Assembly: GCF_965363235.1 (NCBI RefSeq)
Contig: NC_134839.1
Location: 112,958,517-113,022,516, forward strand
From: Mytilus galloprovincialis
Lineage: Eukaryota; Mollusca; Bivalvia; Mytilida; Mytilidae
Direction of reading: 5' to 3'
Length of the DNA: 64,000 bases
The notes beneath the pieces were generated by a model, which worked only from the letters and a program-made list of their open reading frames with translations, was not told the DNA's origin and did not search any database. The position numbers and the translations under genes are program-made. Positions 1 through 64,000 of the stretch are shown piece after piece (position 1 is the stretch's first letter; each line of letters begins with the position of its first letter).

Positions 1-759
1 CAGGGATAATGCATTTGTTAGGGTCGGCGGGAATAAAAAAGCATGAAAAGTCAATTTTATTTTTATTCTGGAAAACGGAAAAATCGGGTCGGCGGATCCG
101 TAAACCAACAAATTAAAAAATCCTGGCCTAAGGTATTCCAAATAGGTGAAAATCCACGAAATTTGCACAGCAGGTGCTTCAAAAACATTGCAAATGGACG
201 ACTTCCGGTATTGAAACTTATTACGGATTCAGACTTGGGAAAACCATGACAATTTTCCAAATTTCGTTGACAATGTAAAAAAAAAATCAAAAAAATCTTA
301 CCTTCCAACCCTATTTTTCAAAGTGATGTTACTGGAAACACAGATTAATTTTTTTTAGGCCTCATGCATGCAATATTTGTAGTTTTGAAAAATGATAATT
401 TTAAAAATAGCATTAGAAAAAGTAATGATAAATATTTATTTGTATATTGAAAATATGAACAATTTAATCAAATATTTAACAATGAGTTATACATGTGTTC
501 TAGCTGACTATAATACATTTAGGATTATTAAAAAATGACAACTTCACCATGAAGTTTTGAGACAAATAATTTACATTAAATTGAATTCACATGGGTTAAT
601 GTGTATTTCATCTCAATAGGTAATTTCTGAAATTTTTGGTTGTTGTCGAACAGTTTTATTTAATATTCAAAATTCATTGCAGGAGTTTTCTATCTATGTT
701 GTGTTATAATCGGTCTTTGTTTAATACAAATAGTAAGAATTCTATTTATTTCTTTTCAG
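1..759 (+). other. Intron upstream of the C2H2 terminal exon
   Basis: No coding exon is visible. The stretch ends in a pyrimidine-rich tract and CAG at 757-759, a good 3' splice site. The motif GGGTCGGCGG occurs twice in the first 100 bases and resembles sequence at the ends of the 58-60 kb element, so positions 1-130 may be repeat-derived; that link is weak. Confidence 0.5.
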
Positions 760-1566
760 GTGGTTCAGCCATTCCCTGGGCCTAATGAGCAGCCAGCAAA
801 AGGAACTGTAACGATTCCAATAACAAGAAATGATACTGATGGAATTGATAATACTTGTAATAATGAAGAACAAAGACCTATAGAACCAGTTGCTGATGTA
901 AATAGTAATGAGAGTGAATATAACATGCCATATTTTTGTTGTCCTGATGATTCATGTGACAAAGTATTTGCCAAATCCTGCAATCTTGAAATGCATTTAA
1001 CTATTGGCAACCACAACTACAGAACGAACCCAGTTTCATGTCTTGACACTGCTGTTCAAATATATGCTGGTCAGTGTGAGTCAGTTTTATCATATAATGA
1101 AACACTTGTCCATTGTACAAGTGAAGATCAGCACAACATTAATATGGGCGAGATAAACGAGAAAGGAGGCTGGGCATTAAAAGGAAAAAGGCTAACAGCA
1201 AGATTCTCAGAAAATGTTAAAAAATATTTGCAAAATATCTGTATTTCGTGTGAAAAAAATGGTACTCGACCAAATTACTATCAATTATCGGAAGAACTTC
1301 GTAAAGTAACTGATGAAAATGGGCAAAAGATGTTTGTGAAAAAAGAGTGGTTAACTCCATCGCAAATAAGGGGATATGTTGCTCAATTCATTTCAAAATC
1401 AAGAGCAAACATAACTGCATCAAAGGTCCCAAGAGTTGAACTGTGTGAGGTTTCTGTTGATGAGGATGAAAAACTTTCAGCTATTGTTAACATGTTAGAT
1501 GTAAATGAGTTAAATTCAGATGTTTCGTCTATTGTCACTGACGTTTTTTCTTCTGTAGGCATATAA
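760..1566 (+). CDS. Terminal coding exon of an unrecognised C2H2 zinc-finger protein
   Basis: An open frame of 268 codons runs from the splice acceptor at 757-759 to a TAA. The first codon is GTG directly after the acceptor, so this is an internal entry and the true start lies in an upstream exon outside the window. One C2H2 finger is clear: C61-x4-C66-x12-H79-x5-H85. After a polar linker comes a basic region (about 140-215: GWALKGKRLTARFSE, then WLTPSQIRGYVAQFISKS) resembling a C-terminal helical module seen in many uncharacterised mollusc and cnidarian C2H2 proteins; that likeness is from memory. The C-terminus is acidic. A nuclear, nucleic-acid-binding role is inferred; I cannot name the gene. 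The exon lies upstream of, and opposite in strand to, PGAP3 exon 1. Confidence 0.7.
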   Translation: MVQPFPGPNEQPAKGTVTIPITRNDTDGIDNTCNNEEQRPIEPVADVNSNESEYNMPYFCCPDDSCDKVFAKSCNLEMHLTIGNHNYRTNPVSCLDTAVQIYAGQCESVLSYNETLVHCTSEDQHNINMGEINEKGGWALKGKRLTARFSENVKKYLQNICISCEKNGTRPNYYQLSEELRKVTDENGQKMFVKKEWLTPSQIRGYVAQFISKSRANITASKVPRVELCEVSVDEDEKLSAIVNMLDVNELNSDVSSIVTDVFSSVGI

Positions 1567-2590
1567 GATTTTGTATTTCTTAAACTGTTATTTAGGTAAT
1601 AGTTGTATTGATTTATTTCTTGAAATTTGAAAATTTTGTTCAAGACTAGGGATGTCAACTTGGTTATAAAAAACAGAATGTTTCATAACCAATATTACTA
1701 ATATTTAGAAAAAGTAATGAATAGAGAAGATTGCAGAAATGTCTACATTTTGTTGATATTATTTATTACCTATTAAACATGTTAAAGTAATTTACCACTT
1801 CTAAGTTCTATGACTTTGTGGTTTTAAAATTCATATTTGCTAGTCAATATATATATATATACAGTATGAGCTGTCCTAAAAATATTTTCATAGCAAAGAG
1901 GATGAGCAAATAATGCATTTGTGAACATTCTATTTAAGATTTGTAGATGAACATTTCATATCCTTGTGTGTATATGCAACAATATATGTATAGAATGTTC
2001 ATCATTGTTCATTGAGATATCTTGTTAATCTAATGGCATTTCAGCCTAAAAAATTCCACCCTATTGTTACCTTTGGTTTTTTTTCTCCAAATTATGTGTC
2101 TTGAAGGTGGTGGCATATGCTGAATCCAGACTTGCATTATTTTTCTGTTTTGGCCAGTGCTATATAATGATCCAAATCAATAATTTGATCGTGGTGTGAA
2201 CAAATTTATCAGTAAAAATTTTCTCAGAAACTAGGAGGCAAGGCAAGCTTTAGTGTGCAAGCTTTTTTCAGATTAACAAATGTACCTACTGAATACTAAG
2301 GAATATAAACAACACATTTCTTCAATGAAAGACTCTTAGTTTCCAAATAGCTAATGTAAACCATTTTACAAATGTATGGAATGTGTATCGTTCATGTTTT
2401 CTTATCTGATCCAGATTGTGTAACATTGCATATTCCATATTCCTTATTGCCTTTAATAAATGTGTTTTCTTTTATACTGTGTCATTTGTCATTTTGTTGC
2501 AACATAGTTTGCACATCTACTGTGTGGGTATATGCTGACACCTCTCTGCTTGTTTCCCAATAAAGTTTTTTTCTCATTTTGTTTATGCAT
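1567..2590 (+). other. Probable 3' UTR of the C2H2 gene with poly(A) signals
   Basis: AT-rich sequence without coding potential follows the stop. AATAAA occurs at 2455-2460 and again at 2559-2564; the second is followed by a T-rich then TG-rich stretch, as expected for a cleavage site near 2580. An (AT)n run lies near 1847-1861. Confidence 0.5.
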
Positions 2591-2675
2591 GTGTGTACTG
2601 AAATTTTGTAAGGTTCAACATTTGAATTTTTACAAAAGGTTTTGGCCTGTGAAATAAATGGCAGGTATATATGGA

Positions 2676-2720
2676 TAGGAAGATGTGGTATGAGTGCCAA
2701 TGAGACAACTCTCAATCCAA
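2676..2720 (+). repeat. Short copy of dispersed repeat family B
   Basis: Carries AGGAAGATGTGGTATGAGTG then CCAATGAGACAACTCTC, ending in an A-run. The same 5' block occurs at 35,453 and 51,841 and, in the A subfamily, at many other sites. Confidence 0.7.
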
Positions 2721-2739
2721 ATAAAAAAAAAAGTTATAA

Positions 2740-4053
2740 AAGTAAATGTATTGTCAGCAGGAATGAACAGATAATCCAGTTTTTACCAGCTTATGGTGAC
2801 TAAGGTATCTGAATCTAAATGACTTGTCTCAATGCAAGCTAAAAATTCATGTATAATAAAAGAGTGTTGACATTTTGACATTTTTCTCTTTGAAAATTCA
2901 ATGAAATTAATATATTTTAGCTTTTTATGTAGATTATATAGAGAAAAACATATATTTTGGACAATAAAACTATATAAGCAGATAAATATCTAGTATAGAA
3001 TGGTGTTTCATAAATAATTCCAGAATATAAAAGGTTTAAAGACCTTATTTTCTTGAAAAATTCAGAAAATAAAAGTTTGTCCAATAAATTCAATATTTTA
3101 TTATCTCCCCTTTAATTGATTTTTTTTTCTTAAAAACTAAATACATGTACAAAATTCATTAAAAAATATTAAGCTAATAGCTGTTTAATGTTTCTAACAA
3201 TTTCGTGATCTTACTTGAAAATTTTCTGTTATCAAGTGAAAAATATGCAAAAATTACCAAAATCCATAACTATGACTGAAAGAGGAATAAAATTCAAGCA
3301 GACAAATTCATTTGCCGACGACAATTTTTTTATATTTTGTAAATAATGCTATAGCAATAGTAAAGAGACCAAAATAAAATGAAATAATTATCCTCGCTTT
3401 TCCTGGGAAGACTTTGAAAACCTGAATTTTTGCAAAATTTTCAAAAATTTGAAATTTGACCTTTTGGTGACCTTGCTGCACTTAAAAGGAAATTTGAGAG
3501 GTCAACAAAAGTATAATCATTAGTTTCATATTGGTTCATATTTATGATAAAGCCATACTAAAATGCCTACAAAATATTCATTGAATGTATTTTTAAGGTC
3601 CATTTTATCAAAAATTGCATGTTTTTAACCTTTAATCTTGATAGAAATTCTATTTTTAGAAACAGCCCGTTATAAGGTATATCCTTGAAAATTTTTGGAA
3701 ATTTTTTTTTTCCTAAAATTATTATATGATAAGACCTTCCTTGCAACAGAATATTAAGATGATCTTGTAACCTTGCTTCTGGATCACTTTGCATGGATTT
3801 ATGTGAGACAGGCACTTTAAATGTGTGAAAAAAGTATATCAAATTGTCTACAATTTATAAAATACAAATATCTTAATTTATATCTGCATTACTAAAAACA
3901 AACGTGTTAGCCAACGTTTGGGCTGATGCTTGTAAAAGGTTATGCATTTGTCGTATGTAGCTCCATAAAGGTCTTCCTTTAAACCCCCTCTGTATTTTTC
4001 AGTTAAACTAATGAACATTTCGTAGATTGTTTTGAACTGATTATGATACTTAC
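2740..4053. other. AT-rich stretch, probably PGAP3 intron 1
   Basis: I searched both strands for a second PGAP3 exon (WPF...QEPAS region) and found none. There are poly-A/T runs and small open frames with no recognisable content. Confidence 0.4.
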
Positions 4054-4377
4054 TTTCCCATGAAATTGTGGAACACTCAGTCCATCTTTGTGAAAGGCAT
4101 CTACAGTTTTCCACATACACTGGTATTTACATTCATCTTTACACGACCACTGTAATACTGTTAGGTACCAGGGCTGAGCAGACAAGAACTTTGATTGGCT
4201 GGTACAGTTTTTATTGCCACAGTTACTAACACATTTCATGAATATGTATGATCTGTCGCCATAGGAACCTACAGTTACTTTGACACACAAAAGAATTAGA
4301 AAACACAATAAAAGTTGTGATGCACTAATGTAACTTATTGATGAACAGATTTTGTGTGTTAGTCTTTGAATTCCCAT
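4054..4377 (-). CDS. PGAP3: PGAP3 (Per1 family) first coding exon
   Basis: The exon encodes 108 residues from ATG at 4377 to a GTAAGT donor at 4053-4048. Residues about 18-37 form a hydrophobic signal peptide. The luminal part that follows matches vertebrate PGAP3 well: SYGDRS, then CVSNCGNKNC, then WSCKDECKYQCMW, then VPQFHGK at the exon end, with six cysteines (49, 53, 58, 79, 83, 87) spaced as in the family. The human protein continues with WPF at the same place. PGAP3/Per1 is a multi-pass ER/Golgi membrane protein needed for fatty-acid remodelling of GPI anchors (removal of the sn-2 acyl chain). The remaining roughly 210 residues with the membrane segments are not in the window, so the gene is either interrupted by an intron running past position 1 or truncated. 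Confidence 0.9.
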
Positions 4378-4722
4378 ATTGTCTTTTAACTGTAATCATT
4401 TACACAGAGTTTGCTGTTCTTTCTTTCATTTCTTATTCCTTTTGGTAAATTGAACTTCTTAAATCTGTAAAATAAGTTTAAATATTAAATGTTTCTGATA
4501 TTGTTACAAGTTGAATATCATTTAAAACAGGCTATTGATTACAAAAACAAAACAATTATTATTCATTTATTAATAGCAAGTAAGAGCACATCATCAAAGA
4601 ATAAATTACCTTTCAAAACAATTTTACTTTTCATGTGCTTGGTGAACTTTGGCAACTGTGTAGATGATATTTACTCTTAACACTGTTTTTTTTATAGAGA
4701 TGATGTAATGTGTATTTCAAAT
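4378..4722 (-). other. PGAP3: Upstream flank of PGAP3
   Basis: AT-rich sequence in the expected position of the 5' UTR and promoter. I see no convincing core element and no CpG-rich block. Confidence 0.3.
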
Positions 4723-4957
4723 ACTAAATGTCAGTCAAATAAATATAATAACAATGTCAGTCACACCAATATCAGAATTACAATGTCAGTCAAATCAATA
4801 TCAGAATTACAGTGTCAGTCAAATCAATATCAGAATTACAGTGTCAGTCAAATCTATATAAAATAACAATGTCAGTCAAATCTATATAAAATAACAATGT
4901 CAGTCAAATCAAAATAACAATGTCAGTCAAATCAAAATAACAATGTCAGTAAAATCA
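4723..4957. repeat. Minisatellite with AATGTCAGTCAAATC core
   Basis: About nine copies of a motif beginning (C)AATGTCAGTCAAATC follow each other. The spacer between cores changes through the array: ATATCAGAATTAC early, TATATAAAATAAC in the middle, AAAATAAC at the end. Unit length therefore falls from about 30 to 21 bases. Confidence 0.85.
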
Positions 4958-6042
4958 TTTACTTGGCCACTCGATCATAATATTTTCCCTTCTCTCTGAT
5001 ACTTTTTTTGCAAATAACCTTAAAATTATGCTTTTTAAATATAAAAACTGTACTGGTATTTGGAAACTATATATAGATTATCCACATTGATAACAAAACT
5101 GTAATCATATGGTGAATTAGAAATACAGACATACCAGATAATGAAGTTTAATCAGTAACTTGCCATTTGTTAAAATATATGTATTGGAATTATGAATTGG
5201 GACAGATAATAATAGATTTAAGATAAAGTATAAATATATAAATACATGATATTTACATTTTGATAAACAGATGAAATTATTTGGCTTGATCTGTTGGTGG
5301 TAAAATTGTTTGTTTTATTTATTCACTATTGTTTTTAGGCATGAGAGTTAGAGCTACACATATTAGCATAAATTCTTCTTGTACACACCCATTTATTGCT
5401 TAAAAAGACTGCAGTCTGTATGTTTATAGTACATTTATTTAAGCTCCATTGATCGAACCTTTAGCAACCAACCAGTAGACTGTAGGCAGTACTGGATTGT
5501 GTATAGTATTGGTCTATATCTTTACCTTACTCGTTCGTTGAATTTATTTATATAACAATACATGACAACTTACTGTTAAGCGTGTCAGCTGTCATGTCGA
5601 AAAAATACAACCATTTTCTTGTTTAAGAATTAAGTAAATTGCCGGCTTTCCTCTATTTTTACTGAGTTATCTACAAATAGCGACTGGTTCTTTTTGTAAG
5701 TTATTTGTCCTTTGCTCATCGTTAAAACATGGGCTTCAATTATCAGTTCAAAGGGACTTAAAACTATACATTGCTGAGGCACTAAGAGGTTTCTCGTCAT
5801 GAAACTATCACAGCTACCGGTATTTAAAAAAAAATGTTTATAGTAAATGTTTTTTTTTTAGTTAGAATATTATTTTGACTAAGACTTGATAGATTAACAG
5901 TGCATTTTGTTTATGAAATGATATTTTAAATAAACCAAATCTAAATATTGAACATTGAGTTTAGCATTGGATTTGTATAGTGAGATCTTACTTTACAAAT
6001 CCTTGCTCGAGTATTGAAAAAGCCAAGGATTGTTATAGTAAG
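4958..6042. other. Intergenic AT-rich sequence
   Basis: No gene, RNA or clear repeat recognised. Confidence 0.4.
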
Positions 6043-6369
6043 CAGGGGCGGATCCAGCCATTTTAAAAGGGTGGGTTCTCAACCCAGGACAAAAAAAAAG
6101 AGGGGCCGGGTCCAACTATATGTCCTCAAAGGCGGATTTAGGGGGGGGGGGGCAGGGGCCCGCCCCTCCTTTTTAAATTTTTTTTTTGTTGCTTATATAG
6201 GGAATCACTGAAGCGTGACGAAATCGGGCCCCCTCTTAGACAGCCAGTGGGCCCCCACTTATTGAAATTTCTGGATCCGCCACTGGTCCTCATTCAAATG
6301 CATTGCCGGATCGTCCAAAAAAGGGGCCGGTTTCCAACCCCCGAAACCCTACCCCTGGATCCACCACTG
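6043..6369. mobile_element. hAT-like MITE (outer), split by a second MITE
   Basis: Left end CAGGGGCGGATCCAG and right end CTGGATCCACCACTG are imperfect terminal inverted repeats of the hAT type. The element holds no coding sequence. A second element (6129-6285) interrupts it. I could not find a clean target duplication for the outer copy. Confidence 0.65.
6129..6285 (-). mobile_element. hAT-like MITE (inner), family shared with 55,892-56,043
   Basis: About 157 bp. Right end GGATCCGCCAC(TG), left end AGGCGGATTTAG; a run of G lies just inside the left end. The seven bases GTCCTCA flank it on both sides (6122-6128 and 6286-6292). Reversed, it aligns through most of its length with the copy at 55.9 kb. 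Confidence 0.8.
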
Positions 6370-6420
6370 GTGAGATCTCACAATACAATTCCTTGGACAA
6401 GCTAAAAGTTGTTAGTGATA

Positions 6421-6603
6421 AATTGGCCGTTTCAGAATCTAAAGCATCATGGGTAATTTCATTGTTCGTACCCCAAAGTAAAAATAACGTCACGTCATTG
6501 GTTAAATTTCCATTGTTTATAACGTTTTAAACCAATCAAAACGCTTTGGTGTACGCTTTTGAAAATATTACCCAGGATGCATTAGATTCTGAAACGGCGA
6601 ATT
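6421..6603. mobile_element. Palindromic MITE with ~38-bp inverted ends
   Basis: The left end AATTGGCCGTTTCAGAATCT is matched in inverse by AGATTCTGAAACGGCGAATT on the right, and the match continues to GGGTAAT / ATTACCC. The centre contains AACGTCACGTCATTGG. No coding capacity. Confidence 0.8.
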
Positions 6604-6958
6604 GTAAATAAGCAAAATGTATTCGGAATTAAAACAGATCAACGATTTATTTGGAAACGGTTTGATCCGACTGCGTCTCGGTTATCTCTGCACCGTTCTT
6701 TTTTGTATATAACTTCATATAAACTTGTTTTCAATGAAATAGGCCACGTATGCACCTGTTATAAATCAGCTTTATTTAGATTGAAGACTGGAAAACTTAA
6801 AGAAAAGGGGGAAAAAGAGAGCAAATCAATTAATTTCTTAAAACCATTAGCTCCAGGTTATATATTTCAAACAAAATAAAGAAATACTTAAGACTGCAAA
6901 AAAATATTTTAGATATGATTCTCATATTTTTGCAATATCATAGTTTACTAATGTTGCA
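6604..6958. other. Non-coding stretch between MITE and LINE fragment
   Basis: Nothing recognised. Confidence 0.3.
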
Positions 6959-7112
6959 CAGTATGAGGGTAGTTGTAATGAATCATGCATTCAGAGATTA
7001 ATGAAACTCACAAAAAGAGCAGCAAGAATAATTTTAGATGCCCCTTTCTTTACACCACCGAGACAACTTTTAGACAGATTAAAATTGGTTAAGTTTCGGA
7101 GACAGAATGTCA
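6959..7112 (+). pseudogene. LINE reverse-transcriptase C-terminal fragment
   Basis: One frame reads LMKLTKRAARIILDA, then TPPRQLLDRLKLVKF. This is the conserved block just after the reverse transcriptase in Jockey/CR1-type LINEs (LQ.RAAR.IL...TP...L...L.WL.F). Only about 50 codons remain, so it is a dead fragment. Confidence 0.75.
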
Positions 7113-7170
7113 TATGACCATGGAAGTCTAATATTGACCCTGTCAATATAATACTTCCATGATATGACAA
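7108..7170. repeat. Near-perfect hairpin
   Basis: GTCATATGACCATGGAAGT near 7109 is mirrored by ACTTCCATGATATGAC near 7168, and the inner ATATTGAC/GTCAATAT also pair. It starts exactly where the LINE reading frame ends. Confidence 0.7.
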
Positions 7171-8790
7171 ACAAATTTTAGAATGTAGAATTTTACACGT
7201 TAAATTAATGAAGGAATATTTTGTCTACTGAAAAATAATTTGGTTGTACGACCAAACATAAACACCGGAATGGAAAATAGTTCTGCAATTTTACAGAACC
7301 GGTTATCAATGAAGATAATAAACAGTTACTCATCATATTATACTATCTCCGTCAAGACACATGGATACTTCTTACTACACACAATTTGCATGACTGATAA
7401 TCTTCTGTATATGTCCTTTGATAGATTGGCTATTTAGACCTTGGGAATGACATCTATCTATTTGTATTAAACAACCTGAACATTGATACTTTGATACTGA
7501 GACTTAATATCAGTATATATATGTATAATATGTGTGAGTATATGAAGCCCCAAGTTAGATATATACATGTCATAAGCAAAAGATTCATTCGGTATATATG
7601 GTATATTACTGACAGGATTAAAATGCACTAGAAAAATGACAGGACAATAATAATAGACAGAACTTATCTGTTTCCTTTAATTTTCGCACATTGACCCTTT
7701 GTAACAAGAGACTTGCAATACACATGTGTGGTATGTATACGGAATAAGGTGTGGTATGATTTCCAATGACATAAGTCCAAATGAAAAGGGTCTAAGCAAC
7801 TATATATATAAGGGCCGGTCACTGTCTCTGTTTCAATTTTAAATTTAATATTAAATCCTATAATAAATTTATAAAATGTTTAACTCAGTGGAAAATACTG
7901 TTTTTCTTCATTTATTTTCATTAAATCAACACCTCTATAGTGGATTTTCGACCATACCTAATATTTACTAAACATATGCACGAGTCTTTTTTTACTGGAA
8001 AAAACTCCGTTTCACTAGGAACATTTGTCCGATGTAAAGCGCTCATAACTTTAGCTTACTTGGTAGTTAATATCAGAACCTAGATCTATCGATGTTTACC
8101 GTCATTTATTTTAACAGTCACGCTGTTCAACCAAACACAGAGTTTTACCAAAATCTACAAAATCCCCTTAAGTGCCTAGTTTTATTACTTCGATTACTCC
8201 CTATACAATTATTTCAAACCTAGCCGCAAAAGTATTGTAAAAATGTCTGGGATGATAATTGTAAAATTTTCTATTTTGGAACGTTTCGGTTCTCATATTA
8301 TATAAAAATAAGAATCTTACTATGGTTTTAATATGGCAAGCACAAATACGATGTGCGAACGTTAAAGAAGTGAAGATAGTGAAATGAGAAACACAAAGGA
8401 TAGGCCTAAGGGAAATATTTTTGTGTTACATTGGACTTTTTCTAGATATCCATTCACCATGTTCACATCATCTTTAATTGAGGCGGGTCAACGACATACA
8501 AATGAAAATAGGTGAACTTAATGTTAATTTTACCCTTAACTGAGAATATGAAGTACACAAAAGATTTACTGTACACAGTGAGATGTCTGAGCAATACACA
8601 AATCAATACTAAGATTGTTTGTTGATGGATTAATAACTTAAGTAATATATGTAAGTATATTTCATACCATGTTTATTGCGTATATATGTGTAAACAAAAA
8701 TTTAGATATATAGCTGAGTTTCAGATTTATTTGAAACATCTTTGTTGACAGATTGACAAAATCTGTGACCGCGGTTGAACATACTTGTCG
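7171..8790. other. Intergenic sequence
   Basis: No gene seen. A degenerate scrap of the family A head lies near 7741-7790. Confidence 0.35.
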
Positions 8791-8796
8791 GTCGTC

Positions 8797-8846
8797 GTGT
8801 GGTGGTGGTGGTGGTGGTGGTGGTGGTGGTTGGGGGGGGGGGGGTG
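8797..8846. repeat. (TGG)n microsatellite followed by a G run
   Basis: About ten TGG/GTG triplets are followed by a run of about a dozen G and then TGTGT. Confidence 0.9.
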
Positions 8847-10417
8847 TGTTATTTTATACAAACAAAAGAAAATATAGAATAACAACAGCAGAATTTAAGG
8901 TTGAATATTATATACATAATCTATAACAGTTGGATGTCAGTATCATTATCATTGTTTTAACCTCATCTCTTTTTTTGTATTAAAACTTTTCCTCAGTAAT
9001 TTTTCGAAATCACCAGAAGAGTCGGTACTTACACTATATGCCACTTAAACGTCAGTCTATAAGCAGAATGCCACTTTTTCTAGGTTCCTGAAATGCATGA
9101 ATTAAGAGGAAATTAGTTGTGCTGAGCATACCGACTATTCGACAGAACTATATACAAATATACAAACTGGTTCACGTTTGTATTCAGTTCTTGATAAAAA
9201 AAAAATAATTTACTACAATTTGTCTTTCATCAGTTTCAAATACCTAATTCAATTCTGAGAATATGGCAACGTAGACACCTAGTTCAAATATGCTGCTTAT
9301 CAGGAAACCCAAACAAATGCGACATCCAAGGAATGTTGACAGAAGACGATATTTTAAAAGTCCCTTTAATGTCAGTTTAATTATATTGATATCGTTCACT
9401 ATAATGTAAGACACACATTCTATGGTCCAACTGACACTTTGAAGGGTCTGCGATCATTTGGAGAGATCTTATTTTATGTTAAGTATCAATAAAACCATTG
9501 TGTGTGTGTGTCAAACTATTCAATAAGATATTATTTCGATTCTTTATTACGATATTCAAAATGACGAAATTTAAATCTGTATATATAAAGGTATTGATAT
9601 ATTATGTATGTGTGTATTATTAATAATACGTATTTTGTTATTAAATAGATTCACCTGGTTGATGAAACCTAAGGCATTACAGTTTAGACTTGTATAAATC
9701 TATTTACTGTTATATAACAACAGTAATTAATGGAAGATATAAACTTAGTTTGGTGGTACATATATCTGTCCCTCTAACCCACATGTCTTAATTTATGCCA
9801 AAGGACATGACGTCTGAGACTTAATTAATGGTAGTGCAGCTGTTTATTTATAAATATTATAAGAAAAATCTATTGACATTCGAACAGTATGGGCTGCTCT
9901 TCTATGTTTAAACTTTATGGTTCCCGCATAATGATATCCCTTTTTGAAGAGTAATTTTTACGATTCCGTCTGTTTGTGTCTGCTACTGCTTCTGAACCGC
10001 TAGACAGAATTTTGTAACACTTCGTCTGGCGTCTTAAATTATAATCCTTGTACTTTTGATAACTATTTTTCACAGAACCTTAATCACATGATATACTTTT
10101 GAACCTGCCATGGACTTTATATCCGCTGGTCTTAAACCCCTCATTAGAAATTACCGGAACTTTCTAATAATCTGCATCATATAATTTCGTTAAACACCAA
10201 TCTTGTTTCTTAGTCCGATTTTTTTTTATTAATTTTTCATAACAAATCAAAGAATTGCATCATTGAGTTACCTTGCCAATACTTCTACAATTTTAGGCTG
10301 AATTTCAATTTTCAAAATCTATATTTTACTCTGCAATAAAATATGCTACATATGTTTCTTATAACAAATATGACGACACGTTGACTGCTTATATACAAAC
10401 AAATCGGAAAAACTAGT
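8847..10417. other. Intergenic sequence
   Basis: AT-rich; short TG runs near 9499. No gene or clear repeat recognised. Confidence 0.35.
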
Positions 10418-10650
10418 CTTGTTTGTTTATGTTTTTCGTTCATTTTTTTTATATAAATAAGGCCGTTAGTTTTCTCGTTTGAATTGTTTTACATTGTTGT
10501 CTTATCGGGCCTTTTAGAGCTGACTATGCGGTATGGGCTTTGCTCATTGTTGAAGGCCGTACGGTGACCTATAGTTGTTATTGTCTGTGTCATTTTGGTC
10601 TCTTGTGGACAGTTGTCTCATTGGCAATCATACCACATCTTCTTTTTTAT
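10418..10650 (-). repeat. Dispersed repeat family A, 5' part
   Basis: Reads, in reverse, AAAGAAGATGTGGTATGATT, then the GCCAATGAGACAAC, ACGGCCTTCAACAATGAGCA and CCATACCGCATAGTCAGCT blocks that define this family, stopping near GAACGAAAAACA. Confidence 0.85.
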
Positions 10651-11085
10651 ATGATTATATTATAAAATAGAACCATAGAAATAGTACGAAAATACATGTT
10701 CTCAGATACCATCTCCCATAAAAAAAAATCACATCATGATAATTGAACCTTATATGTGTTCCTCTCCTAGCTACAAAATGTATCCAAAATCAAAGATGTG
10801 GAACATATCCTATCATAATAATTTGGTAGGCAATACAGTAAGTGTCTCTTCCATGACAGTCTTGAACATAAAAAACTAAAGTATTAAATAAAATTACTCC
10901 TTATGCTCAGGTTGGCTGTCATTGTGCAATACAGTAAATAATATGAGACCCTATGGGCATGATGGGAAAACCAAGAGAACTCCTTTTGTCAGAAAACACT
11001 GTCAAAGATCCAAACATACTATCCACACTTGTTTTATATTATATTTCGAGATTTCTATATAAATATCATAAACGACTCATATAAA

Positions 11086-11500
11086 AAAGAAGATGTGGTA
11101 TGATTGCCAATGAGACAACTATCCACAAAAGACCAAAATGACACAGAAAGTAACAACTATAGGTCACCGTACGGCCTTCAACAATGAGCAAAGCCCATAC
11201 CGCATAGTGAGCTATAAAGATCTATAAAAGGCCCCGATAAGACAATGTAAAACAATTCAAACGAGAAAACTACCGGTCTTATTTATGTAAAAAAATGAAC
11301 GAAAAACAAATATGCAACACATAAACAAATGACAACCACTGAATTACAGGCTCCTGATTTGGGACAGGCACATACATAAATAATGTGGCGGGGTTAAACA
11401 TGTTAGCGGGATCCCAACCCTCCCCCTAACCTGGGACAGTGGTATAACAGTACAACATAAGAACGAACTATAAAAATCAGTTGAAAAAGGCTTAACTCAT
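11086..11500 (+). repeat. Dispersed repeat family A, abutting the TRIM exon
   Basis: Nearly full copy: the head at 11,086, then GACCAAAATGACACAGAAAG, GGCCTTCAACAATGAGCAAA, CAGGCTCCTGATTTGGGACA, GTGGCGGGGTTAAACATGTT, and the tail GGCTTAACTCATCA. It ends about 14 bases before the CAG acceptor at 11,512-11,514, so it forms most of the sequence directly upstream of the TRIM coding exon. A polymerase III box was not found. Confidence 0.85.
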
Positions 11501-11522
11501 CATGTATTTTTCAGAAACGAAA

Positions 11523-12848
11523 ATGATGGAAGAAGAAAAGATAGAGCGACTGAGAGAAAGAATTCTCCAGTGTCCAATTTGTATGGACGAATACAACGAC
11601 CCAAGGATCCTACCATGCCATCATTCTGTTTGTTTTCAATGTCTACAAGATTTTGTTCGGCACTCTTCGTCTTCTGGTCGGCTATTCCGGTGTCCACAAT
11701 GCCGGTCAGATATATGTGTTCCGAGGGGAGGAATCAAAGACTTCCCGCCTAACTTTTATGTCAACTGTATTCAGGATGAACTTGGTTCTAAACCCTACTT
11801 TAGCACGTGTAACGTGTGTGAACGTGATTGGTTGGTCTCTCAGTATAGATGTGTGGATTGTGATATCGATATATGTAAATTCTGTATTCACGAACACAAA
11901 CTATTCAAACACGATCCCTCCAAAACTCTCAATATCATGCGTATTGAAACTGGAAACATGGGCACGGGCATGTCTTCTCAAAAACAGTGCACTGAACATT
12001 CAGAACATATTCTGAGTATGTTTTGTTCCACTTGTAACATTGCTGTCTGTATAGATTGTATCCTACAGTCACACAAGTCACATGATACATGTACACTGGG
12101 TAAAAAACTAGAACATGCAAGAGAGTTCCTACAAAAAGAAATGGATTCTTTAAACACGTCTGTTCGATCAGTGAAGAAGACAGTTGAGGAGTTGGACAAG
12201 TTGTCAACAGACATAAAAGATAACACCACGCACTGCATTAAGGATGTTCGGAAACAAGCACGTGACTTAACAAACACAATAGACCAAATCGCTGAACAAC
12301 AAGTCAAAGTTATGACAACGATTGAACTTGAGAATTTAACGCCGATTAATAACTATAAGAAGTCTTTGGTTGACTTTACGGACAAGGCTCATTCTGTTTG
12401 TCGGTTTCTAGAGGACCTACAAGAGGATGATATGAGTTTGGAACTTCTCGAGTGTTATGCTCAATACAAGAAAAATGTAGATGCTATACGAGAATCAATT
12501 CATAATAAGAATATCTCTGTTAAAAAGTTCACGTTCAAACCTGGTAAATTCTACTCCTGGAAGGATATTAATGTTTTCAGATTCGGAAGAACAAAAACAG
12601 AACCAAACGAAAAAATGTTTTTGCATGTGCCATCGAAACCGAAAAGAACAATTCGTGGAACATTGAAGACCATATTTTCTATACAAAACATTATTCTAGT
12701 CTTAGTGCCGACATTTATGTTAATAACAATAAGTAGAATATGTGCCTTAATGTCGGACGAAACGGACAAATTTCCAGACGCAATCTGTGGCTTATTTTTA
12801 TTTCTTTATATATCACTTTCTGCTGCTGTTTCTTATGTAAAGGGGTGA
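11523..12848 (+). CDS. TRIM-type RING E3 ubiquitin ligase with two C-terminal membrane segments
   Basis: A single exon encodes the protein. ATTTTTCAG at 11,506-11,514 looks like a splice acceptor, so I place the start at the ATG at 11,523 (441 codons); an ATG at 11,502 would add seven residues but lies across that acceptor. Numbering from 11,502: C3HC4 RING at 24-67 (C24, C27, C39, H41, C44, C47, C64, C67); B-box 1 at about 103-137 (C103, C106, C117, C120, C125, C128); B-box 2 at 163-194 (C163, H166, C175, C178, C183, C186, H191, H194); helical coiled-coil region about 200-330; two hydrophobic segments at about 390-416 and 427-446. There is no SPRY, NHL or filamin domain. TRIM proteins use the RING to pass ubiquitin from E2 to substrates, and the coiled coil to dimerise. 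The tail suggests a membrane-anchored ligase, recalling TRIM13/TRIM59, but with two segments; orthology is not claimed. Bivalves carry many TRIM genes. Confidence 0.9.
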   Translation: MMEEEKIERLRERILQCPICMDEYNDPRILPCHHSVCFQCLQDFVRHSSSSGRLFRCPQCRSDICVPRGGIKDFPPNFYVNCIQDELGSKPYFSTCNVCERDWLVSQYRCVDCDIDICKFCIHEHKLFKHDPSKTLNIMRIETGNMGTGMSSQKQCTEHSEHILSMFCSTCNIAVCIDCILQSHKSHDTCTLGKKLEHAREFLQKEMDSLNTSVRSVKKTVEELDKLSTDIKDNTTHCIKDVRKQARDLTNTIDQIAEQQVKVMTTIELENLTPINNYKKSLVDFTDKAHSVCRFLEDLQEDDMSLELLECYAQYKKNVDAIRESIHNKNISVKKFTFKPGKFYSWKDINVFRFGRTKTEPNEKMFLHVPSKPKRTIRGTLKTIFSIQNIILVLVPTFMLITISRICALMSDETDKFPDAICGLFLFLYISLSAAVSYVKG

Positions 12849-13852
12849 TTGACATCATCAAACTGGTGCAAGAAATCTATCGTCTTTGAGGTTCTCTAAT
12901 AAGGTTTACAATGCCTGTATTTAAACAAAAAATGTGTTCATTTTAAGTGGTGACTCCATATTACATATATTTTTTACATGTCAAATGTTTTTATATTTTT
13001 GATGAAAGGACATTTGCTTTCTATCAAGTCTTTATGCAATTAACTTTTGGTAAGCTATAATAACACATTCGTCTTAAATTGTCTTACCACCAAGTGTTTC
13101 CCCATGTAAAATTATCTGAAACGGTTTATACTATTCTTATGCTTAATATGTCAGTTTGGGATTGACACATCTTAGAATTATAAAACTTTCGTTCCCGAGC
13201 TGGTAAATAACACAAAAGGGTCTCTAGTATAGCTATATTAAACATTGTTGACTCTGATTGATAGAAGCAGTTTTATATTTATTCAAAGCTTAAGGTCCAA
13301 TGGGGGTGTTCAGTATTACTGTAATCCAATATGCAAGATGGACTGCGCAGATTGTTATATCTAAAATAATAGTTATATGTGTGGGCATTTCTCGTGAGTT
13401 GGGCTTTCATGATTAATTCTCATGTTTGAAAGGCATCTAAAGCACAAAATGTAATATATTTAATATCGTGTTCATCATATTTTTTTGTTATCTTTTGTAA
13501 TTACGATTGTGCAGTCAAATGCCCCAAACATTTTTCAATGAAATAGTTTAAGGTCTTATCCATAAAGAAGACAAATGTCTAAGATATGCCCTGTTGGAGA
13601 GCAAACTGAAACTAACGGTAAAACTTCAGAGAGCCTCACTTTTCGTCCAATATTTTCAGTAGCTGCTGATAATTTTCGTTTTTTACATGTATACATGTGC
13701 AACTGCGTTTGCTATTTATTTTTTTTTGCGAGAATAAAATTGACTGAACGAATAGAGTTAATGGCTTTCCATCTGAAAGAGAAACAAGTATAAATTGACG
13801 ATATTTTAGGATATGGCTTTGATCATCACTCAATTTAAACTTAATGACTTAA
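12849..13852 (+). other. 3' flank of the TRIM gene
   Basis: AT-rich, no further coding sequence and no clear-cut AATAAA near the stop. Nothing else recognised. Confidence 0.35.
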
Positions 13853-14262
13853 GACATGTAAGAGGATTACCAATGAGACAACTCTCCACAAGAGACCAAA
13901 TGACACAGAAATTAACAATTATAGGTCACAGTACGGCCTTCAACAATGAGAAAAGCTCGTACCGCATAGTCAGCTATAAAAGGCCCCGAAATGACAAATG
14001 TAAAACAATTCAAACGAGAAAACTAACGGCCTTGTTTAAATGCAAAAAATGAACGAAAAACAAATATGTAATACATCAACAAACGACAACCACTGATTTA
14101 CAGGCTCCTGACTTGGGACAGGAACATACATACAGAATGTGGCGGGTTAAACATGTTAACAGGATCCCAAACCCCCACTAACCTGGGACAGTCACGTTGT
14201 AACAGTACAAGATAAGAACGAAAAAATGAAAATCAGTAGAAAAAGGCTCAAATCATCAGATT
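13853..14262 (+). repeat. Dispersed repeat family A, near full length
   Basis: Same block order as the 11.1 kb copy (CCAATGAGACAACTCTCCAC, GGCCTTCAACAATGAG, CAGGCTCCTGACTTGGGACA, GTGGCGGGTTAAACATG) with the same end GGCTCAAATCATCAGA. Head slightly diverged (AGAGGATTACCAATGAG). Confidence 0.85.
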
Positions 14263-14879
14263 GATACACATAGAACCACATCTATTCTATAAAATGTTTG
14301 CACGACTGATCGCCAAAACAGTTAGTTGGACTATCTTTATGATTCATAAATTATCTAAATCTAATTAAAAAAAAGTTAAGGAAGAAAAGTGATTGTTTCT
14401 CAAGGAAAATTTCTATCTTTTCGAAAATTGTCAGAAGCTGATTAAAGAAATTATTTTCTTTAAAAAAAAAAACAATTAGTTGCTGGCATTTTGAGCTGAG
14501 ATTATTTGGATATACGCAGCTGATAAGGGGTCATATAGTAAAACATAATTAGCTCTGAAACACGGTAATCTCATTTGAAAACTCAGTGAGTGATCATCTC
14601 ACCATTTACAAAAGTACGGTGACATTTTGTCGTTTTATTAATTATTTATTGACGAACCTTTAAAATAACTACATGTAAAAATGGTAAGACGTCACGGATT
14701 CAATAGTGGAATACGATTTTTTTTTAAATGGTTACTAGTATGGTGAATTCAGTTTTACAGTACCAAACAAAGATACCAGTTCATCTGGGCTATGGGGGCC
14801 GGGGCTGGGAATCGTTCGATCAGCGACCAGGCTAAACTAGATTTGGAAATTGTTTTTTCTCCACTAAGCACGCGGTATT
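14263..14879. other. Intergenic sequence
   Basis: No gene or repeat recognised. Confidence 0.3.
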
Positions 14880-15185
14880 GAGCTGGTCAGCTAGGAGTCC
14901 TATAGTATTTCCCTCACGGTAGGGTGACATGTCGTCCTTATGTGAACGTTGTCGTTTGTTGTCGTTGACCATATTTGTTTTTCTTATTGTTGTTGGCCAT
15001 TTATCAGCCGATGGTTTTCTCGTCTGAATTATTTTACATGTCATTTTGGGGCCTGTTTTAACTTATCATGTGTTTTTTGCTAATTGTTGAAGGCCATACG
15101 ATGACCGTTAGTTGTTCATTTCATTTGGTCTCTGGTTGAGAGTTAGTCTCTTTGGCACTCATACAACATATTCTTATTTTTATAT
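14880..15185 (-). repeat. Diverged family A copy
   Basis: Inverse orientation, with TTGTTGAAGGCCATACGATG, TCATTTGGTCTCTGG and TTTGGCACTCATACAACAT blocks clearly decayed relative to the other copies, so an older insertion. Confidence 0.65.
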
Positions 15186-15708
15186 AGCACGCTAAAATCG
15201 GATGGGGGTCGGTAGACATATTAACAATTTCTGTTATATTTGTCCCTTGACATAACATACTATCTTCATCTACGATACTACCAGCCTATCTCATGTATAA
15301 AACTAAGATGATGAGACTGTGATGCAATATTTCGGACCCTTGTCTATGGGACGTGAGAACTACACCAGAAGTCTGTCAGTTTATTGTATTGTTGAGTTGC
15401 TGTCTCATTGAGGTATATCCAACAGAACATTTCCCTTTACTATGAAAGTATATCAGAAATTCTCCGTAATTGTGAGTTCTTTGCTAAATCGTTAACGAGA
15501 AACAGTACAGGGTACTAGATGCTTTCAAAATTTATAAATTTGTAATAAACCAATGGGTTATCGTCTCATATCCAACACTCATCCTCATTTTTTTTATAGA
15601 AACATATATTTTTTATTCAACAGCTTAAAAAAAACAAACTAGGCCTTTGGCAAATCTGATATGCAAATTATACTTACTGTGAATTACTGTTTATGGTTCA
15701 GTACTATA
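15186..15708. other. Intergenic sequence
   Basis: Nothing recognised. Confidence 0.3.
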
Positions 15709-15827
15709 GGGTTATTGCATGAATATTGGGGAATATTGTCCAGAGTAGAATTTTATATTGCACGAGCTTGCGAGTGCAATATATGTTCTACGAGGGACAA
15801 TATTCCCCGATATTCATGCAATAACCC
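15709..15827. repeat. Foldback with nested inner hairpin
   Basis: Arms of about 33 bp (15,709-15,741 and 15,795-15,827; GGGTTATTGCATGAATATTG against CAATATTCCCCGATATTCAT) pair almost perfectly. Between them ATATTGCACGAGC/GAGTGCAATAT forms a second hairpin. A single arm of the same sequence recurs near 47,655-47,690, beside the empty MITE. Confidence 0.8.
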
Positions 15828-15861
15828 TTTTATTGTATAGCAATATAATATTTAAAAGTAA

Positions 15862-18800
15862 CTAGAGGCTCTAAAGAGCCTGTGTCGCTCACCTTGGTCT
15901 ATGTGAATATTAAACAAAGGACGCAGATGGATTCATGACAAAATTGTGTTTTGGTGATGGTGATGTGTTTGTACATCTTACTTTACTGAACATTCTTGCT
16001 GCTTACAATTATCTCTATCTATAATGAACTTGGCCCAGTAGTTTCAGAGGAGAAGATTTTTGTAAAAGATAACTAAAATTTACGAAAAATGGTTAAAAAT
16101 TGACTATAAAGGGCAATAACTCCTAAAGGGGTCAACTGACCATTTCGGTCATGTTGACTTATTTGTAGATCTTACTTTGCCGACATTTATTGCTTTTTAC
16201 AGTTTATCTCTATCTATAATAATATTCAAGATAATAACAAAAAACAGCAAAATTTCCTTAAAATTACCAATTCAGGGGCAGCAACCCAACAACAGGTTGT
16301 CCGATTCAGCTGAAAATTTCAGGGCAGATAGATCTTGACCTGATAAACAATTTTATTTCATGTCAGATTTACTCTTAAATGCTTTGGTTTTTGAGTTATA
16401 AGCCAAAAACTGAATTTACCCCTATGTTCTATTTTTAGCCGTGGCGGCCATCTTGCTTGGTTGGCCGGGTCACCCCACACATTTTTTAAACTAGATACCC
16501 TAATGATGATTGTGGCCAAGTTTGGTTTAATTTGGCCCAGTAGTTTCAGAGGAGAAGATTTTTGTAAAAGATTACTAAGATTTACGAACTAGAGGCTCTA
16601 AAGAGCCTGTGTCGCTCACCTTGGTCTATGTGAATATTAAACAAAGGACGCAGATGGATTCATGACAAAATTGTGTTTTGGTGATGGTGATGTGTTTGTA
16701 AATCTTACTTTACTGAACATTCTTGCTGCTTACAATTATCTCTATCTATAATGAACTTGGCCCAGTAGTTTCAGAGGAGAAGATTTTTGTAAAAGATAAC
16801 TAAGATTTACGAAAAATGGTTCAAAATTGACTATAAAGGGCAATAAATCCTAAAGGGATCAACTGACCATTTCAGTCATGTTGACTTATTTGTAAATCTT
16901 ACTTAGCCGAACATTATTGCTGTTTACAGTTTATCTCTATCTATAATAATATTCAAGATAATAACCAAAAACAGCAAAATTTCCTTAAAATTACCAATTC
17001 AGGGGCAGCAACCCAACAAAGGTCGTCCGATTCATCTGAAAATTTCAGGGCAGATAGATCTTGACCTGATAATCAATTTTACTACATGTTAGATTTGCTC
17101 TAAATGCTTTGGTTTTTGAGTTATAAGCCAAAAACTGAATTTTACCCCTATGTTCTATTTTTAGCCGTGGCGGCCATCTTGGTTGGTTGACCAGGTCACG
17201 CCACACATTTTTTAAACTAGATACCCCAATGATGATTGTGGCCAAGTTTGGTTTAATTTGGCCCAGTGGTTTCAGAGGAGAAGATTTTTGTAATAGATTA
17301 CTAAGATTTACAAAAAATGGTTAAAAATTGACTATAAAGGGCAATAACTCCTAAAGGGGTCAACTGACCATTTCAGTCATGTTGACTTATTTGTAAATCT
17401 TACTTTGCTGAACATTATTGCTGTTTACAGTTTATCTTTATCTATAATAATATTCAAGATAAATAACCAAAAACAGCAAAATTTCCTTAAAATTACCAAT
17501 TCAGGGGCAGCAACCCAACAACAGGTTGTCCAATTCATCTGTAAATTTCAGGGCAGATAGATCTTGCCCTGATAATCAATTTTACTACATGTCAGATTTG
17601 CTCTAAATGCTTTGGTTTTTGAGTTATAAGCCAAAAACTTAATTTTACCCCTATGTTCTATTTTTAGCTGTAGCGGCCATCTTGGTTGGTTGGCCGGGTC
17701 ACGCCACACATATTTTAAACTAGATACCCCAATTGTGATTGTGGCCAAGTTTGGTTTAATTTGGCCCAGTAGTTTCAGAGAAGAAGATTTTTGTAAAAGA
17801 TTACTAAGATTTACGAAAAATGGTTAAAATTGACTATAAAGGGCAATAACTCCTAAAGGGGTCAACTGACCATTTCAGTCATGTTGACTTATTTGTAAAT
17901 CTTACTTTGCTGAACATTATTGCTGTTTACAGTTTATCTCTATCTATAATAATATTCAAGATAATAACCAAAAACAGCAAAATTTCCTTAAAATTACCAA
18001 TTCAGGGGCAGCAACCCAACAACGGGTTGTCCGATTCATCTGAAAATTGCAGGGCAGATTGATCTTGACCTGATAAACAATTTTACCCCATGTCAGATTT
18101 GCTCTAAATGCTTTGATTTTTGAGTTATAAGCCAAAAACTGCATTTTACCCCTATGTTCTATTTTTAGCCATGGCGGCCATCTTGGTTGGTTGGCCGGGT
18201 CACGCCACACATTTTTAAAACTAGATACCCCAATGATGATTGTGGCCAAGTTTGGTTTAATTTGGCCCAGTGGTTTCAGAGGAGAAGATTTTTGTAATAG
18301 ATTACTAAGATTTACAAAAAATGGTTAAAAATTGACTATAAAGGGCAATAACTCCTAAAGGGGTCAACTGACCATTTCAGTCATGTTGACTTATTTGTAA
18401 ATCTTACTTTGCTGAACATTATTGCTGTTTACAGTTTATCTTTATCTATAATAATATTCAAGATAAATAACCAAAAACAGCAAAATTTCCTTAAAATTAC
18501 CAATTCAGGGGCAGCAACCCAACAACAGGTTGTCCAATTCATCTGTAAATTTCAGGGCAGATAGATCTTGCCCTGATAATCAATTTTACTACATGTCAGA
18601 TTTGCTCTAAATGCTTTGGTTTTTGAGTTATAAGCCAAAAACTTAATTTTACCCCTATGTTCTATTTTTAGCTGTAGCGGCCATCTTGGTTGGTTGGCCG
18701 GGTCACGCCACACATATTTTAAACTAGATACCCCAATTGTGATTGTGGCCAAGTTTGGTTTAATTTGGCCCAGTAGTTTCAGAGAAGAAGATTTTTGTAA

Positions 18801-21800
18801 AAGATTACTAAGATTTACGAAAAATGGTTAAAATTGACTATAAAGGGCAATAACTCCTAAAGGGGTCAACTGACCATTTCAGTCATGTTGACTTATTTGT
18901 AAATCTTACTTTGCTGAACATTATTGCTGTTTACAGTTTATCTCTATCTATAATAATATTCAAGATAATAACCAAAAACAGCAAAATTTCCTTAAAATTA
19001 CCAATTCAGGGGCAGCAACCCAACAACGGGTTGTCCGATTCATCTGAAAATTGCAGGGCAGATTGATCTTGACCTGATAAACAATTTTACCCCATGTCAG
19101 ATTTGCTCTAAATGCTTTGATTTTTGAGTTATAAGCCAAAAACTGCATTTTACCCCTATGTTCTATTTTTAGCCATGGCGGCCATCTTGGTTGGTTGGCC
19201 GGGTCACGCCACACATTTTTAAAACTAGATACCCCAATGATGATTGTGGCCAAGTTTGGTTTAATTTGGCCCAGTGGTTTCAGAGGAGAAGATTTTTGTA
19301 ATAGATTACTAAGATTTACAAACTAGAGGCTCTAAAGAGCCTGTGTCGCTCACCTTGGTCTATGTGCATATTAAACAAAGGAGTCACAAATGGATTCATG
19401 ACAAAATTGTATTTTGGTGATGGTGATGTGTTTGAAGTTCTTACTTTACTGAACATTCTTGCTTCTTACAATTATATCTATAATGAACTTTGCCCATTAG
19501 TAACAGAGAAAAATATTTGGTAAAAATTTACATAAATTTACCAAATTAATGAAAATTGTTAAAAATTGACTATAAAGGGCAATAACTCCTCAAGGGGTCA
19601 ATTGACCATTTAGGTCATGTGGACTTATTTGTAGATCTTACTTTGATGAACATTATCGCTGTTTACAGTTTATCGCTATCTATAATAGTATTCAAGATAA
19701 TAACCAAAAACAGCAAAATTTCTTTAAAAATTACCAATTGGAGGGCAGCAACCCACCAACCGGTTGTCCAATTCATTTGAATATTTCAGGGCAGATATAT
19801 ATTGACTTGATTAACAATTTAACTCCTTGTCAGATTTCCTCTAAATGATTTGGTTTCAGAGTTATAAGCAAAAAACTACATTTTACCCCTGTTCTATTTT
19901 TAGCCGTGGTGGCCATCTTGGTTGGATGGCCAGGTCATCGGACACATTTTTCAAACAAGGTACCTCAAAGATAATTGTGGTTAAGTTTGAATTAATTTGG
20001 CCTAGTAGTTTCAGAGGAGAAGATTTTTGTAAAAGATAACTAAGATTTACGAAAAATGGTTAAAAATTGACTATAAAGGGCAATAACTCCTAAAGGGGTC
20101 AACTGACCATTTCGGTCATGTTGACTTATTTGTAAATCTAACTTTGCTGAACATTATTGCTGTTTACAGTTTATCTCTATCTATAATAATATTCAAGATA
20201 ATAACCAAAAACGGCAAAATTTCCTCAAAATTACCAATTCAGGGGCAGCAACCCAACAACAGGTTGACCGATTCATCTGAAAATTTCAGGGCAGATAGAT
20301 CTTGACCTGATAAACATTTTTACCCCACATCAGATTTCCTCTAAATGCTTTGGTTTTTGAGTTATAAGCCAAAAACTGCATTTTACCCCTATGTTCTATT
20401 TTTAGCCGTGGCGGCCATCTTGGTTGGTTGACCGGGTCAAGTCACACATTTTTAAACTAGATACCCCAAAGATGATTGTGGCCAAGTTTGGATTAATTTG
20501 GCCCAGTAGTTTCAGAGGAGAAGATTTTTGTAAAAGATTACTTAGATTTATGAAAAATGGTTAAAAATTGACTATAAAGGGCAATAACTCCTAAAGGGGT
20601 CAATTGACCATTTCGGTCATGTTGACTTATTTGTAAATCTAACTTTGCCGAACATTATTGCTGTTTACAGTTTATCTCTATCTATAATAATATTCAAGAT
20701 AATAACCAAAAACAGCAAAATTTCCTCAAAATGACCAATTCAGGGGCAGGAACCCAACAACGGGTTGACCGATTCATCTGAAAATTTCAGGGCAGATAGA
20801 TCTTGACCTGATAAACATATTTACCCCATGTCAGATTTCCTCTAAATGCTTTGGTTTTTGAGTTATAAGCCAAAAACTGCATTTTACCCCTATGTTCTAT
20901 TTTTAGCCGTGGCGGCCATCTTGGTTGGTTGACCGGGTCACGCCACACATTTTTTAAACTAGATACCCCAATGATGATTGTGGCCAAGTTTGGTTCAATT
21001 TGGCCCAGTAGTTTCAGAGGAGAAGATTTTTGTAAAAGTTAACGACGACGGACGACGACGGACGACAGACGACGGACGACGACGACGACGACGGACGCCG
21101 GACGCAAAGTGATGGGAAAAGCTCACTTGGCCCTTCGGGCCAGGTGAGCTAAAAATGGTTAAAAATTGACTATAAAGGGCAATAACTCCTAAAGGGGTCA
21201 ACTGACCATTTCAGTCATGTTGACTTATTTGTAAATCTTACTTTGCTGAACATTATTGCTGTTTACAGTTTATCTTTATCTATAATAATATTCAAGATAA
21301 ATAACCAAAAACAGCAAAATTTCCTTAAAATTACCAATTCAGGGGCAGCAACCCAACAACAGGTTGTCCAATTTATCTGTAAATTTCAGGGCAGATAGAT
21401 CTTGCCCTGATAATCAATTTTACTACATGTCAGATTTGCTCTAAATGCTTTGGTTTTTGAGTTATAAGCCAAAAACTTAATTTTACCCCTATGTTCTATT
21501 TTTAGCTGTAGCGGCCATCTTGGTTGGTTGGCCGGGTCACGCCACACATATTTTAAACTAGATACCCCAATTGTGATTGTGGCCAAGTTTGGTTTAATTT
21601 GGCCCAGTAGTTTCAGAGAAGAAGATTTTTGTAAAAGATTACTAAGATTTACGAAAAATGGTTAAAATTGACTATAAAGGGCAATAACTCCTAAAGGGGT
21701 CAACTGACCATTTCAGTCATGTTGACTTATTTGTAAATCTTACTTTGCTGAACATTATTGCTGTTTACAGTTTATCTCTATCTATAATAATATTCAAGAT

Positions 21801-22207
21801 AATAACCAAAAACAGCAAAATTTCCTTAAAATTACCAATTCAGGGGCAGCAACCCAACAACGGGTTGTCCGATTCATCTGAAAATTGCAGGGCAGATTGA
21901 TCTTGACCTGATAAACAATTTTACCCCATGTCAGATTTGCTCTAAATGCTTTGATTTTTGAGTTATAAGCCAAAAACTGCATTTTACCCCTATGTTCTAT
22001 TTTTAGCCATGGCGGCCATCTTGGTTGGTTGGCCGGGTCACGCCACACATTTTTAAAACTAGATACCCCAATGATGATTGTGACCAAGTTTGGTTTAATT
22101 TGGCCCAGTAGTTTCAGAGGAGAAGATTTTTGTAAAAGTTAACGACGACGGACGCCGGACGCAAAGTGATGGGAAAAGCTCACTTGGCCCTTCGGGCCAG
22201 GTGAGCT
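15862..22207 (-). mobile_element. Helentron-associated (HINE-like) element with ~500-bp tandem core
   Basis: Read on the minus strand it starts AGCTCACC, passes a hairpin (TGGCCCGAAGGGCCA) and a GAC/GTC-rich microsatellite, and ends with GGTGAGC (15,893-15,887), the 14-base stem-loop GGCTCTTTAGAGCC (15,880-15,867) and CTCTAG. The terminal GCTCACC is inverse to the subterminal GGTGAGC. The core holds about eleven ~502-bp units starting near 16,087, 16,815, 17,316, 17,818, 18,320, 18,822, 19,547, 20,054, 20,556, 21,153 and 21,655. Heads (CTAGAGGCTC) recur at 15,862, 16,589 and 19,323, and tails at about 21,040-21,150 and 22,138-22,207, so several elements have merged. Insertion is between T and T on this strand, as known for Helentrons. 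No protein is encoded; 66- and 97-codon open frames recur per unit but look incidental. Confidence 0.7.
17300..19307. repeat. Two near-identical 1,004-bp dimers within the core
   Basis: The segment from about 17,300 to 18,303 is repeated at 18,304-19,307 with no difference that I could see, and most of it again at about 21,150-22,135. Each is a dimer of two distinguishable ~502-bp units. Confidence 0.85.
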
Positions 22208-22379
22208 AAAAATTGGTTTAAAGTAAGATTTTGTCGTTGATGACGTCATGAATTTTGAAGATTTATTGCACTAGTGCAATATTAGAATTTATTGCACGCT
22301 AACTTTTGGTTACGTTCTGTGGGAAATATTATATTGCTATACAATAATATCATATACATTAGAGGCTATTTTTATAGGT

Positions 22380-25300
22380 GACTGACACTGATTTAGTAGA
22401 GAAATTGATTGTTGTTGTATGATGTACTTCTAAACAGGAATTGGTTGGTGTTGTTACTTCATAATACTAAATGATAGCTTTATTGGTTGGTGATGTGTGG
22501 TGTACTTCTGAACAGTAATGGTAGCTTTATTGGTTGGTGTTGTACGATATACTCTTGAACAGGAATGGTAGCTTTATTGGTTAGTGTTGTACGATATACT
22601 CTTGAACAGGAATGATAGCTTTATAGTTTGGTAGTGTATGAAGTTATTCTAAACAGGAATGGTAGCTTTATTGGTTGATGTTGTATGATATACTCTTGAA
22701 AAGGAATTGTAGCTTTATTTGTTGGTGGTGTTTGAAGTTCTTCTAAACATTAATGGTAGATTTATTGGCACCAATGGTGGTGTCTGATGTATTTCCAAAC
22801 AGGAATGGTAGCTTTTGTATGATATACTCTTGAACAGGAATGGTAGCTTTATTGGTTGGTGGTGTATGATGTACTTCTAAACAGTAATGGAGGTTTATTG
22901 GTTTGTGGTAAATGGTGTACTTCTATACAGGAAAGGAAGTTTTATTGGTTGGTGGGGTAAATCAGTAAGGGTAGCTTTATTGGTTATTGGATGCACTTCT
23001 AACACATAAATGGTAGCATTATTAGTTGGTGGTGTATGATGTTCTTCTGAACAGGCATGGTAGCTTTATTGGTTGGTGGTGTTATTCTAAACAGTAATGG
23101 TAGCTTTATTGGTTCGTGGTTTAAAATGAACTTCTAAACAGGAATGGTAGCTTTATTGGTTGGTGTTATATGATGTACTAATAAACAGAAATGGAAGCTT
23201 TATTGGTTGGTGGTGTATGGTGTACTTCTATACAGGAATGGTAGCTTTATTGGTTGGTGGGGTATGGTGTACTGCTGTACAGGAATGGAAGCTTTATTGG
23301 TTGATGGTGTATGAGGTACTTCTAAATAGGAATGGTAGCTTTATTGGTTTGTGGTGTATGGTGTACTTCTAAACAGGAATGGTAGCTTTATTGGTTGGTG
23401 ATGTTATTCTAAACAGTAATGGTAACTTTATTGGTTTGTGGTTTAAAATGTTCTTCTAAACATGAATGGTAGCTTTATTGGTTGGTGTTATATGATGTAC
23501 TAATAAACAGAAATGGAAGCTTTATTGGTTGGTGGTGTATGGTATACTTCTAAACAGGAATGGTAGCTTTATTGGTTGGTGGTGTTATTCTAAACAGTAA
23601 TGGTAGCTTTATTGGTTTGTCGTTTAAAATGCACTTCTAAACAGGATTGGTAGCTTTATTGGTTGGTGTTGTCTGGGGTACTTCTAAACAGAAATGATAG
23701 ATTTATGGTTGGTGGTGTATGGTGAACTTCTGAGCAAGAGTGGTAGCTTTATTGGTTGGTGTTTTATGATTTACTTCTATACAGGAATGGTAGCTTTATT
23801 GGTTGGTGGTGTATGATTAACTACTGTACAGAAATTGTAGCTTTATTGGTTGGTGGTGTATGGTGTACTTTTATACAGTAATGGTAGCTATATTGGTTGG
23901 TTGTATATGATGCACTTCTAAACAGGAATGATGGCTTTATTGGTTGTTGATGTATGGTGAACTTCTGAACAGGAATGTAAGCTTTATTGGTTGGTTTTGT
24001 TTGGTGAAATTCTAAATAAAAAGGAATGGTAGCTTTATTGGTTGGTGGGGTATGGTGTACTTCTAAACAGGAATGGTAGCTTTATTGGTTGGTGGTGTTA
24101 TTCTAAACAGGAATGGTAGCTTTATTGGTTGGTGGTGTATGATGCACTTCTAACACAGAAATGGTAGCTTTATTAGTTGGTGGTGTATGATGTTCTTCTG
24201 TACAGGAATGGTAGCTTTATTGGTAAGTGTTGTATGATGTTCTTCTGTACAGGGATGGTAGCTTTATTGGTTGGTGGTACAACAAATGGAAGTTTTACAG
24301 CCCTCGCACAGTCAGCTCGGTGCCCGAAGGCGTTTGGTGAACGTTTGAATAATTTTGTGCCATCGGTCAGGAACGAGTGGTGGTCGCCATTTTGGGGGTT
24401 GCCATCTTGGTTTTGTGAGTTCTTTTTGGTTTGTTTACTATTTTGGTGTTATTTCTTCTTTCACAACGGCTGCTTTCAGGGCCAGTTTGGTCAGCTTGGC
24501 AGCCCGCTAACCTCGATGATGGAGTACTGGTAGATGAGTCGTGGACGTAGTTCTAAAGATGACAGGAAGAGTTATCAGGACCAAAGCTGTGAGGCAGTGA
24601 AATGAAGGTCAATCACCCAACACCTAGGATACAGCCCTCGGACGTTAATCGGCATAACACTCCCCATGATACAATGGTTTTGAAGTGCATGTTAACGCGG
24701 GTACGCCAACTACTACGTCTACTGTACGGCATGGATTGGTTTCTGTCATCTTAAGTAGTAAGTCGTTGATCATCTAACTGTAAACCCTCATCGAAGATAG
24801 CAGGTAAAGGAGAGCTGGCCCAGCACGTCCGTTCAGTTGTAATGACTGAGACATGACTGATTGAATGGGTTGGTGGTATATGATGCACTCTTGAAGACAA
24901 ATGATAACTTAATTAGTTGATTGTGTATGGTGTACTTTTGTTTAGGAATGGTAGCTTTATTGCTTGGTGTTGTATTCTGTACTTCTGTACAGGGATGGTA
25001 GCTTTACTGGTTGGTGGTGTAGGGTGTACTTGTGAACAGGAATGGTAGCTTTATTGGTTGTTGTTGCCTGGTGTACTTCTGAACAGGAATGGTAGCTTTA
25101 TTAGTTGGTGGTGTATGATGTACTGATAAACAGGAATGGTAGCTTTATTGGTTGTTGGTGTATGATGTACTGATAAACAGGAATGGCAGCTTTATTAGTT
25201 GGTGGTGTGTGGTGTACTTCTGTACAGGAATGGTAGCTTTATTAGTTGGTGTTGTCTGATGTACTTCTAAACAGGAATGGTAGCTTTATTGGTTGGTAGT

Positions 25301-25568
25301 ATATGATGCACTCTTGAAGACGAATGATAACTTAATTAGTTGATTGTGTATGGTGTACTTTTGTTTAGGAATGGTAGCTTTATTAGTTGGTGTTGTCTGA
25401 TGTACTTCTCAACAGGAATGGTAGCTTTATTGATTGGTTGTGTATGGTGTACTTCTGACAGGAATACTAGCTATATTCGTTGGTGTTATCAAAGGTGCTC
25501 TTGAGTGGTAATAGTAGCTTTATTGTTTGGTGGTGTGTTGTTTACTTTTGAATAGGAATGGTAGCTTT
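22380..25568. repeat. ~48-bp minisatellite array
   Basis: More than fifty variants of a unit centred on GGAATGGTAGCTTTATTGGT followed by TGGTGGTGTATGATGTACTT and CTAAACA. Length variants (GTTATTCTAAACAG) interleave with the standard unit. The array is interrupted at 24,274-24,868. Occasional long open frames are by-products. It lies just 3' of the TMC gene. Confidence 0.95.
24274..24868. mobile_element. ~0.6-kb GC-richer insertion in the minisatellite
   Basis: The array stops after GGTTGGTGGTA and resumes with GGTTGGTGGTA after about 595 bases of unrelated, GC-richer sequence. The left part (CAACAAATGGAAG...ACAGCCCTCGCACAGTC) matches a motif seen near 26,910, 48,130-48,180 and 50,040-50,160, and ACAGCCCTCG occurs again at 24,651. 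No protein, no inverted ends; class unassigned. Confidence 0.6.
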
Positions 25569-26190
25569 TTTTGCTGCTTAGGTTTTTAGGGTTGACAAAA
25601 AAAAAAAAGGAAATGAAAACAAAAATTTTTTTTTTATTATGGAACACAAACAACAACCATGACACTTTAAATAAAAACGAGAGGATCACCTGAGCCTGCT
25701 ACCTCAAAAAAAAAATAAACATTTCAGGCAGCAACTCCAGATTATCAGAGTTTTTAGAAAAAAGCTGAGTAGAGAGATCTTTTTAAGCTGATCATTTCTG
25801 CAATTAATATTTTTGACATTGTGCCAAAACTATTCAAGATAACTGCTAAAACTGTGAAAATCAGTAAAATAAGATATTTCAGGGGTATAAACTCCCCAGG
25901 AATTGTTTATCTCCAACTTCCTGTGTAGATGCATCTAGTCATACTAATCTTTTTTGCTTTAACATTTTAAACCTAAATTTTTAATGATAACTGTCAAAAA
26001 CTGAAAAGAAAATAAATAACTTTGTATTGATGCATCTCAAGAGATTTTTTAGATTTACCATCATCTCAAAGTTGATTATATATATGAAAATACTTTCATT
26101 TCAGATGAAATATTCAATATAGAGTGTTCAGATTTTCTCAAAATTTTAAGGTCAAAAGAACTTTGTCAAATGTCTTCTTCACTAGTGTTA
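25569..26190. other. 3' flank of TMC, with old repeat traces
   Basis: Homopolymer A/T runs, then about 25,690-26,050 with TATTCAAGATAACTGC and TTTCAGGGGTATAAACTC, which resemble decayed pieces of the ~500-bp HINE core. Part is probably TMC 3' UTR. Confidence 0.4.
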
Positions 26191-29100
26191 TTAGTTCCAC
26201 ATGATTCCAAGTTCTTGCATTTTTTTCATTCGTTGTCGATTATCTTCTCTTTCCTGTAAATATACATCAATTTTATTTTTTCATCAGATAAAAGAAAGAA
26301 AAACTGAAATACAAAACATTGATCCAAGCATAATTTGATATAGTTTCTTCTGCCTCTTTACCCAAACTAAAAACAAGTTTTTGAGACACTTTCTAAATAG
26401 TGTGCCACTATCATCAATAATTCTGCTTTAGAAGAAGGTCCTTGAAGGAAAAACTTAAACTGGTGTGGCTATGTATCATCACCAGGCACGTTTACTTGTG
26501 TGTTTTGGCCTGACCTACTTTTTATTTGTCAAAGTTTTTTCCCACTGGTACACATAACTTATAAGTCAACAAATGAAAACTACATTTGAGCTATTGTGTT
26601 TACTCTGTAGTCTGACACAAGGGATGCCTTTTGGACAAGAAAACTCAGGTTATTGGGAATTTGATGGGATGTGTTGAATGGGTCGAAGCAAAAAAGAGAA
26701 AATCTTGTAATAGCATACAGGTTGGGAAATGGCCAGGGGGATGAACAGTTCAGTACACTTTATTTTTTGGAAATCACGAGAAATCGTCCAATACTTAGCT
26801 ACTTTTCACAACTTCAGTATAGTAGGGGTAGAATGATCATATAATGTTTTGTTGTAATAAAATGCTGAAAATAAACAATTACAGGAACTGCTGAAAGTTT
26901 GACATTTTTAAATACGAGGGCTGTTTAGCCAGTCAATGGTCGTTAAAAACTACCATCATCATTACAGGAACTGCTACCCATTCTTAAATGGTTTTTTAAC
27001 CCTTCAAGAAATCAAATTAACAACAACACTTGGGTCCTTTGGTAAATGCATTACAAAAAATTGTGTTCTTGTAACCTGTAGTCCTTAAGCGGAGATGATT
27101 GTATTTCTGTACTTCAGGAGAGACAACAATTGTGGTTTTGATAGATAGAGTATTAACTGTGATACATACATGAGTAAGTTCTGCCTGGAGAAGAAGTCGA
27201 TGCTGTTTCTCCCCTGCAAAGATCTTTCTCTGGTAGCTCAACAATGATCTGAAACAAACAATTTTGGCTCTTATTAAATGGAATTATTAAAACATTGACT
27301 ATGTCTTATTCCATAAAACAATCGATAATTTTACAATGTACAAAATAGGACTATCGATAAGTCAACTTAAATTAGACTGATCTCTCATTTTCCCTTTACA
27401 TAGTATAACAAACAGTATTGCATTTAAGTTTCTATTGTGGATTTATTATGATTAAATGGATACCAATTTTCGTGGATTTCCTGGGTATAGGTGAACAATG
27501 AAATTAAAAAGTTCAACAGACTAGACAAAACCACAATATTAAATATCCACAACTATGTAAGTTTTTCTTAATCCACCAAAAATTGGTACCCATGAAAATA
27601 GATTAAACCACAGTATTCATGCTCACTAAACAGACTGTGTCATTTGGTCTCTTTTGGAGAGTTTTCTCTGATTGGCAATAATACTTTGTTGAAGGCTGTA
27701 CGGTGAACAATTGTTGTTAATTATTGTGCCATTTGGTCTCTAGTGTCATTGGCAATCATACCACATCTTCTTTTTTATAATAACTAATAATTACATTACA
27801 TGTATGTTTCAGAAGAATCCTTTATTTTGATTGGATAACAATGCTTGTGCGTCATATTAAAATTCACCTTCATAACCCAATGTAGTTTAAAATTCATTAT
27901 GACACGTGCTATCACAAAAAAGTGCACAGGTTATTTAAAGAAATATATGATAAAAAAAAATCGATTTTTTATTATCATAGCAAAACAATGTAATTACAGT
28001 ATTGAATGCTTCTTTTAGTAATTTCATAGTGATCTTGCACACATTTTTAGAATGAAGCTCTTCGGCACTTAATACAAAATGTACTTCAGTCAACACTTTT
28101 ACATCCCAATGAATTTACTAAAAGAAGCATTCAAATTTTACATAAGGTGTCATGTAAGATTCAAATTAAATAAGGTGTCATTTAAGATTCCTTACATAAG
28201 GTGTCATTTAAGATTCCTTACATAAGGTGTCATTTAAGATTCAAATTAAATAAGGTGTCATCTAAGATTCAAATTAACATGACTTATAGACAATCATTGG
28301 TTAGCAAAATAAATTATCCTCACTTTATTTATAGCTTGCTGCAAGACTGTAGGTTTTACTTCAATAATGCTTATTCATGTAAAACAAACTGATATTCTGT
28401 AATTTGACATCCTTTCGTGATTGTATTATTCAATCATTTTTTTTTTATGTTTTCATTGATTTTTAAATATTTAGAAATGGCACTAGGCAAGTATTTAATA
28501 CTTTTAAACATTTTCCAATGTTTAGAAGGAAGATTTTCAAAAAGTTTATGGATATATATAGATGATAATATATTTTTGAAAAAGGGCAAGAACCTAAAAA
28601 AGTTATGTCTTAACTGTTACCATGGTTACCTAAACTAGATATAGGTGCACTTTTATCAATTCACTAAATGTGGTTAGTATATGTAAAATGAAACTGCTTC
28701 AGGATTACTTACACAAGGATAAGAAAGAGAGGAATGAGAACTGAATCAGAAGATAGCCATTGAAGGACCTCCTTTAATATATCCAAGTTTAGTTGTCTTT
28801 TAAACTTTCCATAGGCCTCTGTTGGTTTCTTGTCACTGAATGGACCACAATATTTCCCAGGGATTGATGTCTGGCCAAGCTGTATAACACGGTGACTTAA
28901 AAGACAATCTTTCAAATAATATTAATTATTACAAAAATATAACCTAAACATTGTCTTGTATGACATTAGAGAAAATTCTTTATAATGTTATTTAGCAAAG
29001 GCAACATAAAATATCCTCAGATGGCTGATACCATTTAGATAACCTAGCATTTCACAAAGTTCTATATCAAACTTTATCTTTGGTTTTCAATATAATCTGG

Positions 29101-32100
29101 CAAGAGTTTTCTACCATGTCATGTTTTGACCTTGACTTATCAACTGAACTTTTATGAACATTTTTGACTTGGAATTTCTACTAGATTAACAATAATCTAG
29201 GTTTACTTTGATTTACTGTTTCCAAGGCTGTAAAGCTTGGAAATTTTACACTTTAACTTTTGACTTATTCGAAACCCTAATTATTTCAACAATAATATCC
29301 TAATTAACATTTTCTGTAAGAAAACTTCAAATAATGAAAAAGTTCAGACTATATATACAACTTTCCTTGCAAAACCTTCTAAAATGTTACAACAAAATAT
29401 TTTCTGAGGTTTAGCTAGTTTTTTTTTAAAGCTAATACTTTGGCTTTTTTTTAAAGCTAATACTTTGTTGTGCAGTATGGATAGCAATACTGTTTAATAA
29501 AGAAATTATTATTTCACTGGCAATAAAATCAAAAAGGCATTGGAAGAAATGACATTAGACAGAAATCAACTAAGACAACCTTATTACATTTGATTGACGA
29601 GAACTCAATCTTTACTATACTATAATTTTGGAGGTCAGGCAATTAACATTAGAAATGTAAGCAAACATGTTTCTGTCTGTTATAAGCTCAAAGAGCTTAT
29701 ATGTTATGTCCTTGTTTTAGTATACTATGCTGAATTCAAATAAAGCTGATTTATTATCTCCCTTACCTTCCAACTATAGATACAGGTGCTATTATTACCA
29801 CCAGAGTTGTCAGCAGGAATCCCATGATGAATGCTGTGTTACGAGAGTGGTTTATTATCTCCCTTACCTTCCAACAACTACAGATACAGGTGCTATTATT
29901 ACCACCAGAGTTGTCAGCAGGAATCCCATAATGAATGCTGTGTTACGAGACTGGTTTATTATCTCCCTTACCTTCCAACAACTACAGATACAGGTGCTAT
30001 TATTACCACCAGAGTTGTCAGCAGGAATCCCATAATGAATGCTGTGTTACGAGACTGGTTTATTATCTCCCTTACCTTCCAACAACTCCAGATACAGATG
30101 CTATTATTACCACCAGAGTTGTCAGCAGGAATCCCATAATGAATGCTGTGTTACGAGACTGGTTTATTATCTCCCTTACCTTCCAACAACTCCAGATACA
30201 GGTGCTATTATTACCACCAGAGTTGTCAGCAGGAATCCTATAATGAATGCTGTGTTACGAGACTGGTTTATCTCCCTTACCTTCCATTGAAACATTGAAA
30301 CATTTTATTTCACTAAAGGCCTCACATGAGGCCTGATAGTACAACAATATAACAAATAAGATATAATGCATGAACAAATAATTTACAAATGCATGAATAA
30401 ATGGGAAGGTAAATATCATTTGTAAACTGACATTACAATTTACAGAACTTGGCTAAGCCAACAAGAACAAATTTATCTTTGCTGTTCATTAAATTAGAGA
30501 AACTCATAGTATTTTTAACTTTACAAATATCTGCAGGCAAAAATTTTAGCCTTTCAGCATCAAAGAAAGTACAATCATATATATAATGAAATTCATCTCC
30601 TAGCACATTGCTGTGTCATAAATCACATATTCTTTCTGATCTATCAATGCTATAAAATCTACCACATTCAATAGGTAACTTATGACTACTGCACCTATAT
30701 TTACACAAATTAATTCTTAGATTCCAACAACTACAGATACAGGTGCTATTATTACCACCAGAGTTGTCAGTAGGAATCCTATAATGAATGCTGTGTTACG
30801 AGACTGGTTTATTATCTCCCTTACCTTCCAACAACTACAGATACAGGTGCTATTATTACCACAAGCGTTGTCAGCAGGAATCCCATAATGAATGCTGTGT
30901 TACGAGACTGGTTCCATCTTTTTATGGGGGGTTTACATGTATATTTAATTATGGCATAATTCAGGAAAAAGAAAACCAGGCTAGACAAGGCACCCAACAG
31001 TGGCATCAAAGGGCAGGCTATAGTTCCTACCTGTAATGTAAGATACAGAAGACAAGTTATAATAAGTTTTTCAGACTGAAATATTTACACAAAATAGAAT
31101 TATCTTAATACTTTAAACAACAGGTGCCTGTATTGCTCATCCGTTACCTTATACTTATTCATTTATATTTCACATTGACACATTATGTGATATAATCCTA
31201 AAAGGATTTGATGGAGATGGGTTGACACTTTTTGTTGTTTTGTTTCAAATGATCTATCATAGCATTCAAGAGCATAGGCAAACATTTGATAGTTGTTCTA
31301 AATTTGTTTGTTAAGGACAGTAACTCCTAAGAATTATTTTTTGGTGGCAATGGGAAGAAGGTATATTTTGACATAATAAGCATTTTTAACTCATCAGATT
31401 TTCAATATCTATTACTGATATCAAAACATCTGACAACTTATGCATTGAAGCCTTCTGTTCTATCTTTAGCCACATGGCCATGTTGGTCGATTGCTCAACA
31501 GATCCACTTCCTGTATACAAAGTGATAGGATGTGTCGCTGGAATAGGTAACCTTTTCAGACTGGAAAATATGTGAATAGCTTGGAAAAACTATCAGAAAT
31601 ATTTGATAAGGTCAATAAAGTTCCCATAACTTCTTCGTCTGTTATCTTTCTTGGTGTTCCCAGCAGCTGTTTTCATCAACCAATTTTTCTCTTTTTGGCT
31701 CTTTGATATTTCACTCTTTCATTACAGACCATTACACACAAGGTGTAACCCAAACATTATAGGAAAAAATTACATTTGTACCCACACAATATATGAATAG
31801 GTATACATTTTTAAAATCTGAGTTATATGAAAAGAGTGGGGTAACAGAACCCAAGCAGCACCCATATCAATTACCCGTCGAGGTAGATAGAAACAAACTG
31901 AAACATAACACTAAATACCCCCAGGATGGTTCAGTTAAAGTTTGGTTAAAAATGATCCATTGATTTCAAAAGTTTTTTTTTTTTATCTAAATAACAAAAT
32001 GAAATTATTATTATACCCAGACTAATCCCTGTCTATAGATCAAAACCAGTACAGCTGCTGATATATTAAACTCTGATTTCTCTTTGGTATATTTATACTT

Positions 32101-35100
32101 TGCAATACTCATTGCAGTACTAACAACAGCCTGAAAAGTATAAACAGAAACTACAACTACTAACAATTACTATAACAAAAACAAACAACAGCTCCAAAAA
32201 CTTGAATTGCTCTCCGGGTTCTAAAGGTAGAAGTATACTCATCAGGACGTTTTTATTCCATTTCACTGCATCTGTTTTCACAATAAAATCAAAATATTAT
32301 TTCCCTGGGTGTTTCAAAAAATATAATTTATTGTGCAAACTTTGTTTTATGTAAGTATTCTGTGTTTATTGAAGTATCTTTGTAGGATTTAAAAGCTATG
32401 CTGATCAGACCATTATATCTTGTACTGTTTTGTATCTTGAATCAAAAATGATTTGATTTGATAAATCCTTCTAGATTTAGTCCTATAGTATAAAAATACA
32501 TTTTACAATGTTTTATTATTTTTGTCTTTTATGAATTAAATCTAAAACAAGTGAAAGTGTGAGCTATTGCTCACTGATGATACCCCGCCCCAATATCTTG
32601 GTAGACAGGAAGTTGATGAGTGATGAATCTGAAAACGCATCACACAGTATAGCTGACTTATAAACTCTGAAACCAAATTTCAGAAATCATTGTATTGTAG
32701 TTCCTGACAAAAATGCGACCAAAATTATTCATTGGATGGATGGACAAATGGATGGATGGACTGACAGATGGCAGACAGAGGTAAAACAGTATACCCCCAC
32801 TTTTTAAAGCAGAGATAAAATAAAAAAATCTGATTGCTGTTTATTGAGTCAATTTAACAAGGCACCATAGGACAGCAATATTAAAGTATACAGAAGTTAC
32901 TTACATGCACAATTGTATCCATAATAACCAGTTTGTAAAACTCCTGGCCAATCACTGTCCCTGTACATCCTCCTGTTAACTGGAAAATAAGTATTTTAAT
33001 AATGTCATTGTATACCAGTTATGAAATTTATGGCAAAACATCAAAATATGCACTTACAATACATTTCATTGCTTTTTGAACATTTCAATCAATTAAAACT
33101 TTTTTTCACTGTTTGAATTTCTGCAACACTATCAAATTTGTACATTCATTTTGCCATACACAGCCAAACTACAGAGCTCCAAAGTTTCCAGCACTTTCAT
33201 CAACGTTATTCTGTAGGGTAGTGTGGAAATTATTTATGTACCGTAAATACATAATCTTGATTCCTGTACAACTGAGAGAGTATGACCATCTGATTAGATT
33301 TTAATTTCCTAAATATTTTGTGCAGAATAAAATCAAACCTTTTCACCTGTTTGCTCAACATGTGTTGGAAATGAGGATGCATACATTTTTGTCACGTGAT
33401 GATGGAAGTCGCATGACAGATTGGTCTGAAAACCTTTTTCTGGAACTGACCTTATAAGAGCAAACAAGTAATCCATACTAAGGATAAAGATTCTTCGCAG
33501 CGTAATACTCAGCTCTCTCCCCACTCACATAATGTTCTATAAGATATGACTTACTTCTGTAGAGTTTTTGTAGAGCGTGACAATTAGAGCAAACAAGTTA
33601 GCCATTCTTAGGATAAAGATTCTTGACAGTGTAATACGCAGCTCTTTCTTCCCACTTGAATAGTGTTCTAGATAACCTGGTAACTGAAATAAAAACATAT
33701 GTAAGAGGCATTATAATAAATGATAATTCCTTCTCTCATGCAATAATAAAAGAGAGTGTCCCTTTTTAGATTCTTGAATAATATAATGAAATAAGAAGAA
33801 GTGGTATTATTGCCAATGAGACAACTCTTAACAAGTGACAAACTATATGTCAGAGTACAGCCTTCAGCAATGAGCATAACCTTAACTGTATAGTAAGGTT
33901 GGAATGACAAATGTAAAACAATTAAATCAAGATAACTAATGATCTATGTACAAAAAAAAAAAAAAATGGAAAAAACAAATATGATATAGCAGCAAATTAC
34001 AACCACTAAATTACAGGCCCCTGGCTGCATGGCTAATGGGGGCAGAGCAGTCATCTATGCAGTATGGGCTTTGCTCATTGTTGAAGGCCGTACTCTAACC
34101 TTTAGTTGTTAGTTTTTGTGTCATGTGGTCTCTTGTGAAGAGTTGTCTCATTGGCATTCCTACCACATCTTCTTTTTTATCTTACAATGACAAAAAATTC
34201 TGAAAGGAAATTGAGGATTTTCATCTGATTTACAGAATATTGAAATAAAATCAATACCATAGAAACAATCAGTGGTATTATGATGTTGATCAAACTGAAG
34301 ATTATAGATGGTAGGTACACGCTCAGGAAATCTTTACTGTCAGAAAACTTCTCATACAGTACCAGCCAAACAATGGTAGCACATCCTCCACCAATCAAAA
34401 TACTGAAAAATATAGATAAATATCACATGGGAGATACAGTCAGGAAATCTTTACTGTCAGAAAACTTCTCATAGAGTACAAGCCAAACAATGGTAGCACA
34501 TCCTCCTCCAATCAAAATACTGAAAAACATATATAAATATCACATGGGAGATACAGTCAGGAAATCTTTACTGCCAGAACACATCTATAAATCTTATTCA
34601 CCTCAAATGTATGAGACAACAATTTTTTTCTTTTACCGTATAGCTTACCAAATGGTACATACAATGTCAATTGAACATACCTTGAACATTAACCACACAA
34701 TTTTCTTATATATACATAGAGAATATCATATAGCTTTTTCAATATCGCATCCGTATCAACCCGAGACACCAATATAATCCCAAGAGCTCTGCTCGAGGGA
34801 TTATATTGGTTGAGGGTTGATATGGTGTGTGATATGGAAAAAGCCATATCATATACACTTTATTATATACATAAATTTCAAGTAGATGTTTTTTATGTGA
34901 CATGACGTCATACAGATAAGGAGGATTGAAGTGACGTCATACAGATTATAGGTTTGACATGACGTCATACAGATTAGGGTTTTGATAAAGCTTTTGCAAC
35001 AGTGACTGCAATCGATGACGTGACGTCATACAGATTAAAGGTGTGATAAAGCTTTTGCAACCATGCTGATATCGATATCATCACGGGTGGCTGATACAGT

Positions 35101-38100
35101 ACGCATGCCATTGATTGTATTACACATACAATCTATCTGTATTTACTACTAAGTATATAATAAATGCTTATATAATACAATATCTTTTTCAATATCAGTT
35201 AAGAAAACATTTAACTCACAATTACGGTTGAAAATTTCCAAATTAAAACTTTTGACCAAATCATATTTCAAACAAAATGGAAATTTCAATGTTACTTGAG
35301 AATTACTTTAATTTATACTAAGGATTAACATTATGGTTTTAAATAGATGCACTGCTGTAAATCTTAAAGTCATAAGAAACCTCAAATTAAAAAAAATTAT
35401 GCATATGTTTTTTTATAACTCAATGGGTAGTTTTCATTATAAAACTTATGTAGATATAGGAAGATGTGGTGTGAGTGCCAATGAGACGTACACACATTTT
35501 TTTCTGAAGAAAATTCTTTAATTTGTTCATATTCAAATCACACTTTATTTTAATTGCTTCCTTCCTTACAGGAAGCAATTCCTGACATATTTTCCGTATG
35601 CAGTGACCTCAGTGTGACCCATCTGGTGATCGCCGAACGCATGGATGTCCTCAAAATAAACTATTATCTGATTGTACATGTCAAACACGTGCTCAAATCC
35701 ATGCTTTTTTGTTGATTGTTGACAAACAGGTGACAATTGTTAAACATAGGCTTCAAAACACGACCTTTAATTACCTGCTATATTTTCACAACAACACTGA
35801 CGGATTGAAAAAAATTGATGATTATACGAAATTTATGCAAAAAAAATGATAAAATCGTGCACAGAAGACTAAGTTTATGATGTTTGTATGCATTGGTTCA
35901 AGAATTGGAATAACATTATTTTTCACCGGTCACTCGTTTCATATGACTTTAAATTACAATGATATATGTAAAAGGAGGCAAAGATACCATACAGATATAT
36001 ACAAACTCATTAAACAAAAACAAACTAACAATGTAAAGGGAAAAACTTAAAAACATTGAAAGACAAAAATCAGTACACACAATACAAAACATAGAACACT
36101 GAAACTGAGCAATATGAACTCCACATAAAAAATGGGGTGATCTCATGTGCTTTAAAAAGGTCCCCCTCCACATGAGTCACCCTGAAATACTTTACTCATT
36201 ATGTAAAATACCTTACTAGAAAGTTTATGTATTGGTTCACCTCTAAAAATTACAAGTTTAAAAATGTATTTAATCATGTTAATAATATGTTTTTTCAGTA
36301 AAATAAAATCAGCTTGTGACTGAAATTAAAGGCAATGACCAGTTGAACTTAATTTTCAATTCATATTTGAGAAAATTATAAGTTTTAAGGAGGTAGACCT
36401 AGGTTAAGGAAATTCTTAATATCATCAATACGTTTGTGTCAAGTTTCAACCATTTTCATTTTTATATTCGAAGCTTCTAGATTACATAGATTATTTCCAA
36501 ATACTTAAAATACATTAATGAAAAGTGAATTTAACAAACTGATTCAAAGAGTTATCTCCATGAACCAAGGTCTTATACCTTTAACAATAAGTTTATGAAA
36601 ACTCTATACCACAATTTTTTGAATGTCAGGATTGATTGATTGGTTTTTAATATAAAAAAGAAGATGTGGTATGATTGCCAATGAGACAATTGTCCACAAG
36701 AGACCAAAATGACACAGACATTAACAACTATAGGTCACAGTACGGCCTTCAACAATGAGCAAAGCCCATACCGCTTAGTCATCTTAAAAAGGCCCCCATA
36801 TGACAATGTAAACCAATTCAAACAAGAAAACTAACAGCCTTATATTTAAATAAAAAAATGAATGAAAAACAAATAAGTAACACATAACAAACAACAATCA
36901 CTGAATTACAGGCTCCTGACTTGGGACAGGCACATACAGAAATAATGTGGCGGGGTTAAACATGTTAGCAGGATCCCAACCCTCCTCCTAACCTGGGACA
37001 GTGGTATAACAGAACAACATAAGAACAAACTATAAAAATCAGTTGAAAAAGGATTAACTCATCAGATGGACAAAAATACAAGTGGACATGGCCGGGTAAT
37101 TGTACGTCCCGACAACAAAGACACTAGGAACAGATCTGATAGTATTCCCAGTTATCTGACAGTTAGTTCAAAGCCACTAACAACTAATAAAAAAAATCAT
37201 GCATCTAAGACTAAACACCACTTTCAGCCGGATTGCGCTATTTTGTGGCAGTCTTTTTTTATCTTTGGAGTAAGCCAGAGTGCCAGGAGTAGAATTTAAG
37301 AAAATATTTTATAAAGTCTTTAACATCCAGTCACGTAATAACGCAATATTTCAAAATAAAAAACAAACATTTTATATGTAACAAAACAGTAACGAAAAAC
37401 GAAATTTAGAAGTGTAACAAATAAGACCACAATTATTTTACATGGTTATTCCCCAGGCAAGAATTCTACTAAAAATGATTGTATATGTTTCTCTCCTGTT
37501 CCTTCTCTTTGATCTGGCTTTAGCTTTGTCTTCTGATATATTATCCTGATCAGCAAAACAAAAATATCTTTAATGCAGTTATAAATATGTACATAAAAAA
37601 ATACATAACATAGGAGGCATTTTTTTTTACCTAAAACACCATTTCATAAAATTATTTTATTTTATTTGTAATTTTTACAAAATTTTTTTTTTTTACAAAC
37701 CATCCATAACTGAATTAATAAGATTGTCTTCCCTCCCATCCAGACCAACCAATATCAATCATGTAGCAGCCCTAAACAATTCAGTTGAAGATGTCGCACG
37801 GTTCTTTTTCTTCATGAAAACAAATTGTAAAGTATTTTGCATGAACACTTTGTCTAGCCTGCAATTGATGTCCATAAAATTGGAAAAACTTGAACCTTAG
37901 ACTGAACCTAAGGGTTGATGATGTCAAATCAAGGATGGCAATGCATCCCTTTCACAACATAAATATGTTGTACGCTTGAAAAAATACAACGTAAAACAAT
38001 GACATTTTCAAGTGGTATTGAAAATTGTATATATAGTTGTGCATATCAATGTTTTATGAATGTGTTTTATGGACTTGCTTACCTTGAGAACACTAGATAT

Positions 38101-40531
38101 CCCCACACTCAGATTATTTGAGGCATCTGCAGATGTAACACCGTGATCCCAGGATGAAAAAATAATCGATGAAAACTTGAATCTTGATGAAAATGAAGCT
38201 GACTTTGGTCTATCAGAACCACCTAAACTAATAAAAAATGATTATAGAATAAAAAAATTATAACACAGAAAAACAATCAACAAGAAACTGAATAACTCAT
38301 GAACATTCAAAGTGCAAGAGCTTAAAATATCAGTGTTGTTTGGTCACAAGTTAACCAGATGCTCCGCAGGGCGTAGCTTTATACGACCGCAGAGGTTGAA
38401 CCCTGAACGGTTAGGGCAAGTATGGACACAACATTCAAGCTGGATTCAGCTCTAAATTTGGATTGTGATTAAATAGTTGACACAGCATAGGTTTCTGACA
38501 CAGAATGAATGTGTTCTAATGAACTTAAAATTTTTGTTTCTCTTAGAGCAATTCACTATGCTGTTGAATATTAATCCTCTCAAAAAAATGTTTGAAGAAA
38601 TTTTCTTTTTTATTTATGAAATTTCAAATGAGAAAAATTGAACCCAATTTTTTTAATCACATCCCCCTTTCCCTTAGGCAGCAACCATTTGATTTTCTGG
38701 GGGGGGCTATGGTTTTTTTTGGAAAAAAAAGTTTGTTTCCAGTTTTTGGAGAAAAAAATAATTTGTTTTTGACCATGAGAAAAAAAAATTGTTTGTTTCA
38801 CCCTCAGCTGCCACTATATGTAATGCTAAAATAGAAAGAAAAAAATTGTTTTCGACTTGTCGCCAAAAAAATAGATTGTCTTTCGCCGAAGGCTAAAAAA
38901 AAAGTTTGTCCAGAAAAAAAAAACCATAGCCCCCCCCAGAAAATCAAATGGTTGCTGCCTTATTCCAAAACTAATCTCAATTAAAATTTCTAATGGAGTT
39001 TGCAACAATAACTACTCATTTAAATACATCATAAAATATTAAGATGTAAAAAAACTGCTTGTTATCACTGAATGGTAAAGATTATTTTAATTTATCAGTT
39101 GGTAGTAAAAAGTGAATATACATTGTATATTGTATATAACAAAGATTTAAGTTGATTCTGGACAAAGAAAGATAACTCCAATTAAAAAAAAATCTTGCTA
39201 TTGCACAATATTTTGCAATTAGATATTTCTTGCTTACTATTCTGGACAAAGAAAGATAACTCTAATTAAAAAAAAATTTGATATTTCACAATATTGTGCA
39301 ATTAGATATTTCTTGCCATTGCGCAATACTGTGCAATTGAAAAGACTTGCTATTGCACAATACTTAATATAATAATTTTAGATCCTGATTTGGACCAACT
39401 TGAAAACTGGGCCCATAATAAAAAATCTAAGTACATTTTTGGATTCAGCATATCAAAGAACTTCAAGATTTCAATTTTTGTTAAAATCAGACTAAGTTTA
39501 ATTTTGGACCCTTTGGACTTTAGTGTAGACCAATTTGAAAACAGGACCAAAAATGAAGAATCTACATACACAGTTAGATTTGGTATATCAAAGAATTTTT
39601 GATGAAATCAAACAAAGTTTAATTTTGGACCCCGATTTGGACCAACTTGAAAACTGGGCCAATAATCAAGAATCTAAGTACATTTTTAGATTCAGCATAT
39701 CAAAGAACCTAACTGATTCATTTTTTGTCAAAATCAAACTAAGTTTAATTTTGGACCCTTTGGACCTTAATGTAGACCAATTTGAAAACGGGACCAAAAG
39801 TTAAGAATCTACATACACAGTCATGACAGTTAGATTCAGCATATCAAAGAACCCCAATTATTCAATTTTGATGAAATCAAACAAAAGTTTAATTTTGGAC
39901 CCTTTGGGCCCCTTATTATGTTGGGACCAAAACTCCCAAAATCAAACCCAACCTTTCTTTTATGGTCATAAACCTTGTGTTTAAATTTCATAGATTTCTA
40001 TTTACTTATACTAACGTTATGGTGCGAAAACCAAGAAAAATGCTTATTTGGGTCCCTTTTTGGCCCCTAATTCCTAAACTGTTGGGACCTAAACTCCCAA
40101 AATCAATACCAACCTTCCTTTTGTAGTCATTAACATTGTGTTTAAATTTCATTGATTTCTATTTACTTAAACTAATGTTATTGTGCGAAAACCAAGAATA
40201 ATGCTTATTTGGGCCCTTTTTTGGCCCCTAATTCCTAAACTGTTGAGACCAAAACTCCCAAAATCAATCCCAACCATTCTTTTGTGGTCATAAACCTTGT
40301 GTCAAAATTTCATAGATTTCTATTAACTTAAACTAAAGTTATAGTGCGAAAACCAAGAAAATGCTTATTTGGGCCCTTTTTGGCCCCTAATTCCTAAAAT
40401 GTTGGGACCAAAACTCCCAAAATCAATACCAACCTTCCTTTTGTGGTCATAAACCTTGTGTTAAAATTTCATAGATTTCCATTCACTTTTACTAAAGTTA
40501 GAGTGCGAAAACTAAAAGTATTCGGACGCCG

Positions 40532-40584
<53 letters not shown>

Positions 40585-43500
40585 CGACGCCAACGTGATA
40601 GCAATATACGACGAAAATTTTTTCAAAATTTGCGGTCGTATAAAAACATTCATTGGTATGAATTCTTCAATTAGGTATTACAAATGTATTTTATTATGCC
40701 CACCTGCCTTTTAAACCTGGGGAGCTTATTGTTTTACCCCTGTATGTCCATCCATCCCTTTGTGGTTATATAGTCATTCAACATAATTTCTCCTACAGTT
40801 TGAATCCTAGAAAGTTTTCACTTGGCTGTCTGTATGTACATATATTGGAGGTGTGAATGTGGTCAGGGTTTTGATTTTTATTCATGTTCATATATGCCCT
40901 TTTGGGAGATAGTTGAACTTTGTCATTTTTGGGGTGTAAGCAGTTAAATGTTGTAGTTCCTGATAAATCCTCCTACAGTTTAATGCTATGAAGTTTTCAC
41001 TTTGCTGTCTGTTGTACATATTTTTCATCTGTGGGGGGAATCTATTGTCTCCCAGACACAATAATATCTCAATCTGATGTCAGATCAACATATCTTAGTC
41101 AGATCAACCCTAATTATTGAGTAGAAATACCAGATGTATGAAGATGAATAACTTTCAGTTTGGAGGAGTTATCTTACCTTTAAATTTTAGAAAATCTTAC
41201 TTATTTAGGATAACAAACAGACTACCAAAGTATGTCAACAGTATCATCATTAAATAGGCCAGCGCAATGTGATAAACTCCATCAATGACCTCTGGATAAC
41301 CTCCATAAAACAGCCAGCTCTCCCTAATGGCTCCCTATAAATATAAAAAAAAATCATGCCATCTATAAGGTCAACTTCATTCTTTTCATAATTCTCTCCA
41401 GACAGTTACAATTATCAACAGCAATGGTAAATTGCTTTTTTTACTTTTTTTTGTTTTTTGTTTTTGTTCTTTTATATATATCATGATGATCTTAAGGATT
41501 TTTCGCATCTTACAAAGTAAAGTTAGCTAGATCTTTAATTTTTTTCCCCTACATTTTTATGGTACCCTATAGTTACCTCTCCATCAATGAAGTTCATCCA
41601 TTCTAGTTCTTGTGAGATGTTGTTGTAGTTAAATGTTACAGCTGTTGGTATGACAACCACTGACAACCAGACTAATGACAGGAACAAGTTTAACAGGATA
41701 ACCCATCTAACAAACACAAATAATGAACCAATACTAGAACCAAAATTACCTACAAAACAAGGGAGATAATCAAACACAAATAAAACATCAATACTTGAAC
41801 CAAAATTACCTACAAAACAAGGCAGCTAATCAAACACAAATAAAACATCAATACTAGAACCAAAATTACCTACAAAACAATGCAGCTAATCAAACACAAT
41901 TAAAACATAAATACTTGAACCATAATTATCTACATTACAATAGCAGCTGATCATAAAAAAATAAAGCATCAATGCTTGAACTAAATTTACCTACAAAACA
42001 ATAGCAGATGATCATACTAGGTAACTATTACAGGAAAATAAACTAGAACATAATGTATTTAGCTACAGTAGCCTACAGTTATATAAATGGGGGGTTTAAT
42101 GTCCAGTGGCAAATGTACAGTTATATCAATAGGGGGTTTAATGCCCAGTGGCAAATGTACAGTTATATAAATAGGGGTTTAATGTCCAGTGGCAAATGTA
42201 CAGTTATATCAAGACAAACCATATGTTGATGTAATATAACCTTGCTTTGTACTGGACTAACATGCTGTTTCAGATTGTCAACATGCTAATTCAAAAGGTA
42301 ACAGTATGCAGGAGGATTAATTAACTGATCACAACACTTTATTCCACCTCTGGCAGACCAGTCTTTACTCTCAGTCCTAAATGTTATGTCATTAATATCC
42401 CAGGAGGTAGTTATAATTTTCTTTGGTTTAACCTTTCCAGGGTAAAATCCTCCTCCATTTTTCTAAATAAAATGTTGACAAGGAGATTTATGGTATCATT
42501 ACTTATGAGACAACTATTCACCAGATTCCAGATGACATGGATTCTAGCATCTATACTATAGGGCATTGTCTGGTCTACAACATTTACCAAGATCCAATAA
42601 ATCAACTTAAACAGCAACAGACAATGACAGAGAAAATTTCAAAATTCATCTCTAAAATACTTTTATTCATGAAAAATAACCATGAATAATGATTGGATTA
42701 AATTTATCAAATAATAAACAGAACTTTTTGTATTATTTATAGTTCCATGCTCATTCACTTACTTTCTATATACTTGATATAAGACTTGAAGATAGGATTT
42801 TCTGTACCTTTGATTTTCCACCTTCTATACCATACCTTAAAACAAACATGTAAGTCTGCTTTAACAAACTCTTTTATATACTAATTAGATGTCTGAAATA
42901 TCATAGATATTATCTCATATTCGAGTGGAATGATCTTTCTTTAAACATTGACAATGTTCCATATTTTAACATCTGTTATTAACTCATATCAGCGATCATG
43001 AAATTGTGAGTGACCTTCATTAGAAGTTTAATGTTAATAGAATGTATAACCTAAAGGCAACTCATTGAAACATGAACTATAGTTGTTTATTACTGCATCA
43101 TTTGGTCTATTGTGGAGAGTTGTCTCATCGGCAATCATACCACATTTTCTTATTTTTATATTCAACTTATTAATATATATCAATGATTATTGCTTTATAA
43201 AATGTAGGCTACATAAACTTTGTATATCTATTACCAATCATAAAATAAAGAATAAGTATGAACAAACAGTTCATGTTATTTATGTATTTACCATAGGGCA
43301 AAGACAAATTACCTTGATATCATGTTTAAGTAGCTGGTACATAGTCATCTTGGCTCTGATGTTAGTATTCTTTTTTGGTGAGTACCTGTTATAAAAGCCA
43401 TAATATCTTAAATAGTTCTAATGAGTTATACTGTGAGGTACTACTGATAAAAATTCCCGTCCTCACATCAACAAATATTACATATCAAACATACATCACA

Positions 43501-46488
43501 ACTAAGTACACAACTTGTTAACTTCAAAACGCAAACTTCTTTTAATCTGTATCCACAAACATACATCACATGGTAAAATTTGCCATTCAAATGGACATGG
43601 AGGTTATGAAGGCACATTAAAAATTCCCTAACAACCAGCATACTTCTTTCAGTGGAATACCTTCTATTTGCTTATATTTAGCTTTGTATCGCATACATGT
43701 ATTAATGTAAATCTGTAATCGTCAATACAACATACTAGAAATCACTAAATTGACAATGATAAATAAAACACTGAATACAGAACACTGTATGTGTATGCAG
43801 ACATTTTAAGGTAATGGGCTATTCTGTGCTTTTTTTTACAGCTACTTTTTTACATAGATCAAGGACTATTAAATCTTTCAAGTTACTTTACTGACTAATG
43901 TATTATTTATTTTGACTATTCTTTACTGTATATTACAATAATACTTCTTAGATCGTAAACATGATAAATGTTGAATACCATTGGAATAATTTGAAATTTA
44001 ACTTAATATTTTTCTAGTGAATACTATTATACAATAATACAGAGATTTACTTACATCTTTTCTCCCGTATGTAAAATATCTTCAATATACATGTCAACCA
44101 ATCCATCATGATAAGAGAATTCACGGTCATTCTGACGTGAAATACCATGACTTTTCCTTTCCAATGCAGACCCTGATAAAACTGTTTTAGTCAGACTCTG
44201 GGACATAGAATGATGTCTGTTCAGTTTAAAAGATGCCTGTAAACAAATGTCACATGCTAATAACAGTAGGTAAATATTAACTGATCATGCTGATAGCAAA
44301 ATCAAAAGCTCAAACATATCAAAAAAATTAAATGGAAAACAACTGTCATATTCCTGACTTGGTGCAATCATTTCCTTTTGTAGAAAATGGTGGATTAAAC
44401 CTGATTTTATAGCTAGTTGAACCTCTCACTTGAATGAGTTGCTAACAATTCTATTATCATCATTATATTGACAACAATGTGTGAGCAAAACAAACAGACA
44501 TAATCAGTAAATTTTGTTTTATTCTGAATTTTTTACCAATCCATTTTCTCTGTCCATAAAGTTCATATCACTGATTTTGAATGAACTTGAAAGACTTATA
44601 CAGGTGATCTATTTGGTAATATGATTTCTCATAGTTAGCATTAACATACTGGTTTGACATAATTTCATACCACAGAAATCACTGCAAAACTTTTACACAT
44701 CATTCATGTCATTTAAATTGGGATCTGGTGTATATCAGTTTTATCTGCAGTCATACCACATCTCTCTACATTCATACTGAACTCTAAATGACTTTACAAT
44801 TCTTGCTAAATAACTCCCAGGTGAATTTGGATTTTTTTATGTTCAGAAGTATCAACTCTGACTTCAAGGAAAATAAAAGGTTTGACTGTCTATGATAATG
44901 ATGATGCACCACTCTTTGACTTCCATTGGTTGTTTCTGTATTCTGTCATCAGGGGCGTAGCCCCTTTGTTAATGAAGTGAAATCACAAACCGAAGGGCGA
45001 GGGGTCTGGGGGCTGCCTTAGGCCCCCAGTGGGTCCAGGGCAGTGAAGCCCCCCTGACGCTCCGCATATATAACGTTTTAAAACAGTAACAACCGTATTA
45101 AAATTTGTACATTTTTGTTATGTTTTTATTGTCAATTATTTAACTTCAAAATGTTTGAGTCGAATGAAGACATTAAAAGCATGTGTTATTTTGGTGTTTT
45201 TTGTACGCCGTGAGAGCTTTTAAAATTACGGAGATTTGTGCCATTTTTTAGTATTTTTATTGAGAAAAGTAGATATAAAAATAAGGAGATATGGTATAAT
45301 TGCCAATGAGACAACTATCCACCAAAGTGTAAATGGAAGTGGATGTAAGCAATTTTGTGAAGTTCGAATGGAAGTGGATGTAAGCAATTTTGTGAAGTTC
45401 AAATGAAATGGATGTAAGCAATTTTGTGAAGTTCAAATGAAGTGGATGTAAGCAAAGATGTATATAAAAAAAAACATAATCATGAACATAACCACAATAC
45501 TATATTCTGTTAGCCTAAACATATCAAAACATTGATTCAATCTTTTGAATTTCTAACTTGAAGTCATATTAATTCTGTTCAGAAAAAAAGAATCCCAAAC
45601 GACGTTTTTTTCTTAACAGCAAGTGCGTCAGTAACTTTTTCAATATCAATTTCCCAATGTTTGTATGTATGAAGGATGGTCACAGACTAGAAAGTCTTTC
45701 TGTATGCATTGTAGAGCAGACATAAGTTATCACTCTTCTCATTACGCTAAAAATTCTCTCTGCTGTTGCTGTTGTCACCCCCTTTATCACTAGAATCAGC
45801 AGACAAATGTAAATGTTTGAATATAGGTCACTGTTTGTCACTGGCAGAGTTTCTGCAAGAGAGGATGGCTTTGGGGTCCGCTGCCATATCCCACCTTACA
45901 ATCCATCGTTCAACTTCCTCGCGAAATTGTGCAACATTGTTAACAGTAAGGTCATTTATATACGTCTCAAATAATATGTTGATTGCTTCCTAATTAATCC
46001 TATTTGGCTTTGTTGATATGAAATACTGGGCAGAAAACCGCTCTTCGTTAGAAACTAATCTGCATGTAAGTTCTTGTATCAGGTAATCAAGAAAAGATAG
46101 AAAGTTTCAAACATTGTACGTTTCCAGTACTGACTGGGTGTTTCAGCTGGTACATTTACGTGATGCCGCTGTCTATCGGCAGCTCTCAGTATTGAAAAGA
46201 CACAAACAATCTACAAATGTTTAACAAATATCATGTTCATAATAGATAATAGATGCATCACTCTGTCCGATTCCGATTGACCAATTCATCTGTTTCTCTC
46301 TCTCTTTTTTTGTTTTTGTTTTTTTGTGTGAAAACGACGTGGATACACGTGCTGTCGTGCCTCCGGGTAGCTACGCCCCTGGTTATACTCACTGTTACAG
46401 AATTCTGCAATTGTGACCTCAAAAGACTTACTGGTGAAGTGGCTTCACTTCTTGGCTTCTGTCGATTGTTGCTGTACTCTGCATACAT
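26191..46488 (-). CDS. Transmembrane channel-like (TMC) protein, complete 16-exon gene
   Basis: Sixteen exons, all with AG/GT borders and matching phases, join into 663 residues plus stop: 46,488-46,393; 44,236-44,055; 43,385-43,313; 42,824-42,763; 41,706-41,577; 41,334-41,201; 38,227-38,083; 37,545-37,442; 34,402-34,186; 33,683-33,555; 32,979-32,905; 32,130-32,017; 31,030-30,825; 28,895-28,713; 27,248-27,170; 26,253-26,191. The ATG at 46,488 follows an in-frame TGA. TMC landmarks: IFSSWD (about 248-253), the family's CWE..VGQE.YKL motif as C-x5-GQEFYKL (429-441), FNISAAVLVLIYRQGLVW (exon 12), PLMPLL after it, and CGPF (572-575). About nine to ten hydrophobic segments fall where TMC membrane helices do; both termini are short. 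TMC proteins are anoctamin-superfamily membrane proteins, some forming mechanosensory channels (TMC1/2). The WE of the signature is absent, so I do not assign a subfamily or an ion-channel role. Exons 9, 10 and 13 have duplicated fragments next to them. Confidence 0.9.
27635..27778 (-). repeat. Rearranged family A head in TMC intron 14
   Basis: Two partly overlapping copies of the head in inverse orientation (GTCTCTTTTGGAGAGTTTTC and GGCAATCATACCACATCTTC) separated by TTGAAGGCTGTACGGTGAAC, suggesting a small internal duplication. Confidence 0.7.
28140..28279. repeat. Tandem ATAAGGTGTCATTTAAGATTC repeat
   Basis: Five copies with alternating spacers CTTAC and AAATTAA, in TMC intron 14. Confidence 0.85.
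29735..30290 (-). repeat. 104-bp tandem array derived from TMC exon 13 and its donor
   Basis: Copies of a 104-bp unit, each holding the last ~83 bases of exon 13 (encoding NQSRNTAFIMGF...VSVVVG), its GTAAGG donor and the first bases of intron 13. ATGAATGCTGTGTTACGAGA recurs at 29,831 (as an imperfect copy also near 29,727), 29,935, 30,039, 30,143 and 30,243, and again at 30,788 and in exon 13 at 30,892. The long plus-strand frames across it are antisense artefacts. Confidence 0.9.
30291..30724 (-). mobile_element. 5'-truncated LINE (CR1/Jockey-like) inserted in the exon-13 array
   Basis: In the minus direction the frame gives NLRINLCKYRCSSHKLPIEC, then DEFHYIYDCTFFDAERLKFL and a stop after LVGLAKFCKL, which is the C-terminal cysteine/histidine region of CR1/Jockey-type LINE proteins; one in-frame TGA interrupts it. 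The 3' end carries tandem TTTCAATG-like units. TTCCA flanks both sides and fits a short target duplication. Removing the LINE would restore one continuous 104-bp array. Confidence 0.8.
31120..31560 (-). repeat. Old relative of the ~500-bp HINE unit in TMC intron 12
   Basis: Begins GGTGCCTGTATTGCTCATCC, compare the HINE head GAGCCTGTGTCGCTCACC, and has AACTCCTAAGAATT and TTCTGTTCTATCTTTAGCCA, matching landmarks of the 16-22 kb units with many differences. Confidence 0.5.
32545..32815. repeat. Dispersed repeat with terminal hairpin and GGAT microsatellite
   Basis: GTGAGCTATTGCTCAC forms a hairpin near the left end; GGATGGATGG-type repeats lie near the right end, followed by AGTATACCCCC. Layout is reminiscent of the two HINE-like elements, but I see no subterminal inverted repeat, so it stays unassigned. 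Confidence 0.45.
33453..33543 (-). pseudogene. Decayed duplicate of TMC exon 10
   Basis: Directly after the exon-10 donor the intron contains a second copy of most of exon 10: TAGAACATTATGTGAGTGGG... and RRIFILSMDYLFALI against SRIFILRMANLFALI in the real exon. Two bases are missing in the SGKKEL region, breaking the frame, and its donor is gone. Confidence 0.85.
33785..34020 (+). repeat. Diverged family A copy in TMC intron 9
   Basis: AGAAGAAGTGGTATTATTGC, ATGAGACAACTCTTAACAAG and AATTACAGGCCCCTGGCTGC mark a decayed copy, pointing towards the copy at 34,055-34,181. Confidence 0.75.
34055..34181 (-). repeat. Family A head abutting the exon-9 donor
   Basis: In the gene's direction intron 9 reads GTAAG and then ATAAAAAAGAAGATGTGG, the head of family A. 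The repeat therefore begins at about intron position +6. Confidence 0.8.
34403..34600 (-). repeat. 117-bp tandem copies of the TMC exon-9 acceptor region
   Basis: CAGGAAATCTTTACTG lies at 34,324 (inside exon 9), 34,441 and 34,558. The middle unit keeps a TTTTTCAG acceptor and an open frame reading ILIGGGCATIVWLVL onward before a stop; the third unit is partial. The copies lie upstream of the real exon in the transcript. Confidence 0.85.
34722..34852. repeat. ~130-bp palindrome in TMC intron 8
   Basis: ATATCATATAGCTTTTTCAA and CCAATATAATCCC on the left mirror GGGATTATATTGG and GGAAAAAGCCATATCATATA on the right around AGAGCTCTGCTCGAG. Confidence 0.85.
34898..35033. repeat. Four TGACGTCATACAGAT units
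   Basis: The CRE-type palindrome TGACGTCA occurs four times, each followed by TACAGAT(T/A)A. Two longer sub-units share TTTTGATAAAGC/GTGTGATAAAGC and CTTTTGCAAC. Confidence 0.85.
35453..35489 (+). repeat. Short family B copy in TMC intron 8
   Basis: ATAGGAAGATGTGGTGTGAG then TGCCAATGAGACG. Confidence 0.7.
35548..35576. repeat. Hairpin at start of a GC-richer block
   Basis: ATTGCTTCCT...AGGAAGCAAT pairs perfectly. The following ~220 bases (CTGACATATTTTCCGTATGC onward) are less AT-rich than their surroundings, but I see no reading frame. Confidence 0.55.
36655..37299 (+). repeat. Longest family A copy, TMC intron 8
   Basis: Contains all blocks of the family and continues about 240 bases past AACTCATCAGATGG, where other copies stop, with a frame MDKNTSGHGRVIVRPDNKD. 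This shows that family A extends beyond the common ~415-bp form. The extension is not a recognised protein. Confidence 0.75.
38677..38959. mobile_element. PIF/Harbinger-like MITE inside the second HINE
   Basis: Ends GGCAGCAACCATTTGATTTT and AAAATCAAATGGTTGCTGCC form inverted repeats of about 45 bp. TTA lies on each side (38,674-38,676 and 38,960-38,962), the target duplication usual for PIF/Harbinger. 283 bp, no transposase. Confidence 0.85.
40520..40590. repeat. (GAC/ACG)n microsatellite
   Basis: About twenty ACG triplets between GACGCCGG and GCCGACGCC, at the 5' side of the second HINE in its own direction, as in the 16-22 kb element. Confidence 0.9.
41707..42010. repeat. ~60-bp tandem repeat directly upstream of TMC exon 5
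   Basis: Five decaying copies of a unit with CAAACACAAATAAAACATCA and AACCAAAATTACCTACAAAA. The copy next to the exon supplies its branch-point and acceptor region; others carry acceptor-like TTTTGTAG. Confidence 0.85.
42077..42214. repeat. ~48-bp tandem repeat in TMC intron 4
   Basis: Three copies of GGTTTAATGTCCAGTGGCAA plus ATGTACAGTTATAT. Confidence 0.85.
43079..43161 (-). repeat. Family A head in TMC intron 3
   Basis: GTTGTCTCATCGGCAATCAT and ACCACATTTTCTT in inverse orientation. Confidence 0.75.
44950..46381 (-). mobile_element. hAT transposon relic in TMC intron 1
   Basis: CAGGGGCGTAGC (44,950-44,961) and GCTACGCCCCTG (to 46,381) are exact 12-base inverted ends typical of hAT elements. 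Inside, a broken hAT transposase reads leftwards. The first bases at its right end lie 12 nt into TMC intron 1. No clear 8-bp target duplication is left. A family A scrap (45,270-45,328) and a ~33-bp tandem repeat (GAAGTGGATGTAAGCAATTT, about four times, 45,331-45,445) have been added inside. Confidence 0.8.
45600..46075 (-). pseudogene. hAT transposase remnant (C-terminal dimerisation domain)
   Basis: The minus strand gives EERFSAQYF, then FREEVERWIVRW, and after a frame change VTTATAERIFSVMRRV followed by TMHTERLSSL. This matches the conserved hAT C-terminal dimerisation domain (LP.TTA..ER.FS.....K...R..M...RL..L). Frame changes and stops make it a pseudogene. Confidence 0.8.
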
Positions 46489-47470
46489 GATGTGACTTCA
46501 TCTGTCATACCTACGCAAAATGTCAATTATATATATATATCTATTATATGTATTAAAAGGAGAACATGGAGAATGCACAATGTGGGGCAAATTAACTTGG
46601 CCCTAAAATTTAAATGTAATTTGAACATATGAAGTCCTACAGAATTAAATGAAGATCATCATGAAGAACCAATGTGCATGAGCTTTTAAAAGATTTTGCT
46701 AGTTTATCATGTTTATTGAAAGCATTCATGACCAGAAACAGTATTTTTTTTCAATTTATATTTCACTTATATCAATTTATATCTTGACAAAACAAATGTT
46801 TTACTTTCATTTAGTGTAAATGGACACAGTAAATTTTATATAATTTTAAAAAATATGTTTATATGTATATCTGTATATATATTTTGTCCTATAAATGTTC
46901 TACAAGTCTCTGATAAATCTTTTTTAAGATTGGTGCATGGAATGCAAATGTTTTAATGTTTCATGTTTATTTCTGTGAATCTCATTTTATGTTTGAATAT
47001 GTAGTGAGACTATAATAAAACATTGAATCTATAATTAATGACTTTGGAGTATGTGAAATTTCTTAAGCCCAGTACATACATGACATAACTGTTGCAAACA
47101 TGTATGGGAGCGATCAAAATTTTGGGCAAACAGCATGACAATGTAATAATGCAAAACAGGAAGATTAATAGATAGATAGATGGCCTTTAAGGAGACTCGT
47201 GGGTACAAAAATTTCAGCAAAAAATTAAACTTTTGTTTTTTCATTACAAATTTTATTTATTACACTATTAGTTATTTATTACTTTATGATATGGTACAAA
47301 ATTCAACCAAAAATATTGTTTCCTTTTGTCCCTATAGATGACTTTTAAAATGTTTATAGCATTGAAAAAGCTCCAAATTATTGCCCTTTGTTGCAAAAAT
47401 GCCATATTTTGGCATTAAAATTGAAATATCTTCTATCCTCATCGGTGACCAGACCAATATATTTTTATTA

Positions 47471-47634
47471 TTGCATAGCAATATAATATTTCCCACAAAA
47501 AGTAACAAAAAGTTAGCGTGCAATAAATTCTAATATTGCACTAGTGCAATAAATCTTCAAAAAACATAACGTCATCAACGACAAAATCTTAGTTTAAACC
47601 AATTTTTACTTTCAAATATTATATTGCTATACAA
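47471..47634 (-). mobile_element. Uninterrupted family D MITE
   Basis: 164 bp with ends TTG(C/T)ATAGCAATATAATATT and inverse. In reverse it reads through GAAAGTAAAAATTGG, the site where the 16-22 kb copy is split. Confidence 0.85.
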
Positions 47635-48031
47635 TAAAAGTTTTTTAAAAGGGTTAGTGCATGAATATTGGGGAATATTATTAAAAAAAAGAAAGATTTA
47701 TATCTGTGAGCCCCCTCAACTGGCTTCGCCTATAGTCATATAAGGGTGGTATCAATTTAAATGGGGATACCTTCCATGATGAAAAACGGTAAAAATCTTG
47801 CCACATGACGTTAACAGTAATTTTTAGTGCATAACGATGGAATGTTCACTCTCTTTTAGACAATAAAAAAATCTACTTACTTTGACAAATTACATTAAAT
47901 TTTTCCCCAAAATGACAGTAACAATAAATATGAACAACGATAAAATTTTAACCAATTTCACACTAACAGTAGCTGAAAATGACCTTTTGACGCCAGACAG
48001 TAAAGGGCATTTTACTACCCTCTTTTATACT

Positions 48032-48202
48032 ATTAGTCCAAATAATCATATAATTATGACGTCTTTAATAATAATATGTAGGAAGGACTCAGGAGTCACA
48101 GAGAAAATCCAAATAGCCTTGCAGGACGTCATAAATGGAAGTTTTTAACAACCTTGACTAGCTATACAGCCCTTGCACGATCGGCTAATTATTTGGACTA
48201 AT
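48032..48202. mobile_element. 171-bp MITE with ATACT target duplication
   Basis: Ends ATTAGTCCAAATAAT and ATTATTTGGACTAAT are inverted repeats; ATACT flanks at 48,027-48,031 and 48,203-48,207. The interior includes the ACAGCCCTTGCACGATCGG motif shared with 24.3 and 50.0 kb. Confidence 0.75.
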
Positions 48203-48250
48203 ATACTATATAGTATACTGTTTTTTTATATTAAAAGAAAGCTATAAGCA

Positions 48251-48475
48251 GTGGGTCTCATTGGAGTCTAAGCGTTACGCAGGATTGCCGATTTTTAGTA
48301 ATCGTGACACGTGAAAGTTCAAATTATTGTGCTGTTAAAACGGAAAATGAAGTCTAGCAGGACACTGGAACTTACAAAAAATTCAGAATTGCTTACGTAC
48401 ATAGTGTAAGTGGGATACGGGAATCTGACAAAACAGTAAGCGTGATACGGGATCAGTACGCCCCAATGAAACCCC
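48251..48475. mobile_element. 225-bp MITE with TAAGCA target duplication
   Basis: Left end GTGGGTCTCATTGGAG and right end CCCCAATGAAACCCC are imperfect inverted repeats; TAAGCA occurs at 48,245-48,250 and 48,476-48,481. Non-coding, GC-richer than its flanks. Confidence 0.75.
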
Positions 48476-49112
48476 TAAGCAAAGCCAAAGAGCCTTACTA
48501 TAGACTGATAGAGGGCAAATAGTTCTAAACAATTTTTATCTCTTTCTCTAAGCATACTTCTAGAGTGTGTACTGCACAGTGTGCTTATGCCTCTATAATA
48601 TATGTTTTGAATGGATTTTACCTATTTTCTCGAAACAGCAATTTTGCAATATTGAATTTCCCACCACATAGCTGAAATATTCATACAAATATCACTGCAC
48701 AGTACTTCATCCACAGAACCTTTAAAAAATTCAATTATACATTGTATATCATATAAGTGAATTGAACTTATTAAATCTGTATTTGAGTAAATATTCAAAA
48801 ATTTATAGCTCTATCTGGGGTATTTTTTTACTAAATACCTTTCAGATAGGGAGAAAATAAGTGATTCTTAGTAGGCACATTCTCAAATGACATACATACT
48901 TTTTGATTTTAGAATTTTTCTCTTTTTCTGCTATAAAATATTTAAATTCACTACTAAATATTAATCGTTTAGACCTTAATTACAAACCAAGAATCATAAT
49001 CATGGGAAAATATATAAATAACACAAATCTCTTTACAACGTAAATCCCGTTTCCACAAGAATGTTTCAATATGGCCGTCCTAAGTAAAGTTTGAAAGTTT
49101 AATCGCGAAATT

Positions 49113-52100
49113 ATGGCGAAAGCTGCCAATATGGGGAACGAACATATAGAATGCATGGCATCATCTATAGTTCGAGAATATTTAAGTAGAAAGGTGATGT
49201 AAATATACCTACATTATACTTAATAATAGGTGGCCGGTGTTGCCAGTAGGCTTAGAGTTCTACTTTTTAAAATTTTTTTTTTTTATTTTGAAAGAATACA
49301 AAATCATATCAGTTACACTAATGATGGAAACATGTTGTGAATAATTAGTTGGATTCTCCTGTTTTCCATTGAATATTTTGTTAACAGGGCTCAATCAGCT
49401 TACAAATAAATTTGATAAAAACAAACTGCATAAAGGGAGACAACTTAATTAATTTATCTGTCTTATACACCTGATCACTTTCTAGAAATCCATACATGTG
49501 AACCTCCCGGCGGGAGTACAATAATCCTGTTTTCAGGGATCTCCTTCCGTGTATGAAATATTTTATGAATGAAAATTTACGGACACCATATTTGATAATT
49601 TGAAATTTCTTACTACCCTACGGGTGTAATTGACACCAGTGTTAAATTTTACCTGTTAATTAAAGAAGATGTCTAATTATATGGCTTCACGTAACAGCTT
49701 GGGTGTCAAACATACTGGTAATTAACGATGTTTACCTTTGGGTAACTGACGTTGTGTATTATAAAAACTTATAATAAATTTTTGTAACTTCCCTTTGGTT
49801 TATCCTGTTTTCAGTTATTTTGCTTTTAAAAATGTAAATTGTAAAAAGAATATAAACATGATAAATGAATAATATTTTAATCAAAGATTCATATAAGGAT
49901 GGTTATTTAATGAATTAAAATGTTTTGGGACAAATAAAAAATATATAAATATATAAATTATTTTAGGAATCTAGACTTCTTTTCAAGGATTAAAAATTGA
50001 AATTTATATGAAAAGTCTGACTCATCTGTTATACACCGACCGTGCAAGGGCTGTATATAGCCAGTCAATATTGTTAAAAGCTTCCATTTGTTGTCTGTTA
50101 TACTGACTGTACGAGGGCTGAAAAGCCAGTCAAGGCCGTTAAACACTTCCATCATCTGTTAAAAATTGCCATTTATTCCAATACAGTAATGGATTGTACA
50201 ATGATGTAGATTTCAAACTGATTAATAATCTTTGTCAGTTTTACTTCTATAATCTCCTTTTCAATTTCAGTCAGTATAGTAGATTTTCAATGACATACAT
50301 GTAGCCAAATATAGCTAAAACATTTAACAATGTTTGAGTCTTAAGTTTCTAGAAATATGACTTTCATAATGCTTATTAATAGACCATGCAATGATATTGT
50401 TATTGTTTTTTTTTTTAATTTATCATGTTACAAACTGAAACATACATGTATATTTCTTTCTTATTTGTCTATACAGTTACCAATGATAAACAATAAACAA
50501 TAAACAGATTCTTCTCAACAGATTTTTTTTAATAATGTGATATTATTCAAATAGAAAGGCAACAAGGATAGTATAAACATAATACATTTTAATTGAAATT
50601 TGATGAAAAAAAACACTGTTAAATGTTTGTTAAAGGCAATTTCTACTTTATACAGTTACATTTATGACAATATTATGTCGATTAAAAACCTCCTGATCTG
50701 AGTCCTAATCTCCTGACCAAAATTCAAAATCTCCTGATATGAGTTTCACAGTTCATCACATGTATGGAAATCTGTTCTGCTAGACCCGAGAATTTGTTCT
50801 TGAACTGTTGACGTCATACAACAATCACTTTTCCATTGTGGCGTCAGTCATATCGGGTATGACGTATAAAATTTTCTGACGTCAGACACACAAATCAATG
50901 AATGTGTTTGTAGATAGATGTTTTTGTGTTCTGTTAAATTGTTCCTTTTAAAATTGTTATACGATGATGACTGATGTACCCATATTTTGACTATTCTATT
51001 TATTGTGTCTGTTTAGTTAACGCATCAATGTAAATATAACGGAATTTGATGAGACTGTCATCAAAGTGAGAGGGTAAGCGCTATAAAACCAGGTAAAATC
51101 CACCATTTTCTACATTTGAAAATGCCTGTACCAAGTCAGGAATATGACAGTTCTTGTCCATTCGTTTTTGATGCGTTTTGTTATTTGATTTTGCCATGTG
51201 ATTATGGACTTTCCGAATTGATTTTCCTTTAAGTTCAGTATTTTTGTGATTTTACTTTTTTCTATTATCATGATTATAATAATTTACAGGAACTTTTGTG
51301 ATGTTAAGTTATGGCGTAGAAATAGCAATAAGGTGTATTTCAACAAATTATTAATTGGTCAGGTCAATATTCTCCTCAGCCTAATTAAAACTGGTAAAAT
51401 TGCTTTAAAAAAAAACAAACTTTTTTTTATTAATTATTTTGCAGACAAAGCAGTTGAAGGCCGTAAGATGTAATTGTTAATTTCTGTGTCATTTGGTCTA
51501 TTGTTAAGGGTTGTCTTAATGGCAATCATACTGCATTTTCTTTTTTCATATTTATATTGTTTTCTGTAAAAAAAATAGCCAATTAAGCCATAATTTGTCT
51601 TTGTCTGTCCTCACTTTGAATTATGATACAAAAATAAGAATAAGAATGAAAAGAGCTCTAGCCACTCAGAAAATTATTAAAAGTAAGAGGCAGTCAAAAT
51701 CTTTAAAGAAGTTACTCACCATTGCGAAATATCTCCTTCATCCCAAAAAATATGGATGTTCAAATTGTGGTATTTGTAAAAATATTATGGAAGGAGAATC
51801 AAATGAATTAAAATTTGGAGAGATTTTCACTATTAATTAGATATAGGAAGATGTGGTGCGAGTGCCAATGAGACAACTCTCCATCCAGAACTCTTTTACA
51901 TGCGCATCAGGAAATTTAATTTATGTGATTAAATCTAATGGGTGCTAAAAAGATTATATGAGCCAAACAGGAAACACATTACTGTGGTGAACTGTAAATC
52001 TCCTCTGTAAATTACAAAAGAGATTTACAGTTCACCGTCAACAAATCCGAAATCCAGAAACAAGAATGATTAAAGTTAGTGAACACCTGGATTTATGCGC

Positions 52101-55100
52101 TACCAATAAATTACCAAAATACTATGTTGTCCAAATCTATCAATGTGACGACCAATTCACTGAAGAAATGAGAATTAATAAAGAAAATATGTTCATCTAA
52201 AAATACAAACCAAGCCCAAACAGATAAGACTCAACTTTTGTAAGGGTTACATCCCTTTTATGTATTGTTACAGACTTATTATCGTTACGTTACCTTACCC
52301 ATTAGTTACATTTATTATCATTCATGATTATTACAAATATGTGAAACCGGTTGGAGAAAAGATGTAAAAAATTAAAGGACTTTAAGAGCATTTTGGAATT
52401 TAATTTAATTTGTATCTACATGTATATATATTTTCTTTTTCTTTTAGGGACTCAAGAATACTCTACAAATTATGGATGAGGAAATGCCACGTACAGAAGG
52501 AGCTATCAGTAATAGACAGTCTCTAATGAAAGAATTGCACATAGAAAGACTAATGAAAAGAAATAAGGTCAGTTTAAATGTGGTTATATAACATACATAT
52601 ATAGATATAAGGTAAATTCCTCCTAAACAAACTAAGACTTCTGTTTTTTGCATGGAATAATAATACTATAGGAAAACATTTCTAACATTTAGTGGACTGT
52701 TCATTGACCAAACTTTTATTTACCTCAAGCACTTACAGTCCCATCTAACATTCAAGCAACCAACTCTTTCTTCACCTCATAGACTGTGTATTACTGTAAA
52801 CCATTACTGATCAAAGTATGGCCTTCAACAGGAAGCCTTGACTCACACAGAACGGCAAGCTATAAAGGGCTCCAAAAATGACTAGTGTAAAACCATTTAA
52901 AAAGGAAAACCAATGGTCTAATCTATATAAAAAACAAAGAAATAAGAAACACTTATGAACAACATCAACAAAAAACAACCAACTGAACATCAGGTTCTTG
53001 ACTTAGGACAGGTGCAGGGGGTTTAATCATTTTAAAAGGTACCAACCTTCACCCTTACCTAAAACAATAGTGTAACATCAGAACATAGAAAGACATATTA
53101 ACACAAACCAGTGAATATACACTGAACAAAATTAATTTGACATAATATTAAAACAAAAATAAAAAAAATAAGGGATGAGATGTTAAAGAATTTCAGAAAG
53201 ACAACCATAACCTTGAACAAAGAGCCTGAATATTTTTGTTTTAATTTTACCAGGAGAGGGAAGATCCTTTCAGAGCTATGCTAGAAATAATCATTGCCAG
53301 CTTTGTTGAGAATGGAGCCAGTCAGTCAAAGTCTGAAAGTAGACCATCTACAGCCCAGAGAACAAAGCCTCAAGACATCCTAGATATCAGTCCTGCGTCA
53401 GACAGGCCTAGTTCTCCTGCTGAACAGAGGCAAAACAGGCTATCATCTCAACCTGTTAAGAAAAGTAGTTATTTAATTCTGATTTTATGAAACGCTTTTC
53501 TATCTTAAAAGAAATTGTATACATACAAACTTTCATAGAAGGCAATCCAAAGATTTTCAATATAGCTAAAGCAAAATTTTATATAGTTTGAATCCCCAAC
53601 TTTTTAATACTAAGTTTGTTGCGGATACAAAAAGGTTTCCGTTTTTATGCAGTTAAGCTGCATTATGCGAGCACCCTAGATTTGTGTTCTACCCAATAAA
53701 TCCTGAAATACTTGCCATTGTTATTATCTAGCTTGTTACTATGTTATATATAACTAATTGAACACTTTTTTAATACTTTTTATTCTGGATTACAAAAAAA
53801 ATGACCAGAAAAACCTTAAATGATCGTCGATTTATCCAAAAGTTTTAAAGTTACACATAGGAAGTAGTGCTTATTAAAAATCCTTGTGTAGTTCATTATG
53901 ACTTGTGCTTTTAGCTAAGATGTCAAAGAACAATTGTATGAAATACTTAATCGCCGAAAATCTCTTAAGACAAGCAGTTTAGATTTCCCAAATGACAAAA
54001 GTCGTAGGAATATTGTTTGTCATCAATACGTAGTACAACTATGTCAGTAGTCTATTATATAATTCAACTGTTCATGCTGTTGGCGGCAATTTCAAATTAG
54101 AAAAAGAAATTTTCGTAGCTTTTCAATTTGGAGGCAGGTGTGCAAATTAGCGGTGGTCCGAGGTCCATGACCTTCCACTTTTGCAAGCGGAATTTCGACT
54201 AGGATAGTTGGTTTCTAGCTACGCCCGACGTAGTCGCCTTACATTTGAAAGAAAATAAGAAATTACTTTGCAAACCTTTTCACCATGTTCACCAAAGTCT
54301 CCAATTAAACGAGCTAAAAACTTATTTTTATCCGATTATTATTCATGACGGCGATGTTCATTTTGTTCAACCGCTAACTTTATACAGAAAATCGACAACA
54401 AAATATTGTATAAATTCGAGTAAAATCGTATCTGATTGACAAAAACAACATTGTAAACATATAACAATGGCGGCCGTGAAGACAAAATCGGATCCGATTC
54501 CGGAAGCGGATAAGGGTAATTCCGGGTTTGACGATCATTTACAAAATAAATCCAAGCAGGTGAAAAAATACATCTATGCATGGTAAATGAATATAAACAC
54601 TAGTATTGTAAACCAAAAGATATATGTAAAAGAAAGAAAAAGCAGAAAAATATTTTATTCAGAAACTAAAAATTACTTTTTGATAAATTTTAATTTAAAA
54701 ATCCAATATCTAACAATATACATGTTCATGGTCACAGTCTAAATTTTCTTTATAAATGATAAATGATGATAATGCATGTGAGATACTTTTAAAGTGTAAA
54801 CATATTACTGCAATTTCGAGGGGTTATTTGTTTTTTCTCAATTTTGAAGGGTCAATTAAAGTAGCTGAAAGTTTCATTCTTTATTTTCACAAATAATGCA
54901 ACTATATTATATATACCTTAATGTAAGTAAATCATATGATATATAGTTGGCATTCTTTGGGCCACTCTACCCCCCTCCTGTTTGATAACTTGGAAACGGT
55001 CGAGCTCCCCACCCCTTAACCATATGAGGGGCAGATCCAGGATTTTAGGTTAGGAGGCGCGCAAACTTAAATTTTCGCTGAGCAGAGCGAGGCTAAAAAA

Positions 55101-58100
55101 AAATTGAGGTAAAATTATCGGAATTTTCTTTATTAAGCTGAGAACAACCCATGCTTTGCAAATTTAAGGGGGGTGCAAGCCCGCAACCCTCCCCCGTCTG
55201 AATCCGCCCCTGCATATATTCAAGAATAGGACAATTATAATAAATAAAAAATGAAATATAGGGGGAGTCCCTGGAGTTACCCCACCCCCTCCTGTTTGAG
55301 AACTTGGAAACGGTCGAGATCCACACCCCTTAACCATATATATTCATGTTTGTGACAATATGAAAAATCAAATGAAATATAGGAAGAGTCGCTAGGTGTC
55401 ACCCCACCCCTCCTGTTTTAGAATTTAAAAATGGTCGAGATCCCCATCCCTTAACCATATATATTCATGTATGGGACAATATAACAAATCAGATGAAAGA
55501 TAGGGGAGTGCCTGAGGTCACTGTTCACCCTCCTGTTTGAGAACTTGGAAATGGTCAAGATCCTTACCCTAAACCATATATACTCATGTATGGGACAATA
55601 TAACAAATCAAATGAAATATAAGGGAAGTCCCTGTGGTCATCCCAACCCTCTTGTTTGAGAACTTGGAAACGGTCGAGACCCCCACACCAAAACAATATA
55701 TATTCATGTATGGATCAATATAACTAATTCAATGAAATATAGGAGGAGTCCCTTGGGTCACCCTACCCTTCCTGTTTGAGAACTTGGAAACCAATGAGAT
55801 CCCCACCCCTAAACCATATATATTCATGTATGGGACAATATAACAAATAAAATGAAATGTAGGGGAAGTCCCTTGGGTCACCCTACCCCTAGTGGCGGAT
55901 CCAGAAATTTTCATAAGTAGGGCCCACTGACTGACCTAAGAGGGGCCCGCTCCAGTCACGCTTCAGTGATTTCCTATGTAAGCAACCAATTTTTTTCCCA
56001 AAATGGGGGGGGGGGGGGCCTCCTGCCCCCTAAATCCTCTGCCTACCCCTACTTGTTTAAGAACTTGAAAACCGTTGAGATCCCCACCCCTAAATTATAT
56101 ATATTCATATGTAGGGGACAAAATAACAAATCATTTACATTTACTATGGGCAAGTCAGTCAGACCTCATCTTTGATCCCTGTTGTAGTGAACATTTGTCT
56201 GATTCGTGTCTCATAACTTTTATACTATAGAACACAAACTCAGTTTTCTTTCCAGGGATACCAGTCCATTCATATTATTACATGTTCATACTACGTCAAA
56301 TTGAACTCCTAGCAGTCAAATAAAACCAAGGTTAACTACCAAGTAGAACAACTGCAATCATTGGGAACTTGTACTACTGCAGACTCACCATAAAAAATAT
56401 ACATTGATATATGCATTGCTTTTGAATCCTTGATAACATAAATTATTTGCCTTAATAAATAAATCATTAAATAACATGAATGTACTATATATGAATGTTT
56501 AATATTGAGGCAACATTGCCACAGTTTTCATAATTACGGTTGCCTTGGTTTTTGGTTAAATGCCTTCAGCGCTTACAGCGCTTTTATTTTTTTAACTTTC
56601 CATATTCTGAATTATGATCCACAAGAAGTTCAGGTAAACATTGATTATATAAATGTAGGAACCAGTTTAATATGTTTATATAAATGTAGGAACCAGCTTA
56701 ATATGTTATTTTGATTTTCATCCTCTGACTTTCTTTAAATTATATGTTACAGATACTACAGTTAGATCTGGTGACTTACTGATTGAAGATGATGTAGAAA
56801 GTCACACAGTTCTTGGTGATGGAAAAGCTGGACTAATGGACACGCCTATTGTGGCTGAAATAGACCCCCCACATAGAACACAAACTAGACCAAGAAGTGC
56901 CAAAATTAAAAATATGGGTGGTCCAGTTACATCAAATTTAGATGTATGTATGTTATGTGATCAAAGTAAATACAAGTTAAAAAAAACAATTGAATTTTTT
57001 ATCATTACCTATGATATTTTACTGCTGAAGATTTCCATTGAATACTTACATACACAAGGTGTTATATATATTTGATGAGGGTAGTAATGCCCTTTACCAT
57101 CAGGCTTCAAATGGTCATTTTTGGCTACTGTTAGTGTCAAATTGATTAAAATTGTACCATGATTCGTCATCATATCCTTATTGTGATTCGTCAGTGGTCT
57201 CAAATAATTATCTTTACCGATTTTTTTGGAAAAAATTTAACCTGAATATTAAAAACCAGTTGATTTTTTGAGCGTCTAAAAGTAGCCCCATTATGACTCT
57301 CTTAATTAAAATCTGAACATATTATTTGAACACTTTGTCTATTGTCTGTTGACCTCAAGATTTCTTTGTTTTGTTTTTGTTGAATTGCTTTTTTATTGAC
57401 ATTTATTTCACTTATCTTTTTTATTCCCAATGAATTGTATGTGAAAAGGGAGATACATTTGTTTAAATTAATCAAGGGAGACAACTCTGTCAACTATTAT
57501 TGGTCAAATTCTGTTGAATATTAAACTTCTTGAAGTTATGATGAATAACTATCCATTTTAATATAATATCTGACAACATATAACTACAAAGTGAAATATA
57601 CAAATCTGCCTATTTTACTGTTTCAAAAATTTTCAACATTTCAAAATCCTCTCATTGAACAAAAAATACTGAATTTCTATAGGTAAAGTATGTATACATG
57701 TAAAGCTTAATGAAAATGACTCTGTCAAACTTTGTATTAAATTTGAAGACACAGTAAATACAGCCTAAATATTGATTTTAATATTAAAATGCTGAGAAAT
57801 GTGAATACTCAACTATTTGACAATATAACTAAATTCTGTTGATGATAAAGAAAGTATCTAAATATAAGACTGACAAAAAGTCCACTTGAAAGACAACAGA
57901 ATTAACTACTTGATAAAATGATGTGGTATATTACTTTACAAAAATGTCTTAATAATCTATATTGATACAGCTTTGTACAAATGTCAGTATTCACCTCAAA
58001 AGCTTACAAAACCTTTAAACAGACTTATTAAGAAGGGATATAGTTATGATACTGTTGTCAGGTCATTAGGCCAAGAAAAAATATATGTCTGTTTCCTGCT

Positions 58101-61100
58101 GCCAAGGCAAAAAAATCAGGGTCGGTAGGTCGGGATTTTTTAATTTTTTTATTTTTTTATTTTTTAAAGCAATTGCTTTTATGCCGTCGCGTATGGCCAT
58201 CTTTGTGACCCAGATCAGAGACTCCGCCCAGATCAAGCCATAGTGTTTTGTTAAACAGGCTCCTGGTCAGTCATTCTTTAACACCTATGTATGTTTTCTA
58301 ATGCAATACATAGCTTGAAACTTTAAAAAAAAGTTAGTGGATTTAAGAAGTTTCAGAATATGTTCTTGTAGATGTATTTTTGTATTTAAAGGGTCAACCG
58401 TTTGACTATCAAATAACATAGAAGTCCGAGTGAAAAAAAGTACATTTTTATAAATGCGATTCCGTTTTCCGCCGTTCGTACGATGTTTCAACAAAATATG
58501 GATTCATTTCAGTTGTTGATTTAGTATTGAAAATTTAACTGAATTATCTCCTAATAAATACGGTTTTTTATGTTTAATTTGTGTTTCTTTAAGAGGTCAG
58601 GTGCTCTTGTTCATTCATAAAATTATCGTTCATTCATACATTTATCGTAAAATCAAAATCACGTCAAATTATTACCTGTAATCTAAAAATAGACAAACTT
58701 TATTTGCGCAAATAATTTAGCGGAACGAAACCCTTGTTGAAAACACATAACAATAAGTTCGTTTTCCTTTTCTGTCAAAACTCCGTAATATTTATCGATC
58801 ACCTTACTAATGAAATGGACCCATCCAAACGTAGTAGATGCCAAGTCGGTCCAGATGAAGAGATATTTACAATTTGGAATTTTCTAGTTTATTAATACAT
58901 AGATTGAAAAAAAGTACGTCTTTTTAAATATCATGATCAAAACTGGGTTTGCATAACAAATGTCAGATGAAACCATTATCCTCGTCTTTTCAGTGAACAA
59001 GTCTACTACTTTTGTTGACACTCGACGGTCCACCGTGTTAGCAATTTTATTTCACATGTTTTCGAAATATTGAAGATCATTTTTCGCAATGTTTCCTGAA
59101 AATTGATAAATATCAAAGCAACGTAGAGCTGTTTGTTCTTGTTCGTATAATAAAATTGAGAATGGAAATGGGGAATTTGTCAAAGAGACAACAACCCGAC
59201 CATAGAAAAACATACAACAGCAGAATTAAGGTCACCAACAGGTTTTCAATGCAGCGAAAAATTCCCGCACCCGGAGGCGTCCTTCAGCTGGCCCCTATAC
59301 AATATATATACTAGTTCAGTGATAACGATTTAATGTCATGTTTGTCTGTGATGACCCCCCTTTTCGGGATTGCATGAGAATTCCTATGGATAGAAACAAG
59401 TGCCTGTGCTCGTACCGCATCAGAAGGACACATATCAACTGAGCAATAATGTTTGGAACTTAGTTTTAAAAATGATGACAAAGTAACGTTATGAAAATAT
59501 TTTTATTAAGCTGAAATATACATTTATTCTTTACATGTTTATGTCTTGTAAGATATTTTATTTCTTTCCCGTTTTTTAACATTTGCGTCTGGAAAGTTGA
59601 AATGTTTTAACTTAATCATTTGTGTTAATGGTTAAATATAAATTAATAATGAAAATTGTTAAAATTAAATCAATAAAGGAAATTATTGCCAAGGAAGTTA
59701 CAAACACTACCAGGGGATAATCCATGATGATTTCTTTTTGAGTTATATGTTTCAGCACATGTATATTTGACCCCAACTTTAGCCTAGTAAACGTGTTGTC
59801 TCCTTGTGAAATATAAAACATATTAAAAATGACTTTCTGCTAAAGTCTTTTATTTATATAAAGTTAAAACCTTCTTACTTTTAACTAGACAACACTCATG
59901 TCAGGTTTAATTCTTGTATATATGTGGATGAAAAATAAAATTCCCCAAACATTAACATGGCAGCAATTGCTTTTACAGCCTTTAAGGCTTTGATTTTTTT
60001 TTTGCACTCCCTGTCAGATTTGCAGATGGTTAAATGTCATGTTTGGTTAGGGTCCTGTACCCTAAAATTATTTAATCTCTTTAAAGAAGCTTTAATTGAA
60101 TAATCCTCCCAGTGTCAACATTTTTTATACCTTAATTGTATCACATTTGTGCTGGGAGCAGAAATTTTGATTGTTTGGGTATAGTAAAATACGGATCTGG
60201 ATCGGAATGGAAACGAATTTTTCCGGACCTGAAACGATTTTTTTCCAGAATTGAATAAAAAAATCTAGGGTCGGGGGCTTTGAGTCGGGGTCGGTTGGGA
60301 AACAGGAAACAGACATATATTTTTTTTTGGCCTTAAAGATTGCATATTTTGGTTTTAATATTGATTCACTTGTAGAGTCTTTGCATCGGACTTAACACAT
60401 TTACATGATTTATTTAAAAAAAACAGCATGACACAGGTTATGTTCTTCTCATATGTTTTATGAAAGTATGATACTAAACCCCTAACGGGTGGGATTGTCC
60501 CTGATATTCATATGATGAAGACATAATCTTTCAATCAGTTTAATTGAGGTCTGGAGCTGGTATTTCAGTTAACTGCTAGTTGTTATTTATGTATTATTGT
60601 CATTCTATTTATTTTCTTTTGTTACATCTTCTGACATTGGTCTTGGACTTCTCTTGAACTGAATTTTAATGTGCGTATTGTTATGCGTTTACTTTTCTAC
60701 ATTGGCTAGAGGTATAGGTGGAGGGTTAAGATCTCATAAACATGTTTAACCTCGCCGCAATGCGCCTGTCCCAAGTCAGGAGCCTCTGGCCTTTGTTAGT
60801 CTTGTATGGTTTTTAATTTTAGTTTCTTGTGTATAATTTGGAGGTTAGTATGACGTCCATTATCACTGTTCTAGTATACATATTTTTTAAGGGGCCAGCT
60901 GAAGGGCGCCTACGGATGCGGGAGTTTCTCGCTACATTGAAGACCCATTGGTGGCCTTCGGCTGTTGTCTGCTCAGCTCTATGGTCGGGTTGTTGTCGCT
61001 TTGACACATTCCCCATTTCCTTTCTCAATTTTATTGTAATTTTAATTTTGATGTCATTTAAATGAATTTGAATGAAAGCTCAACTTTTGTTTTCTAATCA

Positions 61101-62333
61101 ATATTTGATCTGGCTCTCATAGAATTTTATATTGAATTAAAGCGGTTTACAACTCATTTCAAAACAAGTTTTCTATAAAATTAGTTACTGTTATTTGATG
61201 TATATTTCAGACTCTTGGAAAAGGCAGAAACTTTCACAAGCCACGACCGCTGTCATCATCTGGAAGAGGAGGGAAAAAACTAGATCTTTCAGATTTGAAT
61301 TCAGGACATGATATTATAAAAAATGATAAATTGTCCTCAGATTTTAATAATGACAGTCTAACAGTAAAAAAAGTGGTTCCTGAATTGAAAAGAGAAAATC
61401 CTAGAATGATTCATGTGAGCTCTGAACCAATTATTGAAAATATTGACAGTTTAATTAAAAAAGAAAGAAAATCTTCCATAAAGGATATTTTAGAAGTTGA
61501 TGCTTCAGAATCCCGTCCCAAATCCTCAGTTGGTCGACCCAAATCAAACAGAAGACAACAAGACAAAGAACCAGTAACCTATAGTATAGAAGATTCCAGT
61601 ATTCTACAGAGACCTCCAACTAGAGGGGGCCTAGAAAGGTGATTAATACACTACAATTTATGCTTCTTATGAAAATATTGCTGCTTTGTTGTTTAGACCT
61701 ATTCCAGAGTTTTATATCAACAGGTTAGATATTATTGATACCTTTAGGATTACAAATTGACCATAACTTTACATCTTATCCCCTTTTCAAAGCAGCTTTG
61801 TTATTTAGTTATCACGATTTAGAGGACAGGTCAATTTTCAGAATAAATTCAGTTCCTCAGAATCATTGCATGATTAGATAGCAATATCATTTTAAAATTA
61901 AGATTAAGGGAATTGTTTTTTTTTAAACTGAACTTCTTGTTTAATGTTAATGCCTTTGATACATTGTAAACATTTTACAATAATGTGGTGATTCATTTTG
62001 CTGTTTATTTATACAGAGGTATATTTCAGGACATCATCATCTTCATCGTTAAAGAGTGCCAAAAGCTTAACATCTAAAGTTGGCGATGTAGAATTTGGAG
62101 ATGTTGATGATCTAGATAATGACCTTGCTGATTTACAACTAGGTCCAGCTATGCCATCCTCACGCCCTATACAAAATCTTACAGATGCACGTCCAATCAC
62201 ATTGCAAACTGCCATTAACTTGAAAAGTGTAGTTTTTGGAACAGGCAATCAGAATTTTAATGATGAATGGCGGTATCAAAGTTTTACATTTTGTGATATT
62301 CCTAAATTACAGTATGGTCTTGTCCAAAAAAAG
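49113..62333 (+). CDS. MINDY4: MINDY4 (FAM188B) deubiquitinase, 5' six exons
   Basis: Exons 49,113-49,193; 52,448-52,567; 53,254-53,464; 56,753-56,943; 61,211-61,638; 62,030-62,333 join in consistent phase into 445 residues. The N-terminus (IVREYLSRK|GLKNTLQIMDEE...ISNRQSLMKELHIERLMKRNK, exon border at the bar) follows human MINDY4 (LVREFLSRKGLKKT...), a LisH-like start. Exons 3-5 are a low-complexity Ser/Lys/Pro-rich linker. Exon 6 enters the catalytic domain: VVFGTGNQNFNDEWRYQSF, then LQYGLVQKK, against human LLFGSSFCCFNEEWKLQSF and LKYGIVQNK. The next family residues, GGPCG with the catalytic cysteine, should open exon 7, which is beyond the window. MINDY enzymes trim K48-linked polyubiquitin; the Gln of VQKK is the conserved oxyanion-side residue. 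Repeats, a Penelope fossil and MITEs fill the introns. Confidence 0.9.
50036..50160 (-). repeat. Tandem pair of the CAGCCCT(C/T)G motif
   Basis: Two ~75-bp units in inverse orientation, each with CAACAAATGGAAG- or GATGATGGAAG-type start, TTGACTGGCT and CAGCCCTTGCAC or CAGCCCTCGTAC. Confidence 0.65.
51453..51549 (-). repeat. Family A head in MINDY4 intron 1
   Basis: GTTGAAGGCCGTAAGATGTA, CATTTGGTCTATTG and GGCAATCATACTGCATTTTC. Confidence 0.7.
51620..52220 (+). pseudogene. Penelope-like element endonuclease (GIY-YIG) fossil
   Basis: The sequence encodes the pattern of a Penelope-like retroelement C-terminus: a basic lead (RQSKSLKKLL), CSNCGICK with EG and F.IN, then NLIYVIKSNGC, SQTGNTL, FTVHRQQIRNPETRMIKVSE and KLPKYYV. 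It is a broken fragment with several breaks and an inserted short family B repeat (51,841-51,888). No reverse-transcriptase part is present. Confidence 0.75.
51841..51888 (+). repeat. Family B head inserted in the Penelope fossil
   Basis: ATATAGGAAGATGTGGTGCG then AGTGCCAATGAGACAACTCT; flanked on both sides by sequence of the older element. Confidence 0.8.
52795..53085 (+). repeat. Long family B copy, MINDY4 intron 2
   Basis: GGCCTTCAACAGGAAGCCTT, GCAAGCTATAAAGGGCTCC, AATGACTAGTGTAAAACC, GGTTCTTGACTTAGGACAGG and GGTACCAACCTTCACCCTTA run in the same order as family A blocks but with consistent differences. Confidence 0.8.
54467..54559 (+). CDS. Possible alternative first exon (31 codons)
   Basis: ACAATGGCGGCC gives a good start context, then 31 codons (MAAVKTKSDPIPEADKGNSG and on) end in CAG followed by GTGAAA, a plausible donor in phase 0. 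The block is richer in CpG than its surroundings, as is usual for first exons. It lies in MINDY4 intron 3. Phase 0 would allow joining to MINDY4 exon 5 (61,211), giving a form without the LisH-like start, or to an exon of another gene outside the window. I do not recognise the peptide. Confidence 0.5.
55026..55212. mobile_element. hAT-like MITE in the ~120-bp array
   Basis: Left end GAGGGGCAGATCCAG, right end CTGAATCCGCCCCTG. Flanks share CATAT, which is also part of the array unit, so the duplication is uncertain. Confidence 0.7.
55892..56043 (+). mobile_element. hAT-like MITE, same family as 6,129-6,285
   Basis: Starts GTGGCGGATCCAG, ends TAAATCCTCTGCC, with a G run inside. TACCCCTA flanks both sides (55,884-55,891 and 56,044-56,051), the 8-bp duplication typical of hAT. 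Confidence 0.85.
56944..58065 (+). other. MINDY4: MINDY4 intron 4, left part
   Basis: Positions 57,085-57,200 are the inverse of 47,900-48,010 (TGCCCTTTACCATC, AATGGTCATTTTTGGCTACT), a dispersed repeat of unknown type. Otherwise nothing recognised. Confidence 0.5.
58069..60332. mobile_element. 2.26-kb element with TTA target duplication
   Basis: Ends GGCCAAGAAAAAATATATGT and ACATATATTTTTTTTTGGCC are inverted repeats that continue through CTGTTTCCTG; TTA lies on both sides (58,066-58,068, 60,333-60,335). GGGTCGGTAGGTCGG near the left end is mirrored by CGGGGTCGG-type sequence on the right. TTA suggests a PIF/Harbinger relation. I found no transposase. A family C repeat (59,165-59,290) lies inside. 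Confidence 0.75.
59165..59290 (+). repeat. Dispersed repeat family C
   Basis: GGAAATGGGGAATTTGTCAA, AGAGACAACAACCCGACCAT, and TTCAGCTGGCCCCTA. The inverse counterpart is at 60,715-61,035. Confidence 0.8.
60715..61035 (-). repeat. Family C, longer copy
   Basis: Contains, in inverse, AATGGGGAATGTGTCAAAGC, GACAACAACCCGACCATAG, GGCGCCCTTCAGCTGGCCCC and then GAGGCTCCTGACTTGGGACA and the GGCGAGGTTAAACATG blocks. The last two are shared with families A and B. Confidence 0.85.
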
Positions 62334-62466
62334 GTAAGCTAATAATAGAGCATATATGGTTATTGGTAAAGCATTAAATAAAAAAGATTTCAAGTATGTG
62401 CATAAAAAAATTACTTAACATAGCCCTGCAGAATTTTTCAGCAGCATAGTGGTATGTTTACATATT

Positions 62467-62780
62467 TAACCCCGCCACATTATTTATGTATGTGCCTGTC
62501 CCAAGTCAGGAGCCTGTAATTTAGTGGTTGTCGTTTGTTTATGTGTTACATATTTGTTTTTCTTTCATTTTTTTTTTTTTTTACATAAATAAGACCATTA
62601 GTTTCTCGTTCTTGTTTTACATTGTTTTATCAGGGCCTATTATAGCTGACTATGCGGTATGGGCTTTGCTCATTGTTGAAGGCCGTACGGTGACCTATAG
62701 TTGTTAATGTCTGTGTCATTTTGGTCTTTTGTGGATAGTTGTCTCATTGACCATCATACCACATCTTCTTTTTTATATAT
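62467..62780 (-). repeat. Family A copy in MINDY4 intron 6
   Basis: All main blocks in inverse, ending at ACCACATCTTCTTTTTTATA, with little decay, so a young copy. Confidence 0.85.
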
Positions 62781-64000
62781 TATTTCATGTGACATTTCAA
62801 GGGAACATGTAGCCAGCCTTGTTTATACTATTTTGTATTGTATGCCCTACACAATGGATAGATAGGGATAACTATTTATTGTTTTGGGTAGGCTCGACAC
62901 ATGGGGTACAAGTCCAATCGGCACCTGGTCAAATCGGCACCCATAGAAAAAGTTAAATCGACATCTAGTCAAATCGGCACCCATTTAAAGTCAATTCCGC
63001 ATCCAATGATATTTGATATGATTTACATATGGGTCAACATTTACAATTAATTCTCCATAGGCGGTAATGGTAACGTTTTCCTCCGTTGCTCAGTCCATAT
63101 CGTTTACTTGAACATGTATGATGGGTCATATCAAAGCTGGTACATTTATACATGTCTGGTTAAATTTTCAGGGTGGCAAGTGAGATTACTTTTTTCGCAA
63201 ATTGCTGGACCCCGGAAGATGGTGAAAAATGTCACGCTCCTTATGAAATAATCCCAAAATTCTGATCATAAAATTCAATAAAAAAAATGTCCTTTCTAAT
63301 AATTTATTTCAGGTCAAATCTACATATTTCTTTTCTCATCACATCAGCTCTATAAAACAGTTCTTATTGTTCATTTATGTCCATTTTTAAAATCACAGAA
63401 TCCACATTGTATGGCGGACTAATATTTTTTTTAATTTCGTCATCTGAGTTCCTCATCTCAAGGTCCATTAGGGATCCTGACCCATATTGAAATCCAAACT
63501 TCTGATTTTTCCAAATATTTTTATGTGATCTTCATCGGTATAACATTCTGAATAAATCTGTGTATTTTTGTCCATTTCTGAAAAAAAATAAAGTTGTTTT
63601 AGCACTATAAGGCAATGACACTTTCGTCGCTATATTCATTTATTTTGAATACAATGTGTATGTATAATTAATTTCTTCCAGAATACCTTCACTAGTCAAA
63701 ACAAGTACAAAACTTCTGATTATAACCTTCAATTACAATACACAGACCCTGTTAAAGCATTCTATAAAACTTTCTTGTGCCTTAAAGTGCATTTTGACAG
63801 AGAAATTATGCAAAAATGAAGATTTTATTAAAAAAACAACACCAAAATAATTATTCTTACTAGTGGAAATCGGGTATTTAATACTGTGGAAACCACTCTA
63901 AACTACTGGGAAAGTCATCCTTATCATATAATTAGAGTGCAATATAGTGCAAATTTTCAAACTTGTCCTTTCACATAATTCTTTTTGAGAAAAAATGTTT
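62781..64000 (+). other. MINDY4: MINDY4 intron 6, window end
   Basis: Near 62,918-62,990 a short phrase (CAAATCGGCACC and variants AATCGACATC, AATTCCGCATCC) recurs four to five times. No GGPCG-type exon or other coding signal is visible to the end. Confidence 0.5.

Follow-up and report, generated by a model that had tools for sequence, protein, structure and literature searches.

When the end of an exon, splice donor included, is repeated several times in a row, are the additional donors read by the splicing machinery, or is the array a repeat that the gene simply carries? This question is raised by a TMC (transmembrane channel-like) gene of Mytilus galloprovincialis, which lies on the minus strand of the 64,000-nucleotide stretch of contig NC_134839.1 analysed here (the window) and in which one exon end has been amplified in tandem.

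The TMC gene and its 104-bp array

Nine exons of the gene were placed by means of reading frames, splice signals and phases, and none of the nine contains an in-frame stop. Joined, they give a protein of 434 residues which lacks the N-terminal exons, the 3′ end and probably one middle exon. This protein matches the Pfam TMC profile PF07810 with E = 9.4e-19 and 68.4 bits, as compared to a curated cut-off of 25, over profile positions 1-110 of 111, and it also matches the C. elegans chains TMC-1 (2e-21) and TMC-2 (1.2e-14). Exon phases are consistent at seven of the eight neighbouring pairs, and the mismatch at the eighth, across a 3.7-kb gap, probably fits a missed exon at that place. The exon bearing the array starts in phase 0, ends two bases into a codon and is flanked by introns of 986 and 1,929 nt, the first base of the next exon being 28895; its translation (VGTIACPLMPLL...APVSVVVG) aligns to residues of about 746-807 of C. 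elegans TMC-1 (PDB 7usw).

The array consists of seven units of 104 bp (101 bp in unit 7), each comprising the last 88 nt of the 206-nt exon, the donor GGAAG|GTAAGG and the first 16 intron bases. Unit 1 is the genuine exon end, while units 2-7, the decoys, are intronic, and the donor is intact in all seven units (GGAAGGTAAGG). The period of 104 is detected as two rows of 5.3 and 1.8 copies, respectively, which are separated by a 437-bp insert. With gap columns left out, the units are 94.9-100% identical to each other in pairwise comparisons, whereas one unit, placed without gaps on 30 mononucleotide-shuffled versions of 3.6 kb of flanking DNA, matched at no more than 49 of 104 bases.

A preliminary description of the locus had proposed a seven-unit, 104-bp repeat of the 3′ part of the exon, its donor and the first intron bases, with six units downstream of the functional copy, and this is borne out. 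The 104-bp spacing of the supposedly consecutive units was likewise found, but unit 2 is split by the insert, giving a spacing of 541 bp there. That nearly all units keep a donor turned out to be an understatement, with the restriction that the insert cuts the donor of unit 2 off from its exon part, and the span given as 29735-30910 and the repeated "exon half" were measured as 29751-30912 and as 88 of 206 nt, respectively.

The 104-bp array exists. How many copies it has is less certain, because units 5 and 6 are identical, an identity that also speaks for an assembly artefact in which the true copy number would be one or two. Such an artefact is nevertheless highly improbable, given that six kinds of unit (1, 2, 3, 4, 5/6 and 7) can be distinguished by changes of their own, that the insert is present in one of them only, and that older, diverged arrays lie at other exons of the same gene (Table 1).

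Table 1. Repeats and associated features of the TMC gene (positions within the window)
Feature	Position	Strand	Description
TMC exon (exon 13 of the preliminary description)	30825..31030	-	206 nt; acceptor TTACAG|GTAG, donor AAG|GTAAGG
104-bp array, unit 1	30809..30912	-	functional exon 3′ end; last exon base 30825; 16 intron bases
104-bp array, unit 2	30268..30808	-	split by 437-bp insert; donor after 30281; three fewer intron bases
104-bp array, unit 3	30164..30267	-	donor after 30180
104-bp array, unit 4	30060..30163	-	donor after 30076
104-bp array, unit 5	29956..30059	-	donor after 29972; identical to unit 6
104-bp array, unit 6	29852..29955	-	donor after 29868
104-bp array, unit 7	29751..29851	-	3-bp deletion; donor after 29767; continues into rest of intron
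437-bp insert	30286..30722	-	gene orientation; TGGAA at both sides; splits unit 2
Partial exon copy, 82% identical	33454..33539	-	copy of exon 33683-33555, just downstream of that exon's donor; donor not spanned
117-bp array, about 2.3 copies	34323..34586	-	acceptor TTTTTCAG and 5′ part of exon ILIGGGCATIVWL...
60-bp array, 5 copies	41707..42014	-	acceptor ending TGTAG and exon start

Origin of the units and of the insert

At the unit junction, ...GAGATAATAAA from the first intron bases is joined to CCAGTCTCG... from the middle of the exon, and the sequence outside the array is AATAAATCAG on the far side of unit 7 and GGAACCAGTC ahead of unit 1. A tandem duplication, probably at the short imperfect match of AACCAG against AATCAG, may have fused GAGATAATAAA to CCAGTCTCG in this way. 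Unequal exchange would later have raised the copy number to seven, and it would leave variants common to neighbouring units, such as those that unit 2 has in common with unit 3 and unit 3 with unit 4. Finally, the 437-bp element would have inserted into unit 2. As the insert resides in a decoy unit, its insertion came after at least one duplication, and we infer the order of duplication, unequal exchange and insertion. The array would thus be of a type of duplication that is tolerable to a gene because one copy of the junction remains whole: with exon body and donor both retained at unit 1, the gene could keep working.

Relative to units 5/6, unit 1 has two substitutions, both synonymous, and the decoy units have five non-synonymous and two synonymous ones (shared changes counted once) as well as two length differences, namely the 3-bp deletion of unit 7 and, in unit 2, an intron part that is shorter by three bases. 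Small as these counts are, the pattern would agree with unit 1 being coding and the decoys being non-coding. Neither the donor nor the intron bases of any unit carry a substitution. Conservation of the donors was considered as a sign of selection and rejected, since at such identity fewer than one of the six decoy donors would be expected, by a count made by hand, to have been hit. The units were also considered as separate small exons, which was rejected on the grounds that only 21 nt, without a pyrimidine tract, lie between the GT and the next CCAG. Nor was intron gain by tandem duplication seen in the array, the units being without an acceptor of their own with a pyrimidine tract. The reading that we favour, with a probability of about 0.72, is that of a neutral minisatellite which began with a duplication over a splice junction and happens to span that junction.

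The 437-bp insert gave no match in Pfam, and Rfam gave zero matches in the window. By eye, the insert is LINE-like and resembles the end of a non-LTR element; the window contains no further copy of it, apart from two pieces of 25 and 32 bases that look like chance matches. It contains an AATAAA beginning at 30309, 28 nt before the donor of unit 2 and thus near where cleavage would fall, so that the row of donors might be thought to bind U1 snRNP and thereby to stop this signal from truncating the transcript. In vertebrates, U1 is reported to silence proximal poly(A) signals (PMC6946686). However, the position of the insert in a decoy unit places the duplication earlier, which therefore did not arise for shielding, and a single donor would suffice for it, which makes this explanation extremely unlikely.

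The insert could also have been recruited as an exon itself, an acceptor within it combining with the donor of unit 2 to give a new, stop-carrying exon. With its CTGCAG site as acceptor, the first exon base would be 30530 and the new exon, reaching as far as donor 2, would have an ordinary length of 250 nt; if joined to the preceding exon, it would meet a stop at codon 72. Two further AG sites of the insert, at 30452 and 30332, have 13 pyrimidines in 20 and would speak for such a recruitment, but the 30530 site has 10, as compared to 12-15 at the nine functional acceptors, and we consider recruitment of the insert very unlikely.

Choice among the donors

In terms of splicing, the neutral minisatellite most likely arose as a repeat by chance and is passed over by the splicing machinery. 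Exon definition would pair the acceptor of the exon with the nearest downstream donor, the six decoys would leave with the intron, and we propose that the array is tolerated because the first donor is picked in this manner. In PMC9225289, five exon-defined minigenes with two donors of identical strength are described, and in each of them splicing took place from the upstream donor alone, a rule obtained with transfected minigenes of another animal group than the present host. The introns flanking these minigene exons measured 365 nt, and 250 nt is given there as the mark of exon definition, a mark that both introns around the array exon exceed. Taken together, the upstream-donor rule and the long flanking introns suggest that donor 1 would be favoured over the decoys.

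The exon, when extended past donor 1, reads through one codon across the donor and then into TAA, which is codon 70 of the exon. Together with a unit length that is not a multiple of three, this upholds the earlier statement that the extra donors should not give a longer protein. The insert places all decoy donors 544 nt or more downstream of donor 1, and exons ending at donors 2-7 would measure 750-1,264 nt as opposed to 206. In turn, all seven donors of the array show a U1 pairing of -10.0 kcal/mol, the best of the nine donors scored in the TMC gene, and as the decoys are such strong U1 sites, some low-level use of them is possible.

It is from these strong donors, intact in seven of seven units, that a regulatory role might be argued: the decoys would compete with donor 1, the early stop met by the extended exon would lead to mRNA decay, and TMC output would be tuned by this poison switch, for which the two downstream repeat units that serve as donors in human IFI6 (PMC4526556) would be a precedent. 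However, the donors are as intact as the identity of the units lets one expect, the decoy exons have by now grown to at least 750 nt, and the upstream donor won in the exon-defined minigenes of PMC9225289. On balance, we regard a decoy function as unlikely.

Donor-bearing minisatellites are already known from human IFI6 (G1P3, 6-16), where Turri, Cuin and Porter are said to have described, in 1995, a minisatellite giving multiple splice donors; its repeat unit is reportedly 12 bp long, and three mRNA species are said to result. The TMC array resembles this case in that several splice donors are carried by tandem repeats located at the end of an exon. It differs in that its unit is 104 bp instead of 12 bp long and out of frame, that reading on leads into TAA, that an insert interrupts the array and that the use of its additional donors is putative. 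In a potato RdRp gene, a new intron arose through a tandem duplication that spans an intron-exon boundary (PMC4974935). Common to both cases is that genomic DNA on either side of such a boundary was duplicated in tandem together with its splice signals, but the potato duplication is acceptor-bearing, whereas the TMC array comprises six extra donor copies with no pyrimidine-tract acceptor at the unit junction. Human UBC has arrays of dual-specific AG|GT splice sites (PMC10809524), and in both genes repeats multiply splice signals, a 60-bp array of the TMC gene having AG|GTAA in four of its five units; UBC units are, however, coding and in frame, whereas the 104-bp units of the TMC gene provide a donor only. 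Among the open-licence papers listed in literature searches, none reports such arrays for a TMC gene or for mussels, as judged by titles and abstract openings.

Repeats at other exon boundaries and elsewhere in the window

Two further arrays of the gene span acceptors (Table 1). In the 117-bp array, the functional exon start is at 34402 and the decoy start at 34519; the upstream decoy acceptor, if used, would read into TGA. The functional exon start of the 60-bp array is at 41749, the decoy starts, counted by hand, are at 41809, 41869, 41929 and 41990, and the AG is kept in five of five units. The nearest of these decoy acceptors is open and in frame, and its use would add 20 residues before the first TMC membrane segment, while decoy acceptors further upstream meet a stop. 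In the units with AG|GTAA, a wrong splice would in principle be correctable by a second splicing.

Despite the presence of three arrays and a partial copy among nine exons, the notion that exon boundaries are favoured sites for arrays was rejected by a base-rate test. Between 28.7 and 42.1 kb, local direct repeats make up 21% of the sequence, and three of 18 exon boundaries lie in them as compared to a mean of 3.8 expected from circular shifts of the 18 boundary positions (P = 0.73), the background including the boundary arrays themselves. With these arrays removed from the background, 2.1 boundaries are expected, which is not significant either (P = 0.34), and a version with 17 boundaries, one donor being left out, gives the same verdict (3.6 expected, P = 0.69). 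The boundary arrays are therefore no more than would be expected by chance in a repeat-rich gene; for the genome of M. galloprovincialis as a whole, a repetitive fraction of 60.42% is stated in PMC11183127.

The suggestion of the preliminary description that the extra donors act as splice decoys or regulate retention consequently finds no support, as the intact donors are accounted for by chance at such identity, the boundary test is null and the minigenes used the upstream donor; the sequence tests do not, on the other hand, refute it. A broader version would see in the boundary arrays a splicing rheostat, in which the numbers of donors (seven) and acceptors (five and two) differ between individuals and set the share of productive TMC mRNA, and in which the 60-bp array could add an in-frame insert of 20 residues; this, too, appears very improbable.

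Seven near-identical donors and sets of five and two similar acceptors within one gene constitute a natural test of splice-site competition. Exclusive use of the site nearest to the exon body would mean that splicing in this animal is governed by exon definition; use of other sites as well would mean that tandem repeats impose a hidden load of faulty mRNA.

Elsewhere in the window, long 47-bp minisatellites extend over 22440-25568, with a strong GC skew of +0.445 in 22001-24000, and repeated blocks with near-identical reading frames, several of them about 502 bp apart, occupy 16120-22138. On the plus strand, an uninterrupted frame of 449 codons with RING and B-box domains is found at 11499-12845.
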